A stretch of DNA of 64,000 nt from an uncultured Croceitalea sp. (GTDB lineage Bacteria > Bacteroidota > Bacteroidia > Flavobacteriales > Flavobacteriaceae): NCBI GenBank assembly GCA_947503285.1, contig CANNDD010000002.1:744001-808000 (forward strand), given 5' to 3'. Below the pieces are notes generated by a model that saw nothing but the letters and a program-made list of their open reading frames with translations, searched no databases and was not told the DNA's origin. Of the stretch, positions 1 to 64,000 are shown one piece after another. Within the stretch, counting starts at the first letter, position 1. Each line of letters starts with the position of its first letter. A program made the translations under genes and the position numbers.

Positions 1-308
1 AAAAGTGCACAGTCTTCTATACATTCCACCGTCAACACGGCATCGGTATTTTTGTAATAGGCAATGTAATCGCTGACCCACCAGTTCTCAACGGCAAACT
101 GAATGGTATGTTCCTTTCCGTTCGCGTCAAGCAAAAAGGTTCTCAGACAACCTTTCAATACAAAATACTGATGTGTTATTGATTGTTGGGGAAGGATTAT
201 TTGATCTCCTTTTTTGAAATGTACTGTTTTAAAATACCCTATAAGGGTATCGAAATCCGCATTGCTGAGCTTGATTTGCCGATTGATATGTTCGTGCAAC
301 GGATGCAT
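1..308 (-). CDS. Crp/Fnr-family regulator, N-terminal part (truncated by window edge)
   Basis: The reading frame starts at the ATG at 308 and stays open to base 1, giving about 102 residues; the 3' end lies outside the window. The visible part reads as a cyclic-nucleotide-binding beta-roll: an N-terminal helix, then FKKGDQIILPQQS, then VLKGCLRTF and the EHTIQFAVENWW stretch. These are typical of the Bacteroidota Crp/Fnr subgroup that often sits beside small enzyme genes. The C-terminal DNA-binding domain is not visible, so its role as a transcription factor is inferred. It lies downstream of the VOC and acetyltransferase genes on the same strand, with a 76-bp gap, and may be cotranscribed with them. 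Confidence 0.8.
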   Translation of the reverse strand, partial: MHPLHEHINRQIKLSNADFDTLIGYFKTVHFKKGDQIILPQQSITHQYFVLKGCLRTFLLDANGKEHTIQFAVENWWVSDYIAYYKNTDAVLTVECIEDCAL

Positions 309-384
309 GCTTCCAAGGTACTAAAAACCCTTTTTCAAAGAAATTAAATTAGGAAAGATATTGCCTCAATCTTCAAGGGAAGCA

Positions 385-732
385 TCAAGACCGTGACTCA
401 CGCCAAACGGCCAGTTCATTACCAGAGGGATCTAAAAATTGAAATCGACTGCCACCGGGAAATGTAAAGATATCTATTGAGATGGTAGCTCCTGCCGCGA
501 TTACCCGCTCTTTAATGACTTCAAGATCTGTATGGTGCAATACTACCAAAACCCCATTTGTAATAGGCTCATTCGTCAATTCAAAACCACCATCGACCCC
601 GCTGTCGGTAAATGCGGTATAGGTTGCCCCATAATCGGTAAATGACCAACCAAAAACGCTGGAATAAAATGTTTTTGTGATTTGAAGGTCCGTAGACTTA
701 AATTCAATATAATTTATAGGAGTTTTTCCCAT
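385..732 (-). CDS. VOC-family (glyoxalase/bleomycin-resistance fold) protein
   Basis: A 115-residue single-domain protein of the vicinal oxygen chelate superfamily. It opens with NYIEFKSTDLQITKTFYSSVFGW and closes with FPGGSRFQFLDPSGNELAVW, the usual first and last beta-alpha-beta elements of this fold. Many relatives are annotated as lactoylglutathione lyase or dioxygenase, but the actual substrate cannot be read from sequence. A terminal glutamate (in GNELAVW) is present, as in metal-binding members. Only 3 bp separate it from the upstream acetyltransferase gene on the same strand, so the two are probably cotranscribed. Confidence 0.85.
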   Translation of the reverse strand: MGKTPINYIEFKSTDLQITKTFYSSVFGWSFTDYGATYTAFTDSGVDGGFELTNEPITNGVLVVLHHTDLEVIKERVIAAGATISIDIFTFPGGSRFQFLDPSGNELAVWRESRS

Positions 733-735
733 AAT

Positions 736-1320
736 TTAGAGTTGTTTTTGAGCTTTACAGGGGTTGCCAAAAGCCAGTACATTATCAGGAATATTTTTGG
801 TGACGACACTGCCTGCGCCAATGGTGACGTTGTCTCCGATAGTGACCCCCGGGCAAATAATCGAATTCCCACCGATCCAAACATTATCACCAATGGTAAC
901 GGATTTGGTAGATGTCAAATATCGGGTACCATCCCCTGTTTTTACTATCCGTTCCGTTGCTTTAAGGGGATGTTGGGCAGTATAAATCTGAACGTAAGGT
1001 GCAATCAATCCGTTCTTGCCAATATTGATCTTATTATTGTCAATAAACATGCAGTTGGCATTGATGAAGGTATTCTCGCCAATTGAGATATGTTCACCGT
1101 AATCACAAAAGAAAGGGGCCTCGATCCAAACGCCTTTTTCAATATGCTCAAACAAGTCACCTAAAATTCTCGAGCGTTCTTCAAGTGCTTTTGAATCAAG
1201 ATTGTTGTATGATTTGAGCAAAGCCCTAGCCTTATGATATTGCCGGAGTAACCCAGTGTCTCTTGAATCATAGGGTAGCCCTTGAAGCATTTTTTCTTTC
1301 TCTGTCACCAAATTTTCCAT
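736..1320 (-). CDS. Sugar O-acetyltransferase (LacA/Maa/NodL family)
   Basis: A 194-residue acetyl-CoA-dependent O-acetyltransferase of the left-handed beta-helix type. The N-terminal maltose-acetyltransferase helical segment (EKEKMLQGLPYDSRDTGL) is followed by hexapeptide repeats such as ISIGENTFINAN and VTIGDNVWIGGN. The catalytic histidine of this family is in the YTAQHPL motif, and the ending AFGNPCKAQ is also typical. It probably acetylates a sugar or nucleotide-sugar hydroxyl; the substrate is unknown. Its length matches maltose or galactoside acetyltransferases (about 185-200 aa). It appears to be the first gene of a minus-strand unit running into the VOC gene. Confidence 0.9.
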   Translation of the reverse strand: MENLVTEKEKMLQGLPYDSRDTGLLRQYHKARALLKSYNNLDSKALEERSRILGDLFEHIEKGVWIEAPFFCDYGEHISIGENTFINANCMFIDNNKINIGKNGLIAPYVQIYTAQHPLKATERIVKTGDGTRYLTSTKSVTIGDNVWIGGNSIICPGVTIGDNVTIGAGSVVTKNIPDNVLAFGNPCKAQKQL

Positions 1321-1376
1321 TGATAAAAATAAAGATACATGATTCGTACGTAATGCCCCTTTTTCTGAAAATGAAT

Positions 1377-3446
1377 TTAAAAGGTATATGCAGCCCGAAT
1401 ACCAGCAAAATAATTTCGTGCATTACCAGGATAAAAATAGCGTGGTTCCGCACCCCCAAAACCAACGGCATTGATTAAAACGGATTGTGCATAGTTGGTG
1501 TTCAAGAGATTGTTCAAACCAAAATTGAGACCGACCTTGAACTTTTGTGACAGATCAAATTGATATCGCGTAGAAAGATTAAAAATAGTAAAGGAATCAC
1601 TACTTAAGGTGTTGGCATCATTCAGTAAAATTTCATCTACAAATTGATGGGTAATATTAAAAACAAAATTTCGCCCGTTTCTTAATGCGATACCAGAATT
1701 GATACGGTGTCTTGGAACCCCCGCCAAAGTATTGCCGGAAAAATCGTTCTCACCATCTACAAAATCGATAAAACGATGGTTGCTGTAACTGTAGCTCAAA
1801 CGAGGTATCAATAACCAATTGCTAGTGATTTTCTGTCGGTACCTTACATCCAATTCGACGCCTTGGTGTCTGGTCTCGCCGGCATTTCGACCAATAAATT
1901 GGTCTTCATCAATACGTTGTGCCACCAATAAATCGGTAATGTCCATTTGGTATGCGGCCGCATTCAGGCTTAGATGGCCGTTGAAAAGTAAAAAGCGACC
2001 GCCAATTTCATAATTGATTCCTTTTTCTTGCTCAATTTCCGGATTGATAACCCCGTCAGGTGTCAGTGTTTCTTCCAATCCAGGGTTCGAAAATCCCCGT
2101 CCGATATTGGCATATAGGTTTCCTTTCTTGAAGCGATAATCCAAGCCTAAACTAGGTAAAAGTATGGGGTCAAAATCCCGTTGTGCCGAAGTGTTCTCCA
2201 CACCTGCATTGAACAGGTCCCTGAAATCAAAAGTTGTTTGGTTAAATGCCAAACCTGCTTGAATGGTAAATTTTGGGGTCAATCGATAGTTGTAGGTGCC
2301 GAAAAGGTTCAATTGTGATCGAAATTCCTTGTTGTCGCTTAATTGTGCACCCTGTAGACTACCATTGCCATCATTATCACGAAACTGATTCATAAAAGTT
2401 CGCCAATTGTATTCATCTTTATAAAGTTCGGCACCGATAGTGAAATTCCCCTGAAAAACGGTTCCCTCTAAAATCGACCTAAAACCAAAACCATTCGTGA
2501 ATTCATCCAAAATATTGAAAGGTCGCGGTTCGTAGTGGTCTAAATACGTGTAAAAGACACTGGTGGTCGTTTTTAATCCAGTATTGAAGAAATGACTGTA
2601 CGACACACCTGCCAAGGTATATTTGTTGGCCTCAAAACCGCGGGCGGCCAACCAGTTTGCCGCGGCCCTTCTGGGGTCTTCCCTAAAATCGGTTTGGTTT
2701 ATCGAGCTGGGGATACTTGCGGTGTAATCAATATAATTCACCAAAAAGTCCAGTTTCCCTTTTGGATATAATTTTACCGATGAGGTCAAAAGAAAGCCAT
2801 CACGTTCAAAACCATTGTTTTGACGAAAACCATCCGTTTGTAAATAATTATAACTCAAATTAAGATTGAACCCTTTTTCAGAATGCCTAAAGGACAGGTT
2901 ATCTTTTATAAGATTGAAAGAACCAAAAGTGAGGGTATTGTTTAAAAACGTGTTTCCTACCTCTGGGGGTTTAGTGTTCAAGAGAATTACACCGCCTAAA
3001 TTGGCGCCCAGCGAAGTACCTTTTGGTCCCTTGACGACCTCAATACGCCCCATATTCTCAAAATCATAGGCCTCAATTGCAGATACACCGGTACCATTGG
3101 TGACCGGTATACCATTAAAATACATGCGAAGTTTATCGGTACCAAAAGGGGTTCTTGCACCAACACCACGTATAGTGATGCGGTTGGTATTCAATGCGCC
3201 AGAGAGCACATAGAGACCTGAGATCTCATTGAGTCCTGATGCAAAATCAATGGGGCTGTATTGTTCTAAATCAGCAATACCCAAACTTGAAGAAGGGGTA
3301 ATGCCTACCGCTTTTTTTTTGATAAATTCTTGTAATAGTATTACTTCATCTAAATTAGTAATTGAATCTTTTTTTTGCTGACCAAAAGCTCCAAAAAAAG
3401 AAATAATTAAAAAGGGCAAGACACCACGACCAAAAGCTAGTTTCAT
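1377..3446 (-). CDS. TonB-dependent outer-membrane receptor
   Basis: A 689-residue TonB-dependent receptor. A signal peptide (residues 1 to about 22, ending GAFGQ) is followed directly by the plug domain (about 45-155). The plug has the motifs RITIRGVGARTPFG and VVKGPKGTSLGANLGGVI, and the 22-strand barrel runs to a terminal phenylalanine (AAYTF). There is no N-terminal carboxypeptidase-like domain and no SusD neighbour, so this is not a polysaccharide-utilisation SusC. Its overall plan resembles receptors for ferric siderophores or citrate, but the ligand cannot be assigned. A small beta-barrel protein gene lies 208 bp upstream on the same strand; a hairpin between them suggests separate transcripts. 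Confidence 0.9.
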   Translation of the reverse strand: MKLAFGRGVLPFLIISFFGAFGQQKKDSITNLDEVILLQEFIKKKAVGITPSSSLGIADLEQYSPIDFASGLNEISGLYVLSGALNTNRITIRGVGARTPFGTDKLRMYFNGIPVTNGTGVSAIEAYDFENMGRIEVVKGPKGTSLGANLGGVILLNTKPPEVGNTFLNNTLTFGSFNLIKDNLSFRHSEKGFNLNLSYNYLQTDGFRQNNGFERDGFLLTSSVKLYPKGKLDFLVNYIDYTASIPSSINQTDFREDPRRAAANWLAARGFEANKYTLAGVSYSHFFNTGLKTTTSVFYTYLDHYEPRPFNILDEFTNGFGFRSILEGTVFQGNFTIGAELYKDEYNWRTFMNQFRDNDGNGSLQGAQLSDNKEFRSQLNLFGTYNYRLTPKFTIQAGLAFNQTTFDFRDLFNAGVENTSAQRDFDPILLPSLGLDYRFKKGNLYANIGRGFSNPGLEETLTPDGVINPEIEQEKGINYEIGGRFLLFNGHLSLNAAAYQMDITDLLVAQRIDEDQFIGRNAGETRHQGVELDVRYRQKITSNWLLIPRLSYSYSNHRFIDFVDGENDFSGNTLAGVPRHRINSGIALRNGRNFVFNITHQFVDEILLNDANTLSSDSFTIFNLSTRYQFDLSQKFKVGLNFGLNNLLNTNYAQSVLINAVGFGGAEPRYFYPGNARNYFAGIRAAYTF

Positions 3447-3589
3447 TATTTAATCCTTGCTTCGAGCATTGCTGCTAAGATGAAAAAAGTATTCATAAAG
3501 TTTACTAATATTCCTGTAAGAAAATAAGATTCTGAAATATAACGTAGTACTGCTCAAAAATAAGTGAAAAAGTCCTGAGGTGAAGCATG

Positions 3590-3654
3590 AAATTCTACCA
3601 TTGGCAAAAGCGAGTTCCCTCGCATTGTATTATACGAATATACTAATGGTAAAC
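3590..3654 (-). terminator. Nested hairpin downstream of the beta-barrel gene
   Basis: Read on the minus strand, a GCGAG/CTCGC stem with a GGAA tetraloop (3610-3623) is followed by TTTT. It sits inside a larger inverted repeat, TACCATT (3596-3602) with AATGGTA (3645-3651). This begins right after the stop codon of the upstream gene and could act as its terminator. Confidence 0.5.
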
Positions 3655-4215
3655 TTAGAACCGATATCCCAGCGAAATACCACCGCGCCCTATGATATTA
3701 TCAAAAAAGAATTCGTCATTATCGACAAGGGTTCTGCCGATACCGCCAAAAACCTCGGCTACAAATCCACCCCGTGTCAAGAATTTTCCGCCCACAGAAA
3801 TCCCAAGGGCAAAATTGGTTTCTGTTCGAGTTTCTGGAGTATCAAATTCAAAATTAAAATCTTCAAATTCTCGATTTAAAACCATTGCAAAACCTTCTAC
3901 AAAAAACCCTTGGGCATACTTTTTAGAAAAAAATTGCCTGTAATACGGAGTAATTGAAAAATTTCGAATTTCTGATAAATCATCAGGATTTCCAATGCCA
4001 ACTAAAAGACTTAAACCTACTGATGATTCTTCAGACATAAGATATTCGTAATCACCTTCAAGACCACTAAACGCTATAAAAGTTAATACATTGAGCCTCA
4101 ACTCATTTTTGTCGATAGTCTGTAGGTCGCTTTTTTGCAGTTGGTCATCTGTAGTTTGGGAAAAGCCAATTAAAAACGAAAAAAAAAGAAATATTGCGCT
4201 TAAAAAAATCTTCAT
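3655..4215 (-). CDS. Outer-membrane beta-barrel protein, unknown role
   Basis: A 186-residue secreted protein with a clear signal peptide (KIFLSAIFLFFSFLIGFSQ) and alternating amphipathic strands ending in SLGYRF, the terminal-aromatic signature of an eight-stranded outer-membrane barrel. Segments such as FALGISVGGKFLTRGGFVAEVFGGIGR resemble the porin-family and DUF3575-like small barrels that are frequent in Flavobacteriaceae. No ligand or enzymatic function can be read. The gene lies alone between a divergent xth gene and the downstream TonB receptor gene. Confidence 0.75.
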   Translation of the reverse strand: MKIFLSAIFLFFSFLIGFSQTTDDQLQKSDLQTIDKNELRLNVLTFIAFSGLEGDYEYLMSEESSVGLSLLVGIGNPDDLSEIRNFSITPYYRQFFSKKYAQGFFVEGFAMVLNREFEDFNFEFDTPETRTETNFALGISVGGKFLTRGGFVAEVFGGIGRTLVDNDEFFFDNIIGRGGISLGYRF

Positions 4216-4329
4216 AGCTATTATTTTTGGTTATTTGGTTTTAGGAAGTAATTTTTTTGAAAGATACATGATTTTAGAAAGGTTGCAGAAAACAAGACTT
4301 CCATAACCTTAATTTAACTTTAACATAAA

Positions 4330-5091
4330 ATGAAAATAGCCTCGTATAATGTCAACGGTATTCGTGCCGCTTTGAACAAGGGTTTTGTGGAATGGTTGCA
4401 GTCAGTGGGGCCTGATGTAATTTGCTTACAAGAGATAAAAGCCATGAAAGAGCAGGTAGATGTCTCTTTATTTGAGGCCGCCGGGTACAATTACCATTAT
4501 TGGTTCAGCGCCCAAAAGAAAGGATATAGTGGCGTAGCACTTCTTTGTAAAAAAGAGCCAGACCATGTCGAATACGGCACAGGAATCGATTATATGGATT
4601 TTGAAGGGCGTAATATTCGTGCAGATTTCGGAGATCTATCCATTATGAGTATGTATTTGCCCTCGGGCACCAATACGGACAGGCTTGAATTTAAATTAAA
4701 ATACATGGCCGATTTTCAAAAGTATGCAGATGGATTGCGCAAAGAACGCGAAAATTTGATTGTTTGCGGAGATTATAATATTTGTCACGAAGCCATTGAT
4801 ATCCATAATCCGGTCGGACTTAAAAACGTTTCTGGATTTTTACCAGTTGAGCGCGAATGGATCGGAAATTTTATAAAAAGTGGGTTTATAGATAGTTTTC
4901 GACATTTGAATAAAGAACCACATAACTATACCTGGTGGAGCTACCGTGCCAATGCCCGTAACAACAACAAAGGCTGGCGATTGGATTATGGAATGGTTAA
5001 TGAATCTTTAAAAGACCGACTAAAGCGATCGGTAATCCTATCAGAGGCAAAGCATAGTGATCACTGTCCGATTCTTCTAGAAGTGGATTAG
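4330..5091 (+). CDS. xth: Exodeoxyribonuclease III
   Basis: A 253-residue apurinic/apyrimidinic endonuclease/exonuclease of the EEP superfamily, acting in base-excision repair. Motifs appear in the expected order: SYNVNGIRA at the N-terminus, CLQEIK (metal-binding glutamate), GDYNICHEAIDIHNP (catalytic Asp and Asn), WWSYRANARNNNKGWRLDY and SDHCPI (catalytic His) near the C-terminus. Its length matches E. coli Xth (268 aa). The start is the first ATG after an AT-rich leader; no in-frame alternative improves it. It is monocistronic or weakly linked to the aldo-keto reductase gene 66 bp downstream. Confidence 0.95.
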   Translation: MKIASYNVNGIRAALNKGFVEWLQSVGPDVICLQEIKAMKEQVDVSLFEAAGYNYHYWFSAQKKGYSGVALLCKKEPDHVEYGTGIDYMDFEGRNIRADFGDLSIMSMYLPSGTNTDRLEFKLKYMADFQKYADGLRKERENLIVCGDYNICHEAIDIHNPVGLKNVSGFLPVEREWIGNFIKSGFIDSFRHLNKEPHNYTWWSYRANARNNNKGWRLDYGMVNESLKDRLKRSVILSEAKHSDHCPILLEVD

Positions 5092-5157
5092 TAACACGGT
5101 CTTAAGATGGATTCTCTTTAGATACCTTAAATTTGATTTTTTTAATAAGCTTGACCA

Positions 5158-6198
5158 ATGAAGTATACTAGATTGCCAAACACCAGTATTCGTGTAAGTA
5201 AAATTTGTTTGGGAACAATGACTTGGGGGCGTCAAAATTCCATAGAACAAGGGCATGGGCAAATGGATTATGCTTTTGAGCAAGGAGTGAACTTCTTTGA
5301 TACTGCAGAGCTATACCCCGTTCCTGCCAAGAAAGAGTTGTATGCGGTAACTGAGGAAATTATTGGCAAGTGGTTCAAAAAAACAGGTAATCGGGATAAA
5401 ATCATTTTAGCATCAAAAATTGCCGGTCCCGCTGACTTTACAAAGTTCATACGCACCACGGGTTTTAGCAAAGATTCCATTATCACGGCAGTAGAAGGCA
5501 GCTTAAAAAGATTGGAAACGGATTATATCGACCTGTATCAATTGCATTGGCCTGAACGAAATACGAACTACTTTGGGCAACGTGGTTATAATACCGATGC
5601 GCCCGATTTTTGGGAAGATAACATCCATCAGGTATTGGAGACGCTGCGTGATTTGGTGAAGGAAGGTAAAATTCGACATGTGGGGTTATCGAATGAAACC
5701 CCTTGGGGGACCATGCGTTTTATTGAAGAGGCCAAGGTTCATCAAGACCTGCCAAGAATGGTCACTATCCAAAACCCTTATAGCTTGTTGAATAGATTGT
5801 TCGAAGTCGGACTTTCAGAAATCTCACTTCGTGAGAAAATAGGGCTATTGCCGTATTCCCCACTTGGTTTCGGAGTATTGAGCGGTAAATATTTAGGAGG
5901 TCATAAACCGCGTAAGGCACGGGTTACCCTTTTTCCGAATTACAATCGCTATAGTGGTGAAAATTCAATGGCGGCGACTCAGAAATATTTTGATTTGGCC
6001 CAAGAGCATGGACTTTCATTGGCACAAATGTCACTGGCATTTGTAAACACCAGGGCTTTTGTTATCAGTAATATCATTGGTGCCACCACCATGGAACAGC
6101 TCAAGGAAAATATTGATAGTATCAATGTGGAACTATCTGATGAGGTCTTAAACGGTATCGAGGCTATCCATAATGAAATTCCGAATCCGGCCCCTTAA
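5158..6198 (+). CDS. Aldo/keto reductase, Tas-like
   Basis: A 346-residue NADP(H)-dependent oxidoreductase with the aldo-keto reductase TIM-barrel fold. Visible features are LGTMTWGRQNS near the N-terminus, FFDTAELYPVP (catalytic Asp and Tyr), IILASKI (catalytic Lys), LYQLHWPERNTNYFGQRGY (catalytic His region) and the C-terminal cofactor segment IIGATTMEQLKENI. The GQMDYAFEQGVNFFDTAELYPVP stretch and the long HWPER loop are closest to the E. coli Tas subgroup. The physiological substrate is unknown. Its stop codon overlaps the stop of the convergent PQQ-dehydrogenase gene by 4 bp. Confidence 0.92.
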   Translation: MKYTRLPNTSIRVSKICLGTMTWGRQNSIEQGHGQMDYAFEQGVNFFDTAELYPVPAKKELYAVTEEIIGKWFKKTGNRDKIILASKIAGPADFTKFIRTTGFSKDSIITAVEGSLKRLETDYIDLYQLHWPERNTNYFGQRGYNTDAPDFWEDNIHQVLETLRDLVKEGKIRHVGLSNETPWGTMRFIEEAKVHQDLPRMVTIQNPYSLLNRLFEVGLSEISLREKIGLLPYSPLGFGVLSGKYLGGHKPRKARVTLFPNYNRYSGENSMAATQKYFDLAQEHGLSLAQMSLAFVNTRAFVISNIIGATTMEQLKENIDSINVELSDEVLNGIEAIHNEIPNPAP

Positions 6199-8369
6199 TC
6201 GGGCAGGGCGTAGGCCCGATATTCATCCCCAGAAGATGTTCCCATTTTACCACCGCCACAGGCAATGACCACGTATTGCTTGCCATTGACCTCATAGGTG
6301 GCAGGCGTCGCATAACCTCCTGCCGGTAAATTGGTTTCCCACAATAGATTTCCTGTCTGCATATGAAACGCACGAAACTTTTCATCTTTAGTGGCTGCGA
6401 TAAATAGTACGCCGCTGGCGGTGATTACGGGCCCACCATAATTTTCAATTCCGGAAACGGGGTGGTTGGGGTCATCCAATGCTTCTTCATGCCCTAACGG
6501 AATTTTCCAAAGATATTCCCCGGTATTTAGGTCAATGGCATTTAGGGTTCCCCACGGTGGCGTCATGACCGGAAAACCCCTATTGTCCTTAAAACGGCCA
6601 AAACCGGCGACGGCGTAAGGTACTTTTACCGATGGCACTTCAGCCCGATGATCGGTTTCTTCTTGAATTCCTGAAATATAATTGGCTATTCCCTTTAGTT
6701 CCGATTCAGATAGATTGGGCATCCCTGGCATGGCACCTTTCCCATTTTTTATGATACTTTGAATGGAGTCTACTGAAAAACGTGCTTTTACATGTTGTAG
6801 TTCAGGTATGGCGCCGAGACCCTGCAATTCCCCACCATGGCATCGCGCACAATGAATTTGGGTAAGTGCGGAACCATGATTTGATTCTTCTTTGGTGTCG
6901 GAATCGATCTTTTTCATACGAACGATCCAGGCCATCTCATTGGAGTTGACATACATAATTCCTTTTTCGGGATGCATGGCCGCACCTCCCCATTCCGCAC
7001 CTCCATCGGCACCAGGGTACAGCAAGACACCCGTAGTGTCAATGGGGATAAACTGACCTTTGGAGGTAATTTGCTTGAATTTATCCAGCACCGTCGGTGG
7101 ATTCTTATTTTGGTCTTTGTCTATAAAATCATCAACAAAGGCAGGTTGATTTGGGGCATACAAATCTTCTTTCGTCAATACTTGTTTGGCGAAAGGTGCA
7201 GGTTTTGTCGGTAAAGGCTGCGTTGGATGTGCTTTTTCACCCTCCAGCTTGGAATTGGGATAGGCTTTTTCGTCAATAGGGAACAAGGGCTCACCAGTAA
7301 CCCGATTAAAAACAAATACATGACCGCTTTTGGTCACTTGGGCAACTGCTGGTATGGTCTCACCATCACGTTTCATTTCAAAAAGATTTGGGGGTGCCGG
7401 TAGGTCCCTGTCCCATAAATCATGATGTACGAATTGGTAATGCCAAATGCGTTTACCAGTTTTGGCATCCAATGCTAAAAGTGAATTGGCAAAAAGATTT
7501 TCGCCATGTCGGTCCCCACCATACCAATCAAAAGCAGCCGAACCTGTTGGAAAATAAACAATGCCCCTTTCGTGGTCTATGGCATTACCCGACCAACTAT
7601 TGGCGCCACCAACGGTTTTATACGCTTCTTTGGGCCAGGTGTCATAACCGAATTCCCCCGGTTGTGGAATGGTATGGAATGTCCATTCAATTTCACCGGT
7701 AAGTACATTATAAGCACGAATATGCCCTGGGGAAGAACCGGGTCCTTCACCAACACGGGTACCCATTATCAATAAATTGGCATGCACTGCACCAGGGGTA
7801 TTGGCGTAAACCGCTAATTTCGAAGGGTCCCTACCCAGGCCCTCCCTTAAATCAATACTTCCGTTGGTGCCGAAACCTGTAATGGATTTGCCTGTTTCAA
7901 TTGATACTGCATAGACCTTAAAACCTGAGGCAAAGAACAACCTACCTTCCTCTATTTCTGAATTTGGGTTCCAGAAACTCAATCCTCGGTTCAACCCAAG
8001 ACCGGTATTATCTTTTGTGGGTGGCTTGAATTTCCATATTTCCGATCCGGTTGCCCCATCGACAGCAAACAGTTCCATTGCGGCATTCACACCATACAAA
8101 GTTGAACCAATAATCATGGGATTGGTCTGTATCTGTGTTGTTCGCCCTTCTTCAAGACCCCCGCTATTATAGCTCCATGCCAGTTTTAAAGACTGTACAT
8201 TATTGGTGTCGATTTGGGTAAGTCGGCTAAAATGCGATCTGCCTGAATCACCGAGATAGTCATTCCAATTATCGTAGTCAGGTTGTGTAACTAGTTCAAG
8301 GTTTTTTTCTTCACATGCAGATAATACCAGAAATAACCCCAAAAGGGTTAGCTTAAAATACGTTTTCAT
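6195..8369 (-). CDS. PQQ-dependent quinoprotein dehydrogenase with cytochrome c domain (lipoprotein)
   Basis: A 724-residue lipoprotein (lipobox LSAC near residue 19) of the eight-bladed propeller quinoprotein alcohol/glucose dehydrogenase family. Tryptophan-docking blades are visible throughout, for example WTFHTIPQPGEFGYDTW and the C-terminal NLPAGGYATPATYEVNGKQYVV. A class I cytochrome c is inserted late in the propeller (roughly residues 495-580): CARCH binds heme, and GAMPGMPNLS supplies the axial methionine. It should oxidise an alcohol or sugar at the cell envelope and pass electrons through its own heme to the respiratory chain. No pqq biosynthesis genes are in the window. It may use imported PQQ. 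Confidence 0.9.
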   Translation of the reverse strand: MKTYFKLTLLGLFLVLSACEEKNLELVTQPDYDNWNDYLGDSGRSHFSRLTQIDTNNVQSLKLAWSYNSGGLEEGRTTQIQTNPMIIGSTLYGVNAAMELFAVDGATGSEIWKFKPPTKDNTGLGLNRGLSFWNPNSEIEEGRLFFASGFKVYAVSIETGKSITGFGTNGSIDLREGLGRDPSKLAVYANTPGAVHANLLIMGTRVGEGPGSSPGHIRAYNVLTGEIEWTFHTIPQPGEFGYDTWPKEAYKTVGGANSWSGNAIDHERGIVYFPTGSAAFDWYGGDRHGENLFANSLLALDAKTGKRIWHYQFVHHDLWDRDLPAPPNLFEMKRDGETIPAVAQVTKSGHVFVFNRVTGEPLFPIDEKAYPNSKLEGEKAHPTQPLPTKPAPFAKQVLTKEDLYAPNQPAFVDDFIDKDQNKNPPTVLDKFKQITSKGQFIPIDTTGVLLYPGADGGAEWGGAAMHPEKGIMYVNSNEMAWIVRMKKIDSDTKEESNHGSALTQIHCARCHGGELQGLGAIPELQHVKARFSVDSIQSIIKNGKGAMPGMPNLSESELKGIANYISGIQEETDHRAEVPSVKVPYAVAGFGRFKDNRGFPVMTPPWGTLNAIDLNTGEYLWKIPLGHEEALDDPNHPVSGIENYGGPVITASGVLFIAATKDEKFRAFHMQTGNLLWETNLPAGGYATPATYEVNGKQYVVIACGGGKMGTSSGDEYRAYALPD

Positions 8370-8404
8370 GATAGTTGGATCAGTACTTTAAAGATAAACA
8401 CTTT

Positions 8405-9766
8405 TTAACCAAACAATTCCACGACCACTTGTTCGATTTTTGAAGCTAGTTTGACTTGAATTTTGGTCTTCTTTAGCCCAATTTTATTGTTTTTGGAAAC
8501 ATAAATGGTTTGAAAACCCAATTTTTCGGCCTCCAAAATTCGTTGGTCAATTCGCTGTACGGGCCTTATCTCCCCTGCAAGACCAACTTCTGCCGCAAAA
8601 CATGCCCCTTTTTCAATGGCAATATCACTGTTACTTGATAAGATTGCGGCGATTACCGCCAGATCCGTGGCAGGATCATCGATAGAAATTCCCCCTGTAA
8701 TATTTAAAAAGACATCCTTCGCAGCGAGTTTGAATCCCGCGCGCTTTTCCAATACGGCCAACAGCATATTTAAACGTTTGGCATTGAAACCTGTCGCGGA
8801 GCGTTGCGGTGTTCCATACACGGCGGTACTGACCAAGGCCTGAATTTCCAAAAGTAGCGGTCTCATGCCTTCAACAGTTGCGGCGATTGCCGTTCCGCTC
8901 AGGTCTTGGTCATTCTTTGAAATCAATACTTCAGAAGGATTGTTCACCTCACGAAGACCGCTGCCTTGCATTTCATAAATGCCTAATTCTGCCGTGGAGC
9001 CAAATCTGTTTTTTAATGATCGTAGAATGCGATAGACATAATTTCGGTCCCCTTCAAATTGAAGCACGGTATCAACCATATGCTCCAAGATTTTCGGCCC
9101 GGCGATCGTGCCATCTTTAGTGATGTGACCAACTAGAATGACAGGGGTGTTACTTTCTTTGGCGAACTTGATCAGCTCAGCGGTACACTCCCTTATTTGG
9201 GAAATACTACCCGCGGCGGATTCGATGTAATCGGAATGCAATGTTTGAATGGAATCGATGACCACCAGGTCAGGTTCAAGGGCAACGATTTGCTGAAAGA
9301 TGTTCTGGGTTTTGGTTTCGGTAAGGATAAAGCAGTTCTCTGAATTTGGATGGACGCGATCTGCACGCATCTTAATCTGTTTTTGACTTTCTTCTCCAGA
9401 GACATAAAGGGTTTTATAAGATAGCTTCAAAGCGATTTGAAGCAACAAAGTGCTTTTTCCAATTCCGGGTTCGCCCCCTAATAAGGTTAGTGACCCAGGT
9501 ACCAATCCGCCACCTAAGACCCTGTTGAACTCTTGGTCAAGGGTATTTAACCTGATTTCCTTGTCATTTGCAATATCCCTGACCAATAAGGGTTTGGTGG
9601 CTTTTTGCAGGGTTGACGAAGAAGCTTTCCAAGCCTTTTTTTCCTCTTTTTGTACCACTTCCTCAACAACAGTGTTCCATTGTTTGCAAGAGGTACATTG
9701 CCCAATCCATTTTGCATATTGTGCACCACAATTTTGACAGAAATAAGCGGTTTTGGTCTTTGCCAT
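8405..9766 (-). CDS. radA: DNA repair protein RadA
   Basis: A 453-residue RecA-related ATPase that promotes branch migration in recombinational repair. The order is canonical: a four-cysteine zinc finger (C10, C13, C24, C27), the Walker A motif GEPGIGKST (about 98-106), the RadA-specific KNRFG motif (252-256) and a C-terminal Lon-like domain ending IEQVVVELFG. Length and motifs match the family exactly. It is 89 bp downstream of an esterase-like gene on the same strand and 35 bp upstream of the PQQ-dehydrogenase gene; no terminator is obvious on either side. Confidence 0.97.
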   Translation of the reverse strand: MAKTKTAYFCQNCGAQYAKWIGQCTSCKQWNTVVEEVVQKEEKKAWKASSSTLQKATKPLLVRDIANDKEIRLNTLDQEFNRVLGGGLVPGSLTLLGGEPGIGKSTLLLQIALKLSYKTLYVSGEESQKQIKMRADRVHPNSENCFILTETKTQNIFQQIVALEPDLVVIDSIQTLHSDYIESAAGSISQIRECTAELIKFAKESNTPVILVGHITKDGTIAGPKILEHMVDTVLQFEGDRNYVYRILRSLKNRFGSTAELGIYEMQGSGLREVNNPSEVLISKNDQDLSGTAIAATVEGMRPLLLEIQALVSTAVYGTPQRSATGFNAKRLNMLLAVLEKRAGFKLAAKDVFLNITGGISIDDPATDLAVIAAILSSNSDIAIEKGACFAAEVGLAGEIRPVQRIDQRILEAEKLGFQTIYVSKNNKIGLKKTKIQVKLASKIEQVVVELFG

Positions 9767-9855
9767 CTATCCAATCGGAATTTGGCTAAAGATAGTGGAT
9801 TTGGTCGGTAAGATTTATGGGGAATCCTATTTTAAAAGGATCGTACTACGCGATG

Positions 9856-10998
9856 TCAATACCCAAAGTCTGCTTTTAGGGCATCAATTTTGTCCAAGGC
9901 CATGTCTTTTGTCAAAAAGTCGATTTCATTCATTTGAAACGCTTTTTCGAAAGCCTTGTATGCCTTTTTCGGCTCCCCGACCAACTCGAGATATTCCCCT
10001 TCAAAGTAAAAGCCCATCATAGTCTCAGGAAACTGTTTCTTACAAATACTGGACAAAGGCTTTAAGGATTCATAATCCTCTTTTTTCAAGCATCCTGCAT
10101 AGATGGCCATAATATCGTTCAGTTCTACCTCTTTTTTGAAACCAAGTAATTTTTCGATCATACCGTATTTATCCTCTAAATAAGCGATTACGGGTTCGTT
10201 TGAGGTAAGTATTTCTTCTTTATATTCTTTCGGGCTGATCGGCCTGAATAATTTAAATATGTTATCAAAAGACTTACTGATACCATAGGCTGCGATGGAG
10301 ATGTGGTCAGGTTCATCATACTGGTCAAAGAAATAGTGCAGGTTCTCTTTTTGGATCGAGGCAATCGCAGTATTCATTTGAAGTATACGTTGGCGGTCTT
10401 CGGTCGGTTCTTTCTCAAGCACGATATTGTAGAATAGCTCTTGGTCCAAGTCTAATAATCGTGCCGGAACTCGAGCATCCATTTCGGGTGCTAGAACAGG
10501 AGAGATGGATAAGTAGGCATTGAACAACGATTTATTCTTAAAAAGAAAGTAGTTGCCAAAATTAGCCGTAATGTCATAGCCGATGAACATTTTAAAGGGT
10601 GCGATACTATAACTCGTTTCAAGGTATGGAATCAGCTCGGTACCTAAAAATTCATAAAACAGTTGCCCCTTTTCCGTAGGTAGTCCGGTAGTTTGCTCAA
10701 AATCACAATCCTCCCAGCGCAAATCACCTTCATCTTGATGTATTCCGACGATAATGGCTTCGGGCATTCGGTTGTGGGTGCTGTAAAACTTGGCATTGGC
10801 AACAACATTGTCGAAAAGATATTCGGCATCCAAAACCACGATAAGGGGATATTTTTTTTCCTCATCATAGTTTTCAGGAAAATAATACGAAACGTCGCGG
10901 CGCTCTTGAAGCTTGAATGATTCGAAGATCTCTTGTTTGACTTGGCAATTTACCCCCATACTCAATAGGGCAATAAAAAGGAAGATTGGTCTGGTCAT
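9856..10998 (-). CDS. Esterase-D-type alpha/beta hydrolase-fold protein, nucleophile replaced
   Basis: A 380-residue exported protein (N-terminal hydrophobic segment ending near residue 18) with a putative esterase (Esterase D) domain. Supporting segments are YFPENYDEEKKYPLIVVLDAEYLF and AIIVGIHQDEGDLRWEDCDF. At the nucleophile elbow, where active relatives have G-H-S-x-G-G, this protein reads GYDITANFG, so the serine position is Asp142. The histidine region (DEPDHISI, His232) is retained. The C-terminal 100 residues look like TPR-type helices (FYFEGEYLELVGEPKKAYKAFEKAF). It may be a non-catalytic binding protein, or have unusual chemistry. Confidence 0.75.
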   Translation of the reverse strand: MTRPIFLFIALLSMGVNCQVKQEIFESFKLQERRDVSYYFPENYDEEKKYPLIVVLDAEYLFDNVVANAKFYSTHNRMPEAIIVGIHQDEGDLRWEDCDFEQTTGLPTEKGQLFYEFLGTELIPYLETSYSIAPFKMFIGYDITANFGNYFLFKNKSLFNAYLSISPVLAPEMDARVPARLLDLDQELFYNIVLEKEPTEDRQRILQMNTAIASIQKENLHYFFDQYDEPDHISIAAYGISKSFDNIFKLFRPISPKEYKEEILTSNEPVIAYLEDKYGMIEKLLGFKKEVELNDIMAIYAGCLKKEDYESLKPLSSICKKQFPETMMGFYFEGEYLELVGEPKKAYKAFEKAFQMNEIDFLTKDMALDKIDALKADFGY

Positions 10999-11023
10999 TT
11001 GAAAAGATTTTGATAACCAGTTG

Positions 11024-11977
11024 TTATCGATTTCTGTTCAATAACGGTAAGAGTATAAATGATATTGCCCCAAAAAGAACCACCATAAGGGTTTGCGAGA
11101 TCCACATTATCCATCCGAAGGCTTTTCCTGATACCTCAGGAACAGCAAATAAAGACAAGGCCGCGGTAACCGCAATAGGATAGGCCCCGATACCACCATT
11201 GGTCGTTGACATTGCAAATGCACCGGCTATAAAAGCGACCAAAAGCTGCGAGAATGACAGGTCGATTGTTGCGGCAACCGTATATTTAATGACCCAGAAC
11301 ATGGCAATATAACAACCCCAGATGAAAAAGGTATGGAAAATAAAATGCCATTTCTTTTTCATTTTTAAGATGCTTGATACCCCGTCGAGCATCCCGTTTA
11401 AGAAGTTCTTCAATTTTAACCCAAAACCACTATTTGATCTTCTGATTAAAAACACAAAAGTGATAAGGCCAACTATTCCGATTCCTAAAATTACGGCTGA
11501 ACCTAAAAGGCTAACCCCTTTTTCACTTAAAAAATCCAAAATAATATCCGTTTGGAGAAAAAGGGCCAAGGCAATAACCAATAATAGCATTATCAGATCA
11601 ATGACCCTTTCGGTGACTATGGTGCCAAAACCTTTTTCGAAAGGTACCCCCTCATATGTAGTCAAGGCGGTAGCCCGCAAAAATTCACCGGATCTTGGTA
11701 TGCCCAAGTTCGCAAAGTAAGCCATGAGTATTATAAAAATATTATTGCTCAATTTTGGCCTGTACCCTAAAGGATTGAGCATAAAGTTCCAACGAACTGC
11801 CCTTGAGATGTGGCTCAAAATCCCAATACCTATGGATAGTAGAACCCAAAAAGGGCTGGCATTCGAAATATTCGTAATGATTTGCGCGCGATCTTCTTCA
11901 GTAGTGGCGTTGTACGAATACCAGACCAAGAAAAGACCAATTGCAATGGGAATAATGGTTTTAAGAAATTTTTTCAT
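11024..11977 (-). CDS. Lysylphosphatidylglycerol synthase TM-domain/UPF0104 membrane protein
   Basis: A 317-residue polytopic inner-membrane protein with about eight hydrophobic segments, of the flippase-like UPF0104/LPG-synthase transmembrane family. Supporting segments are ISRAVRWNFMLNPLGYRPKLSNNIFIILMAYFANLGIPRSGEFLRA and FAMSTTNGGIGAYPIAV, which carry the conserved RSGE and NGGIGA patterns. It lacks the C-terminal catalytic synthase domain, so it is probably a lipid transporter-like protein rather than an aminoacyl-lipid synthase. I chose the ATG at 11977 over a TTG at 11989. It lies just downstream of panD on the same strand. Confidence 0.85.
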   Translation of the reverse strand: MKKFLKTIIPIAIGLFLVWYSYNATTEEDRAQIITNISNASPFWVLLSIGIGILSHISRAVRWNFMLNPLGYRPKLSNNIFIILMAYFANLGIPRSGEFLRATALTTYEGVPFEKGFGTIVTERVIDLIMLLLVIALALFLQTDIILDFLSEKGVSLLGSAVILGIGIVGLITFVFLIRRSNSGFGLKLKNFLNGMLDGVSSILKMKKKWHFIFHTFFIWGCYIAMFWVIKYTVAATIDLSFSQLLVAFIAGAFAMSTTNGGIGAYPIAVTAALSLFAVPEVSGKAFGWIMWISQTLMVVLFGAISFILLPLLNRNR

Positions 11978-11991
11978 TGAAACACCCAAAA

Positions 11992-12342
11992 CTACCTTAA
12001 TAAGTTGGTTGTTTCATCAGGGAAGACCAAAGCAGGATTGAATTTTTTAGCCTCTTCGATATGCATTTGCGCATAAGTGATCAATATCAGAACGTCACCA
12101 ACGGCGACTTTTCGGGCTGCGGCACCATTTAAGGTCAACTCGCCCGATCCCCGGGGTCCGGGTATGGCATATGTTTCCAATCGCTCACCATTGTTGTTGT
12201 TCACGATTTGGACTTTTTCGCCACGTATGATATTCGCGGCATCCATCAAATCTTCATCAATGGTAATACTGCCGATATAATTTAAATCGGCGCCCGTTAC
12301 TTTTACACGATGTATTTTTGACTTGACAACTTCAATTTGCAT
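11992..12342 (-). CDS. panD: Aspartate 1-decarboxylase proenzyme
   Basis: A 116-residue pyruvoyl-dependent enzyme that makes beta-alanine for pantothenate and CoA. It shows the self-cleavage site in [10 protein letters not shown] (Gly-Ser), the N-terminal [10 protein letters not shown] strand and the [19 protein letters not shown] block. The substrate-loop region [10 protein letters not shown] is also typical. Its length fits the family (115-130 aa). It lies 13 bp downstream of panC on the same strand, forming a pan operon whose product order gives beta-alanine and then pantothenate. Confidence 0.97.
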
Positions 12343-12355
12343 AGGGCAAAATTAC

Positions 12356-13204
12356 TTAATTAAGGGCGATATTGTCAATTAGTCGAATTCCCTCGACGTA
12401 TGCAGCGATAAACGCCCTGTATTTTATGTTTTCCTGTTTGTTTGTCATGGGTGTCAAGGTCTCGATGTCAGCTATCTCAAAATATTCCAATTCGAGCAGC
12501 TCATTCGCATTGAACGCGTTGATTACCCAATTCTTTATAGTACTAGCACTTTTCATGCCAAATTCAGATTTGACAGTTTGTAGGGTTTGGTAGATAAAAC
12601 CCGCCCGTTCTTGGGCTAATTTAGAGAGTCTTTCATTTCGAGAACTTTTGGCCAATCCATTTTGCTCTCGCACTATGGGGCAGCCAATAATTTCACAGGG
12701 AATACCTTCAAGCTCCACCAGCTTTTTGATGATCTGTAATTGTTGAAAATCCTTTTCGCCAAAATACGCCCTTTGCGGATTTACGATATGCAATAACAAT
12801 GATACTATGGTAGCGACCCCATCGAAGTGGCCTGTTCTGAACGCTCCTTCCATGGCCTTTTCAAGACCATTGAAATCAAAAAACCTTGAAACAATACGGT
12901 CATCATAAATATCCGTCTTTGAAGGGGCAAACACCATAAGGTCTTCAGAAACGGTCTCTAAAAAGCGTATATCTTGCTGTAAATTTTCAGGATACTTCTC
13001 AAAGTCTTCTTCATTATCAAATTGCGTAGGGTTTACAAATATGCTCACTACAACAAGGTCATTTTCAGAAACGGCTTTTTTGACCAAAGACAAATGCCCA
13101 TCATGCAAGGCACCCATTGTGGGTACGAAACCTAGGGCCAGGCTTTTGACCTTCTCGCCCTTAAGAAGCGCATTTAAATCGTTTTTTCTAGTAAATACTT
13201 GCAT
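12356..13204 (-). CDS. panC: Pantoate--beta-alanine ligase
   Basis: A 282-residue ATP-dependent ligase that joins pantoate and beta-alanine. The signature LGFVPTMGALHDGHLSLVKKA includes the HxGH-type nucleotide-binding motif. It is followed by VVSIFVNPTQFDNEEDFEKYPR-like residues, FRTGHFDGVATIV, AYFGEKDFQQLQIIKK and the KMSKS-like segment LAKSSRNERLS. Start ATG at 13204. It is the first gene of the panC-panD unit and is divergent from the glycogen-synthase-like gene, with about 100 bp between them. Confidence 0.97.
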   Translation of the reverse strand: MQVFTRKNDLNALLKGEKVKSLALGFVPTMGALHDGHLSLVKKAVSENDLVVVSIFVNPTQFDNEEDFEKYPENLQQDIRFLETVSEDLMVFAPSKTDIYDDRIVSRFFDFNGLEKAMEGAFRTGHFDGVATIVSLLLHIVNPQRAYFGEKDFQQLQIIKKLVELEGIPCEIIGCPIVREQNGLAKSSRNERLSKLAQERAGFIYQTLQTVKSEFGMKSASTIKNWVINAFNANELLELEYFEIADIETLTPMTNKQENIKYRAFIAAYVEGIRLIDNIALN

Positions 13205-13262
13205 GTGTTTTGATAAAGGCGTGCAAAAATACCATAAATACTGGTAATCTACATAAATTTTG

Positions 13263-13270
13263 TACTTTTG
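13263..13270 (+). promoter_or_regulatory. Candidate -7 box upstream of the GT5-like gene
   Basis: TACTTTTG fits the Bacteroidota sigma-A -7 consensus TAnnTTTG and lies 36 bp before the ATG at 13307. No clear TTG was found at the -33 position. Confidence 0.5.
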
Positions 13271-13306
13271 CAGCTACGTTTTTTCGAATAGACAAAAATT
13301 TCGTTT

Positions 13307-14116
13307 ATGACTGGCAAAAAGATATTGTTTGTATCTTCAGAATTAGTACCCTACCTTCCAGAGAATCAAGTTTCCTTAATGTCATACGAGGCCCCAAGAA
13401 TGGTCAATAGCAAAGGCGGTCAGATTCGTATTTTTATGCCGCGTTACGGCAACATCAATGAGCGAAGGCATCAACTTCATGAAGTTATCCGTTTATCTGG
13501 AATGAACTTGGTCATCAATGATATGGATATGCCCTTGATCATAAAAGTCGCTTCGATTCCGAGGGAACGTATACAAGTTTATTTTATTGATAATGAGGAA
13601 TACTTCAAAAGAAAGGGAACGTTCTTTGATAAAGATGGAAACCTTTTTGCCGATAATGATGAGCGGGCCATATTTTTTGCCAAGGGTGTGGTCGAAACGG
13701 TCAAAAAATTAAATTGGTCCCCAGACATTATCCACGTCCATGGTTGGATGGCTTCCCTTTTGCCCTTGTATCTAAGGGAGTACTATGCTGACGAACCGAT
13801 TTTCGCTGATAGTAAGATCGTGACCTCGGTCTATGAAAAAGGCTATGAAGGGGCATTGGATATAAAGATGCAAGAGAAAATAGCCTTTGATGGCATAGAC
13901 CATGCTAAAGTCAGTTCACTGAAAACACCCGAATATAATAATTTGTTAAAGGTTGCAGTAGATTATTCCGATGCGATTATTTTAGCCTCGGAAGCGATTT
14001 CTGATGATTTAACAGAATACATTTCCAAACAGGATAAGCCAGTTTTACCTTATGTTTCATTTCAAGAAGCAGAGGAAGCTTATTCGGATTTCTACAATAC
14101 GGAAGTTTTAAAGTAA
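13307..14116 (+). CDS. Glycogen/starch synthase-like protein, N-terminal (GT5) half only
   Basis: A 269-residue protein corresponding to the N-terminal Rossmann domain of GT5 glycogen synthases: KKILFVSSELVPYLPE at the start, then IRIFMPRYGNINER, NDERAIFFAKGVVE and PDIIHVHGWMASLLPLYLREYY. A full GT5 enzyme is about 480 residues. Here the C-terminal nucleotide-sugar-binding half is absent, and the lysine-glycine-glycine loop near the N-terminus is altered (EAPRMVNSKGGQ). It is therefore unlikely to be a conventional glycogen synthase. The DUF4270 lipoprotein gene starts 5 bp after its stop, so the two are probably cotranscribed. Confidence 0.85.
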   Translation: MTGKKILFVSSELVPYLPENQVSLMSYEAPRMVNSKGGQIRIFMPRYGNINERRHQLHEVIRLSGMNLVINDMDMPLIIKVASIPRERIQVYFIDNEEYFKRKGTFFDKDGNLFADNDERAIFFAKGVVETVKKLNWSPDIIHVHGWMASLLPLYLREYYADEPIFADSKIVTSVYEKGYEGALDIKMQEKIAFDGIDHAKVSSLKTPEYNNLLKVAVDYSDAIILASEAISDDLTEYISKQDKPVLPYVSFQEAEEAYSDFYNTEVLK

Positions 14117-14121
14117 GCCAA

Positions 14122-15990
14122 ATGGGTTTGAAGAAAAGTTTGGTTCCGGCGATAGCCGGAATGTTCGGTCTGGTTTTATTTCTTGGTAGTTGCGAAGAAG
14201 AACTCGATACTTTAGGTGATGGTGTGATTGGCGGGGAACCTTTCGAGACCAATCGTGCCGAATTTGATGTTTTTGCGTTCAATAAGAATGTGGTAGCCGT
14301 TCAAACCAACAGGCTTCCAGTATATCAAGTAGGAACTTACAACGACCCTGTCTACGGTCGAAGGGAAGCACATATTACCAGCCAATTACGATTACCTGTC
14401 AATACGAATACCGGTTCGATTATAAACACCTTTGGAAATCTTTCCCAAGCGCAAGAGGATGGTGCCGAAAATGACGAAAATCCAGACACCATTGATGAGG
14501 AAGAAACGATTACAGAGGTCATTTTATATATGCCTTACCAATTGATACCTAGCACGAACAATGATAGTGATGGCGATAGTGTGATCGATAGTGAAGATTT
14601 GGACCCCGATGATCCAAACAGTGATTCAGATGGTGATGGTGTTACGGATAGCGAAGAACGAAATCAAGGTTCTGACCCCTTGAATGCTGATGAAGATGGT
14701 TCAGAAGAAGATTTTGTCCCGAATACCTTTCCGATTGCTTTTGAGCTTGATTCCATATACGGTTCAGAAAATGCGTTATCACAACCTTTTAACTTTAAGG
14801 TGGAGCGTTCCTCTTTCTTTCTACGGGATTTAGACCCAGAAGCCAATTTTGAGGAGGCTCAAGAGTACTTTAGCAATACCAATATTCCAAGTTTTGTGGA
14901 GGGAGCCCCACTTTTTGAAGGTGAGGTTACTATTAGCAATGAACAATTTGTAATTTTTGAGGAAGATGATCCAGAAACGGAAACGGATGAATCTGAAGTT
15001 GTAGACGAAAGGTTGCCACCAGGCATTAGAGTGCGGTTGGACCCACAATTTTTTCAAGAAAACCTCTTGGATATGGAAGGTTCATTGGAATTACTTAGTC
15101 AGGCCAACTTTGCCAATTTTCTGAGAGGACTTCATTTTTCATTGCAACCTGCAAACGGTGATGTCATGTTGCTCTTAGATCTCTCGCAAGCTACAATAAC
15201 CTTAAACTACGAATTTCAAGACTATATCGATACGAATATATCTGATGATGAATTGGGTTCCGTTGAGACCATAGAACGGGAATTTGTCTTAAACCTGTTG
15301 CGAAATCAGAACAATACAACGTTCGGGAACGCCGTGAATACATTTATAGACGATCCTTTTTCCGCTGAGGTAAGTGATGAATTGGATACTGGTGTGAACG
15401 CCTCACGAATCTACCTCAAAGGCGGTTCTGGGGTATATGCCGAACTGTTCCTTTTTGATGAAGATGAAGATGTGGCAGCTGACATTATCGATGGGATAAG
15501 GGCGAATAACTGGATCATCAATGAGGCGATCCTGTCCTTTTATATCGATGCCGAAAAATTAAATGGACCTGAAGGTTTTGTAGAACCACCAAGACTATAC
15601 TTGTACGACACTGAAACAAATTTACCCCTTATCTCTACAGGCACGGAGAATTCGGTTTCCCAATTGCCGCTCGGACAATTTCTGAATTATGACGGTATTA
15701 TCCAAACTGATGAAGATGGGGATGGAATCAAATACTCCATTCGTATTACAGAACATATCAATGATTTGATTCTAAGGGATGAACCGAATGAAAAACTGGC
15801 GTTGACTTTAACCGCGAACATCGGAATCTTTGCGGTTCTAGATGCCATGGGTGATTCGGGAAATGTTGAAGAATTACCCGTGCTTTCCAATGTTATTCCA
15901 TCAGGTACGGTGTTGTTCGGTAACAATGTGGCTCCAGAGAATGAAGATAAAAAGTTGAAACTGGAGATTTTCTTTACCGAGATTGATTAG
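14122..15990 (+). CDS. DUF4270 lipoprotein with calcium-type repeats
   Basis: A 622-residue lipoprotein (lipobox LGSC, Cys24) of the Bacteroidota DUF4270 family. The family's N-terminal signature is visible around FAFNKNVVAVQTNRLPVYQVGTYNDPVYG. Residues about 148-192 form a D-rich segment (DSDGDSVIDSEDLDPDDPN, then DSDGDGVTDSEE) resembling thrombospondin type-3 or EF-hand-like calcium repeats inserted in the domain. The remainder is predicted beta-rich. The family is surface or periplasmic and uncharacterised; no enzymatic motif was seen. It is tightly coupled to the GT5-like gene upstream. Confidence 0.85.
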   Translation: MGLKKSLVPAIAGMFGLVLFLGSCEEELDTLGDGVIGGEPFETNRAEFDVFAFNKNVVAVQTNRLPVYQVGTYNDPVYGRREAHITSQLRLPVNTNTGSIINTFGNLSQAQEDGAENDENPDTIDEEETITEVILYMPYQLIPSTNNDSDGDSVIDSEDLDPDDPNSDSDGDGVTDSEERNQGSDPLNADEDGSEEDFVPNTFPIAFELDSIYGSENALSQPFNFKVERSSFFLRDLDPEANFEEAQEYFSNTNIPSFVEGAPLFEGEVTISNEQFVIFEEDDPETETDESEVVDERLPPGIRVRLDPQFFQENLLDMEGSLELLSQANFANFLRGLHFSLQPANGDVMLLLDLSQATITLNYEFQDYIDTNISDDELGSVETIEREFVLNLLRNQNNTTFGNAVNTFIDDPFSAEVSDELDTGVNASRIYLKGGSGVYAELFLFDEDEDVAADIIDGIRANNWIINEAILSFYIDAEKLNGPEGFVEPPRLYLYDTETNLPLISTGTENSVSQLPLGQFLNYDGIIQTDEDGDGIKYSIRITEHINDLILRDEPNEKLALTLTANIGIFAVLDAMGDSGNVEELPVLSNVIPSGTVLFGNNVAPENEDKKLKLEIFFTEID

Positions 15991-16118
15991 TACCAGGTCC
16001 ATAAACATACAATTCAGGTTTTTTTTACGTTTATCCATTAATTTGATTCGATTCGTACTGTGATAGTATATTTTTGCGAAATATTATCAAGTTGTGCTTC
16101 AATCTAATACGTTAATTT

Positions 16119-17966
16119 ATGTGTGGAATAGTCGGATATATTGGTCATAGAGACGCTTATCCCGTAATAATAAAAGGTCTTCAAAGACTTGAATACCGCG
16201 GGTATGATAGTGCAGGGATCGTGCTCTTCGATGGGGAGGAAACCCATCTCGCAAAAACGAAGGGTAAAGTAGAAGATCTTAAGAATAAGGTAGAAAAAGC
16301 CATTTCTACCAATGGAAAATTGGGCCTAGGTCATACTAGGTGGGCCACACATGGGGTGCCTAATGATGTCAATTCGCATCCCCATTATTCAAATTCGGGT
16401 GATTTGGTTATCATTCATAATGGAATCATTGAAAACTACGAGTCCATTAAAAAGGCCCTTTTAAAACGGGGTTATGAATTCAGATCTGATACTGATACCG
16501 AGGTGCTTGTAAATTTAATCGAAGAAGTAAAGAAAAAGGAGGGTGTGAAATTGGGTCAGGCAGTTCAAATAGCCCTGAACCAAGTTGTAGGAGCGTATGC
16601 AATCGCTGTTTTTGACAAGAACAAACCTGATGAGATCGTGGTTGCCAAATTGGGTAGTCCTTTGGCGATAGGTATTGGTGAGAATGAATATTTTATCGCT
16701 TCTGATGCTTCTCCTTTTATTGAATTTACCAATAATGCGGTATATCTAGAAGATGAGGAAATGGCCATAATCCGTGTTGGAAAAGAAATCAAACTTCGTA
16801 AAATCAAAGACGATGCGATTGCCTATCCTGATATTTTAGAACTTCAGTTAAATCTTGAGGAGATTGAAAAGGGAGGATATGACCATTTCATGCTTAAAGA
16901 GATTTATGAGCAACCAAGGGCGATATTAGATACCTATCGTGGACGATTATTGGCCGATCAGGGTATAATCAGAATGGCGGGAATCGACCAGCATTTAGGA
17001 AAATTTTTAAATGCAAACCGAATTATCATAGTGGCGTGCGGTACTTCATGGCATGCGGGTCTGGTTGCGGAATATATCTTTGAGGATTTGGCTAGAATTC
17101 CGGTTGAAGTGGAATATGCGTCAGAGTTTAGGTATAGAAATCCGGTTATTACCGATAAAGATGTATTGATTGCCATTTCACAGTCAGGCGAAACTGCCGA
17201 TACCTTGGCAGCCATAAAAATGGCAAAAGAAAAAGGTGCTTTTGTCTTTGGGGTATGTAACGTGGTCGGTTCTTCAATAGCTAGGGAGACCCACGCAGGG
17301 GCATATACGCATGCCGGTCCTGAAATTGGGGTTGCATCCACGAAAGCATTTACGACCCAAATTACGGTGCTTACGTTGATAGCATTGAAGCTTGCCAAAG
17401 AAAAGGGCGTTTTTTCTGAATCAAAGTTCCATGAGTTTTTAACGGAATTGGAGGGTATTCCTGAAAAAGTTGAAAAAGCATTGGAATCCAATGTATTGAT
17501 AGAACAAATCGCTGCCGAATATAAAGACTCTTCAAATTGTCTGTACTTGGGTAGGGGCTATAATTTTCCGGTAGCTTTAGAGGGTGCTTTGAAACTGAAG
17601 GAAATCAGCTATATACATGCCGAAGGCTATCCCGCCGCAGAAATGAAACATGGGCCTATCGCGTTGATTGATGAAGAAATGCCGGTAGTCGTCATCGCAA
17701 CCCGAAAAGGACACTACGAGAAAGTGGTGAGTAATATTCAAGAGATCAAGTCTAGAAGTGGTAAGATCATTGCCATCGTTACCGAAGGTGATGAAACCGT
17801 AAAGGAATTGGCGGATCATGTCGTTGAAGTACCTGAGACTTCTGAACCATTGACCCCTTTATTAACGACCATACCTTTGCAATTGCTCTCATACCACATA
17901 GCCTTAATGCGAAATTGCAATGTGGATCAACCCAGAAACTTGGCAAAGTCAGTTACTGTAGAGTAA
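16119..17966 (+). CDS. glmS: Glutamine--fructose-6-phosphate aminotransferase (isomerizing)
   Basis: A 615-residue enzyme making glucosamine-6-phosphate, the first step toward peptidoglycan and LPS amino sugars. The N-terminal glutaminase starts with the catalytic Cys2 (MCGIVGYIG) and has RLEYRGYDSAG and GHTRWATHG. Two SIS domains follow, with CGTSWHAG, SQSGETADT and ASTKAFTTQ, and the canonical C-terminus LAKSVTVE. It is complete. There is no room for, or sign of, a glmS ribozyme in the 128-bp leader. A strong terminator follows at 17991-18018. Confidence 0.98.
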   Translation: MCGIVGYIGHRDAYPVIIKGLQRLEYRGYDSAGIVLFDGEETHLAKTKGKVEDLKNKVEKAISTNGKLGLGHTRWATHGVPNDVNSHPHYSNSGDLVIIHNGIIENYESIKKALLKRGYEFRSDTDTEVLVNLIEEVKKKEGVKLGQAVQIALNQVVGAYAIAVFDKNKPDEIVVAKLGSPLAIGIGENEYFIASDASPFIEFTNNAVYLEDEEMAIIRVGKEIKLRKIKDDAIAYPDILELQLNLEEIEKGGYDHFMLKEIYEQPRAILDTYRGRLLADQGIIRMAGIDQHLGKFLNANRIIIVACGTSWHAGLVAEYIFEDLARIPVEVEYASEFRYRNPVITDKDVLIAISQSGETADTLAAIKMAKEKGAFVFGVCNVVGSSIARETHAGAYTHAGPEIGVASTKAFTTQITVLTLIALKLAKEKGVFSESKFHEFLTELEGIPEKVEKALESNVLIEQIAAEYKDSSNCLYLGRGYNFPVALEGALKLKEISYIHAEGYPAAEMKHGPIALIDEEMPVVVIATRKGHYEKVVSNIQEIKSRSGKIIAIVTEGDETVKELADHVVEVPETSEPLTPLLTTIPLQLLSYHIALMRNCNVDQPRNLAKSVTVE

Positions 17967-17990
17967 CCTTTAGATTTTATAGAATTTTAG

Positions 17991-18018
17991 AAAAGTCGTC
18001 TTAAATAGACGACTTTTT
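17991..18018 (+). terminator. Rho-independent terminator of glmS
   Basis: The 10-bp stem AAAAGTCGTC/GACGACTTTT (17991-18000 with 18008-18017) has a 7-nt loop and a run of T, 25 bp past the glmS stop. Confidence 0.9.
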
Positions 18019-18174
18019 TGTTAAATCCCTATTTATAACTTCATTTTTTTAAACAAAAAGTACTATGCATGCATAATTCCTTTTTATTTTTATTGATTTA
18101 AACTCAAAAAAATGTATATTCCGCTCGATATTTTTACGCTGATTTAAAACTAACTTAACTCAAATTCAAGTCTA

Positions 18175-20925
18175 ATGAAAAATTTAATTTTGACATTTTT
18201 CCTTTTGTTGGGAGTTTCCTCAATGGCCCAAACAACGATTACAGGAAAAGTGGTTGATGACAATGGCGAGCCTATACCCGGGGCAAATGTTGTGGTAATT
18301 GGTAAGGCTGAGGGGGCAATAGCCGATTTTGACGGTAATTTCACCTTAACGACACAAGAAGTACCCCCTTTCAAGGTAAAAGTGACCAGCATTGGTTTTT
18401 CTGAGGTTGTAGTCGATGTTACCTCCAACAATCAAGACCTATCGGTTACCCTAAATGAGGCTTCTACCTTGCTTGATGAAATCGTTATTTCCGCTTCGCG
18501 CACCCCAGAACGTATTTTTGAGTCCCCTGTTTCGGTAGAGCGCTTCGGATTGCGTGAAATAAAGAACACCACCGCTGAATCATTTTACGGCGGGTTACAA
18601 AACTTGAAGGGTGTTGATATCAATACCAATAGTTTAACTTTTCAATCCATAAACACTAGGGGTTTCGCCACATTTGCCAATACACGATTTTTGCAGTTGG
18701 TCGATGGGATGGACAATACCGCTCCTGGTTTGAATTTCGTGCTAGGAAACTTGGTAGGGATGTCTGAGCTTGATGTGCTTAGTGTTGAGATTTTGCCAGG
18801 AGCCTCTTCGGCACTGTATGGAGCTGGTGCGTTTAACGGTATTTTGTTTATGCGAAGTAAAAGTCCATTTGATTTTCAAGGCCTAAGTGCTTACGGCAAA
18901 ACAGGTATTACCTCTCAAGAAGTTGCAGGAGACAATACCTATTATGATGTAGGGATACGTGCCGCCCACGCCTTTAGCGATAAATTTGCCGTTAAAGCCA
19001 ACATTTCACTTTTAAGAGGTGAAGATTGGCATGCAGCGAACTTCACCGATATCAATCGCCCTGGTGAAGATAGAACGAATCCGGCCTTTGATGGATTGAA
19101 TGTTTATGGTGATGAGGTTTCCACGCCCCTTAATTTTGATGCCCTAGCTGGGCTTCCATCCGGTACGTTGGGTACGGCGGTGGTTTCGAGAACCGGTTAT
19201 GAAGAAGGGGATTTGGCAAACTACCAAGCAGAAAGTTTGAAAACGGACTTTGCGGTACACTACAGGCCTTTTGGTGATGACCTTGAATTAATTTATAACG
19301 GACGTATTGGTCGTGGTACCACTATTTATCAAGGTGCTAACAGATACTCCGTTGATGGCTTTACCATGCAGCAACATAAATTGGAACTAAAGAACGATAA
19401 TTTCTTTATTCGAGGTTATATTGTTTCTGAAAATTCAGGTAACGCTTACGATACGCGATTTGCCGGTATCAATGTAAACAGAAGATGGAAATCGGATCAA
19501 GATTGGTTTACCGAGTATGCCCAGACATTCATTGGGGCTAGATTGGGCGTTGGTTCGGGCGTATTGGCTACTGAAGAACAAGCGCATGCAGCCGCGCGTG
19601 CCGCAGCGGATACAGGACGTTTTCTTCCGGGAACATCACAATTCGAGAGCGCATTCAATCAGGTCATCAATGACGGCGATTTGACCACAGGGGCCAAATT
19701 TATAGATAACACAAAATTTCGTCACGCAAACGGAAACTATAATTTGGCGCACTTGATCAATGACTGGGCCGATGTCCAAGTGGGCGGTTCGTACAGGGAA
19801 TATGAACTGAATTCGCAAGGAACTATTTTTACCGATATCGACGGGCCTATCACCTATGATGAGTATGGTGGTTATGCACAGCTTCAGAAAAAATTTATGG
19901 ACGATCGATTGAAGTTTACCGCTTCAGGAAGATATGACAAGAATGAATTTTTTGATGGCTTTTTCTCCCCAAGGGCAGGTTTATCCGCAACCTTGGGCGA
20001 AAGACGAAACCATAACCTTCGCGTTTCGGTACAACAGGGTTTTAGAAACCCGACAACACAAGATTTGTTTATTGGTTTGAATGTTGGTAATGCGATTTTG
20101 GTGGGATCGGCTCCTGATAACTTGGATAGGGATGTAAGAAACTTTGATTTGAGTGCCAGCGGCCAAGCCCTTACGGGTCAAAGCTCGGTTCAGGTATTGG
20201 GTAGGGCTGCCTATGAAAATGCTTTTTCATTGACGTCGGTGGTTGCTGGAAACCCTACTGCCGTCAATACACCATTGGTGCAACCAGAAGAGATAACGGC
20301 TTATGAGTTAGGGTATAGGAGCCAAATAGGCAAATTTACCATTGATTTAAGTGGGTACTATAACAGTTATGATAATTTCATATCGCAAACACAGACCTTT
20401 GTGCCCTTGTACGGAGAAGCTGGTGATGGCGGTTTATCTTTATTGGCCCTTCAGAATGGTGATTTTGAAGTATATCAAGTATATACCAATTCCCCGCAAG
20501 AAATTACTTCTTATGGAGGTACGGTAGGTGTTGATACAAAAATCGGAGGCTTTGACTTGGGTGTAAACTATACCTATACTAAACTTGAGGATGAAGAAGA
20601 ATTGAGGGCCCAGGGTATACGAACTAATTTCAACTCTCCCGAGCATAAGGTAAAAGCCTCTTTTGGAAAGACCGATCTTTTCAAAAATTTCGGATTTGGA
20701 GTGAACTACCGTTGGAGTGATAGTTTCTTTTGGGAAGCTTCTTTTGCCGATGGCGATGTACCTGCCTATACTGTTCTGGATGCCCAAATCAACTATTCGG
20801 TACCCAGTATCAAATCTATCTTTAAAGCAGGTGGTTCGAATATCTTGAACGAAGAATATTTTCAAGCGGTCGGTTCAGGTCTTATAGGGGCTATATACTA
20901 CGTTTCTTGGACGATCAACCCTTAA
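18175..20925 (+). CDS. TonB-dependent receptor with carboxypeptidase-like regulatory domain
   Basis: A 916-residue outer-membrane receptor. A signal peptide (residues 1 to about 19, ending SMAQ) precedes a CarboxypepD_reg-like domain (about 21-100: TITGKVVDDNGEPIPGANVVV, ADFDGNFTL). The plug follows (about 105-235, LLDEIVISASRTPERI and LPGASSALYGAGAFNGILFM), then a large barrel. The plug and ASR/TPER linker resemble receptors for vitamins or siderophores rather than SusC, and no SusD gene follows. The last residues (YYVSWTINP) do not end in an aromatic residue. The ligand is unknown. It is transcribed alone and is closed by a GC-rich terminator. Confidence 0.92.
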   Translation: MKNLILTFFLLLGVSSMAQTTITGKVVDDNGEPIPGANVVVIGKAEGAIADFDGNFTLTTQEVPPFKVKVTSIGFSEVVVDVTSNNQDLSVTLNEASTLLDEIVISASRTPERIFESPVSVERFGLREIKNTTAESFYGGLQNLKGVDINTNSLTFQSINTRGFATFANTRFLQLVDGMDNTAPGLNFVLGNLVGMSELDVLSVEILPGASSALYGAGAFNGILFMRSKSPFDFQGLSAYGKTGITSQEVAGDNTYYDVGIRAAHAFSDKFAVKANISLLRGEDWHAANFTDINRPGEDRTNPAFDGLNVYGDEVSTPLNFDALAGLPSGTLGTAVVSRTGYEEGDLANYQAESLKTDFAVHYRPFGDDLELIYNGRIGRGTTIYQGANRYSVDGFTMQQHKLELKNDNFFIRGYIVSENSGNAYDTRFAGINVNRRWKSDQDWFTEYAQTFIGARLGVGSGVLATEEQAHAAARAAADTGRFLPGTSQFESAFNQVINDGDLTTGAKFIDNTKFRHANGNYNLAHLINDWADVQVGGSYREYELNSQGTIFTDIDGPITYDEYGGYAQLQKKFMDDRLKFTASGRYDKNEFFDGFFSPRAGLSATLGERRNHNLRVSVQQGFRNPTTQDLFIGLNVGNAILVGSAPDNLDRDVRNFDLSASGQALTGQSSVQVLGRAAYENAFSLTSVVAGNPTAVNTPLVQPEEITAYELGYRSQIGKFTIDLSGYYNSYDNFISQTQTFVPLYGEAGDGGLSLLALQNGDFEVYQVYTNSPQEITSYGGTVGVDTKIGGFDLGVNYTYTKLEDEEELRAQGIRTNFNSPEHKVKASFGKTDLFKNFGFGVNYRWSDSFFWEASFADGDVPAYTVLDAQINYSVPSIKSIFKAGGSNILNEEYFQAVGSGLIGAIYYVSWTINP

Positions 20926-22602
<1,677 letters not shown>

Positions 22603-22604
22603 AA

Positions 22605-22690
22605 TAGTTAAGAGTTAAGAATGTGGGGTTCAGGGTTTTCTATAAAATCAAACTCTATCACTCGTAACTCGTAACTCATAACTGAAAACT
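22605..22690. repeat. Palindromic repeat element in the atpD-atpC spacer
   Basis: The spacer begins with AGTTAAGAGTTA (22606-22617) and ends with TAACTCATAACT (22672-22683), inverted repeats matching at 11 of 12 positions. Within the right arm is a 7-bp tandem repeat, ACTCRTA, three times (22660-22680) plus a degenerate fourth copy. It resembles a small REP-like or MITE-like insert inside an operon. Confidence 0.55.
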
Positions 22691-22969
22691 ATGTATTTAG
22701 AGATCGTATCCCCAGAAGCAACGTTATTTGCAGGAGAAGTAACTTCAGTCACCGTACCCGGTATCAATGGAGAATTTCAGATGCTTCAGAATCACGCACC
22801 GATTTTATCATTGCTGCAAGAAGGTAATGTCAAGATTAAAGGTGATATTAAGATCGACGAAGATTTTCAGGGTAAATTTTCAAAAGGGGCTGACGGAGAA
22901 ACTGTGCTTTCCATCACCAGTGGAACCATTGAAATGAAAGATAATAAAGTAATTGTACTTGCTGATTAA
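22691..22969 (+). CDS. atpC: F1F0 ATP synthase subunit epsilon (short form)
   Basis: A 92-residue protein comprising only the N-terminal beta-sandwich of the epsilon subunit (MYLEIVSPEATLFAGEVTSVTVPGINGEF, MLQNHAPILSLL). The C-terminal alpha-helical hairpin of longer homologues (about 130-140 aa) is absent; the reading frame ends naturally after VIVLAD. Short epsilon subunits are known in Bacteroidota. It links the gamma shaft to the c-ring. It is cotranscribed with atpD across an 88-bp spacer and closed by a terminator at 22992-23024. Confidence 0.93.
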   Translation: MYLEIVSPEATLFAGEVTSVTVPGINGEFQMLQNHAPILSLLQEGNVKIKGDIKIDEDFQGKFSKGADGETVLSITSGTIEMKDNKVIVLAD

Positions 22970-22991
22970 ATTAGTTCGTACTCTAGATATT

Positions 22992-23024
22992 AAAAGCTAC
23001 TCTTTCTTAGAGTGGCTTTTTTGT
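22992..23024 (+). terminator. Rho-independent terminator of atpDC
   Basis: The stem AAAAGCTACTCT/AGAGTGGCTTTT (22992-23003 with 23009-23020, one G-T pair) is followed by TTG and more T. Confidence 0.88.
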
Positions 23025-23149
23025 TTGAAAATCACAAGCATATCAATCAGATATTCTTTTAAATTCCTTGCTTCAATAAATCTTTACGTTACATGATTAG
23101 GTCTAGTTTGTTTGTGGTTGATCACTACCTGGCATTTCAATAAAGATCG

Positions 23150-23157
23150 TACTTTTG
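23150..23157 (+). promoter_or_regulatory. Candidate -7 box abutting bioF
   Basis: TACTTTTG ends 4 bp before the bioF ATG. If active, transcription would start at or near the start codon. No TTG is seen at the expected -33 distance. Confidence 0.35.
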
Positions 23158-23161
23158 GGTT

Positions 23162-24310
23162 ATGCCGTATTTTCCAAAAAAACTAACCGAAAAACTCAAA
23201 GCCAGAAGGTTAGACAGTACCTTACGAAATCTTAGTCTGATCAATAATTTGGTTGATTTTTCATCCAACGATTATTTGGGGTTTTCAAAAGAAGGGCAGA
23301 TTGAAAAATCAGCTCAAAATCAAATGGTAGGTCAACTAAATGCCAATGGGGCTACGGGTTCCCGGTTATTATCAGGAAATCATCCATTGCATGAAGAACT
23401 GGAAGCTCTTTTAGTAACGTTTTTTGAGGTAGAGAGCGGCTTGCTTTTCAACTCAGGTTATGATGCCAATATCGGTTTCTTTTCCAGTATTCCCCAACGT
23501 GGGGATATCATTTTTTATGATGAGCTTGTTCATGCCAGCATTCGTGATGGTATTAAAATGAGTGATGTCAAAGCCTATAAATTCAAGCATAATGATTTAA
23601 GCAGTTTAAAACAACATATTGAACGTTCAAGAAATCAAGGTTTTGAAGGAGCGTCTTATGTAGTTACGGAATCCATTTTCTCTATGGACGGTGATATTCC
23701 CGACTTAGAAGAATTGGCAACCTATTGTTCGCAGAATGGCCTTTTCTTGATTGTCGATGAAGCACATGCGACCGGGGTTTTCGGAAAAGGGCTCTTACAT
23801 CAGCTTAAATTGCAAGATATGGTGTTTGCCCGTATCGTTACCTTTAGTAAAGCCTTGGGCTGTCACGGCGCGGCCATTTTGGGTAGTTCAGATCTAAAGG
23901 ACTATCTTATCAATTATGCCCGTAGTTTTATCTATACCACAGCACTGCCACCACATGATATCGCTGTTATTTTATCCGCTTTCCATCATTTGCAATCCGA
24001 GAAGGGAAAAATGCAAATCAGGAGGCTTCAAGAAAATATTGGGTATTTTAAAGCTAAGCTTGATGAATTTGAACTGTGGAACGTATTTTTATCCAATGAA
24101 TCGGCGATTCAAATTGCAATGATCCCCGAAAATGATAAAGTGAGGCATGTTTCCAATGTTTTAAGGGATAATGGGTTTGATGTAAGACCTATTTTATCCC
24201 CTACTGTTCCAAAGGGCAAAGAACGGTTGCGATTTTGTGTACATGCGTATAATACAAAAGAAGAAATAAAGAAAGTGCTTTCATTGTTAAAACAACATCA
24301 TAATGGGTAA
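23162..24310 (+). CDS. bioF: 8-amino-7-oxononanoate synthase
   Basis: A 382-residue PLP enzyme of the alpha-oxoamine synthase family. In biotin synthesis it condenses a pimeloyl thioester with alanine. Seen: NLVDFSSNDYLGFS and NGATGSRLLSGNHPLHEELE near the N-terminus, LIVDEAHATGVFG (PLP-binding Asp) and TFSKALGCHGA with the Schiff-base lysine near residue 230. Relatives with similar motifs include 2-amino-3-ketobutyrate CoA ligase, but the bioD/bioA/bioB neighbourhood supports BioF. It overlaps the next gene by 8 bp. Confidence 0.93.
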   Translation: MPYFPKKLTEKLKARRLDSTLRNLSLINNLVDFSSNDYLGFSKEGQIEKSAQNQMVGQLNANGATGSRLLSGNHPLHEELEALLVTFFEVESGLLFNSGYDANIGFFSSIPQRGDIIFYDELVHASIRDGIKMSDVKAYKFKHNDLSSLKQHIERSRNQGFEGASYVVTESIFSMDGDIPDLEELATYCSQNGLFLIVDEAHATGVFGKGLLHQLKLQDMVFARIVTFSKALGCHGAAILGSSDLKDYLINYARSFIYTTALPPHDIAVILSAFHHLQSEKGKMQIRRLQENIGYFKAKLDEFELWNVFLSNESAIQIAMIPENDKVRHVSNVLRDNGFDVRPILSPTVPKGKERLRFCVHAYNTKEEIKKVLSLLKQHHNG

Positions 24311-24686
24311 AGATCTTATCACGATAGGGACTTTCGAGTTTTTGGCCGACGTTCAAATCATCAAGGGCAAGTTGGAATCAGAAGGCATTTCGGTTACTTT
24401 AAAGGATGAAAATACAGTAGGTATTGATCCTTTCGCCAGTAACGCCCTAGGCGGTATTAAATTACAAGTACATCGCTCTGATGAAGAGCGCGCTAGACTC
24501 ATATTTGATCAAGTCAGGAATTATGCCCTGGACGATGATGGTAATTTGGTGCAATGCCCTAATTGTAAAGCTCAAAAATCAGAGGTAATTTACCTTCGAA
24601 ATACACTTTGGTACAAACTCTTCCCTTTTTTTGAACCTAAAAAATACCGTTGTACCAACTGTGAGTTTATAACAAAAGCAAACTAA
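24303..24686 (+). CDS. DUF2007-domain zinc-ribbon protein inside the biotin operon
   Basis: A 127-residue protein. The N-terminal part (about 1-75) fits DUF2007 (signal-transducing PII-like fold): LITIGTFEFLADVQIIKGKLESEGI and LQVHRSDEERARLIF. The C-terminal part has two Cys pairs (CPNCKAQ and CTNCEF) making a probable zinc ribbon. Its start overlaps the end of bioF, and its stop overlaps the bioD ATG (TAATG), so it is translationally coupled to both. Its function is unknown. Close packing with bioF and bioD suggests either a link to biotin synthesis or simple hitch-hiking. Confidence 0.8.
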   Translation: MGKDLITIGTFEFLADVQIIKGKLESEGISVTLKDENTVGIDPFASNALGGIKLQVHRSDEERARLIFDQVRNYALDDDGNLVQCPNCKAQKSEVIYLRNTLWYKLFPFFEPKKYRCTNCEFITKAN

Positions 24687-25300
24687 TGAAACTATTCATT
24701 ACGGGAATATCTACGGAAGTCGGTAAAACAATGGCCTCGGCTATTGTAACTGAAGCACTTAATGCTGACTATTGGAAACCGGTACAAGCCGGGGATTTAG
24801 ATTACACAGACAGTCATAAGGTCAAAGAATTAATATCCAATTCAAAATCGGTCATTCATGAGAACAGTTATGCCCTCAATACGCCTATGAGCCCTCATGC
24901 AGCCGCTGATATTGATGGGGTGAAAATCGAGCTGGATAAAATTCAAGAACCCAGAACAGAAAACCATTTGGTGATTGAAGGTGCGGGCGGACTTTTAGTA
25001 CCACTTAACGATAATGACACCATATTTGATTTAATCAAACCGGAATATAAGGTCGTTGTGGTTTCAAGACACTATCTGGGCAGTATCAACCATTCCCTTT
25101 TGACCATTAATGCCTTACAGGCAGAAGGTTTGAATGTCGGAATCATCTTCAGTGGCGACGAACATCCGACCACGGAACAGATCATTTTAAAAAAAACGGG
25201 GGCCGCCCTTTTGGGTAGGATAAATGAAGAACAATGTTTTACCCCAGCTATCGTCAAAAAATATGCGGAAGTCTTTAGGGAAAAATTACTCCAATTCTAG
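24686..25300 (+). CDS. bioD: ATP-dependent dethiobiotin synthetase
   Basis: A 204-residue enzyme that closes the ureido ring of dethiobiotin. The P-loop TGISTEVGKT lies at residues 5-14, followed by YWKPVQAGD, SPHAAADIDG (substrate-binding region) and VIEGAGGLLVPLN. Its length is slightly below E. coli BioD (225 aa), but all signature regions are present. It is the third gene of the bioF-DUF2007-bioD operon; its end overlaps the convergent GT39 gene by 15 bp. Confidence 0.95.
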   Translation: MKLFITGISTEVGKTMASAIVTEALNADYWKPVQAGDLDYTDSHKVKELISNSKSVIHENSYALNTPMSPHAAADIDGVKIELDKIQEPRTENHLVIEGAGGLLVPLNDNDTIFDLIKPEYKVVVVSRHYLGSINHSLLTINALQAEGLNVGIIFSGDEHPTTEQIILKKTGAALLGRINEEQCFTPAIVKKYAEVFREKLLQF

Positions 25301-26767
25301 TTTTTGGTGAATTACGGCAGTATCAATAGTATCTAATGGCTGATACCCTTTTAAGAGCTGTAGATTGATATAAAAATTGGCATTGTACTTTTTCTTGTCA
25401 AAAACACGCCGGTTTTTGCGCGTAATAATATAACGAGGCGAAATTTCCTCGATGATATGTTGAAGTTCTTCTTCGCCGGTTTTTCTAAGGTTGTCATACG
25501 CAAAAAACATTTCGTCTTTTAAAATATTACTAGGTTGGGTCGCCGCCTTCGTGACGGGGTCAATGCCCAATACCCAATATCCGATATGGAATTCAGCGAA
25601 AAAGGCATCACCCGTTTCAAGGCCCTTTTGAGACAAATATTCTGGTACAGCAATACCTTCACCGTTGAAAAAACTGCCCCTTTGAATCTTATGTTTGGCA
25701 ATAGCGTAGTATTCTAAATAAGACTCTATGGGAATAAGTACTAATAGTGCGGCCACAATAATACCGATACTTTTAATGGAACCTTTAAGACTTTTTGAAA
25801 CCAAAAGTGCAACTAAGGGTAAGATTAGCGGATAAATTAAGATAAGGTAGTGTCCGTTTACCCTGCCACTCTTTAAAAAAGCCACTAAGGTGCCAAGCGT
25901 GGCAACCATTAAATAAATCGTTGTTGCATTGTTTGTTTTGAATACTCCTTTTCTCACACCAATGACAAGAATCGCCAAGAACGGTAATAGGTACAAGAAA
26001 AGTTTAAGTGTTGAATATTGTCTTGCGCCGGCGTAAGCCAAGGGCGCCTCTATAACCGATCTCCACCATAACGGTAATAGTCCTTCTAAATAATACGGTA
26101 ATAAGGTCAACCCGATGATACTCAAAATACCAATGCCATATAGCATCGGCTTGCTTACAGAAAACAATTTTTTAGTCCTTAAGTAAGCCAAATACGTAAT
26201 AGCAAGACCTAAGAATAACGCGACATAGGCCAAATTTAATTTGACCATTAGACTACAACCAACAAGCCCCCCTATAACCAACCAATACAGATTGGAAGAA
26301 CGGTTTCGTGATAGCAACCAAATTGCCGGGGTCAAAAATGCCATGGCAATGTGTTCTGACATTACGCCTTGAAGGCTTCCAAAAAGACTTTGCAAAATAA
26401 CACAACTAAACGCGGTAATAGCCCCAATACGTTTTGTAGTCTGTGAAGCGGTAAGCTTATAGGTGTAAAATGCGGTAATACTGACCAGCAAAACGCCAGC
26501 AAAACGAATGGCAATAAAACTCTTTCCGAAAATTTGGATGATTACAGCGAAGAAAAAGAAATTCAGGGTGGGCTTTACATCCCAAAGGGTAGTAAAAGGC
26601 AAATGACCATCTACCCACGATTGCCCCATAATGATAAAGCTGCTCTCATCACGATCAATGTAGTCCCTAAAGAAAAAAGGCAACCGAATGAATAGTCCGT
26701 ACAAGAATACGAGAACGAAAATACTACTGTCAGATAGATTTTGAACTTTTCTGAACAATTTACCCAT
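25286..26767 (-). CDS. GT39-like membrane glycosyltransferase
   Basis: A 493-residue integral membrane protein with about ten to twelve hydrophobic segments, of the GT-C (PMT/ArnT-like, GT39) class. The first loop has the acidic pair Asp40-Glu41 in FRDYIDRDESSFIIMGQSW, followed by HLPFTTLWDVKPTLNFFFF, typical of lipid-phosphate-sugar-dependent transferases. It probably moves a sugar from a polyprenyl carrier to an acceptor on the periplasmic side. It overlaps the upstream GT2 gene by 8 bp, so the GT2 enzyme likely makes its polyprenyl-phosphate-sugar donor. Confidence 0.85.
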   Translation of the reverse strand: MGKLFRKVQNLSDSSIFVLVFLYGLFIRLPFFFRDYIDRDESSFIIMGQSWVDGHLPFTTLWDVKPTLNFFFFAVIIQIFGKSFIAIRFAGVLLVSITAFYTYKLTASQTTKRIGAITAFSCVILQSLFGSLQGVMSEHIAMAFLTPAIWLLSRNRSSNLYWLVIGGLVGCSLMVKLNLAYVALFLGLAITYLAYLRTKKLFSVSKPMLYGIGILSIIGLTLLPYYLEGLLPLWWRSVIEAPLAYAGARQYSTLKLFLYLLPFLAILVIGVRKGVFKTNNATTIYLMVATLGTLVAFLKSGRVNGHYLILIYPLILPLVALLVSKSLKGSIKSIGIIVAALLVLIPIESYLEYYAIAKHKIQRGSFFNGEGIAVPEYLSQKGLETGDAFFAEFHIGYWVLGIDPVTKAATQPSNILKDEMFFAYDNLRKTGEEELQHIIEEISPRYIITRKNRRVFDKKKYNANFYINLQLLKGYQPLDTIDTAVIHQKLELE

Positions 26768-27494
26768 TCAGCGTGCTTTTATGTGATTTCCAAATTTTAT
26801 ACAGATCCATCCATAACTTGAAAAAGTACGTTAGTTTCACTTTAGATTCCCCTTGGTCAATCCACTCTTTAACGGGTACCTCTTCCATAAATGCCATAGC
26901 ATTAGACTTTCCGTAGTGCTTTAAGAGCCTACTGAATAATTCAACATCAAATAGCCATTTTGATATAAAAGGGTCTTTAAAAGCAATTTTTGCCACCTCT
27001 GTATTAAAAACCTTGCATCCACATTGTGTGTCATAGACCTTTAGGTTGAGTATGCTTGAAATGAATGTTGCTATAATTCGGCCAGCTAAAAAGCGCGAAA
27101 ACTTGCGCTCGACAGTTGAACCTATTTTTAAGATCCTCGAGGCGAAAACAAATTGTTTACCCTGTTTTACGTATTTCTGATAAGAATAACATTCTTCTAA
27201 AGAAGTGGCTAAATCGGCATCCAAATAAGCGATAGTGATATCGACTGTTGTTTGAATTACCTTCAATACACCATTTCTGACCGATTCGGCTTTTCCCATA
27301 TTGTGGGTATTCGATAGTATCGAGATTTGATCGGGGTACTGCTTCTCAATAGACTCTAAAACGGTTAGGGTGTTATCAGTTGAGGCATCGTTTACAAATA
27401 GTACCTTGGCATCCGGATTTTGTTTTAAGAAGTTTAAAAAACGGACTTTGGGCAGTCTTTCAGCTTCATTGTAACAAGGTATGATTATAATCAA
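26760..27494 (-). CDS. GT2 family polyprenyl-phosphate glycosyltransferase (DPM1/DPG-like)
   Basis: A 244-residue cytoplasmic GT-A enzyme. IIIIPCYNEAERLPKV opens the nucleotide-binding domain. VNDASTDNT, AYLDADLATS (acidic metal-binding motif) and DTQCGCKVF follow, as in dolichyl- or undecaprenyl-phosphate mannose/glucose synthases. The best start is a TTG at 27494; the nearby upstream ATG is out of frame. It pairs with the GT39-like gene immediately downstream, with an 8-bp overlap. The two sit on the opposite strand between bioD and bioA and have no evident role in biotin synthesis. Confidence 0.88.
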   Translation of the reverse strand: MIIIIPCYNEAERLPKVRFLNFLKQNPDAKVLFVNDASTDNTLTVLESIEKQYPDQISILSNTHNMGKAESVRNGVLKVIQTTVDITIAYLDADLATSLEECYSYQKYVKQGKQFVFASRILKIGSTVERKFSRFLAGRIIATFISSILNLKVYDTQCGCKVFNTEVAKIAFKDPFISKWLFDVELFSRLLKHYGKSNAMAFMEEVPVKEWIDQGESKVKLTYFFKLWMDLYKIWKSHKSTLNG

Positions 27495-27554
27495 AGCATA
27501 AATTTGATGGTAACAAAGATAGAAATGATTTTCGTGGGCTTGACCAAAATACTG

Positions 27555-27585
27555 TTGAAAACCAAAATAGCTTTCACCATCTTTG
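27555..27585 (+). promoter_or_regulatory. Candidate bioA promoter
   Basis: TTG (27555-27557), a 20-bp spacer and CATCTTTG (27578-27585) resemble the Bacteroidota -33/-7 pair, with one mismatch in the -7 box. It lies 25 bp before the bioA start. Confidence 0.4.
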
Positions 27586-27610
27586 TATAAGCTGATGGCT
27601 TATTAAATCA

Positions 27611-28891
27611 ATGACGATGCAAGAACAAAAGTTGCAAAATCGCGACAAAAAGTATTTATGGCACCCCTTGACCCAACACAAGACAGCTGCACCACCTTTG
27701 GGGGTCGTAAAAGCAAAAGATGCGTTGTTTTGGGACGAAGGGGGCAATACCTATATTGATGGTATTGCCTCATGGTACACAGCAATGTATGGCCATTGCA
27801 ATGAAAAAATAAGTACGGCCATAACAAATCAAATGAAAGAACTTGATTTTGTCATGTTCAGTGGGTTCACGCATAGACCGGCAATTGAACTTTCAGAGCG
27901 TTTGATTCAAGTTTTACCTAGCAATCAGGCTAAAATTTTCTTTAATGATAATGGATCAACTGCTGTTGAAGCTGCCATAAAAATGGCGCTGCAGTACTAT
28001 TACAATAAAGATGAAAAGCGAGATACTTTAATCGCATTTGATGATGGTTTTCATGGGGATACTTTTGGCGCTATGAGTGCTTCAGGACTTTCATCGTATA
28101 ATGGCCCTTTTGAAGATTTTTTACTAAAAGTGATACGTATACCACCACCACAAGAAGATACTATCGACGCGGTTTTAGAATTACTTGATAATATCTGTAA
28201 GAACAATTCGTGCGCCGCATTTGTTTTTGAGCCATTAGTGCAGGGAGCTGCAGGCATGAAATTCCATTCAGCTAAGGGGCTTGATCTATTGCTGAAAAAG
28301 TGTCAAGAATTGGATGTGCTATGTATTGCTGATGAAATCATGACCGGCTTTGGTAAAACAGGTAAAACTTTTGCTTGTGACTATTTAGAACACAAGCCTG
28401 ATGTACTATGCCTGAGCAAAGCTTTGACCGCTGGTATGTTTCCCTTAAGTATCACCACATGTACGCAAAAAGTCTTTGATGCCTTTTTGAGTGATGAGGT
28501 AGCGAAGGGTTTTTTTCATGCGCACACCTATAGCGCACATCCTTTGGGTTGTGCAGCCGCCTTGGCAGGTCTTGAGTTATTGTCATCCGATGAAATTTTA
28601 GGGCGACGAAAATATATTGAAGTAGCGCATCAGAATTTTGTACTTCGAATAAAGCATCATCCAAAAGTGAAAAACGCCAGAAGTCTAGGTGTCATTCTGG
28701 CTATTGACTTAGCTATTGATACCAGGCGTTATGGCAAGTTCAGGGACAGGCTCTATGACTTTTTCATGGATAATGGGGTCAACCTGCGTCCTCTGGGAAA
28801 TACCATTTATACTTTGCCTCCCTATGTCATTACGAACGGGCAATTACAGAAAATCTATGGTGCCATCGAAGATGCCCTAGAGGTTTTTTGA
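27611..28891 (+). CDS. bioA: Adenosylmethionine-8-amino-7-oxononanoate aminotransferase
   Basis: A 426-residue class III PLP aminotransferase that converts KAPA to DAPA using S-adenosylmethionine. Seen: YLWHPLTQHKTA at the N-terminus, as is characteristic of BioA, FFNDNGSTAVEAAIKMALQYYYN, LCIADEIMTGFGKTGKTFAC and the Schiff-base lysine in CLSKALTAGMFPLS near residue 270. HTYSAHPLGCAAALA is also present. It is separated from the bioF-bioD unit by the reverse-strand GT pair and has its own promoter candidate. Confidence 0.96.
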   Translation: MTMQEQKLQNRDKKYLWHPLTQHKTAAPPLGVVKAKDALFWDEGGNTYIDGIASWYTAMYGHCNEKISTAITNQMKELDFVMFSGFTHRPAIELSERLIQVLPSNQAKIFFNDNGSTAVEAAIKMALQYYYNKDEKRDTLIAFDDGFHGDTFGAMSASGLSSYNGPFEDFLLKVIRIPPPQEDTIDAVLELLDNICKNNSCAAFVFEPLVQGAAGMKFHSAKGLDLLLKKCQELDVLCIADEIMTGFGKTGKTFACDYLEHKPDVLCLSKALTAGMFPLSITTCTQKVFDAFLSDEVAKGFFHAHTYSAHPLGCAAALAGLELLSSDEILGRRKYIEVAHQNFVLRIKHHPKVKNARSLGVILAIDLAIDTRRYGKFRDRLYDFFMDNGVNLRPLGNTIYTLPPYVITNGQLQKIYGAIEDALEVF

Positions 28892-28948
28892 AGTCATATA
28901 AACCACAAAGTAAAAATTGTGATTCCGGTGTTTGGTAAAAAGGAATAC

Positions 28949-30235
28949 TTATTCGTTCAGAAAGATTTTTCCACTATTGCTTAGCTTCAATTGCGAAATC
29001 GCCCCCGTGCCTTGAAAATGATACTTGACACCGTAAATTTTGTTGTCCTCCCCTTTGGTCGGAATTTCGTAAGCAAGATTGTCATTGACGTAAATTGAAA
29101 AATTATTGTTTTTAGAGACACACTTCACGGTGGCCCAGTTGTTAAAATCATCAACACCAAAATTTGAAAGGTCGTTTCGATTTCCAGTGATTGCCCTATC
29201 TAAATAGTACAATTCTAAGTCTGCAATACAACCTTTTATCGATAAGGGTATGATGACTACCTCTCCCTCACACAAAATAATGATATGGGTCTTTTGGCAA
29301 CTTATATTCGTATCAAACGAAACATTACGAAGGGTGGTTTCCATAACAAAATCGTTTAAGGCAAGCCCTTGAAAATCTTCGACCCAGAAATAATTCACGA
29401 AGGTTTCGGTAATCGGAATATCCGTATTTCGTTTCTTGATCAAATCAGGGGATATGGCAACCCCATCAACGGTTTTAAATTCCAAAGGGTCAAAGTAAAC
29501 GGGAGCGGCACCTGTTTCCAAGGTAGCCATCCAGCCATTTGAAGGTATCATCAATGGATGTTCTTTGACCACTTTATCATTCACCACTAATTTCGCATCA
29601 AAATAACCGGGTGTGTAGTATAGTGAAGCGACCAATGAGTCTTTTCTATTGATAAGCTGGCGCCTTCTTCGATCCCAATTCTGTTGTATCTCGATCTTGT
29701 CGTTCTCACCGGCATATGATGCGTCAATGCTGAAAAGCACCGAATTAGGCAGTCCGTTGGCAATTTTTTTAGGAATGAAGATGTAGTCGGGGGTACCGAT
29801 GGCTTTACCTGAAAAGGGAACGACGGCCAAAACTACAAGTACACATCCAATAAGGGTTGCAGCGATAATCATTTTTTTTTGAAGGTCCCTTTTTACTGCA
29901 GGTTTTTTGATAACCTCGTTTAATTGTTTTTGCTCGGCGCTTTTTAATCTACTACCGTAGGCAACAAAGGCACTCCAATTTTCGAAACCGATAAACTGTG
30001 ATAAGGTATCAAGCGTTGCAGTACTCGGGTTTGATTGGTACGGAATCCTTCCCCAAAGTCTTTTCAGGGTATTGTTGCTGATGTTCACTCCCGTTTGCTC
30101 ATGGATTTTATCACTCAGTCGGTCAAAGTCTCGAGAAGACCATTGCGAACTATCCCCCCACCCCAACTGTTCTTCTATACATTTCAAGCAGCGGCTTATA
30201 TGGGTTTGGGTACTATTTTTTGAAGAGGAATCCAT
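28949..30235 (-). CDS. Membrane-tethered HTH-like protein with periplasmic lectin-like domain
   Basis: A 428-residue protein. The first 100 residues carry a Bacteroidota-specific helical module (DRLSDKIHEQTGVNISNNTLKRLWGRIPY, then STATLDTLSQFIGFENWSAF) that resembles a DNA-binding helix-turn-helix. Basic residues (KRDLQKK) and a single transmembrane segment (about 121-143) follow. The remaining 280 residues should be periplasmic and beta-rich, ending in a concanavalin/LamG-like region (NNFSIYVNDNLAYEIPTKG and FQGTGAISQLKLSNSG). It may sense a sugar or cell-wall ligand outside and act on DNA inside. No function is proven. Its start lies only 110 bp from the divergent secreted-protein gene. Confidence 0.7.
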   Translation of the reverse strand: MDSSSKNSTQTHISRCLKCIEEQLGWGDSSQWSSRDFDRLSDKIHEQTGVNISNNTLKRLWGRIPYQSNPSTATLDTLSQFIGFENWSAFVAYGSRLKSAEQKQLNEVIKKPAVKRDLQKKMIIAATLIGCVLVVLAVVPFSGKAIGTPDYIFIPKKIANGLPNSVLFSIDASYAGENDKIEIQQNWDRRRRQLINRKDSLVASLYYTPGYFDAKLVVNDKVVKEHPLMIPSNGWMATLETGAAPVYFDPLEFKTVDGVAISPDLIKKRNTDIPITETFVNYFWVEDFQGLALNDFVMETTLRNVSFDTNISCQKTHIIILCEGEVVIIPLSIKGCIADLELYYLDRAITGNRNDLSNFGVDDFNNWATVKCVSKNNNFSIYVNDNLAYEIPTKGEDNKIYGVKYHFQGTGAISQLKLSNSGKIFLNE

Positions 30236-30345
30236 CTAAAAATCAGGCTTGTATGAATTTGTATGAAGTTGGTATCTATATGAATTGCAATAGGTTACCG
30301 TCATTAACTTTCTTTGCAATATTAAACAATCAAAAAATAATCGTC

Positions 30346-31416
30346 ATGAAGAAATTTAGTTTTATTGTTTTTGCAGTGATAGGGTCTCAGCTTTTCGCCC
30401 AAGAGGGTATGGTCGTTCCATTTGATTCAGACCGCTGGAGTTTTAAAGGGGATGCTTTCACGTTGCATAAAGAAGAAGGTAGCAGTATTATGGAATTTAC
30501 GGGTGGTGATGTCACCGCCTACTTAAAGGATGCTGACTTCACGGATGGAGTGATTACCTATGAGATTAAAATTAAGGAAGAGCGTACTTTTCTTGGATGT
30601 GCTTTTCGCATGCAGGACCTTGAAAATTACGAGAGTTTTTATGTGAGACCGCACCAATCAGGAAATCCTGATGCTACCCAATATACCCCTGTGTACAATG
30701 ATCTATCGGCTTGGCAATTGTATCATGGAGAAGGTTACGCCAGTGTAGTGAACTATCAATTCAATGAATGGATTCCGGTCAAGATAATAATCAGCGGTTC
30801 TAGGGCGGAAGTTTATTTCAATGACTCCCTAGAACCAGGTCTTCATATGCCCTATTTGCAGCGTAAAGTAACGTCTGGCATGATTGGTCTTTGGGGAGGA
30901 AGCGGTAAGCTGAAGAATTTTGCATACATCAAAAAACCCATTGTATCATTAAAATCAGAACCTAAACCAGTTGAAAATCCCCATTCGGCAGTTATAACCG
31001 ACTGGTTCGTTTATACTGACTTGTTTTCAGAGGAACAGACCGAAGACCTTCTCAACCGAGCTAATGGTAATAAATGGCAGGCGATGAAGAGCGATGCTTT
31101 TGGAAGGCTCAACCTTGCCAAAAAATTAAGACTGTCGGAAAATCAAAATACGGCCTTGGTCAAATACACCCTTGATTCTAAAAGCGATACCTTCAAAAAG
31201 CTATCCTTTGGTTTTAGCGATAGGGTCGTGATTTATGTCAATGGCAAACGGATTTATAGCGGAAACAACACGTTCAGGAGCAGGGATTATCGATTTTTGG
31301 GATCTATAGGCTATTTTGACTCGGTTTTTTTACCCTTAAAAAAAGGAGGGAACGAAATTATTTTTGCAGTATCGGAAAGCTTCGGAGGTTGGGGCCTCAT
31401 GGCAAAACTCGATTAG
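30346..31416 (+). CDS. Secreted LamG/DUF1080-like beta-sandwich protein
   Basis: A 356-residue exported protein. I chose the ATG at 30346 because it starts a clear signal peptide (KKFSFIVFAVIGSQLFAQ), whereas a longer frame from 30220 would bury it. The first domain (about 20-200) resembles a concanavalin-like lectin or DUF1080 fold: FTDGVITYEIKI, LGCAFRMQDLENYESFYVRPHQ and GMIGLWGGSGKLKNFAY. The second (about 215-356) looks like a jelly-roll binding domain (VVIYVNGKRIYSGNN, FLPLKKGGNEIIFAVSE). No catalytic residues were recognised. It is divergent from the membrane-tethered regulator and may be its target or partner. Confidence 0.75.
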   Translation: MKKFSFIVFAVIGSQLFAQEGMVVPFDSDRWSFKGDAFTLHKEEGSSIMEFTGGDVTAYLKDADFTDGVITYEIKIKEERTFLGCAFRMQDLENYESFYVRPHQSGNPDATQYTPVYNDLSAWQLYHGEGYASVVNYQFNEWIPVKIIISGSRAEVYFNDSLEPGLHMPYLQRKVTSGMIGLWGGSGKLKNFAYIKKPIVSLKSEPKPVENPHSAVITDWFVYTDLFSEEQTEDLLNRANGNKWQAMKSDAFGRLNLAKKLRLSENQNTALVKYTLDSKSDTFKKLSFGFSDRVVIYVNGKRIYSGNNTFRSRDYRFLGSIGYFDSVFLPLKKGGNEIIFAVSESFGGWGLMAKLD

Positions 31417-31540
31417 GGAAAATAAATCTTTGAAAGCAACGATAAAAGAAAATGTGATTGTCGAGTTTCTTTGTTGGTACAGCTGCCTACTTTTTTGAGT
31501 ATTACTTTAGCAGTAGTGCAAAATGTGCTATCATTGAGGT

Positions 31541-32722
31541 ATGCTAAAAGAACCCATTTCCATTACCGCTATCGGTACTGTTTCCCCCTTGGGGGATGCT
31601 TTAGATACCGTTTGGAAACACTATCGGTCAAACAATCATAACCTGATTTATACTGCTATCGGAGGGCAAAAAATTTGGGTCGGCCGCCTATTGCAACCAC
31701 TTCATGACGAAATCGAAAAACTTCGTGCGAGTGACAACAAGTACAGAGGTCTCGATGATTCCGTTCTTTACGCTTTGCATGCCTCAAGAAAGGCTATAGC
31801 AATGGCAGGTTGGGCAGGCTCTGATAATTTTGGTATTAATATAGGTTCTTCAAGGGGAGCAACAACCCTTTTTGAAAAACACCACACCACCTTTATCCAA
31901 GAGGGAAAAACGTCTACCTTAGCTTCCCCCACCACGACTTTAGGTAATATTTCATCTTGGGTCGCCCACGATTTGAAAACCAAGGGTCCCGATATTTCGC
32001 ATTCGATTACGTGTTCAACAGGTTTACATTCCTTATTAAATGGTATTGCCTGGTTAAATAGTGGCATGACCGATAAATTTTTAGTTGGTGGCAGTGAAGC
32101 TCCGTTGACACCTTTCACCATTGCCCAAATGCAGGCACTAAAGATTTATGCCAAGAATGATGAAAATGATACTGCCGCAGGTGAGGAAGTGTACCCTTGT
32201 TTGGCGCTTGACTTAGAGAAAACTAAAAATACCATGGTGTTGGGTGAAGGGGCCGTCATGGCCTGTTTAGAGAAAGATAATGCCAAAGAACCCTTGGCCA
32301 AGGTCATTGGTGTTGGCTTTGCAACGGAGCCTTTACTACACAATGTTTCCATATCGACAGATGCCCAATGTTTTCAAGATTCCATGATGATGGCACTGAA
32401 TGGGTTACCGCCTGAAAAAGTTGATGTTATCGTTACCCATGCCCCAGGCACGATTAAAGGGGATATCTCTGAGTATAAGGCAGTTGAAAAGGTTTTCTGT
32501 AACAAAATCCCATTTTTAACGACAAACAAATGGAAAGTGGGGCACACTTTTGCTACTTCAGGAATGTTAAGCATAGAAATGGCCATCTTAATGTTGCAAC
32601 ATCAAAAGGTAATCAACGTACCTTATTTGAATCAAAACGAGCTTCCTGAAAAAATCGAGACTATTATGGTCAACGCAGTTGGCTTTGGCGGAAACGCAGT
32701 TTCTATTTTACTTTCCAACTAA
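31541..32722 (+). CDS. FabF-like beta-ketoacyl synthase in the biotin locus
   Basis: A 393-residue thiolase-fold condensing enzyme. The Cys-His-His triad is intact: Cys158 in SITCSTGLHS, His300 in VTHAPGTIKGDISEYKAV and His335 in NKWKVGHTFATSG. Lys330 is also present at the expected spacing, and so is the VLGEGAVMACLE block. It is therefore probably active on acyl-ACP substrates. It follows bioA and the secreted-protein pair and lies on the bioB side of the locus. With no bioC or bioH in view, a role in building the pimeloyl chain is plausible, but a secondary lipid or pigment role cannot be excluded. Confidence 0.85.
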   Translation: MLKEPISITAIGTVSPLGDALDTVWKHYRSNNHNLIYTAIGGQKIWVGRLLQPLHDEIEKLRASDNKYRGLDDSVLYALHASRKAIAMAGWAGSDNFGINIGSSRGATTLFEKHHTTFIQEGKTSTLASPTTTLGNISSWVAHDLKTKGPDISHSITCSTGLHSLLNGIAWLNSGMTDKFLVGGSEAPLTPFTIAQMQALKIYAKNDENDTAAGEEVYPCLALDLEKTKNTMVLGEGAVMACLEKDNAKEPLAKVIGVGFATEPLLHNVSISTDAQCFQDSMMMALNGLPPEKVDVIVTHAPGTIKGDISEYKAVEKVFCNKIPFLTTNKWKVGHTFATSGMLSIEMAILMLQHQKVINVPYLNQNELPEKIETIMVNAVGFGGNAVSILLSN

Positions 32723-32888
32723 GCATATCGATTTTAACGGTAAAGTCTTATCTTAAATTTTTAAGAGATTAGCAGATAGTTTAATAATTTGAAGAGTGCT
32801 AATAAGATTGGGAAGGATTTAGTAAAAGTCAATATCCTTAAATATTTTGAAGTGTCCTAAGCACACTGCAACTAAGGCAGCATGGGCA

Positions 32889-35684
32889 TTAAGCTTTTAA
32901 AAAGGCAGTAATATGTCCTAAAACCGTATCCTGATCAAAGTACCAATCGGCAAATGATACTGGGAAGACCTTAATTTGGGCCCTGTTCAAAATTCGGATG
33001 CGTTCCACAGAAAGTGCATGCACAAAATCCCCTGGGTATCCTATAAGATCAATGGCATAATAGCCCGATTTTGTTTGCAGCAAAAGATCTAGCGTAATAT
33101 CCGCGATTTTGTACCCCTCCCATAACTTTTCGTATGCCCCCTTGGGCAGGCTTGCTTGCACTTTCTTCAGGAAGACATCGCGAGCGGGCACTTTTCCATT
33201 ATAGGACTTTGATGTGTTTCTTTTTCCGTACGCATAGTATTTCTGAAAAAGACTGTCTGGTCTGTGGTCATTAGGACTACCTGAATAATAAATGTATTGG
33301 CTGTGCCTTGCCCTTGTAATGGATACATTAAAAACATCCGCTTTGTTCAGGTGGTGTTGGGCGGCGGAGTGCGTTTTACCATCCACAACCATAGAAAGGT
33401 ACATGATATCCCGTTCTTCGCCTTGGAAAGCATAGGGCGTGCCTACTTTAAATTTGTGTCGGTCTAGGGTTTCTATGTCAAAATGATGCAACAAAGTCTG
33501 TGAAATGTGTTCTACCTGGTTTCTAAATGGGGAAAGGATTCCAATGGACGATACTAGTTCTGGCTCCAATGCTGATTCCGTATCTACTAGATGAACAACA
33601 TCATCCAAAACTTGTTTTGCCTCAATGGGATTCGCTCCATTGCCCTCCCGTTTTCCTTCGGTTGCAACAAAGAACAGGGATTGTTCCTCCAGGCCTGGCT
33701 TATGGGTCATGAGCCGCAGTTCGTTGTTATAGAATTCTTGATTGCTAAATCCAATGATTTGCGGAAGACTGCGATAGTGCTCGTCCAGCATTGCAACTTG
33801 GGATCGACTTTGTAGGCTATGAATGGCAAGATCCAGTATGCTATGGTCCCTATAATCTAAGAGGAAAGGATCTACGCTTTGTAAATCCAGCTGTTGTTGA
33901 ATCCGAAACTGAATGCCCTTTGAAAGGAACGAGATGTGCCTCAATTGACTGGGGTCACCGGCAAACACGACTCTTTTGGCACGCTGTATGGCCGGGATAC
34001 AGGAAGCGATATCGCATTGTGTGGCTTCATCAATGATTACCACATCAAAAAGTTCTTTTTGAAGCGGAACCTTGTCCTTGATTTCCGATAGATTGATCAA
34101 CCAAATAGGAAAGGCCTTTAAAATAACCCCAAAATTAATTTTATTAAAAATAGCGATACGCTCAGTATCATTAGAGGTGTTAAGGGCACGATAAAATTCA
34201 TTGAAATCACTCCAATAGCGTTGGATTACTCTGAGAAGATTAAAAATATAGTACCATTTCAAAAACTCCTTGGTTTTTTTTACAGATTGGGTGTCATTGC
34301 CCATGATTTTTGCTACGAGCTCGTGTAGGGGTTCTTGAAAAGCAAGTTTGCTCCCCAATTCCAACCAAAGGGTTTTCAAATTGTCCCAGAACTTGCGCTC
34401 TTTTTGACTCAGAAACCCACTTTTTTCCTTTTCTCCCACCAACATTTTATCGTATGCACCTTCTAATTTGGCGGTATTTGTTTTGAGCTTTTGAAGTTGA
34501 CGGACAAAGGAATCAATGGCATCTCTTAATTTGGAAGGGTCGTCAAAACCATTGTGTTCATTGAATTCCTTGTGTAAAAATCGCATTGGGGAAGCGCTAT
34601 GCAACAAGGATTTTATAAAACGGCGCACCTTGGTAACATGTTTTCTTTTTCTACCCCCTCTAATGATGCAATGTTCAAAACCCAATTGGGTATTTATTTT
34701 TTCGGCGACTACATCTACGGCTTCATCTGTCCTTGAGGCTATCAAAACCGATTCCCCCCGGCTCATATGTTCTAAAGCGATTGCAGCGATGGTATAGGTT
34801 TTTCCGGTACCAGGCGGTCCAACGATCAGTGTAGTGGGATGATTGGCGGCAGAAACCAAAAGGCGCTGTTGTGCTTTACTGAGAATGGTGGGTACATAGC
34901 CCCGCAATTCTTTGTCCAGCTTGGACAATGATGTTTTCGAATTTTCGAACAAATAGGATAGTGGGGAGGAAAAATTGGTTAAACCTCCAAGCTGTTTTAG
35001 TTCGTTAAGCACCCCACGGGTCTGAACGGATTTGTCCACAATGCCCATGGCACTAAATGGGACTATTTGATATGCATCCGTAGTTTCCTTAAGTTTTCGC
35101 AATCGATACTTGAGTTGACTTAAACTAAGGTTTTTAGGATAACCCAAGAGTTCCGTAGTTTCAATTTGGGGATAGTGTTTTTGGAAAAAGCTTGCCAATT
35201 GCCCAATGTGTTGAAATTCAAAAGGGCCATTTGGTAATTCCTTTAAAAGAAGTTCGTTAAAACCATCATGGTCCTCATTATTTGCTAATAGTTGCAGCAA
35301 CGGGTAGTTCAATCGTCGGGATTTTAAATCGATCCGAGCGAAGAAAAAACCATCCTTTTCCTCTATGGAAACGTTGTGGTACAACAAGGGTGCACACAGC
35401 GATTGCAGTTTTCCTTTAAAATCAATATACGTACCGCATACGAAAAGTGATCCGTGGACAAGCTCTTTTTCTTTTTCAAAAAGTGTGGCGTTTTTTAGTA
35501 GCTGAGCTGCCTGCTCTTGGGGTATGGGAACAATGGGGTATTTGCCATTGATCAATTCCTCTTGCTCAAAAAAGATTTTGTGTGCCACCTTTGGCTTTAG
35601 GAAATTCATGATACTTATAGACCGGTTATCGGCAAGGTAGCAGTCGTGAAAATAGGTGATGATATTAGGAAGCTTACCGGTCAT
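32889..35684 (-). CDS. SF1 helicase (COG1112/UPF1-like) with nuclease-like C-terminus
   Basis: A 931-residue protein. After an N-terminal region of about 270 residues, SF1 helicase motifs appear in order: Walker A GPPGTGKT (about 289-296), ASRTDEAVD, Walker B DEATQCD (about 552), GDPSQLRHIS, DEHYRSLPQI, TPYAFQGEERD and VSITRARHSQY (about 788). The region from about 838 to 931 reads like a Vsr/DUF559-type PD-(D/E)XK fold (ITLDLLLQTKSGYYAIDLIGY and VFPVSFADW), but the metal-ligand set is incomplete. Relatives of this helicase class occur in anti-phage systems such as Mokosh. It lies 18 bp downstream of the XRE regulator, probably cotranscribed. Confidence 0.85.
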   Translation of the reverse strand: MTGKLPNIITYFHDCYLADNRSISIMNFLKPKVAHKIFFEQEELINGKYPIVPIPQEQAAQLLKNATLFEKEKELVHGSLFVCGTYIDFKGKLQSLCAPLLYHNVSIEEKDGFFFARIDLKSRRLNYPLLQLLANNEDHDGFNELLLKELPNGPFEFQHIGQLASFFQKHYPQIETTELLGYPKNLSLSQLKYRLRKLKETTDAYQIVPFSAMGIVDKSVQTRGVLNELKQLGGLTNFSSPLSYLFENSKTSLSKLDKELRGYVPTILSKAQQRLLVSAANHPTTLIVGPPGTGKTYTIAAIALEHMSRGESVLIASRTDEAVDVVAEKINTQLGFEHCIIRGGRKRKHVTKVRRFIKSLLHSASPMRFLHKEFNEHNGFDDPSKLRDAIDSFVRQLQKLKTNTAKLEGAYDKMLVGEKEKSGFLSQKERKFWDNLKTLWLELGSKLAFQEPLHELVAKIMGNDTQSVKKTKEFLKWYYIFNLLRVIQRYWSDFNEFYRALNTSNDTERIAIFNKINFGVILKAFPIWLINLSEIKDKVPLQKELFDVVIIDEATQCDIASCIPAIQRAKRVVFAGDPSQLRHISFLSKGIQFRIQQQLDLQSVDPFLLDYRDHSILDLAIHSLQSRSQVAMLDEHYRSLPQIIGFSNQEFYNNELRLMTHKPGLEEQSLFFVATEGKREGNGANPIEAKQVLDDVVHLVDTESALEPELVSSIGILSPFRNQVEHISQTLLHHFDIETLDRHKFKVGTPYAFQGEERDIMYLSMVVDGKTHSAAQHHLNKADVFNVSITRARHSQYIYYSGSPNDHRPDSLFQKYYAYGKRNTSKSYNGKVPARDVFLKKVQASLPKGAYEKLWEGYKIADITLDLLLQTKSGYYAIDLIGYPGDFVHALSVERIRILNRAQIKVFPVSFADWYFDQDTVLGHITAFLKA

Positions 35685-35702
35685 TATTTTAGGTCAGTCT
35701 GC

Positions 35703-36461
35703 TTATCGCATCATTTCATGAAGTTTTTGGATCTCTTGGTGCATCAGTGTCAAGCGGCCTTCGATCATATCGGTAAAATCCGGGATTTGATTACAGAACA
35801 CATGCCGTATGTTCCAGAGCTCTTTAATGGAGGTGATGGGCATGCTAATGTCAGCTATATTTTTATGATCTGTTTTAAGCACAACTTGGTCCGAAGAAAA
35901 GAAAGTCCTTCTAAATATCAGGCTTTCGTCGGTTACCAGGACACAATAGCAACCCTTATCAAGATTCTTGTAATCTTTTCGGGCTATTTTTCGTCCAATA
36001 ATGATATCCTTTGGATAAAACCCGCGGTCTAAATGGGTCATTTCAAGATTGGGTACCTCAAAGGCCAAAGAGATCTCAGGTTGGGACACCGGTAATTGAA
36101 GCTTTGGCAAACTTCTCAGAAAAGCTTCATCTTGGAAGGAAGAAGGATATTCTGGGATAAGCGCCGCGGTAACACAACCGATAGTTGGAAAAACATTATT
36201 GGGCAGTTTTGCGGTATTCGTGGTGAAATCTGCTTTAAATTTCAATAGTTCGTTTACGGTGAGCTCATTGGTAAGGAGGTCATCTATAGAAATACTAAAA
36301 TAATTAGCAATTTTGATGATAGTCTCTATTTTTGGCTCACTTCGCTGCTCCTCATAAGCCCCTAAAGTTGCCCGTTTTAGGTCGAATATCTTCGAAAAAG
36401 CTTGTTGGCTAAGGTTTTGGACACTGCGGATTTTTTTGATGTTTTTACCGAAAAAAGACAT
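35703..36461 (-). CDS. XRE-family regulator with degenerate S24/LexA-like domain
   Basis: A 252-residue regulator. An N-terminal HTH_3 domain (about 6-62: IKKIRSVQNLSQQAFSKIF, LGAYEEQRSEPKIETIIKIA) is followed by a peptidase-S24-like fold (about 130-222). In S24 enzymes the serine lies in a G-D-S-M context; here the equivalent run is VPNLEM, with Glu140 in place of Ser. The downstream lysine region reads LIFRRTFF. Autocleavage is therefore unlikely, and the domain may bind a ligand or dimerise. It is upstream of the helicase and divergent from the PspA-flotillin operon, with candidate operators between. Confidence 0.88.
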   Translation of the reverse strand: MSFFGKNIKKIRSVQNLSQQAFSKIFDLKRATLGAYEEQRSEPKIETIIKIANYFSISIDDLLTNELTVNELLKFKADFTTNTAKLPNNVFPTIGCVTAALIPEYPSSFQDEAFLRSLPKLQLPVSQPEISLAFEVPNLEMTHLDRGFYPKDIIIGRKIARKDYKNLDKGCYCVLVTDESLIFRRTFFSSDQVVLKTDHKNIADISMPITSIKELWNIRHVFCNQIPDFTDMIEGRLTLMHQEIQKLHEMMR

Positions 36462-36477
36462 AAAATGCTAATAATAT

Positions 36478-36508
36478 TTGCAAATATAAAAAATAATTGC
36501 TATACTTG
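36478..36508 (+). promoter_or_regulatory. Candidate promoter of the YbjN-PspA-flotillin operon
   Basis: TTG (36478-36480), a 20-bp spacer and TATACTTG (36501-36508) approximate the Bacteroidota -33/-7 consensus with one mismatch. The -33 element lies within the first 15-mer. The predicted leader is about 165 nt. Confidence 0.4.
36481..36488 (-). promoter_or_regulatory. Candidate -7 box of the XRE regulator gene
   Basis: On the minus strand this reads TATATTTG, a perfect TAnnTTTG, 19 bp before the ATG at 36461. Initiation would fall within the first 15-mer, which fits autorepression. No -33 TTG was seen. Confidence 0.45.
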
Positions 36509-36610
36509 TCTAGTAAATATACGAAATTATATGATTTGGCACTTAAAAATTGCTGAAAATATTAGGATTTTAACCAAAATAGCTATTCTTATTAGCTATA
36601 GACTGTAGGT

Positions 36611-36662
36611 CTTTTCGCGAAAAGCATGTATTTTAAAGCTCGATTCGAGCGCTGTATTTTAA
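36611..36662. promoter_or_regulatory. Palindromes and direct repeat in the operon leader
   Basis: A perfect 14-bp palindrome CTTTTCGCGAAAAG (36611-36624) and a 13-bp one GCTCGATTCGAGC (36638-36650) lie in the leader. The direct repeat TGTATTTTAA occurs at 36627-36636 and 36653-36662, on both sides of the second palindrome. These could be protein sites or RNA hairpins. Confidence 0.4.
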
Positions 36663-36682
36663 CAAGTAACCAACGAAAAAGT

Positions 36683-37078
36683 ATGGAAAAGAATTATCAA
36701 AAAGTCAAAGCATATCTCCAAGAATTGGATTTTGATATCGCTACGGAAAATCAGGAGGAAGGCATACTTGTCATCAATAAGGAGCAAGAAGGAATTAAGA
36801 ACGTGATCCTAGGGGTGTTTACCCCAATACTGATCATAGAGCAGCACATATTTGATATTGGCCAGGGGGATACCAAAGTATATAAAGAACTTCTGAAAAA
36901 GAACCGGGATATTGTCCACGGCGCCTTCGTGCTTGACGAAACAGGGAAAAAAGTAATTTTTAGGGACACTTTGCGCCTTCAGCATTTGGATTTGGATGAA
37001 CTGGAGGGGTCTTTGAATTCTTTGAGCTTATTATTAAGTGAGTATGCAGATCAAATTATAAACTATTCAAAACAATAA
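36683..37078 (+). CDS. YbjN/YjfI-like small protein, first gene of the PspA-flotillin operon
   Basis: A 131-residue cytoplasmic protein. I chose the ATG at 36683 (MEKNYQKVKAYLQELDFD); a longer frame would extend into the palindromic leader. The alpha/beta pattern, with VINKEQEGIKNVILGVFTPILIIEQHIF, GAFVLDETGKKVIFRDTL and the closing helix LDELEGSLNSLSLLLSEYADQII, resembles the YbjN fold and the YjfI proteins that accompany PspA homologues. That match is from memory of the fold and is only moderately certain. It ends 2 bp before the pspA-like start, so it is tightly coupled. A chaperone or adaptor role is inferred. Confidence 0.6.
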   Translation: MEKNYQKVKAYLQELDFDIATENQEEGILVINKEQEGIKNVILGVFTPILIIEQHIFDIGQGDTKVYKELLKKNRDIVHGAFVLDETGKKVIFRDTLRLQHLDLDELEGSLNSLSLLLSEYADQIINYSKQ

Positions 37079-37080
37079 AC

Positions 37081-37800
37081 ATGGTAAATTTTTTTAAAAG
37101 GTTATTTAAAATCGGGGAGGCCGAGGCAAATGCCGTAATCGACAAAATGGAAGATCCCATCAAACTTACGGAGCAAGGGATTCGGGATATGAAAGGGGAT
37201 TTGGAGAAAAGTTTGGAATCTTTGGCCCAAGTTAAAGCACTGGCCATTCGTTCAAAGAACGATACGGAGGAGTTTTTGGCCAAAGCGGAAGATTATGAAC
37301 AAAAAGCAATGCTTATTCTTCAAAAAGGACAAAAAAATGAAATTGATGGCTCCGAAGCCGATCGTTTGGCCAAAGAGGCCCTTATAAAAAAGGAAGCTGC
37401 AAGCAAGCAAGCTTCCAGAAGCAAAACGGATGCGGAAAAGTTTGATGGTTCTGTGGCCAAACTAGAGAAGAACGTGCAGGAAATTAAGCAGAACATCTCT
37501 AAATGGGAAAACGAACTGAAAACCCTAAAGGCTAGGGTCAAAGTTTCTAAAGCAACAAAGAACCTGAACAAGCAAATGGCTGAAATTGACAGCTCAAGCA
37601 CGGTTTCCATGCTAGAGCGCATGAAGGAAAAAGTGCAACAGGAAGAAGCGCTGGCAGAGGCCTATGGAGATATTGCCAATGCGTCCAAATCCATAGATGA
37701 GGAAATAGATAAAGCAGCTGATGCTTCCGAAGCGAATGCCGATGCCGATCTGGCAAAGCTAAAAGAGCAATTGGGCATGAAGAGCGACAAGGAATCGTAA
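37081..37800 (+). CDS. PspA/IM30 family protein
   Basis: A 239-residue, almost entirely helical protein of the PspA/Vipp1 (ESCRT-III-like) family. It begins with the amphipathic helix MVNFFKRLFKIGEAEANAVIDKMEDP, followed by ITLTEQ-type residues and RDMKGDLEKSLESLAQVKALA. Long coiled-coil helices run to about residue 220, with an acidic alanine-rich tail. Members bind and reshape stressed inner membranes. Downstream flotillin and DUF1449 genes fit the known PspA-flotillin partnerships. No PspF or PspBC homologues are nearby. Confidence 0.9.
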   Translation: MVNFFKRLFKIGEAEANAVIDKMEDPIKLTEQGIRDMKGDLEKSLESLAQVKALAIRSKNDTEEFLAKAEDYEQKAMLILQKGQKNEIDGSEADRLAKEALIKKEAASKQASRSKTDAEKFDGSVAKLEKNVQEIKQNISKWENELKTLKARVKVSKATKNLNKQMAEIDSSSTVSMLERMKEKVQQEEALAEAYGDIANASKSIDEEIDKAADASEANADADLAKLKEQLGMKSDKES

Positions 37801-37850
37801 ATTACATACGACCATAAAAGTTATAAGCACAATCTAAACACCAACCAACA

Positions 37851-38561
37851 TTGGAAAACTATTTCGACATCATCTTTTCACAGGTCAATATCACCTTAAG
37901 CGTATTGTTGATCATACTTATTGTCTATTGGTTGATCACGATGATCAGCGGTTTGGATTTTGACCTGGATATCGATGTGGACGTAGACGTAGACGTAGAT
38001 GTTGATGTGGACATGGATACCGGAATTGAAGGGGGAAGTATGGATTTTTCCGATGTTGCCAATGCCGAAGTAGACCGTGAGCATGTAGTGAATAAGCGAA
38101 CCCGCAAACTAAAATGGTGGCAGATCATTTTGATTTATTTCAATTTTGTTGGACTGCCATTTATGTTCACGTTCACTTTTTGGATTTTTACATGGTGGAT
38201 TATCAGTGTGCTGGGAACACTTTTTACGTTCAGCTATGATAACAGTTTTGGCTTTGTTATCGTGTTGCTGGCCTTGGTCCCTTCGCTGTTTTTTACCAAG
38301 ATCCTAACAACACCCTTTAAGTCCTTTTTTAGGAACTTGAACAAAGATGGCGATAAAGCGGTGGACTTTTTGGGAAGACAGGCCATACTGCTATCCAATA
38401 TTTCTGGGGAAAAACTGGGCAATGCCGAAGTAAACGTAGATGGAAACATCATGAACATCTACGTTAGGTCCCTTGATGGATCAGCCTTGAACTTTAGGGA
38501 CAACGTGCTTATCATCAAACAATCTGACGACAAAAATTACTTTTTCGTAAGTAGATCATAA
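37851..38561 (+). CDS. DUF1449/YqiJ-like membrane protein with Asp-Val repeat
   Basis: A 236-residue inner-membrane protein starting at a TTG codon (no ATG lies before the first membrane helix). TM1 (about 12-33) is followed by an acidic stretch of alternating Asp-Val (about residues 36-57, encoded by a repeated GACGTA hexamer near 37974-38019). Two membrane segments follow (about 89-140), then a C-terminal OB-like domain (DFLGRQAILLSNISG, NIYVRSLDG, DNVLIIKQ) as in YqiJ and NfeD partners of flotillins. It lies between pspA and the flotillin gene, so it is the probable membrane anchor of the flotillin complex. Confidence 0.85.
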   Translation: MENYFDIIFSQVNITLSVLLIILIVYWLITMISGLDFDLDIDVDVDVDVDVDVDMDTGIEGGSMDFSDVANAEVDREHVVNKRTRKLKWWQIILIYFNFVGLPFMFTFTFWIFTWWIISVLGTLFTFSYDNSFGFVIVLLALVPSLFFTKILTTPFKSFFRNLNKDGDKAVDFLGRQAILLSNISGEKLGNAEVNVDGNIMNIYVRSLDGSALNFRDNVLIIKQSDDKNYFFVSRS

Positions 38562-38595
38562 ATCATTTTAAACCACTAAAACAATACTAAAAACT

Positions 38596-40662
38596 ATGGA
38601 AGGAATCTTACCTATCATCGTAACAGGATTGGGAATACTCCTGTTTCTTATCATCGTATATTTTGCGATCATTGCCCTCTTTTATAAGAAGGTGCACCAA
38701 GGGGAAGCCTTGGTCCGTACCGGATTTGGAGGGACTAAAGTAGCCACGGACAAAGGTCTTTATGTGGTGCCTGTTTTTCACCGAGTTGAGGTGATGGATA
38801 TCTCCGTTAAGAAAATCCAGATCGAACGTATGGGTGTGGAAGGACTTATTTGTAAGGACAATATGCGTGCTGATATCAAGGTGGCTTTCTTTGTTCGGGT
38901 GAACAACGAAGTGGATTTTATCAAAAAAGTTGCCCAGACCATAGGTGTTGCACGGGCCTCAAGAAAAGAAACCTTGGAAGATCTTTTTGAGGCAAAGTTT
39001 TCAGAAGCCCTAAAAACCGTAGGAAAGAAATTCGAATTCACAGCACTGTATGAAGCACGGCGCGAATTCCGCGATGAGATTGTTGATATTATTGGTACTG
39101 ATCTAAATGGATATACTTTGGAAGACTGCGCCATTGATTACTTGGAGCAAACCGCGGTTTCCCACTTAAAACCAGACAACATCTTGGATGCAGAAGGCAT
39201 CAAGAAGATTACTGACCTTACTGCGGCCCAAAACGTCAAAGCAAACCTCATCAAAAGGGATGAGGAAAAGGTAATCCGTAAGCAAGATGTAGAAGCTCGG
39301 GAGGCGATTTTGGAATTGGACCGGCAATTGGCCGAAAAGGAAGAACAGCAAAAACGGGAGATCGCCAATATCAAATCACGTGAAGAGGCGGAAATTATAA
39401 AAGTGGCCGAGGAAGAAAAACTCAAATCGGAGAGTGCCCGTATTGCTACGGAAGAAAAACTTCAAGTAGCTGAGGAGAATAAGCAACGTCAGGTAGTTGT
39501 TGCCCTAAAGAATAAAGAACGTACCACTGCTGTAGAGACGGAACGTGTCGAGAAGGACCGTGCATTGGAGGCCACGGAGAGAGAACGGGTGGTCACTTTG
39601 GCACAGATTGAAAAAGAAAAGGTTGTTGAAGTAGAAAAGAAGAACATCCAAGATGTGATTCGCGACCGAGTGATGTTAGAGAAGGGTGTAGTAGAGGAAC
39701 AAGAGAATATGAAAGACATTCAGGCTTTTAAAGGTGCGGACAGAGAAAAGCAAGTAAAAATCACTTTGGCCGAAGCAACTGCTGAAGAGGACTTGATTAA
39801 GACTTTTAAAGCCGCAGAAGCGCAAAAAGAAGCAGCAAAACAGAAAGCAGAAGAAATTAACATTGAAGCTCAGGCTCAGAAAGAGGCTAGCGAAAAAGAA
39901 GCGGAAGCTAGAAAAACATTAGCTGAAGCAAAGGCTAAGGAGGAAGCCACTATAGGATTATCGGAGGCAGAGGTTATGCATGCCAAAGCAGATGCATCCG
40001 AAAGGCAAGGCATTGTGGAAGCATTGATCATTGAGAAAAAGGCCAAAGCAGAGGCGGCCGGAATAGAAGCGAAAGCCGAAGCTATCAAAAAAGAAGGTCT
40101 TGCCGAAGCTGATGTAATTAAGGAAAAGGCCCTTGCTGATGCTGCTGGAATTGAAGAGAAGGCCAATGCCATGAAGAAACTGGATGGGGTAGGGAAAGAA
40201 CACGAAGAGTTCAAGTTGCGACTTGACAAAGAACTTCAGGTAGACCTTGCAGAAATCAATATCCAGAAGGAGATTGCCGATGCGCAAGCACAAGTGCTGG
40301 CCGAAGGATTGAAAGCGGCCAATATTGATATTGTTGGTGGTGAATCCATGTTCTTTGAACAAATTGTGGGTCAGATAACCCGTGCCAAAGGCTTTGATAG
40401 ATTGGTACAACATTCAGAACAGGCCCAAGACATCAAAGATGCCATTTTGGGCACCGAAGATGTTGCTGGCAACCTATTGAATCGTATAAAACAATTTGCG
40501 GCGCAGTATGATATTTCCAGCGAAGACTTGAAAAACCTTTCCATAGCCAGCCTATTGGTCCAATTGAAAGGGAAGGCCACCAGCAATGATGAGAGCAATA
40601 TGTTCGAGAACTTATTGAATCTTGCCAATAGCTTGGGCATGGGCAACAAAAAGTTGAGGTAA
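38596..40662 (+). CDS. Flotillin/YqiK-like SPFH protein
   Basis: A 688-residue flotillin. An N-terminal membrane segment (about 5-28, LPIIVTGLGILLFLIIVYFAIIAL) precedes an SPFH/band-7 domain (about 35-200: GEALVRTGFGGTKVATDKGLYVVPVFHRVEVMDIS). A very long Glu/Ala/Lys-rich coiled coil (about 230-545) and a C-terminal helical domain follow. Family members scaffold ordered membrane microdomains and oligomerise. YqiK-type flotillins pair with YqiJ-like proteins, as here with the DUF1449 gene 34 bp upstream. Confidence 0.93.
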   Translation: MEGILPIIVTGLGILLFLIIVYFAIIALFYKKVHQGEALVRTGFGGTKVATDKGLYVVPVFHRVEVMDISVKKIQIERMGVEGLICKDNMRADIKVAFFVRVNNEVDFIKKVAQTIGVARASRKETLEDLFEAKFSEALKTVGKKFEFTALYEARREFRDEIVDIIGTDLNGYTLEDCAIDYLEQTAVSHLKPDNILDAEGIKKITDLTAAQNVKANLIKRDEEKVIRKQDVEAREAILELDRQLAEKEEQQKREIANIKSREEAEIIKVAEEEKLKSESARIATEEKLQVAEENKQRQVVVALKNKERTTAVETERVEKDRALEATERERVVTLAQIEKEKVVEVEKKNIQDVIRDRVMLEKGVVEEQENMKDIQAFKGADREKQVKITLAEATAEEDLIKTFKAAEAQKEAAKQKAEEINIEAQAQKEASEKEAEARKTLAEAKAKEEATIGLSEAEVMHAKADASERQGIVEALIIEKKAKAEAAGIEAKAEAIKKEGLAEADVIKEKALADAAGIEEKANAMKKLDGVGKEHEEFKLRLDKELQVDLAEINIQKEIADAQAQVLAEGLKAANIDIVGGESMFFEQIVGQITRAKGFDRLVQHSEQAQDIKDAILGTEDVAGNLLNRIKQFAAQYDISSEDLKNLSIASLLVQLKGKATSNDESNMFENLLNLANSLGMGNKKLR

Positions 40663-40673
40663 TACAAGGAATG

Positions 40674-40716
40674 GCCCCAACACTTTTTGAGGGTTGGGGC
40701 TATATTTCCCTTTTTG
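40674..40716 (+). terminator. Hairpin downstream of the flotillin gene (possible attenuator)
   Basis: The stem GCCCCAAC/GTTGGGGC (40674-40681 with 40693-40700) has an 11-nt loop and is followed by a T-rich run. It lies between the flotillin stop and the lipoyl-like gene, so it could lower expression of the last two genes. Confidence 0.6.
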
Positions 40717-40728
40717 AAATCCAATACG

Positions 40729-41052
40729 ATGCTCAGTAAAATTTCAAGATGGTTTTTTGGTTTGGACAATTCCCAAAAACAACGGGAGCTAGTCAAAGAA
40801 ATTCCTTTAGAGAAAGGAAAAGTTGAAACTATTCGCGTGCCAAACTTAGGATATGGCAATGAATATAAGCTTACAAAATGGCATGTACGACCTGGGCAAA
40901 TGGTTAAGGCTGGAGAAGTTGTTTGTGAATTGGAAACCAAAGAAATCCTTATGGAATTTGAGAGTCTATATAGCGGTCGTATACAAGCCACTTGTCAAAT
41001 TCATCAGAATCTTAAAGTGGGCGACGAAATTCTTAGAATCCAAGGGATATAG
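40729..41052 (+). CDS. Lipoyl/biotinyl-like domain protein lacking the acceptor lysine
   Basis: A 107-residue protein; I chose the ATG at 40729 over an upstream TTG that lies inside the hairpin. Residues about 34-107 align by eye with E2-type lipoyl domains: YKLTKWHVRPGQMVKAGEVVCELET, EFES and a closing VGDEILRI. The acceptor motif that normally reads E-T-D-K-A is E-T-K-E-I here, so the lysine position is Glu72 and a lysine lies one residue earlier. It is probably a non-modified barrel-sandwich adaptor. No dehydrogenase or carboxylase genes are near; it sits between the flotillin and ATPase genes. Confidence 0.75.
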   Translation: MLSKISRWFFGLDNSQKQRELVKEIPLEKGKVETIRVPNLGYGNEYKLTKWHVRPGQMVKAGEVVCELETKEILMEFESLYSGRIQATCQIHQNLKVGDEILRIQGI

Positions 41053-41132
41053 CGCAAACAGTGGTGCATAAGTCTAGGTATTAATAACTAACAAGAAGTT
41101 GGTGGTGTTCATCATCAAATCAAATAATAACA

Positions 41133-44100
41133 ATGCAGGAAGAACAACAAAACACTCCCAGCACGACCATCTTGGATGATGGCACCTATGAAATCATCCA
41201 AGGACGATTAAAAGAGCAGAAAAATGAGCTGCAGCAACGCCTGCACCAACTCAATGAGAGTAGAAAGCTTGTCTTTGGAAGTGTGGTGACCCAATTGATC
41301 GCCAACAAGCGCATCAATACGGAGAACAATTGTATCGCCAGGGATATCATAACCATTGGCAAGCATACCATTCTGGGCTATAATGTGCATTTTGGATTGC
41401 GTACCAATATTAAATTGGAAGATGTTTTTGGTATCTATACCTATCAGGATGGGAATTTTGTTCCACAATCCTTGGATCTGATGGCAGACACGGTGTTCTT
41501 AGATGATTTTATCAACCTCTATAAATATTATCGGAATACTATTTTCAGCAAGTTTGCCATCGTTGGCAATTATTTGCATATGGTCTTTCAGTTGAGTGAC
41601 AGCACTTCGGACATTAAAACCTTCAAGTGGTTGATCAAGGAGGGAGCACTGCAGTACCAAGACAACCGTAGTGACCATGAATTGAAAATGCCCAAACAGC
41701 ATGAGTTCCGTTGGACCGAGACCAATCGGGATATGCAGCGTTATGGGGAATATCCCCATGTTTCTATTTTGGATAAGGTATTTGTGGAAACGATCGGTGG
41801 GGATCTCACGATTAAAATAGAGGACAATACGGATGAGGGTCTTGGTATTTTCAGGGAAGACGTTGTTCATAAAGACCAAACCTTGGATGATGGCCAGTAC
41901 CGCTTTGCCGAGATTGGCAATTTGATCGCCATTGAAATCAAACCTTTTCAAGAGGAGGCACGGTATTTTGTTTACAATCACAAGATCCAAGAAGTAAAGA
42001 AGATCCAAAGCATCCAGGATGCCTGTATTCTACTGCCCAATGATCAAGGGGTCATTTACCCTAATGGCTACTATTTGCAATCGGGGGCTTTCAAACGCTT
42101 TGAATACGATTTGGGAGAGGTTCAGTTTTCCGAGAAAATCAGTTCGCCCAATGGGGAGGATTTCTTGTACGTTTTTTATGAATCTGAAACCGGCTTGTAT
42201 GTGTTGATGTCTTATAATGTCATTGAACAAGGGGTAAAGACCCCGATCATCTGTAACGGATTTACCCTCTTGCGGAACGGTGAGCTTTGCTACTTCAAAA
42301 CCGATGAGGAGCAGACCAAGCACCATGTCATCCAAATATGGCAGACCACATTTATGAAAGGGGATGAAGTCCCTTCCGAACATATGGACTCGCTACTTTA
42401 CAAAATAGGCAACAAAGATATTGTTGAGGCCATGGCCGAATGCCAATCGCTCATCACCTTGTTGAACAAGGAGGATAATTATGGGGGCCTATACGATGAT
42501 CTTGTTAGGTTCTCTACGGATATTTTAGACAGTTATTACTGGATCAATGAAGCGGCGGCCCACCAACTCAATGTGCCTTTGGCCGCTATCAATGAAACCG
42601 CCAATGCTGCAATAGATGAATTTGAGAAGGTGGTTCAACTCCGAAAAACCGCAGCGGCCACCACCAAGGCAACCCAAGAAACTGCCACGGAGATTTTTGG
42701 GAAGATAAAGAGTAGCTCCTTTAAATCCATTGACGATTTTGTTCAGATTCTTTCCAAGCTCCGTTCTTTTCGTGGGGAGGTTATTGGTCTAAAGGAGGTG
42801 CGCTATGTAGACCTTTCATTTATTGAAAGCTTGGAACAGGAAATTGCGGAACAGACCGATAAGGTGTCCCAGCGCTGCGTACTATTTCTTATTGATGACA
42901 AGGCCCTTGCACCCTATCAAAACCGTGTTTCGGAAAAGCAAGCCCTATTGGAAAAGGCGTCAAAAGTGGTGGAGACCAAACAGCTTCAAGATGAGGTGAA
43001 CCAGATTGCGGAAGACCTTGAAATGCTTATAGAAATTGTTTCCAACCTAAAGATCGAAGACACGTCACAAACTACAAAGATCATTGACAATATTTCATTG
43101 ATTTTTGCTTCGATAAACCAATTGAAGGCTGCGATAAAAAACAAGATCAACTCGCTTTCGGTGGAAGAGTCCGGGGCCGAGTTTGCCGCTCAATTAAAAT
43201 TGGTGGACCAAAGTGTGATCAATTACTTGGATATTTCCAGCACCCCTGAGAAAACAGAAGAATCCTTGAACAAGGTCGTGTTACAATTGGAAGATCTTGA
43301 AGGCCGCTTTTCAGATTTTGAAGACTTTATTGCCCAGATCATTGAGAAACGGGAAGAAGTTTACAATGCTTTTGAAAACCGAAAAGTGACCTTGATCGAA
43401 GCACGGAACAAGCGGACCGTGGCTTTGGAAAATTCAGCGAACCGAATTTTAAAAGGCGTACTAAAAAAGTCAATGACCTTTGATAGCCTGAACGATATCA
43501 ACGGGTATTTTGCCGGTGATCTTATGGTTAGTAAAATCCGGGATATCATCCAGCAACTTTTGGAACTGGAAGATTCTGGAAAGGCAGAAGCTATTCAAAC
43601 TGCCCTTAAAGTGGCCAAAGAAGATGCCATACGTAAGTTAAAGGATAAGCAGGACCTGTATGAAGATGGTGAGAACATCATCAAATTGGGCAAACATAAA
43701 TTTGGTGTCAACAAACAAGTTTTGGACTTGACCATTGTGTATAAGGACCAAGGATTGTACTACCATTTGACGGGCACCGATTTTTATCAGGAAATCCATC
43801 ACGATACCCTTACGCGATCCAAGGCCTATTGGAACCAAGAACTGGTCTCTGAAAATGAAACGGTCTATCGTGCTGCGTATTTGGCGTACAAGATTTTCAA
43901 TGGTGAAGACAAGGGCCATTTGCATGATCTTTCGAAAACAGCCCTTAAAAAAATGGTGACTGAAGCAACCAGTAAAAACTATACGGAAGGTTATGTAAAA
44001 GGGGTACATGATGAAGATGCCCATAACATCCTTTTGGCCCTGGTCTCAAAACACCATGATTTGGGGGTGTTAACCTTTGCGCCGGAAATCCGTGCCTTTG

Positions 44101-46016
44101 CACAGTTTTTTTGGCAAACGCTGAATACAACCGATTTTGAGCAGTGGAACGAATCACTTAAGAATGCAGGGCAGGTGTTGAAGGCATTTCCGAGCAGCAC
44201 GGCACATGAGAAAGTGGTTGTACAGTTGGCCGCCGATATCGCAACTTTTGCTAACAGCAGTGGGTTGTTCAACGAAAAGTTGAGCAATGATATTGCCCAG
44301 TATCTCTTTGAAGAAATCAAGGAACACAATGATTTTGTGGTCAGCCATGCCTCCCAAGAACTCTATGGGCAGTTTGCAAAGCAATTAAAGGGCAAAAAAC
44401 TGTATGCCAAGATAAAAGAAAAAGTGGCCATTGATCCCCACAGCGAAATGGACGACGTCCAAGATCGTATTGCATTGGCCTGGCAATGGGTGAAGGCCTA
44501 TCTTGGGGATGCTTCCGAAACTGAACAACAGTACCTGTACGAAGTTTGTTGTTTGTTTTTGTTTCCCCATAGCAATCGAACAATCGCAACAAGCCCAGCT
44601 GTAGACATCAAACAAATGAAGGGTAGCCATGCTAGTTTAAAGGATGGTGTCTTCGCATTTGATTACCACAAATTTATTGCTGCACTGGCCCACTTTAGCA
44701 AGTTTGAGGTACAAGCTTTTACGGCCTTTAGCAAAGCCAAACATGAATTGACGGAAGCGGTAAAAGCGGATTTAAAATTGGAAAGTTTTAAACCAAGGGT
44801 GTTGTCATCCTTTGTCCGAAACAAACTGATCGATCAGGTGTACTTCCCTTTGATTGGGGATAATCTTGCCAAACAATTGGGAAGTGCCGGCGATACCAAA
44901 CGTACGGATAGGATGGGCATGCTGCTCCTTATTTCGCCGCCGGGCTATGGTAAAACAACCTTAATGGAATACATGGCCAACCGTTTGGGCTTGATTTTTA
45001 TGAAGATCAACGGACCTGCCATAGGCCATGAAGTAAGCTCGGTGGACCCCAGTACAGCAACAAACTCGGCAGCCAAAGAAGAGTTGAAAAAGCTCAATTT
45101 GGCGTTTGAGATGGGCAATAATGTAATGTTGTATTTGGATGATATCCAGCATTGCAATCCAGAATTTTTGCAAAAATTCATTTCTCTGGCGGATGGAACC
45201 CGTAAAATAGAAGGGATATACAACGGCGTGCCCAAAACCTACGATTTAAGGGCTAAAAAGTTCTGCGTTATCATGGCCGGAAACCCGTATACAGAAAGCG
45301 GGGATAAGTTTCAAATTCCGGACATGTTGGCCAACCGGGCAGACATTTACAACTTAGGGGATATCATTGGAGATACCGCGGATTTGTTTCAATTGAGCTT
45401 GATCGAAAATGCTTTAACCTCCAATCCCATTTTGCAGCAGCTCAGTAGTAAATCCTTTGAAGATGTCTACCAATTATTGCATATGGTGGAAAGCGAAACG
45501 GAGGATGCCTCTTTACTAAAAGGCAATCACAACAGACAAGAAGTTCAGGATTATTTGGCGGTTTTGGATAAGGTAATTGAGGTACGTAATACTGTTTTAA
45601 AAGTGAATGAAACTTACATCAAATCGGCCGCTATGGAGGATGCCTATAGAACGGAGCCTTCGTTTAAATTGCAAGGCTCCTACAGAGATATGAACAAACT
45701 GGTGGCAAAAATTGTTCCCATTATGAACGATGGGGAACTGCAAACGCTTTTGCTGTCACATTACGAAAGTGAGTCGCAGACCTTGACCAGTGCTGCCGAG
45801 GCCAATTTATTGAAATTCAAAGCTCTTACTCAATCCTTATCAAAAGAGGAGGAAGCGCGATGGGCGTCTATAAAGGAGACATTTTTAGAGCAGAACAAGG
45901 TTAAAAGTTTTGGAAACCAAGCTGCAATGTTCCAATTGTTGGAACAGGTTTCGGAGTTTAACAAGCATTTGGGGGGCATTCAAAAAGCGCTTCAGAAGCA
46001 GGTGAAAGAGAAATAA
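41133..46016 (+). CDS. DUF3686 AAA ATPase (annotated elsewhere as DNA repair ATPase)
   Basis: A 1627-residue protein. The N-terminal region matches DUF3686 proteins (TYEIIQGRLKEQKNELQQRL, FGSVVTQLIANKRINTENNC and RDIITIGKHTILGYNVHFGL). Helical coiled-coil segments occupy about residues 480-860. An AAA+ module near the C-terminus has Walker A SPPGYGKTT (about 1267-1275), Walker B MLYLDDIQ (about 1331-1338) and sensor-1 MAGNPYTESGD. The DNA repair label attached to relatives is weakly founded; in this operon a membrane-remodelling or complex-disassembly role with PspA and flotillin is at least as likely. It is the last gene of the operon. Confidence 0.85.
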   Translation: MQEEQQNTPSTTILDDGTYEIIQGRLKEQKNELQQRLHQLNESRKLVFGSVVTQLIANKRINTENNCIARDIITIGKHTILGYNVHFGLRTNIKLEDVFGIYTYQDGNFVPQSLDLMADTVFLDDFINLYKYYRNTIFSKFAIVGNYLHMVFQLSDSTSDIKTFKWLIKEGALQYQDNRSDHELKMPKQHEFRWTETNRDMQRYGEYPHVSILDKVFVETIGGDLTIKIEDNTDEGLGIFREDVVHKDQTLDDGQYRFAEIGNLIAIEIKPFQEEARYFVYNHKIQEVKKIQSIQDACILLPNDQGVIYPNGYYLQSGAFKRFEYDLGEVQFSEKISSPNGEDFLYVFYESETGLYVLMSYNVIEQGVKTPIICNGFTLLRNGELCYFKTDEEQTKHHVIQIWQTTFMKGDEVPSEHMDSLLYKIGNKDIVEAMAECQSLITLLNKEDNYGGLYDDLVRFSTDILDSYYWINEAAAHQLNVPLAAINETANAAIDEFEKVVQLRKTAAATTKATQETATEIFGKIKSSSFKSIDDFVQILSKLRSFRGEVIGLKEVRYVDLSFIESLEQEIAEQTDKVSQRCVLFLIDDKALAPYQNRVSEKQALLEKASKVVETKQLQDEVNQIAEDLEMLIEIVSNLKIEDTSQTTKIIDNISLIFASINQLKAAIKNKINSLSVEESGAEFAAQLKLVDQSVINYLDISSTPEKTEESLNKVVLQLEDLEGRFSDFEDFIAQIIEKREEVYNAFENRKVTLIEARNKRTVALENSANRILKGVLKKSMTFDSLNDINGYFAGDLMVSKIRDIIQQLLELEDSGKAEAIQTALKVAKEDAIRKLKDKQDLYEDGENIIKLGKHKFGVNKQVLDLTIVYKDQGLYYHLTGTDFYQEIHHDTLTRSKAYWNQELVSENETVYRAAYLAYKIFNGEDKGHLHDLSKTALKKMVTEATSKNYTEGYVKGVHDEDAHNILLALVSKHHDLGVLTFAPEIRAFAQFFWQTLNTTDFEQWNESLKNAGQVLKAFPSSTAHEKVVVQLAADIATFANSSGLFNEKLSNDIAQYLFEEIKEHNDFVVSHASQELYGQFAKQLKGKKLYAKIKEKVAIDPHSEMDDVQDRIALAWQWVKAYLGDASETEQQYLYEVCCLFLFPHSNRTIATSPAVDIKQMKGSHASLKDGVFAFDYHKFIAALAHFSKFEVQAFTAFSKAKHELTEAVKADLKLESFKPRVLSSFVRNKLIDQVYFPLIGDNLAKQLGSAGDTKRTDRMGMLLLISPPGYGKTTLMEYMANRLGLIFMKINGPAIGHEVSSVDPSTATNSAAKEELKKLNLAFEMGNNVMLYLDDIQHCNPEFLQKFISLADGTRKIEGIYNGVPKTYDLRAKKFCVIMAGNPYTESGDKFQIPDMLANRADIYNLGDIIGDTADLFQLSLIENALTSNPILQQLSSKSFEDVYQLLHMVESETEDASLLKGNHNRQEVQDYLAVLDKVIEVRNTVLKVNETYIKSAAMEDAYRTEPSFKLQGSYRDMNKLVAKIVPIMNDGELQTLLLSHYESESQTLTSAAEANLLKFKALTQSLSKEEEARWASIKETFLEQNKVKSFGNQAAMFQLLEQVSEFNKHLGGIQKALQKQVKEK

Positions 46017-46254
46017 AGTTTGAAATTCATAGACATCCTTATCAATTTTTAAGAATTAAAATGTAAGATAATCTCAAGGCTTAGTTAAACTTTAGGATTT
46101 TTCATTTCCCCTATTAAGATTAGGCCCGCTATTGGCGGTAATATAGTAACCAGAATACTTAAGCAAGAAAGACGTTACCACTATCCCAGAAAATACTAAC
46201 AGTAAAGATGTCCCTCCTGAGATAGAAGAGGAATAAACCTTGCTTAAAGACTAT

Positions 46255-46281
46255 AAAGCCGAAGTAAAAACTTCGGCTTTT
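46255..46281 (+). terminator. Strong terminator upstream of bioB
   Basis: The perfect 11-bp stem AAAGCCGAAGT/ACTTCGGCTTT (46255-46265 with 46270-46280), with an AAAA loop, is followed by T-rich sequence. Confidence 0.92.
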
Positions 46282-46331
46282 ACTTTTGTCAAAATATGAT
46301 TTTTGCCCGTTCTTACTAATTTTGAAATTCC

Positions 46332-46339
46332 TATTTTTG
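46332..46339 (+). promoter_or_regulatory. Candidate -7 box abutting bioB
   Basis: TATTTTTG ends 4 bp before the bioB ATG at 46344, the same spacing as at bioF. No fitting -33 TTG was found. Confidence 0.35.
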
Positions 46340-46343
46340 ATTT

Positions 46344-47444
46344 ATGACTGAGAAAAGACACAACTGGACCAAGCAAGAGATCCTAGCCATTTATAATAAA
46401 CCATTGATGGAGTTGCTCTACGATGCTGCCAGTATCCATAGAGAAAATCATGACCCCAATACAGTTCAGGTTTCAACCCTTCTTTCTATAAAAACAGGGG
46501 GTTGCCCTGAAGATTGTGGGTATTGCCCCCAAGCGGCCCGTTACCATACCGATATTGAGGGCAATGACCTCATGTCGGTATCACATGTGAAAGCACAGGC
46601 ACTGCGTGCAAAGGCTTCTGGTAGTTCTCGTGTTTGTATGGGTGCTGCATGGCGCAATGTTAAAGATGGACCGGAGTTCGATCAAGTTTTAGAGATGGTA
46701 CGTACCATAAATAAGCTTGATATGGAAGTTTGTTGTACCCTGGGGATGATTACTGAAAATCAAGCAAAACGTTTGGCTGAGGCAGGCTTATATGCTTATA
46801 ACCATAATTTAGATACTTCAGAAGATTATTATAAAGACGTTATTTCGACCCGTGCTTTTGAAGATCGTTTAGACACCATTGAAAATGTTCGTAAAACGAA
46901 TGTGACGGTTTGTAGCGGGGGTATTATTGGTATGGGTGAAAAACTGGAGGACCGTGCGGGGATGTTGGTTGCCTTGTCATCTTTGAATCCGCAACCGGAA
47001 TCGGTACCTATCAATGCTTTGGTGGCTGTTGAGGGCACCCCAATGGAAGATATCGAACCCATTGCCATTTGGGATATGATCCGTATGGTGGCAACCACAA
47101 GAATCGTAATGCCAGAGACCCAGGTTAGGCTTTCTGCAGGGAGAACTGAAATGACACAAGAAGGTCAGGCCATGTGTTTCTTTGCCGGGGCGAATTCCAT
47201 TTTTGCAGGTGACAAGTTATTGACCACTCCGAATCCCGATGTGAATGAAGACATGGAGCTATTCAAATTGTTGGGCCTGAATCCCCAAAAGCCTTTTACA
47301 AAAATCTCGCAGCCAAAAACGGTTGAGGCCGAAGATTCACAATACCAAGCTATGGGTGAAAAACCAAAATGGTCAAGACCAGGGCATAAGATTGAACGTA
47401 ACGAATTGGCCAAGGAAGGTGCCAAGTTGGCCAACAAGAGCTAA
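46344..47444 (+). CDS. bioB: Biotin synthase
   Basis: A 366-residue radical-SAM enzyme that inserts sulfur into dethiobiotin. The SAM [4Fe-4S] motif is in KTGGCPEDCGYCPQAARY (Cys-x3-Cys-x2-Cys). ASGSSRVCMGAAWR, VCCTLGMI, YNHNLDTSEDYY and TVCSGGIIGMGE carry the cysteines and basic residue expected for the second [2Fe-2S] cluster. PETQVRLSAGRTEM and SIFAGDKLLTTPNP close the barrel. It lies 13.6 kb from the ketosynthase and the other bio genes, separated by the accessory block. Confidence 0.98.
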   Translation: MTEKRHNWTKQEILAIYNKPLMELLYDAASIHRENHDPNTVQVSTLLSIKTGGCPEDCGYCPQAARYHTDIEGNDLMSVSHVKAQALRAKASGSSRVCMGAAWRNVKDGPEFDQVLEMVRTINKLDMEVCCTLGMITENQAKRLAEAGLYAYNHNLDTSEDYYKDVISTRAFEDRLDTIENVRKTNVTVCSGGIIGMGEKLEDRAGMLVALSSLNPQPESVPINALVAVEGTPMEDIEPIAIWDMIRMVATTRIVMPETQVRLSAGRTEMTQEGQAMCFFAGANSIFAGDKLLTTPNPDVNEDMELFKLLGLNPQKPFTKISQPKTVEAEDSQYQAMGEKPKWSRPGHKIERNELAKEGAKLANKS

Positions 47445-47502
47445 GTACCATTTTGATTAAGCACTAGTTTAGTATCTTAGCTACTTTCTAAATTTTTATA
47501 AT

Positions 47503-48390
47503 TTGGGACTTAACCTAGAACAAATACCTAAGGTAAAATCGCTTACCAAAGAAGCTTTTATCCAAAACTACTTCAAACCACAAAAACCTGTGGTCATCGA
47601 ACAGTCTATTGAAGATTGGCCTGCCTATTCAAAATGGAATCTAGACTATATCAAGTCGGTTGCCGGTGATAAAGAGGTTCCGTTATACGATGACCGCCCG
47701 GTAAAGCATGACGAAGGTTTTAATCAACCCCATGCCAAAATGAAGATGGCAGACTACATTGACTTGCTTCAAAGTCAACCTACAAAATATCGCATCTTTC
47801 TATGGAATATCCTAAAAGAGGTGCCTCAATTACAGCATGACTTTAGCTATCCTGATTTAGGATTAAAACTGATGAAAGGCTTACCGATGTTGTTTTTCGG
47901 GGGTACTGATTCACATACTTTCATGCATTACGATATTGACCTGGCCAACATATTCCACTTTCACTTCGATGGTGAGAAGCAATGCATACTTTTTCCGCAG
48001 AGTGAGACGAAATATTTGTACAAGATTCCACATTCCCTGATTGTGCGGGAAGATATCGATTTTTCAAATCCAGATTTTGAAAAGTGGCCCGCCTTGAAAC
48101 ACGCTAAGGGCTATATTACAAAATTACAACATGGAAATTTGGTCTATATCCCCGAAGGATATTGGCACCATATGAAATATTTGACCCCAGGTTTCTCTAT
48201 GAGTTTAAGGGCCATAGCGCGAAAACCCAAAAACTTAGGAAAGGCAGTATACAATATTATGGTCATGCGCCATTTTGACAATATGATGCGGCGATTAAAA
48301 GGGCAACGGTGGATCGATAAAAAGAATCATCAGGCCATCATTAAAACCAATAAAAATTATAAAATTGTAAGGTCGAGCGTGTCACACTGA
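47503..48390 (+). CDS. JmjC/cupin-like Fe(II) 2-oxoglutarate oxygenase-type protein
   Basis: A 295-residue cupin-like protein starting at TTG (47503). It resembles the cupin_8/JmjC family: KPVVIEQSIEDWPAYSKW at the N-terminus, FFGGTDSHTFMHYDIDLANIFHFHFDGEKQ supplying an H-x-D pair, ILFPQSETKYLY, and GNLVYIPEGYWHHMKYL with the distal histidine. It could hydroxylate a protein or tRNA substrate, as relatives do, but the target is unknown. It follows bioB by 58 bp and may be cotranscribed. Confidence 0.85.
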   Translation: MGLNLEQIPKVKSLTKEAFIQNYFKPQKPVVIEQSIEDWPAYSKWNLDYIKSVAGDKEVPLYDDRPVKHDEGFNQPHAKMKMADYIDLLQSQPTKYRIFLWNILKEVPQLQHDFSYPDLGLKLMKGLPMLFFGGTDSHTFMHYDIDLANIFHFHFDGEKQCILFPQSETKYLYKIPHSLIVREDIDFSNPDFEKWPALKHAKGYITKLQHGNLVYIPEGYWHHMKYLTPGFSMSLRAIARKPKNLGKAVYNIMVMRHFDNMMRRLKGQRWIDKKNHQAIIKTNKNYKIVRSSVSH

Positions 48391-48414
48391 GCGGAGTTGA
48401 AGTGTAATCGCGCC

Positions 48415-48891
48415 CTAAGTATTCGGAATCAGTTCTTGAAGTTTACGATAGACCAGATGACTCTCCCAACCTCGATACAATAGATAGTCCGCCAGTTTTT
48501 TTCGCTTCTTTTGAACATTGGTTTCGGTAATTTGGGATAGCCTTTTCAAAGATAGCTGATGCAAAGTCGTCAAGTATGCTTCCTCATCAATTTCCTTTAA
48601 TGCCGTTTTGATATTGAATCGCGAGATCTGTCGTTGTTTTAGCTCGTTGACAATACGGTTTTTACCCCATTTTTTAATGTTGAACTTGCCCCGCGCAAAG
48701 CTTTGGGCATAACGTTCTTCATTCAAAAAGTTTTCTTGGATTAAATGTGTAACGATTTGGTCAATGGCCTCGGGTATCATGCGCATGCCCTTTAACTTAT
48801 CGACCACCTCCTTATGGCAACGGTCTTGATAAGCGCAATAAGATTCTAGCTTTCGCTTGGCTTCGGTAACAGAGTAGGCTTTTGAATGCAT
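48415..48891 (-). CDS. recX: Regulatory protein RecX
   Basis: A 158-residue all-helical RecA modulator. It carries the RecX repeats: LESYCAYQDRCHKEVVDKLKG, IVTHLIQENFLNEERYAQSFARGKFNIKKWGKNRIVNELKQRQIS and a C-terminal third repeat (KKLADYLLYRGWESHLVYRKLQEL). Its length and the LNEERYAQSFARGK core are typical. recA is not in the window. It begins 9 bp after the stop of the DUF3667 gene upstream on the same strand. Confidence 0.93.
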   Translation of the reverse strand: MHSKAYSVTEAKRKLESYCAYQDRCHKEVVDKLKGMRMIPEAIDQIVTHLIQENFLNEERYAQSFARGKFNIKKWGKNRIVNELKQRQISRFNIKTALKEIDEEAYLTTLHQLSLKRLSQITETNVQKKRKKLADYLLYRGWESHLVYRKLQELIPNT

Positions 48892-48900
48892 TGCCAGGGA

Positions 48901-49674
48901 TTAGTTGATATAGGCTATTAAAATCATCACCAAGACCATTAAGACAAGTAGTATGATAATCGAAACAGAAAGCAAAATATTGAAAAGCACTAGCTTTAAA
49001 ATTGACATTACTATCCCCAGATTATGCAGTCTACCGAATATATATGCATGAACGAACCAAGTCGCCAAAGTAGAAATGAAAAAAAGTATGGGGTGTGTAA
49101 TAAGGCTAAGGTAAAAGAAAATCAATGTAATTATAAAAATGGTTCCCCGGGCATAGGCATTGAAAATAAGATGTTCGGCATAATTGTAGGTTTTACGGTA
49201 TATAATGTAGGTAAGCAAAGAATACAGGGGTATGAATAATAGGGTGACGATATTGAAATATTTTAAGATTTCAGCTTGTAACCGATCTACACGTTCCAAG
49301 TCCCATTCTTGAATTCCGAACGCCTTGTAGCGTTCTACCAATCGCATATTGAACGCTTGTAGGTTCTCGACGAAGTTGTCCAATAAAAAAGTAAAAGTGA
49401 ACAGGGTTAAAGTCGCTCCGATTATTAAAAAGGTAAATGGATGCACATATTTTTTGCGAACACCAGAAACATATTCTTCAAGAACAATATGAGGTTTTAT
49501 GATTAGCGCGCGTAGGGTGAAAAAATATTTATTGTCCCATCCTAAAATAGTTTCGGCAACCTCAGAGAGTATACGTTTTAAGGTAATTCTTTGCGACACG
49601 ATTTTTGCACCACAATTAGAACAATAGTGCATATGGTCGCCCAAAGCGGATGTACAATTTAGACAGTTTGACAT
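48901..49674 (-). CDS. DUF3667 zinc-ribbon membrane protein
   Basis: A 257-residue protein; I chose the ATG at 49674 because it starts directly with the zinc ribbon (CLNCTSALGDHMHYCSNCGAK). A longer frame to 49713 would only add a tail overlapping the upstream terminator region. After the ribbon comes the DUF3667 signature (FTLRALIIKPHIVLEEYVSGVRKKYVHPFTFLIIG) and about five membrane segments. The function is unknown; the family is common in Bacteroidota. It precedes recX on the same strand. Confidence 0.85.
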   Translation of the reverse strand: MSNCLNCTSALGDHMHYCSNCGAKIVSQRITLKRILSEVAETILGWDNKYFFTLRALIIKPHIVLEEYVSGVRKKYVHPFTFLIIGATLTLFTFTFLLDNFVENLQAFNMRLVERYKAFGIQEWDLERVDRLQAEILKYFNIVTLLFIPLYSLLTYIIYRKTYNYAEHLIFNAYARGTIFIITLIFFYLSLITHPILFFISTLATWFVHAYIFGRLHNLGIVMSILKLVLFNILLSVSIIILLVLMVLVMILIAYIN

Positions 49675-49725
49675 TGTAATGTATTGGCCACGGAATTTAC
49701 AAAAAAACAACACCTGTATAAAACA

Positions 49726-49754
49726 AAAAAGCGGCCCATCTGAGGCCGCTTTTT
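49726..49754 (-). terminator. Rho-independent terminator of rng
   Basis: The stem AAAAAGCGGCC/GGCCGCTTTTT (49726-49736 with 49744-49754) has a 7-nt loop. It lies 2 bp past the RNase G stop on the minus strand and is symmetric enough to work in both directions. Confidence 0.9.
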
Positions 49755-49755
49755 A

Positions 49756-51303
49756 TTACTTAACTATTTTGCCTTCGCTATCCTTAAATCTATATTCAAG
49801 ATAAGTATAGGCATCACGAGGTTGGATTTTAACCCATTTTTTATACTCTAAAAACCATTTTTGGCGAATTGAAGGGACTCCCTTGGTCAAATAAGCCGCT
49901 ATAAAAGGATGTATGTTCAATACAATACCCTTATTCTTATTTGGGCCCTTTAGGATTTTTTCCAAATCAAAATTGATTTTATCGAGTAATACGATAGGCG
50001 CTTCCACTTCCTTTCCTGAACCGTTGGGGTTCTCCTCACTTGTTTTAATATTCATCTCAGGTCTTACACGTTGCCTTGTAATCTGTACTAAACCAAATTT
50101 ACTTGGAGGTAGGATTTTGTGCTTGGCCCGATCATCTTTCATCTCGTCCCTTAAATAATCGAAAAGTTTTCTTCGATGATCGCCCCTGGTCATATCAATA
50201 AAGTCAACCACGATAATACCACCCATATCCCGTAAACGAAGCTGTCGTGCTATTTCAGCCGCGGCGAGCATGTTTACCTCAAGGGCAGTGTCTTCTTGAT
50301 TTTTTGCTTTATTGGAACGGTTACCGCTGTTTACGTCAATTACATGTAAAGCTTCGGTATGTTCGATTACAAGGTAGGCCCCTTTGCTCATTGTGGCAGT
50401 TTTACCAAATGAGGTCTTAATCTGTCGTTCAATCCCAAATTTTTCAAAAATCGGGGCTGAACCATTATATAATTTTACAATGGACTCCTTTTGCGGAGCT
50501 ATTTCGTGCACATAGTCTTTAATGTTATCATAAAGCGTTTCATCATCTACATGGATTCCGGTAAAGGAATCATTAAAAACGTCCCTAAGTATCGAAGAGG
50601 CCCTATTGAGTTCCACTAGTACTTTAGAAGGGTGTTCGGCTTTATGTAACGTCTTGCACATTGCTGTCCATTTGTTCAGCAAGTTTTGGAGATCTTTGTC
50701 GAGCTCTGCGACTTTTTTGCCTTCGGCTACGGTACGTATTATAACCCCAAACCCTTTTGGCTTAATACTCTTTACGAGTCTTTTCAGCCTACTTTTCTCT
50801 TCATTGCTTTCAATTTTTTGGGAAACTGAAACGCGGTCAGAAAAAGGTACCATGACCAAATAACGCCCGGCTATGGAAAGCTCGGAACTTATTCTTGGTC
50901 CCTTGGTGGAAATGGGTTCTTTTACAATTTGTACCAATAACGATTGATTGGCTTTGATAACTTCGTTTATCGAGCCATTCTTATCAATATCTTTTTCAAA
51001 TGGAAAATCTTTTAAGGAAAAATCTCTGAGTTTTCCTGTACGTGCTTGCTTAATGAACTTTAGCATAGAAGCTAGCTGTGGGCCAAGGTCATGGTAATGC
51101 AGAAAGGCATCTTTTTCATAACCAACATTTACGAAGGCTGCATTTAGGCCCGTAACGGGTTTTCTGATTTTGGCGAGGAAAATATCCCCGACCGAAAAGC
51201 TATTGTTATCTTCCTCTTTGTGAAGTTCAATAAGTTTTCCATCTTTTAATAAGGCAAAATCGACAGCGTCAGAACTAGATCTTACGATTAATTCTCTATT
51301 CAC
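49756..51303 (-). CDS. rng: Ribonuclease G/E family endoribonuclease
   Basis: A 515-residue RNase E/G. It opens with MNRELIVRSSSDAVDFALLKDGKLIELH and the S1 domain (FSVGDIFLAKIRKPVTGLNAAFVNVG, DAFLHYHDLG). The catalytic domain has VIEHTEALHVIDVNSG and RLRDMGGIIVVDFIDM, carrying the metal-binding aspartates. No extended C-terminal scaffold is present, so it is the short RNase G type. It probably processes rRNA precursors and turns over mRNA. It is followed by a strong terminator and preceded by the COX24-like gene. Confidence 0.96.
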   Translation of the reverse strand: MNRELIVRSSSDAVDFALLKDGKLIELHKEEDNNSFSVGDIFLAKIRKPVTGLNAAFVNVGYEKDAFLHYHDLGPQLASMLKFIKQARTGKLRDFSLKDFPFEKDIDKNGSINEVIKANQSLLVQIVKEPISTKGPRISSELSIAGRYLVMVPFSDRVSVSQKIESNEEKSRLKRLVKSIKPKGFGVIIRTVAEGKKVAELDKDLQNLLNKWTAMCKTLHKAEHPSKVLVELNRASSILRDVFNDSFTGIHVDDETLYDNIKDYVHEIAPQKESIVKLYNGSAPIFEKFGIERQIKTSFGKTATMSKGAYLVIEHTEALHVIDVNSGNRSNKAKNQEDTALEVNMLAAAEIARQLRLRDMGGIIVVDFIDMTRGDHRRKLFDYLRDEMKDDRAKHKILPPSKFGLVQITRQRVRPEMNIKTSEENPNGSGKEVEAPIVLLDKINFDLEKILKGPNKNKGIVLNIHPFIAAYLTKGVPSIRQKWFLEYKKWVKIQPRDAYTYLEYRFKDSEGKIVK

Positions 51304-51427
51304 TTGTTTCGATTTTTATCTGTTCTTTTTTAAAAGAACAAATAGATTAAACATATATATTGTTCGGTCATTGGACCGATCAAGTACTTAATTTTTGAAC
51401 CGTAATGTCAAAGAACGTATTAAAATG

Positions 51428-51453
51428 AAAAAGTAGTCTACTGACTACTTTTT
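51428..51453 (-). terminator. Terminator overlapping the COX24-like stop codon
   Basis: The stem AAAAAGTAGT/ACTACTTTTT (51428-51437 with 51444-51453), with a 6-nt loop, includes the stop codon of the 29-aa gene. Confidence 0.75.
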
Positions 51454-51534
51454 CTTGTGTCGGTTAGCTCTCCGGCGTTTTTTACGCTTATGGGTCGCTA
51501 CCTTATGTCTCTTTCTTTTTTTTCCACTCGGCAT
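51445..51534 (-). CDS. 29-aa AURKAIP1/COX24-like (bTHX-type) ribosomal small protein
   Basis: A very short gene, easily missed by length cut-offs. The ATG at 51534 opens a 29-residue peptide, MPSGKKRKRHKVATHKRKKR followed by RRANRHKKK, ending at a stop at 51445. The KRKRHKVATHKRKKRRR core matches the AURKAIP1/COX24-domain small proteins that are conserved in Bacteroidota and related to 30S-associated bTHX and mitochondrial mS38. It is almost entirely basic, as expected for an rRNA-binding peptide. It lies between hup and rng on the same strand, an order I recall from other Flavobacteriia. Confidence 0.85.
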   Translation of the reverse strand: MPSGKKRKRHKVATHKRKKRRRANRHKKK

Positions 51535-51560
51535 ATTCGCGTTGCTTTATCGTTAGTTAT

Positions 51561-51851
51561 TTATTTTACCTGTACGTTACTTTTTACTCCTTCAACAAAA
51601 ACCTTCGCTGGCTTAAATGCCGGAATATTGTGTGCAGGAATTTTAATGGTCGTATTCTTCGAAATATTTCTTCCTGTCTTCTCAGCCCTTGTCTTTATGA
51701 TAAAGCTGCCAAAACCTCTCAAATAAACATTATCACCATTCTCTAAGGACGTTTTTACCTCTTCCATAAAAGATTCCACAGTCGCTTGTACGTCACCTTT
51801 TTCAATACCCAGTTTTTCTGAGATTTTAGATACAATATCCGCTTTCGTCAT
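51561..51851 (-). CDS. HU-family DNA-binding protein
   Basis: A 96-residue histone-like protein. It has MTKADIVSKISEKLGIEKGDVQATVESFMEEVKTSLENGDNVYLRGFGSF, the classical HU/IHF N-terminal helices and strands. The DNA-binding arm (IKTRAEKTGRNISKNTTIKIPAHNIPAFKPAK) contains the minor-groove proline. Its length fits a single HU subunit. It is divergent from mutY and upstream of the COX24-like gene. Confidence 0.95.
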   Translation of the reverse strand: MTKADIVSKISEKLGIEKGDVQATVESFMEEVKTSLENGDNVYLRGFGSFIIKTRAEKTGRNISKNTTIKIPAHNIPAFKPAKVFVEGVKSNVQVK

Positions 51852-51963
51852 TTCGTATTTATATTTTCGTTTTTTTTAGGCTTGCAAATATATAAATGTT
51901 TTACTTAAAGCCCTAAAATTTAAGTATATAAACTGTTACTTTGATTCGTTAGTATTTTCTTAC

Positions 51964-53001
51964 ATGACTTTTTCACAAATTATTCTAAAATGGTATGCCG
52001 AAAATAAACGGGAGTTGCCTTGGCGCAATACCCGGGACCCCTATAAAATATGGCTTTCAGAAATAATGTTACAACAGACAAGGGTAGCACAGGGCTTGCC
52101 CTATTATGAGAAGTTCGTTTCGGCCTTTCCGACCGTACATGATTTAGCCAAGGCGAGTGAAGAACGGGTTTTAAAGCTTTGGCAGGGACTGGGTTATTAT
52201 TCAAGGGCACGCAATATGCATGCAACGGCCAAGATGGTGGTAGGCAGTTATAATGGCAAGTTTCCTAGTACGTATAAAGAACTTATAAAACTAAAAGGGG
52301 TAGGTGATTACACCGCAAGTGCCATAGCATCCATTAGTTTTGATGAGCCCCAACCTGTTGTTGACGGTAACGTATATCGGGTTTTGGCTCGGTATTTCGG
52401 TGTAGAACTTGCCATAAACTCCTCTGAAGGCATCAAGCACTTTAAGGCTTTGGCAAGGGAACTCATGAACGAAGATGAGATTCGCGATTACAATCAGGGC
52501 ATTATGGAGTTCGGTGCCATTCAGTGTGCCCCCAAAAAACCCTATTGCCTGCATTGCCCATTGAATGAAGGTTGTATGGCCCTTCAAAAGAACTTGGTAA
52601 ATGAGCTTCCTAAAAAGCTGAAAAAGACCAAAGTCAAGATAAAACATTTCAATTACCTGGTTTTTCTTGATGGAAAGAAGAATACGATTTTAGAGCAGCG
52701 TACCGGACGGGGAATTTGGCAAAATCTATATCAATTTCCTTTAATTGAAAGTGAAGGACAAGTTACCTCAGAGGTTATTGAACATGGAATTTCTGAAAGT
52801 TTCGATGCAATTGAAGTAGGGAAACCTTACGAATACAATCAAAAACCGATTGTTCATAAATTATCACACCAGCATTTGTATACGACATTTTGGATCGTAA
52901 GAACTGATGGATTGCTCGATGACGGGCTTGCCTGGGAGAATCTTGAAAAATTTCCGGTACCTGTTTTAATCGCTGACTTTATAAAAAGCTTTAAATTTTA
53001 G
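51964..53001 (+). CDS. mutY: A/G-specific adenine glycosylase
   Basis: A 345-residue DNA glycosylase that removes adenine mispaired with 8-oxoguanine. The HhH motif LKGVGDYTASAIASI is followed by the catalytic Asp in PVVDGNVYRVLAR. The [4Fe-4S] cluster cysteines fit C-x6-C-x2-C-x5-C (CAPKKPYCLHCPLNEGC). The C-terminal NUDIX-like recognition domain is present (FLDGKKNTILEQRTGRGIWQNLYQFP). It is complete. ssb follows after 15 bp. Confidence 0.97.
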   Translation: MTFSQIILKWYAENKRELPWRNTRDPYKIWLSEIMLQQTRVAQGLPYYEKFVSAFPTVHDLAKASEERVLKLWQGLGYYSRARNMHATAKMVVGSYNGKFPSTYKELIKLKGVGDYTASAIASISFDEPQPVVDGNVYRVLARYFGVELAINSSEGIKHFKALARELMNEDEIRDYNQGIMEFGAIQCAPKKPYCLHCPLNEGCMALQKNLVNELPKKLKKTKVKIKHFNYLVFLDGKKNTILEQRTGRGIWQNLYQFPLIESEGQVTSEVIEHGISESFDAIEVGKPYEYNQKPIVHKLSHQHLYTTFWIVRTDGLLDDGLAWENLEKFPVPVLIADFIKSFKF

Positions 53002-53016
53002 TACTTTTGATGTACT

Positions 53017-53472
53017 ATGAGTGGAACAGTAAATAAAGTAATGCTTATCGGGCATCTAGGTGACGAAGTCAAAATGCACTATTTTGAAGGGGGCGGTTGT
53101 ATTGGAAGGTTTCCTTTGGCAACTAATGAAACGTACACCAATAAACAAACGGGTGAGAAAGTGACCAATACCGATTGGCATAATGTTGTCGTTAGAAACA
53201 AGGCTGCTGAGATTTGTGAAAAGTATTTAAGTAAAGGTGACAAGGTATATGTCGAAGGAAGGCTGAAGAATAGACAATGGCAAGGCGAAGACGGTAATAC
53301 GCGTTACACCACCGAGGTACATGTGCAAGATTTCACTTTTTTGACCAATAAGAATGAGGCAGGGGCAAGTATGCAGCCTGTTCAAACACCACAATCGTCA
53401 GCACCATCAAACACGTCACAGACCCCTGCAGCAGTAGTTGAAACTGAAGACGATGATGATTTACCATTTTAA
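53017..53472 (+). CDS. ssb: Single-stranded DNA-binding protein
   Basis: A 151-residue SSB. The OB fold starts MSGTVNKVMLIGHLGDEVKMHYFEGGG and includes TDWHNVVVRNKAAEICEKYLSKGDKVYVEGRLKNRQW. A Gln/Ser/Pro-rich linker (about 110-140) leads to the acidic protein-interaction tip DDDDLPF. It lies downstream of mutY and upstream of gldE, with short gaps, and is probably cotranscribed. Confidence 0.97.
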   Translation: MSGTVNKVMLIGHLGDEVKMHYFEGGGCIGRFPLATNETYTNKQTGEKVTNTDWHNVVVRNKAAEICEKYLSKGDKVYVEGRLKNRQWQGEDGNTRYTTEVHVQDFTFLTNKNEAGASMQPVQTPQSSAPSNTSQTPAAVVETEDDDDLPF

Positions 53473-53496
53473 CGAGTCTAATTAAATTGCAGTTCG

Positions 53497-54825
53497 TTGG
53501 ACCCTGACCCCTTTAGTTTACTAGTATTGGCAGTAGCTTTTGAAGGTGTATTTGTATTGAAAGTCATTGTGCTTCTTGTTCTTTTGACCTGTTCGGCCTT
53601 GATTTCAGGTGCAGAAGTAGCATTATTCGGTCTTTCACAGACCCATTTAAATCAAATTGATGAAAAGGAAACGGCTAAGGGTAAACTAATTTTAAAACTT
53701 CTTGCCAAACCCAAAAAACTGCTGGCGACAATTCTGATTGCCAATAATGCCATTAATATCGGAATCGTGCTTTTGTTCAGTTCACTGGGCAATACCCTAT
53801 TCTCGAAAATTGATCAAACCGTATTTGGGGTCATTTCAGTCCGTTTTTTATTGGAGGTACTGGTAGCGACATTTTTGATTTTGATGTTTGGGGAGATACT
53901 TCCGAAAATCTATGCCAATAGAAATCGGGTGCAGTTTGCACATTTTATGGCCTTACCCTTACGTTTTCTAGATATTATCTTCACCCCTATTAGTGCGCCA
54001 ATGCGTTCTGCCACTTTGTTTCTTCAAGATAAATTGGGTAGACAGAAGTCAAACTTTGGGGTCGATCATTTGTCACAGGCCTTAGAACTGACTTCAGAGG
54101 GCGATACCACAAAAGAAGAACAGAAGATTTTAGAAGGCATTGTATCTTTTGGCAATACCGACACCAAACAGGTCATGCGGCCACGTATTGATATTTTTGC
54201 CCTTAATGAAGAAATGAAATTTCTTGAGGTACTTGAAGAAATAAAGAAAAATGGGTATTCCCGTATTCCTGTTTTCTCTGATAATATGGATAACGTACTC
54301 GGGGTACTGTACGTGAAAGATATGCTACCTTATATTGATAGAAAGTCGTTCAATTGGATGTCGCTGATACGAGAACCTTATTTTGTGCCAGAGAACAAAA
54401 AACTGGATGATCTTTTATTAGAATTTCAAGAACAAAAAAAACACCTGGCCATTGTTGTAGATGAGTACGGAGGTACCTCAGGTATCGTTACGCTCGAAGA
54501 TGTCATTGAAGAAATTGTTGGTGATATCAGTGATGAATTCGATGATGAGGATTTGATATTCTCAAAGTTGGACGAATACACCTATGTCTTTGAGGGAAAG
54601 ACGACCTTAAAGGATTTTTATAGGGTTGTAAAGTTAGGGAACGAAGAAGCTTTTGAGCAGCGAAAAGGGGAGTCGGAGACCATTGCAGGTTTTGTTCTGG
54701 AAATATCGGGAAGTTTTCCGAAACGGGGAGAAAATGTAGTTTTCGATGGTCACATCTTCACTGTTGAAAGTCTGGACAAAAAGCGATTAAAGCAAATCAA
54801 AGTAAAATTGCCCCATGAAGTATAA
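53497..54825 (+). CDS. gldE: Gliding-motility-associated protein GldE
   Basis: A 442-residue CNNM/CorC-type membrane protein; it starts at TTG (53497). A DUF21 membrane domain (about 20-190: ALISGAEVALFGLSQTHLNQI, ATILIANNAINIGIVLL, FGEILPKIYANRNR) is followed by two CBS domains (MRPRIDIFALNEEMKFLEVLEEI, LAIVVDEYGGTSGIVTLEDVIEEIVGDI). A CorC/HlyC C-terminal domain ends the protein. Its length and the following gldD match the gldE-gldD pair of gliding Flavobacteriia. Ion transport is possible, but its gliding role is inferred from the family. It overlaps gldD by 11 bp. Confidence 0.93.
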   Translation: MDPDPFSLLVLAVAFEGVFVLKVIVLLVLLTCSALISGAEVALFGLSQTHLNQIDEKETAKGKLILKLLAKPKKLLATILIANNAINIGIVLLFSSLGNTLFSKIDQTVFGVISVRFLLEVLVATFLILMFGEILPKIYANRNRVQFAHFMALPLRFLDIIFTPISAPMRSATLFLQDKLGRQKSNFGVDHLSQALELTSEGDTTKEEQKILEGIVSFGNTDTKQVMRPRIDIFALNEEMKFLEVLEEIKKNGYSRIPVFSDNMDNVLGVLYVKDMLPYIDRKSFNWMSLIREPYFVPENKKLDDLLLEFQEQKKHLAIVVDEYGGTSGIVTLEDVIEEIVGDISDEFDDEDLIFSKLDEYTYVFEGKTTLKDFYRVVKLGNEEAFEQRKGESETIAGFVLEISGSFPKRGENVVFDGHIFTVESLDKKRLKQIKVKLPHEV

Positions 54826-55372
54826 TGTAATTGCCTTAGTACTATTGTTGGTCTTTTTTTCATCATGTAAAGATGATGTATTACCAAAACCCAAGGCAAT
54901 GTTGCGATTGCAGTACGAATCGGGAAGTTACCATACTACCGATTTGGAATGTTATTATGAATTTGAACAAAACACCTTATCAAGAATAAAAGAAACAAAT
55001 GATTGCTCTTTGGTGTTGGATTATCCGATAATGAAGGGATCCATTTACATTACCTATAAAAAAGTGGATAAGGGCAATCTAAGGACATTGCTGACCGATG
55101 CCCAAAAACTTTCTTATGAACACGTATCAAAAGCGGATAACATTGTCGAACAGCCTTATATCAATGATGAAGATAAGGTATACGGTATGTTTTATGAAGT
55201 TACCGGCAACGCGGCCTCACAATCACAATTCTACGTTACCGACAGTATCAATCATTTTGTAACGGGGTCACTTTATTTTTACGCAAGGCCAAATTACGAT
55301 TCCATCTATCCTGCGGCAATCTATCTTCAAAATGATATCCGTAAAATCATGGAGAGTTTACAATGGAAATAA
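54815..55372 (+). CDS. gldD: Gliding motility lipoprotein GldD
   Basis: A 185-residue lipoprotein (lipobox FSSC, near residue 18). PKPKAMLRLQYESGSYHTTDLECYYEFEQN, GSIYITYKKVDKGNLRTLLTDAQKL and the conserved end (YFYARPNYDSIYPAAIYLQNDIRKIMESL) match GldD. It is needed for gliding and type IX secretion in Flavobacterium. It overlaps gldE by 11 bp, so the two are translationally coupled. The other gld genes are not in this window. Confidence 0.92.
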   Translation: MKYNVIALVLLLVFFSSCKDDVLPKPKAMLRLQYESGSYHTTDLECYYEFEQNTLSRIKETNDCSLVLDYPIMKGSIYITYKKVDKGNLRTLLTDAQKLSYEHVSKADNIVEQPYINDEDKVYGMFYEVTGNAASQSQFYVTDSINHFVTGSLYFYARPNYDSIYPAAIYLQNDIRKIMESLQWK

Positions 55373-55404
55373 CCACCTTTTCTTAGCGGATTGTTTAAAA
55401 TCAG

Positions 55405-55818
55405 CTAGTCGTTTAAAAGTGCTTCAGCTTTTTCGATACTCGAATTGATCTGTTCTTTTAGGGCAACGACTTTTTCTTCCTCTTCATTTAACCAGGCCTG
55501 TTTTTCAGCGGTAAGTTCTTTACCGTTTAAGATTTCATCAGAATCAAAACGGTCCCCAAATCCCATCATCCAATCCATCATTGACTTATTTGCCTTTTGC
55601 AAATCTTTCATCGCCATTTCATATTTTCTACCAGTTTCCGTAGTATCGACTTTTTCCTTTAGTTCACTGACCAACTTTGAAAGCTTTCCCATCTTTGGCA
55701 TCACCTCATCATGGATTATCATGACCTTTTCCATTTGGGTTGGTTCTGTTCCAGTATTTTTTTCTTGTTTACAAGAAATCGAAACTAGTAGGGCCAATAG
55801 GCAAATTACTGTTCTCAT
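55405..55818 (-). CDS. Small helical lipoprotein, unknown function
   Basis: A 137-residue predicted lipoprotein (lipobox VSISC near residue 16). The mature part is Lys/Glu-rich and helical, with heptad-like coiled-coil stretches (IIHDEVMPKMGKLSKLVSELKEKV, WLNEEEEKVVALKEQINSSIEKAEALL). A MMDWMMGFGDRFD segment is notable. No family is recognised with confidence. It is convergent with gldD and stands alone. Confidence 0.7.
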   Translation of the reverse strand: MRTVICLLALLVSISCKQEKNTGTEPTQMEKVMIIHDEVMPKMGKLSKLVSELKEKVDTTETGRKYEMAMKDLQKANKSMMDWMMGFGDRFDSDEILNGKELTAEKQAWLNEEEEKVVALKEQINSSIEKAEALLND

Positions 55819-55895
55819 AGAATTTGTTTATTCCTGTAAAATTAAACAAGAAAGATGAATTAAATACCCCATTTTTGTAGCTCAATTGCAAAGAT

Positions 55896-56789
55896 TTGAC
55901 CTTAAGGAATAGAAAATGGGTTTATTTGATTGTCTTGTCCTTTATCTGGGGTACCTCTTACATTTTGATAAAAAAAGGGCTGGAGGGTTTTACACCAATT
56001 CAATTGGGTGCTGCAAGAATAGTGATAGCCGGTCTTTTCTTATTCGGTATTGGTTTTAAGTCATTACGGTCCATATCGAAAGCAGCGTGGAAATGGGTGG
56101 CTTTATCAGGCTTTATCGGTAGTTTTTTCCCTATGTTCTTATTTGCTTATGCCGAAACCGAAATTGATAGTAGTATTGCTGCAATCTTAAACTCTTTGGT
56201 ACCTTTGTTTACCCTCTTTGTGGGCTTGTTCGCTTTTGGAATATCATTTACTAGAAACCAATTGTTGGGGGTTTTTGTAGGATTGTTAGGGGCCGGGGTT
56301 TTAATATTTTTTGGAAAGGATATTAACCCGAATCAAAATTATTGGTATTCAGGTTTTGTGATCGTAGCTACTATTTGTTACGCCTGTAACGCTAATATCA
56401 TAAAAAGTAAATTACAGCATGTAACACCCATGGGTATAGCAGTCGGCAATTTTGCCTTTATCTTTGTCCCCGCATTGGTGGTGCTTCCTTTTTCAGGGTT
56501 TTTCAATGTTGAGGTCACTTCGGGTAAGTATTTCTGGAGCTCTTTGGGGTATATTGTGATCCTTTGTGTTATCGGTACCTGCATCGCAAAAGTTATGTTC
56601 AACAGGCTGGTACAAATCTCATCAGCTGTTTTTTCAGTATCGGTAACCTATCTAATTCCAATAGTCGGCATATTCTGGGGTACTTTAGATGGGGAAAGGT
56701 TCACGGTGAAACAACTTTTGGCCTCACTATTAATTCTATTGGGTGTTTACTTGGTCAACAAAAAAAGACGCCCCGAAGAGGCGTCTTAA
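55896..56789 (+). CDS. EamA/DMT-family transporter
   Basis: A 297-residue inner-membrane protein with ten predicted membrane helices and the duplicated EamA domain of drug/metabolite transporters. It starts at TTG (55896). Supporting segments are WVYLIVLSFIWGTSYILIKKGLEGFTPIQLGAARIVIAG and the second-half SSAVFSVSVTYLIPIVGIFWGTLDGERF. Substrate and direction cannot be inferred. Its last 22 bp double as a hairpin terminator for the convergent M16 genes. Confidence 0.9.
   Translation: MTLRNRKWVYLIVLSFIWGTSYILIKKGLEGFTPIQLGAARIVIAGLFLFGIGFKSLRSISKAAWKWVALSGFIGSFFPMFLFAYAETEIDSSIAAILNSLVPLFTLFVGLFAFGISFTRNQLLGVFVGLLGAGVLIFFGKDINPNQNYWYSGFVIVATICYACNANIIKSKLQHVTPMGIAVGNFAFIFVPALVVLPFSGFFNVEVTSGKYFWSSLGYIVILCVIGTCIAKVMFNRLVQISSAVFSVSVTYLIPIVGIFWGTLDGERFTVKQLLASLLILLGVYLVNKKRRPEEAS
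56753..56787 (-). terminator. Terminator of the M16 operon, inside the EamA coding end
   Basis: The stem AAGACGCC/GGCGTCTT (56765-56772 with 56780-56787) is followed, on the minus strand, by a T-rich run. It lies 23 bp past the M16 stop and within the convergent EamA gene. Confidence 0.8.
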
Positions 56790-56809
56790 AATTGTTCGAC
56801 CTATTGAAT

Positions 56810-58882
56810 TTATTCAAAGTCTGAAGCGCTTACCCCTTCATTGACCTTTATTTCCTTTACAATGAAATCAAATTTTCGGGGACCGGCAGTTTGCGATATC
56901 TTAAAAGGAAAAAAGATTCCTGAGACTTCTTTATAATCGCTGAATACTGAAGTTTGCTCGATGGCTTGTCCCTGCACTTCCTGTGTGTTGACCTCTTTAA
57001 GTTTTAGGCCCGATTCAACATCATAGAAAACCGTTTTGTCATCGGTTATCTTTACCTTATATGCCTTGCTTTCGCCGACAGGCTCAATGCCTTCAAGGGA
57101 AACATCCCCCGCAATCAAATAATTAAGCTCTGGGAAGGCTGCAGATTCTTCCTTTAACGCCTTTATTTCCTCTTCTGAGAGGTCTTTGCGTTGCCCTTGC
57201 GCCAGCATATAGCCTTTATCACCATCAATGACCTGCTTTTGCACGGAGTTACCCATCATACGAACATCTTGCAAATACTGATTTTTTGATGTTTTTTTTA
57301 GTTCCAGTTCCAGTTTTACCCCTTGCGTTTCTGCCTCGGCAAGCATGGCATAAGATGCCACTGCATCTAGTTTGGCCTTTCCACCGATGGCGGCGATATA
57401 GTTTTCAATCACTGATATTGCCGTAACGCCTTCGGGAATAGCACTATTATAGTCTGGCTTGGCAGTTTTATTGACATTTTTATCGTAGTAAAGCACAGGA
57501 ATCTTTTTACCATTGAATGCTACATTTTCAAGATTTTCAATAACATCACTTCCTTTACCAGCGATAACTACCCTTGCATTGTCGGTATTGAAATACTTTT
57601 GGGCCGCTTTCTGTACATCTTCAACTGAAATGGCATTGATACGCTCTAAATAGGTTTTGTAAAAATCTTTTGGTAACCCCTCTTTTTCAATATTCAGTGC
57701 ATAATTTGCCACGGTCTCTGGTCGCTCTAGGGCCATTACAAAGCGACCAACATATTTCGCCTTGGTGTTTTTTAGCTCTTCTGCGGTTACAGGTTCGTTT
57801 TTGATTCTATCGATTTCCTTGAGAATCTCTACGACCGAACTGTCCGTGACCATATTTCTGACCTGAGCTTGGGCCGTAAAACGTACGGGTTCGTATTTGT
57901 CATCGCGAATGGAGGAATAAGATCCATAAGTATATCCTTTGTCTTCACGAAGATTTAAAAATAACCTTCCTTCACCACCGCCACCTAGAATCTGGTTGGC
58001 TACCAGTGCCGGTAAATAATCATCATCCTTCATTTTGAGGTTGATGATATTCTGAACGGTTACCTCTGATTGCACGGCGTTGGGCATATCGACAAAATTG
58101 ATTTGCGTATACTGCGCATCTTTTGGGTCAGAGTAACTGTAGGTAGGGGGTACCGCCCTTGTCCATGGGGTAAAGGCTTTTGTCACCAAGTCTTTTACCT
58201 GGTCGAACTCCACATCACCGATAACGACTAAATAAGCGTTGGCCGACACGAAATTTTTGCGATAGTATTGTTCAACATCGAACAAGGTCACATTGTTCAC
58301 TGTTTCGGCTGAGGTAATTTCACCGTAGGGATGATTTTTACCATAAGCCAATGCCAATTGTGCTTTACTGGCAATGGCGGAAACATCATTCTCTTGTGCT
58401 TTAATACCGGTGATTAGTTTAGCTTTCTCTTTTTCGAATTCCTCTTGGGTAAAATTCGGATTGATTGCGGCATCCGCCATCATCTCCAAAACCCTTGGGA
58501 AGTATTTGGACAAACTACTCGCAAAGGCATTGGTTGCACTAAAACTGATATTGGCACCAAGAAAATCGACCTCTTCATTAAAATCATCCTTGGGTATCGA
58601 TTTTGATCCGTTGCCCAACATGCTGGCCATCAAATCAGAAACACCGGCTTTTTCCCCTTGAAGTACGGGAGGGTTATCCAATTCCAACTGAATTCGTACC
58701 CGAGGTAATTTTTTGTTTTCCACCACCATCACTTTTAAACCGTTCTTGAGTTCGAAAGTGTTCGGCTCTTCAAGGTTTATTTTTGGGGCGGGCCCTGGTT
58801 TTGGTTGTTGTGATCGGTCTATCTGTGCGTAAGATACCGTAAAGAATACTGACAGTATCGAAAATAAAAATATCTTTTTCAT
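56810..58882 (-). CDS. M16 peptidase-fold subunit, catalytic motif lost, fused to a LolA-like domain
   Basis: A 690-residue exported protein (signal peptide ending SYAQ). Residues about 35-460 have the M16 double-domain fold (FELKNGLKVMVVENKKLPRVRIQLELDN, VVIGDVEFDQVKDLVTKAF, DKGYTYGSYSSIRDD). The zinc motif His-x2-Glu-His is not kept: the aligned stretch reads VSDLMASML. The C-terminal 220 residues (about 470-690) resemble lipoprotein-carrier (LolA/DUF4292-like) beta-sheet proteins. It is probably the non-catalytic partner of the active M16 peptidase encoded 1 bp upstream. Confidence 0.85.
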   Translation of the reverse strand: MKKIFLFSILSVFFTVSYAQIDRSQQPKPGPAPKINLEEPNTFELKNGLKVMVVENKKLPRVRIQLELDNPPVLQGEKAGVSDLMASMLGNGSKSIPKDDFNEEVDFLGANISFSATNAFASSLSKYFPRVLEMMADAAINPNFTQEEFEKEKAKLITGIKAQENDVSAIASKAQLALAYGKNHPYGEITSAETVNNVTLFDVEQYYRKNFVSANAYLVVIGDVEFDQVKDLVTKAFTPWTRAVPPTYSYSDPKDAQYTQINFVDMPNAVQSEVTVQNIINLKMKDDDYLPALVANQILGGGGEGRLFLNLREDKGYTYGSYSSIRDDKYEPVRFTAQAQVRNMVTDSSVVEILKEIDRIKNEPVTAEELKNTKAKYVGRFVMALERPETVANYALNIEKEGLPKDFYKTYLERINAISVEDVQKAAQKYFNTDNARVVIAGKGSDVIENLENVAFNGKKIPVLYYDKNVNKTAKPDYNSAIPEGVTAISVIENYIAAIGGKAKLDAVASYAMLAEAETQGVKLELELKKTSKNQYLQDVRMMGNSVQKQVIDGDKGYMLAQGQRKDLSEEEIKALKEESAAFPELNYLIAGDVSLEGIEPVGESKAYKVKITDDKTVFYDVESGLKLKEVNTQEVQGQAIEQTSVFSDYKEVSGIFFPFKISQTAGPRKFDFIVKEIKVNEGVSASDFE

Positions 58883-58883
58883 C

Positions 58884-60212
58884 TTAGTTGGCGTTTTGTT
58901 GTTTAGGTAGGTATTCTAGCTCAACCCTTTGGTCCGTTTTTAAGTATTTAGCGGCCACATCCCTGATTTCTTCCCTAGTGATACTCCTATAGATGTCTAT
59001 TTGGGTATTGATTAGGTTCGTGTCGTCGTAAAGTAAATAGTAGTTGGCCAAAGATCCGGCTATGCCCGCAATACTGCTATTGGAATTGACAAAGTCGTTC
59101 TCTGCCTTGTTTTGTAGTTTCTGAAAGTCTTTCTCTGAAATCAATTCTGTCTGTACCTTGACGATTTCCTCATCAATTTCCTTCATGATCGCTTCCAAGG
59201 AAGTCTCCCCAACAGGAAGTCCGCCAACAATATACGCACCATAGTCTTCTTGAGAACCATTGAATGCGAAAACCTGTAATGCCATTTTTTTGTCATCAAC
59301 CAGCTTTTTGTAAAGCTTAGAACTTTTTCCATCACTGAGATAGGTAGAGATCATATCCAACACGTAAGCATCACGCTCCGTCTGGGCCGGAGTTCTATAA
59401 CCCATCATAATCAAGGGGATTTGAATGTTCGGGTCTTCAAACTTTACCTTTACCGGACCTTGGATAGGAGCTTCATTGTACGTTTCTTGAACCACTGCAT
59501 CCCCTTTAGGGATAGGGCCGAAGTAATCTTGTATCATTTTTTTTGTCGTGGGAATATCTAGATCGCCTGCGACAACGAGAACGGCATTATTTGGCACATA
59601 GAATTTCTTGTTGAAATTTTGAAAGTCCTCTAAAGAAGCACTGGCCAAATGTTCTAAGGAGCCGATAACGGTCCAGCGATAGGGATGCTTGTCAAAGAGG
59701 TTTTTGAACATCTGTTCTTGCCATCTTCCGTAGGGTGCATTGTCAACACGAAGTCTGCGTTCTTCTTGCACGACCTCTTTTTGGGTGTCGACACCTATTT
59801 GATTGATAATAGGGTGCAATAGTCGTTCAGATTCCATCCAAAGGCCTAATTCAAGGTTGTTCGATGGGAAATTTTCGTAATAATAGGTTCTGTCGTAGTT
59901 GGTCGTGGCATTGTTGCTTCCTCCATTCGAGGATACCAGTTTGAACCATTCGCCTCGCTCAATGTTCTTGGTGCCCTCAAACAAAAGGTGCTCAAAAAAA
60001 TGTGCAAAGCCGGTCTTATTGGGATTCTCATTCTTAGATCCAACGTGATAGGAAACCGCTACGGTCACTACCGGAACATTATTGTCTTGATGTAGGATAA
60101 CATGGAGTCCGTTATCCAAATCATACTCTTCAAAGGCCACTTCTTGCCCAATGGCCAAGCCCATTAAAGCTAACATAAAACTTATGCAGCATAACATTTT
60201 TTTCATTTTCAA
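58884..60212 (-). CDS. M16 zinc metallopeptidase (catalytic subunit)
   Basis: A 442-residue insulinase-family peptidase with a signal peptide. The inverted zinc motif is intact: H71-F-F-E74-H75 in GFAHFFEHLLFEGT, with the downstream glutamate cluster VVQEERRLRVDNAPYG. An alternative start two codons in (MKKMLCC) is equally possible. It should cleave peptides in the periplasm, together with the inactive M16 subunit encoded immediately downstream on the same strand. Two-gene pairs of this kind are frequent in Bacteroidota. Confidence 0.92.
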   Translation of the reverse strand: MKMKKMLCCISFMLALMGLAIGQEVAFEEYDLDNGLHVILHQDNNVPVVTVAVSYHVGSKNENPNKTGFAHFFEHLLFEGTKNIERGEWFKLVSSNGGSNNATTNYDRTYYYENFPSNNLELGLWMESERLLHPIINQIGVDTQKEVVQEERRLRVDNAPYGRWQEQMFKNLFDKHPYRWTVIGSLEHLASASLEDFQNFNKKFYVPNNAVLVVAGDLDIPTTKKMIQDYFGPIPKGDAVVQETYNEAPIQGPVKVKFEDPNIQIPLIMMGYRTPAQTERDAYVLDMISTYLSDGKSSKLYKKLVDDKKMALQVFAFNGSQEDYGAYIVGGLPVGETSLEAIMKEIDEEIVKVQTELISEKDFQKLQNKAENDFVNSNSSIAGIAGSLANYYLLYDDTNLINTQIDIYRSITREEIRDVAAKYLKTDQRVELEYLPKQQNAN

Positions 60213-60378
60213 AAGGTTTAGAATTACTAATTATCCTGTTGTTAGTAGTGGTATTCTTAAAAGTGTTACGCGAATTTAATCTATAATTACGCATCAAGTT
60301 TGAAAATGGCACTTTCTTTAACAAGAATTAAAGTAATAAATCCTTATATTCATGGAGAACACAAAACCACCATTCTAA

Positions 60379-60825
60379 ATGAAAAGATTCACATTGCCCT
60401 TTCGTTTCGGACTTGTGACAAGTGCTTGTTTGATTGCTTATTTTTTGCTCTTGGCCTTATTGGGAAAACACACCAATGTGTTTTTTAGCCTTTTCAACGG
60501 GGTAATCACAGGTTTAGGAATCTATGAAACCTTGAAATACACCAAATTGAGGCAAGCAGCTCGCTTTAATTATACCAGTGGTTTTCAGGCAGGCATCATA
60601 ACAGGTGCTGTGGCTACGATTTTGTTCACCTTTTTCTTTGCACTTTATGCAACGGAGCTCAACCCTGATTTTTTAAGAAGACTTTCTGAGACTTGGTCAA
60701 AGGACTACAACAATTTTGAGGCCATTGTATTTTTTACCGTTGCTGTCATGGGTTTCGCCACAACAATCGTCTTGACCCTTACTTTTATGCAATTGTTCAA
60801 AACTTCGAACAATCCGAAAAAATAA
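60379..60825 (+). CDS. DUF4199-type four-helix membrane protein
   Basis: A 148-residue protein with four predicted membrane helices: about 12-30, 35-50, 68-90 and 115-140. The pattern GLGIYETLKYTKLRQAARFNYTSGFQAGIITGAVATILFTFFFALYATELNP fits DUF4199, a Bacteroidota membrane family without known function. It is transcribed toward rplU, with about 100 bp between, but rplU has its own promoter. Confidence 0.75.
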   Translation: MKRFTLPFRFGLVTSACLIAYFLLLALLGKHTNVFFSLFNGVITGLGIYETLKYTKLRQAARFNYTSGFQAGIITGAVATILFTFFFALYATELNPDFLRRLSETWSKDYNNFEAIVFFTVAVMGFATTIVLTLTFMQLFKTSNNPKK

Positions 60826-60849
60826 ATTTTTCCATATGGTAAATAATGC

Positions 60850-60879
60850 TTGTAAATTAAGGATTTAGCAGTATATTTG
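60850..60879 (+). promoter_or_regulatory. Promoter of rplU-rpmA
   Basis: TTG (60850-60852), a 19-bp spacer and TATATTTG (60872-60879) match the Bacteroidota TTG/TAnnTTTG promoter. It lies 50 bp before the rplU ATG, giving a leader of about 44 nt. Confidence 0.8.
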
Positions 60880-60929
60880 CACCCGCTATTTACAAAAATA
60901 GGGGTTCAATAAATTTAATTCAACGCATT

Positions 60930-61628
60930 ATGTACGCAATTGTAGAGATGGCAGGGCAGCAATTTAAAGTTGCAAAAGACCAGAAAGTGTACGTTCACCG
61001 TTTGCAAACAGAAGAAGGTAAAAAAGTAACTTTTGATAAGGTCTTTCTTCTGGATGATAATGGTAACGTTACCGTTGGCGCCCCAGTCATAGACGGTGCG
61101 GCCGTAGAGGCCAAAGTCGTCAAGCACCTAAGGGGTGATAAAGTAATCGTCTTTCACAAGAAGAGACGTAAGGGTTACAGAAAGAAAAATGGGCATCGAC
61201 AATCTTTGACCGAAATTGTGGTTGAAAGTATTGTTGCCAAAGGTGCCAAGAAAGCTGCCCCGGCAAAGGCCAAGAAAGAGGCAGCGCCTAAAGCTGAAAC
61301 GGCCAAGGCGGCTGCGGCCCCAAAGAAAGAAGCTGCACCTAAAAAAGAGGCAGCCCCGGTTAAAAAGGCGCCTGCAAAAGCAAAAGCGGACGATTTGAAG
61401 AAGATTGAAGGTATCGGACCTAAGATCGCTTCAACATTGGTAGCAGCGGGTATTGCGACTTTTGCCGATTTGGCAAAAGCAAAGCCGGCTAAAATTTCTG
61501 AAATCATTGCTGACGTTCGCGGTAACCACGTTACGGATACGTGGCCAGCCCAGGCCAAAATGGCTGCAGAAGGCAAGTGGGATGAGTTGAAGAAATGGCA
61601 AGACGAATTAGACGGGGGTAAAGCATAG
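60930..61628 (+). CDS. rplU: Ribosomal protein bL21 with C-terminal HhH extension
   Basis: A 232-residue protein, twice the usual bL21 length (about 103). Residues 1-103 are a normal bL21 ([45 protein letters not shown]). Residues about 105-152 are an Ala/Lys/Pro-rich linker. Residues about 153-232 hold a helix-hairpin-helix domain ([22 protein letters not shown] and a [11 protein letters not shown] helix) of the kind that often binds nucleic acid. Such extended L21 proteins are seen in other Flavobacteriia. It binds 23S rRNA in the 50S subunit and is cotranscribed with rpmA. Confidence 0.95.
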
Positions 61629-61668
61629 TAAGTCAAACCCTAAAGTATAACAATAAAACCGTAGAAAA

Positions 61669-61929
61669 ATGGCACATAAAAAAGGTGTAGGTAGTTCTAA
61701 AAACGGTAGGGAATCAGAATCGAAACGCTTAGGGGTTAAGATTTTTGGTGGCCAAGCTGCAGTTGCTGGTAACATTATCGTTAGACAGCGCGGAACAAAG
61801 CATAACCCAGGTGAAAATGTATATGCCGGTAAGGATCATACATTGCATGCGAGGGTTGATGGTCTGGTAAAGTTCGAGAAAAAGGTAGGTGGAAAATCTT
61901 ATGTTTCCATTGAGCCTTTCGAGGCTTAA
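61669..61929 (+). CDS. rpmA: Ribosomal protein bL27
   Basis: An 86-residue 50S protein near the peptidyl-transferase centre. [29 protein letters not shown] and [30 protein letters not shown] are diagnostic. There is no N-terminal cleavage extension as in Firmicutes. It lies 40 bp downstream of rplU and is followed by a terminator. Confidence 0.98.
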
Positions 61930-61955
61930 GAGACTGGCCTTTTATTAAAGTACAA

Positions 61956-61985
61956 AACCTTCATCGAAAGATGAGGGTTTTTTTT
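61956..61985 (+). terminator. Terminator of rplU-rpmA
   Basis: The 10-bp stem AACCTTCATC/GATGAGGGTT (61956-61965 with 61970-61979), with a GAAA loop and one wobble pair, is followed by eight T. It also abuts the convergent gene's stop. Confidence 0.9.
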
Positions 61986-62523
61986 ATTCCTTCAAAATAT
62001 CCTTTATAATCTTTAAATGATGTTTGGTGTGAATAGCAAGAAAACGCCGTGTTTGGTCCCTGTCTAAGGTATTGAAGACCGGGTGGTTGAAATAAGCCTT
62101 TTCATTAAGTGAATTTAATTGGGCAATATGTTGTTTTGCTTCTTTAAGTTGTATATAAATGCTATCGGTTAGAATCACTCTGGGCGGCCTTACATTTTGA
62201 GGTGATTGCGCCACTCCCCTTGGTATCATGCCCAAGGTGTGCACTATGACCTGTTGCAAACTGAAACTATATTCGTATTCTTCAGGATTGGAATCTTGAA
62301 CAGTTTTGCTGATTTGGTTTATGGTTTTGAGCATATGATCTAAATGCCAGGCTACATCAGCTTGAGATACTTCTATATTCAGTACATCCTTTTTTGGAAT
62401 GTAGTTTTCAATTTCTGCGAATTCATCATCCAAGAAATCCCCATTCGATTCCCGATTGTTACGCAAATACAGTGCTATGAATATTAGAACGATAACGAGT
62501 AATGCTAATCCAACTTTTTTCAT
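61984..62523 (-). CDS. DinB-like (DUF1569-type) protein with N-terminal membrane anchor
   Basis: A 179-residue protein. An N-terminal membrane segment (VGLALLVIVLIFIALYL) anchors a helical DinB-like four-helix domain: VAWHLDHMLKTINQISKTVQ, LQQVIVHTLGMIPRG and FNHPVFNTLDRDQTRRFLAIHTKHHLKIIK. Several histidines fall where DinB proteins bind metal. The fold match is moderate. The role is unknown; relatives are sometimes thiol-transferase-like. It lies downstream of a TonB receptor gene and a tiny putative gene on the same strand. Confidence 0.65.
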   Translation of the reverse strand: MKKVGLALLVIVLIFIALYLRNNRESNGDFLDDEFAEIENYIPKKDVLNIEVSQADVAWHLDHMLKTINQISKTVQDSNPEEYEYSFSLQQVIVHTLGMIPRGVAQSPQNVRPPRVILTDSIYIQLKEAKQHIAQLNSLNEKAYFNHPVFNTLDRDQTRRFLAIHTKHHLKIIKDILKE

Positions 62524-62527
62524 GCTA

Positions 62528-62647
62528 TTATGCCGTTTTCCACCCCCACCAAATCAGTTTTGGGGTCAGTTCCTTTTTTTTCATTTTAAAAACCTTCTTT
62601 GTAGGTTTTGGAGGCTTCATTTTTTCTGTAGTGTTCACTTTTTTCAT
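62528..62647 (-). CDS. Possible 39-aa basic peptide
   Basis: An open frame from ATG at 62647 to TAA at 62528, between the TonB receptor stop and the DinB-like start, fills an otherwise empty 160-bp gap. The peptide is Lys/Pro-rich and ends LTPKLIWWGWKTA. It has no recognised relatives, and no strong ribosome-binding site is seen. It could be chance. Confidence 0.3.
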   Translation of the reverse strand: MKKVNTTEKMKPPKPTKKVFKMKKKELTPKLIWWGWKTA

Positions 62648-62682
62648 GATGATCTACTTTTTGATTGATGATTATAAGACGC

Positions 62683-64000
62683 TCAAAATTGAAATTTGTA
62701 ACCAAAATCTGGAAAGAAACCAATTTGATCTACTTGATCTATTTGATTCGTTAACCGATTGTAGCGTTGTACAAAAACATTTTCTCGATTGCTTACGTTT
62801 TGAAGGTCTACGTAGAACCGATGTGATTGCTTTTTGTTTCGACTATTTATCTTTAGTCCGAATTTTACATCCCACCTTAAATACGCATCGTATTGTTCGC
62901 TAAAGGCAATATCTTCTTGAAGGATCTCAAAACCTGCAAGTTGTGAAGCCGCTAAATCCACCGGGGTAAAGTAACGCCCACCTGCAAAAGAAACCCTGGT
63001 ATCAAAAAAGAAGACTTTGTTTCGCTTTGCACCCAATGGAAACTCCCTGCCCGCCAACGCATTGATCACATAACCGTTATTGAATGGGGTATTTCTTTCT
63101 ATACTGTCACTACCTTCGTACCTACTCTCAAAAAAAGACCCCGTTAGCAAACCATAGTAATTGTTGCTAAAAAACTTCTCTAAGGTCAGTTCGACCCCAC
63201 TGTTGAATCCGGTACCCTCGTTGACCAATGACACGCGATCATTTGAAAACCCAAAATCAGAACCTTCCGTTAGTGACGAATAACTTGATGGAAATGGTTC
63301 TACGGCGGCATTGGCTATTTCTTGATGGTAAACTTCAACCTTTCCGCGCCAAGCGTTACCCAATTTTACGTCGTAACCTACCACGTAATGATTGCTTCGT
63401 ACAAAATCCAGTTCCCTATTGGTCTGAATCAAATTACCGTTAACATCCTCATTGAGAAACAATAACGGGAAGGGTACGTTTTGGTGGTGTAATCCATATC
63501 CAAAATTGATTTTATGTTTGGGCGCTATTTGATAGTTGAATGCCGCTCGGGGTTCTAGCACAAACTGCTCGTTTAGGCTTCCGTACTGGGCATGTAGACC
63601 AGCATCCAAGGTAAGTTTCTCGGTCAATCTAAACTGGGCCTGTACGTAGGGCTGCAGTATGGAAAAGTTTTCGTCAACACTTAAAAAGGTAAACAGGTCT
63701 GGATCTCCATCCCCATTAGTATCTGGTTGTTCATTTCGATCCCTTGTGGTGAGTTCAACATTAAAATTTTCTATCAATAACCCGGCTCTTAATGTTGCGC
63801 GGTTGCTCAATTTTGAATTGAATAGGGTCGAAAATGAAAGTCGCGATTCAGAGGCATCCGATTCGGTAAACAAAATACTTCTTTCTTGTGGGGTATCTTT
63901 ATCAATAAAACGATTTGCGGTGAAGTCGTTTCCAGAAAAGGATGTAGCAACGATGGTACGTAAATACGAGTTTTTCCCTAAAGGGATTTGATGTTTTAAA
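62683..64000 (-). CDS. TonB-dependent receptor, C-terminal part (truncated by window edge)
   Basis: The frame is open from base 63999 to the stop at 62683, giving about 438 residues of an outer-membrane barrel; the N-terminus lies outside. Upstream codons continue the barrel (PLGKNSYLRTIVATSFSGND), so an internal start near 63873 is not the true start. Barrel strands such as FNYQIAPKHKINFGYGLHHQNV and LDAGLHAQYGSLNEQFVLEPRAAF and the terminal GYKFQF fit a TonB receptor. Many such proteins in this class have a CarboxypepD_reg domain at the missing end. The ligand is unknown. Confidence 0.85.
   Translation of the reverse strand, partial: LKHQIPLGKNSYLRTIVATSFSGNDFTANRFIDKDTPQERSILFTESDASESRLSFSTLFNSKLSNRATLRAGLLIENFNVELTTRDRNEQPDTNGDGDPDLFTFLSVDENFSILQPYVQAQFRLTEKLTLDAGLHAQYGSLNEQFVLEPRAAFNYQIAPKHKINFGYGLHHQNVPFPLLFLNEDVNGNLIQTNRELDFVRSNHYVVGYDVKLGNAWRGKVEVYHQEIANAAVEPFPSSYSSLTEGSDFGFSNDRVSLVNEGTGFNSGVELTLEKFFSNNYYGLLTGSFFESRYEGSDSIERNTPFNNGYVINALAGREFPLGAKRNKVFFFDTRVSFAGGRYFTPVDLAASQLAGFEILQEDIAFSEQYDAYLRWDVKFGLKINSRNKKQSHRFYVDLQNVSNRENVFVQRYNRLTNQIDQVDQIGFFPDFGYKFQF

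Follow-up and report, generated by a model that had tools for sequence, protein, structure and literature searches.

A putative membrane-maintenance operon of a YqiK-like flotillin, a YqiJ-like protein, and a DUF3686 AAA+ ATPase in an uncultured Croceitalea species

We analyzed a 64,000-nt stretch of DNA from an uncultured Croceitalea sp. (contig CANNDD010000002.1, positions 744,001-808,000 of the forward strand; assembly GCA_947503285.1), which is referred to here as the window. A preliminary description had placed six co-directional ORFs with short gaps at 36683-46016 and, from the literature, suspected a conserved membrane-maintenance operon. The operon is real, with gaps of 2, 50, 34, 66, and 80 bp (taking the lipoyl gene ATG as 40729), and its class was already published in 2024 (Ravi et al., PMC11237479). 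That description overlooked a divergent regulator on the opposite strand, which is a conserved neighbor of the operon with an orthologue in 29 of 37 loci. No RNA families at gathering score and no tRNAs were found within the window. The features of the locus are as follows:

35703-36461, minus strand: divergent regulator with a Cro/CI-type HTH (HTH_3/HTH_19 matches) and an S24 (LexA/CI)-like C-terminal region
36465-36483, no strand: candidate palindromic operator ATGCTAATAATATTTGCAA (consensus TTGCTAATnnnATTTGCAA), 3 bp from the regulator start codon
36477-36508, plus strand: probable Bacteroidota-type promoter, with TTTG at 36477-36480 (within the operator), a 20-bp spacer, and TATACTTG at 36501-36508
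36683-37078, plus strand: CesT/Tir-type chaperone-like protein (CesT_Tir_1, PF22550, 4.6e-54)
37081-37800, plus strand: PspA/IM30 protein (PspA_IM30, PF04012, 3.8e-44)
37851-38561, plus strand: YqiJ/YuaF-like (DUF1449) membrane protein, from an alignment of relatives and an orthologue annotated DUF1449
38596-40662, plus strand: YqiK-like flotillin (SPFH) with a long coiled coil, co-inherited with the ATPase, from an alignment of relatives and orthologue annotations
40729-41052, plus strand: orphan lipoyl-fold protein (Biotin_lipoyl, PF00364, 3.1e-11; the Pfam run began at 40732)
41133-46016, plus strand: DUF3686-DUF7902-AAA+ ATPase of 1627 aa with intact motor motifs (DUF3686, 3.9e-171)
46255-46280, plus strand: terminator-like hairpin closing the operon

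The earlier gene identities held up to differing degrees. The PspA/IM30 and DUF3686 ATPase assignments were borne out, the former being the sole PspA_IM30 match in its genome, whereas the first gene, previously called YbjN-like, reaches YbjN only at E 0.047, which is below the cut-off, and belongs instead to CesT_Tir_1. The DUF1449 and flotillin identities are indicated by their orthologues, which are annotated as "DUF1449 family" for the third gene and as "SPFH domain-containing" or "flotillin family" for the fourth, but the two window proteins have no Pfam match of their own; YqiJ_N matches 2 of 15 aligned relatives and Band_7 matches 3 of 14, respectively. The YqiJ-like protein also gave a sub-threshold match to YuaF (2k14, E 0.94), while PDB profile searches returned no matches for the flotillin and weak ones only for the ATPase and YqiJ-like protein. 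Pfam labels an N-terminal DUF3686, DUF7902, and AAA-type domains in the ATPase and nothing else, and labels no protease domain in any of the six operon genes. Three motifs, which we take to be Walker A (SPPGYGKT), Walker-B (DD), and sensor-1 (N), are invariant across 49 ATPase homologues. Single-sequence structure models were of low confidence (pLDDT 48.3 and, for the ATPase, 35.2), and at a pLDDT of ~35 the beta-propeller of the published class is not readable from the model.

The lipoyl gene and a neighboring helicase unit had both been counted toward the system. For the former, the lipoyl-fold domain was confirmed and membership in the set was not, as none of the 37 loci has a labelled copy of the gene, and flotillin-ATPase gaps large enough to hold it were inspected. 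In 38 other relatives, no match exceeded 42% identity and almost all lay within longer frames, which are presumably the lipoyl domains of E2-type enzymes. A lipoylated carrier domain would have its lysine at a conserved hairpin position, but this protein has Glu at the aligned E2 lysine and Lys one residue earlier (ETKEI vs ETDKA in the E2-like protein of the same genome). Judged from these comparisons, the lipoyl gene is a private insertion, and its suggested role as an adaptor was rejected. The helicase was likewise dismissed as a part of the system, since it is a flanking gene with a homologue in just one of the 37 loci (L030), beyond a ketosynthase-like gene. The novelty earlier seen in the full set and its helicase linkage was not supported.

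Comparison of gene neighborhoods in other genomes supported the suspected conserved operon. The regulator, CesT, PspA, YqiJ, flotillin, and ATPase genes are all present in 29 of 37 fetched loci, and therefore the gene order is not due to chance. Ravi et al. describe a class combining CesT/Tir-PspA, a band-7/flotillin protein, a beta-propeller AAA+ ATPase, and a 3TM YqiJ/YuaF protein (PMC11237479), and the window appears to have its five protein types and shares their grouping, including the adjacency of the CesT/Tir-like gene and PspA, and the general proposal of a chaperone-like role in membrane dynamics; unlike that class, it carries the lipoyl gene. An abbreviated flotillin-YqiJ-ATPase form is likewise described there. 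The part of that text dealing with the class makes no mention of a divergent HTH regulator, an operator, a hydrophobic leader peptide, FloT exclusion, or a common slot, although its figures might draw a regulator.

The distribution of the operon is patchy (32 of 397 genomes in the family sample and 8 of 296 in the phylum sample). Within the family sample, the flotillin was found in 31 of the 32 ATPase-bearing genomes, the remaining contig being cut near the gene. Beyond these samples, other phyla were sampled through a plasmid collection only, which is biased; 11 of its 12 ATPase records were examined, as H3 is a second Proteus mirabilis record with identity equal to H2. Spanning Bacteroidota, Pseudomonadota, Actinomycetota, and Deinococcota, all 11 have the flotillin directly upstream of the ATPase and 9 have a YqiJ-like gene, while PspA lies inside the fetched stretch in 2. 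The YqiJ-flotillin-ATPase genes also occur without CesT-PspA alongside in 5 of 37 loci. In two of these genomes, each estimated to be 99% complete (G313 and G414), there are no PspA_IM30 matches at all, and in three (G297, G326, and G543) PspA is encoded elsewhere in the genome. Conversely, CesT occurs without the ATPase in 6 of 35 CesT genomes, of which four were examined (G310, G465, G519, and G645) and two with matches at contig edges (G555 and G671) were left out. Distance correlations did not cleanly part the candidate partners of the ATPase (0.93 for the flotillin, 0.86 for PspA, 0.87 for CesT, and 0.87 for the HTH regulator). These patterns suggest that YqiJ-flotillin-ATPase is the core, and that the motor belongs with the flotillin scaffold rather than with PspA, even though its adjacency to the flotillin is also compatible with a motor serving YqiJ or a client.

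We also examined how the operon might be controlled. Peptidase_S24 matches 11 of 17 aligned regulator members and is absent from the domain table of the window regulator itself, while a Hymenobacter orthologue is annotated by NCBI as "LexA family". By eye, the window regulator has no obvious Ser/Lys pair of the kind we take to mark a self-cleaving LexA/CI repressor. In two loci (L023 and L032), the start of an ORF adjoining the regulator resembles, by eye, a different helicase. The candidate operator is present with ≤2 mismatches in 29 of 30 intergenic regions, compared with shuffle means of 5.1-6.8 and a lowest single shuffle of 2. The genome of the window holds one exact copy and no 1-mismatch sites, with totals matching the control level. 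Among seven CesT loci away from the ATPase, the HTH gene lies beside CesT in five, each with an operator-like site at ≤2 mismatches. The promoter was named Bacteroidota-type on the basis of TAnnTTTG, which we assume to be the relevant consensus, and boxes resembling it were seen by eye in other leaders.

What is new here, as read from the genomes compared, is the exclusion between the operon and FloT together with a common chromosomal slot. FloT-type flotillin was found in 0 of 32 operon genomes vs 86 of 383 genomes in an evenly drawn family sample, the 86 including a few whose matches are partial or broken. The Fisher value for this exclusion (2.7e-4) uses ~352 operon-free genomes of the 383-genome draw, which is not identical to the 397-genome sample, and treats genomes as independent, which they are not; one operon-free comparison set was hand-picked. 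Switches between the operon and FloT occur within five genera. A ketosynthase-like gene and bioB border the operon in the window and in three relatives, and of the 15 FloT loci examined, 11 have the pair between those same two genes. The FloT pair lies elsewhere in 3 of the 15, and 26 of 30 six-gene loci were not seen in this slot. These results suggest that the operon replaces an older flotillin pair kept by relatives at the identical chromosomal spot.

What bacterial flotillins do is still a matter of debate. With slightly better than even confidence, we favor an exchangeable, self-regulated membrane-maintenance system consisting of a flotillin scaffold, YqiJ, and a dedicated AAA+ motor, plus a separable regulator-CesT-PspA module. 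The ATPase would dock on the YqiK-like flotillin scaffold with its YqiJ/DUF1449 partner and may use ATP to remodel or unload the scaffold and its membrane-protein clients, a proposal modeled on SPFH-AAA pairs such as HflK/C-FtsH. The separable module would contribute membrane patching by PspA and place expression under control. The operator, which overlaps the -33 box, is probably bound by the regulator, and the operon would stay repressed until a signal acts on the regulator's C-terminal domain. The system presumably has a role under stress. Within the family, the operon and the FloT-YuaF-like pair would serve as alternatives, sometimes at one slot. The FloT pair similarly joins a flotillin with a small membrane protein that is YqiJ-like at its C-terminus (hhalign probability 92.7), but has no motor and no PspA alongside in the loci examined. 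Thus far, the flotillin considered here is motorised wherever examined and was not found in any genome together with the plain FloT pair, a clean genetic contrast that poses the questions of what a motorised flotillin can do that a plain one cannot and why a cell does not keep both. The uniqueness of the operator makes the inducing signal searchable by reporter.

Several known systems bear on what the motor acts upon. Experiments in Bacillus subtilis place PspA at the membrane in an SPFH-dependent manner (PMC8581546), and PspA-YdjI(SPFH)-YdjG/H resembles our proposal in pairing an SPFH protein with PspA at the membrane, but the abstract names no ATPase and the partners differ. The preliminary description suggested that the ATPase may disassemble or load PspA/flotillin assemblies as Vps4 does for ESCRT-III; in the rival reading along these lines, the ATPase would be a Vps4-like disassembly motor for PspA polymers and the flotillin would serve only as its anchor. 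PspA is an ESCRT-III relative (PMC10936438), Ravi et al. liken PspA/Snf7 and the AAA+ ATPases associated with it to the Vps4 case (PMC11237479), and PspA shares an operon with the ATPase in 29 of 37 loci. The Pfam AAA match (5e-07) and the best PDB matches, which are short and mostly to Cdc48/p97-type AAA proteins, point the same way, but the dynein-related AAA_5 is as frequent as AAA (15/15 each). A counterpart of Vps4 (ESCRT-IV) would be expected to be an obligate ESCRT-III/PspA partner, whereas the DUF3686 ATPase core occurs in G313 and G414 without a PspA match and PspA lies within the fetched stretch in only 2 of the 11 loci from four phyla. The PspA-less core genomes and the nearly constant flotillin therefore favor a motor for an SPFH scaffold and speak against a basic function of Vps4-like action on PspA; we regard the latter as quite improbable, although the ATPase may still act on PspA where it occurs.

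A quality-control chaperone, in which unfolded membrane proteins would be confined by the flotillin and unfolded or extracted by the ATPase, with CesT and PspA serving as holdase and patch, overlaps our preferred scaffold-motor reading and differs in substrate. It draws upon the flotillin-mediated stabilization of unfolded proteins in Staphylococcus aureus (PMC11222466) and upon HflK/C-FtsH, in which SPFH proteins are coupled to an AAA+ motor (PMC12048511). FtsH is a protease, however, while Pfam labels no such domain in the DUF3686 ATPase or its operon. A pair of the HflK/C-FtsH type would be expected to form a physical SPFH-AAA complex; the DUF3686 ATPase and its flotillin are linked by co-inheritance. 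This explanation seems rather unlikely to us. That the operon is an anti-phage or mobile-element defense cassette is highly improbable, despite its patchy distribution, its copies on plasmid-collection records, and a regulator HTH resembling the phage RstR repressor family (6.7e-14, under the family's cut-off) and the PADLOC models RmrA (9.4e-11) and HTH_VI (1.2e-09), because PADLOC returned nothing better than E 0.0045 for the six operon proteins, ATPase homologues were absent from a phage collection and viral contigs, and the nearest system in the literature belongs to an envelope-stress class.

A broader conjecture, to which we give slightly less than even weight, is that Bacteroidota swap a FloT-YuaF-like pair for a motor-driven YqiJ-flotillin-ATPase with a LexA-like switch and a PspA arm, the two being incompatible within a cell and exchanged at one slot, and that many copies of the operon begin with an unannotated 13-26-residue membrane peptide sensing for or anchoring the system. 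Many relatives encode a hydrophobic peptide of 13-26 aa ahead of CesT, while the window does not convincingly do so. Below the size handled by ordinary gene finders, it is a candidate membrane sensor. Its hydropathy cut-off was picked after viewing the sequences; alternative cut-offs were tried afterward, along with two more controls. Synonymous substitutions make up a small share of the base differences among related leader peptides, so the argument for coding constraint comes solely from frame, length, and hydrophobicity. Behind or over the end of the peptide, a conserved motif, TTTTnGTAwTATTrA, occurs with ≤1 mismatch in 17 of 30 leaders and with 4 in the window.

Six ORFs, all in the same direction, occupy positions 36683-46016 of the window, which is part of contig C2 of a 4.34-Mb source genome in 29 contigs. 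This operon is a fresh instance of a class that is already described in the portions of Ravi et al. 2024 (PMC11237479) consulted here, and therefore the main gene set that the preliminary description had presented as novel was already known. The family-level additions that merit follow-up are a dedicated switch, a leader peptide, and the exclusion of FloT together with a shared chromosomal slot. These were not found in the literature that was covered, which was not searched for each topic by name. The main text of Ravi et al. mentions XRE, micropeptide, lipoyl, and small protein zero times each, while among its 17 HTH mentions none concerns this operon class in the 12 of 16 places consulted. 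In the part consulted, Popp et al. 2022 (PMC9239133) makes a general remark about HTH regulators near pspA. Literature searches found no paper on DUF3686 and none linking flotillin with a "DNA repair ATPase".

Features of the operon and its surroundings
31541-32719, ketosynthase-like gene, one flank of the slot
32889-35684, minus strand, SF1 helicase (AAA_11/AAA_12, IGHMBP2-like) adjoining the regulator
35703-36461, minus strand, divergent HTH regulator
36465-36483, putative operator copy, its right arm containing the TTTG of the likely promoter
36683-37078, operon gene 1, CesT/Tir-type protein (Pfam PF22550, 4.6e-54)
Operon gene 2, PspA/IM30 (Pfam, 3.8e-44)
Operon gene 3, YqiJ-type protein (no Pfam match of its own; placed via relatives)
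Operon gene 4, flotillin (no Pfam match of its own; placed via relatives)
Between flotillin and ATPase, lipoyl-fold protein (Pfam, 3.1e-11)
Last operon gene, DUF3686-DUF7902-AAA ATPase (Pfam, DUF3686 3.9e-171)
46255-46280, terminator-like hairpin downstream of the operon
46344, bioB, other flank of the slot

The codirectional six-gene set is present as first described, except that gene 1, previously called YbjN-like, is of the CesT/Tir type, its YbjN match reaching only 0.047. The DUF1449 and flotillin identities proposed for the two genes lacking Pfam matches were assigned via YqiJ_N matches in 2 of 15 aligned relatives of gene 3, Band_7 matches in 3 of 14 aligned relatives of gene 4, and annotated orthologues named DUF1449, SPFH, or flotillin. 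The Walker A motif, Walker-B DD, and sensor-1 asparagine of the ATPase are invariant across 49 homologues, and its AAA domain is hit by the AAA and the AAA_5 model of Pfam without preference (15/15 each). Single-sequence structure models were of too low quality for use.

DUF3686 was detected in 8 of 296 genomes of a phylum sample and in 32 of 397 genomes of a family sample. Among 37 loci fetched for neighbourhood reading, 29 carried the complete labelled HTH, CesT, PspA, YqiJ, flotillin, and ATPase set, the window being the 30th, which provides the conserved co-occurrence that had been proposed as a check. In L004, CesT, YqiJ, and the ATPase were labelled, flotillin was readable, PspA was matched, and HTH had no match. 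L021 and L037 were truncated by contig ends; a second contig of the L021 genome (L048) carries HTH-CesT-PspA-YqiJ-flotillin. Five loci (L011, L012, L013, L014, and L019) contain only the YqiJ-flotillin-ATPase core.

The flotillin, ATPase, and CesT counts apparently derive from one 397-genome draw, as handles and totals are identical. Flotillin was found in 32 genomes, the match in one being a weak SPFH hit that spans 123 residues. Flotillin and ATPase genomes coincided in 31 of 32; in the exception, G372, the contig begins ~1 kb ahead of the ATPase and flotillin was not found in that stretch. CesT_Tir_1 occurred in 35 genomes, 29 of them also with the ATPase, and was missing from the ATPase genomes G313, G372, and G414. 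PspA_IM30 was without a match in G313 and G414, two of the five genomes with the core only; in the other three (G297, G326, and G543) it was matched elsewhere in the genome. Of seven CesT loci read apart from the ATPase (L041-L047), L041, L042, L043, and L045 contain HTH, CesT, and PspA; L046 is HTH-CesT, and L044 and L047 are CesT-PspA alone. A plasmid collection yielded 12 records with a nearly full-length ATPase (34-48% identity). In all 11 that were read, flotillin lies immediately upstream; 9 have a YqiJ-like gene, which is missing in two Streptomyces records, and only Hymenobacter has the CesT_Tir_1-PspA module. Given the co-inheritance counts, core-only genomes, standalone CesT loci, and plasmid-collection loci, the ATPase is, in its gene associations, bound to flotillin more than to PspA. 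On pQBR103 (L051, 84407-105236), the core directly follows a YjfI-PspA-rhomboid-DUF2491-DUF350-DUF1190-glutathionylspermidine-synthase set, an arrangement that would join two operon classes of Ravi et al. Separately, L043 has a CesT_Tir_1 pair on opposite strands flanking a single regulator, with PspA behind one copy.

The pattern TTGCTAATnnnATTTGCAA was searched in 30 HTH-CesT intergenic regions, including that of the window, and was present at ≤2 mismatches in 29; the sole region beyond this was the 52-bp one of L010. Shuffled controls averaged 5.1-6.8 mismatches, with a lowest single shuffle of 2. The distance between operator and regulator start codon is 1-4 bp, rising to 41-44 bp in L007-L009. 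The likely promoter of the window, of Bacteroidota type, consists of TTTG, 20 bp, and TATACTTG, and its TTTG falls inside the right operator arm. In its own genome, the window operator was the sole exact match, there were no 1-mismatch sites, and 2-mismatch totals equaled control (7 and 9 vs 9 and 8). Because the exact match is unique and the remaining totals are at control level, the regulator probably serves this operon alone. A Peptidase_S24 match was found for its C-terminal portion in 11 of 17 relatives. An operator-like site at ≤2 mismatches also precedes the gene in five standalone CesT loci with HTH, the best site in L044 and L047, which lack HTH, had 4 mismatches, and none better than 3 was found in the five core-only loci.

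Five genomes without the operon (G182 and four from the genus of the window) encode proteins of ~192 and ~477 aa between the ketosynthase-like gene and bioB, in L062 with three extra genes alongside. The larger L063 protein matches Band_7 (1.2e-30), human flotillin-1 in PDB (1.3e-25), and the FloT model (1.8e-51, below the model's cut-off), and the smaller has a YqiJ-like C-terminus (hhalign probability 92.7). FloT-type proteins were found in none of 32 operon genomes, with matches of the same protein in the 32- and 383-genome operon-free and family searches as positive control: 11 of 32 hand-picked operon-free genomes and 86 of 383 evenly drawn from the family, a few being partial matches. 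Fisher's test gave ~3e-4, counting genomes as independent of phylogeny, and 0.0066 for the hand-picked set minus the five slot genomes. Five genera (g1, g10, g142, g158, and g215) each have one sampled species with the operon and others with FloT. Of 15 FloT loci read (5 by bioB position, 10 from FloT matches), 11 have the pair flanked by the ketosynthase-like gene and bioB, in some cases together with additional genes; L072 shows only the ketosynthase side, and L068, L074, and L075 are at other places. The operon occupies this slot in the window, where the slot also includes the helicase, and in L030, L031, and L036; the other 26 of 30 operon loci were not seen there, although in L034 a single ORF separates the regulator from a ketosynthase match on that side. 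Genus g215 offers a direct contrast within the slot, L066 with FloT and L030 with the operon.

At the level of sequence, these comparisons demonstrate composition, order, co-inheritance, operator conservation, FloT exclusion, and the shared slot. Flotillin and YqiJ may form a membrane scaffold on which the ATPase would act, PspA and CesT could contribute a repair arm, and the regulator would keep the operon repressed until a membrane signal arrives.

Two further members of the original proposal did not hold. The lipoyl gene, considered part of the set, was labelled in none of the 37 loci, and among 38 other relatives nothing exceeded 42% identity, with almost all matches within longer frames. 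Its lysine is displaced by one relative to an E2-like domain of its own genome (ETKEI vs ETDKA), and thus the protein is probably not lipoylated. Several loci have assorted small ORFs in its place, as if the flotillin-ATPase gap, in which the window's lipoyl gene also lies, tolerates insertions. By eye, those of L022, L024, L026, L028, L004, L012, and L025 are unrelated ORFs resembling GIY-YIG, REP-associated transposase, or DUF559 types. The supposedly linked helicase, which matches several anti-phage helicase models, has a homologue in 1 of 37 loci (L030), on the far side of the ketosynthase-like gene.

The stretch from promoter to CesT contains, in many loci, a frame for a hydrophobic peptide of 13-26 aa, found in 17 of 26 leaders ≥150 bp (200 shuffles: mean 0.68, maximum 4) at a cut-off picked after inspection of the sequences. 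When peptide length was restricted to 12-30 aa and four different cut-offs were applied, the counts were 21, 19, 16, and 9 of 26 leaders, 5, 4, 0, and 0 of 26 reverse strands, and 3, 3, 1, and 0 of 86 other intergenic regions. The window leader has no convincing peptide (top candidate score 1.8), and none was found in the standalone units L041, L042, and L045. In an alignment of peptides chosen by eye from 22 loci, several related pairs have many base differences, yet length and frame are kept; altered codons mostly remain hydrophobic and synonymous changes are few. The motif TTTTnGTAwTATTrA is also conserved: 17 of the 30 leaders (the window not among them) have it with ≤1 mismatch, e.g., L022, L024, L030, L031, L035, and L036, mostly 16-55 bp ahead of CesT.
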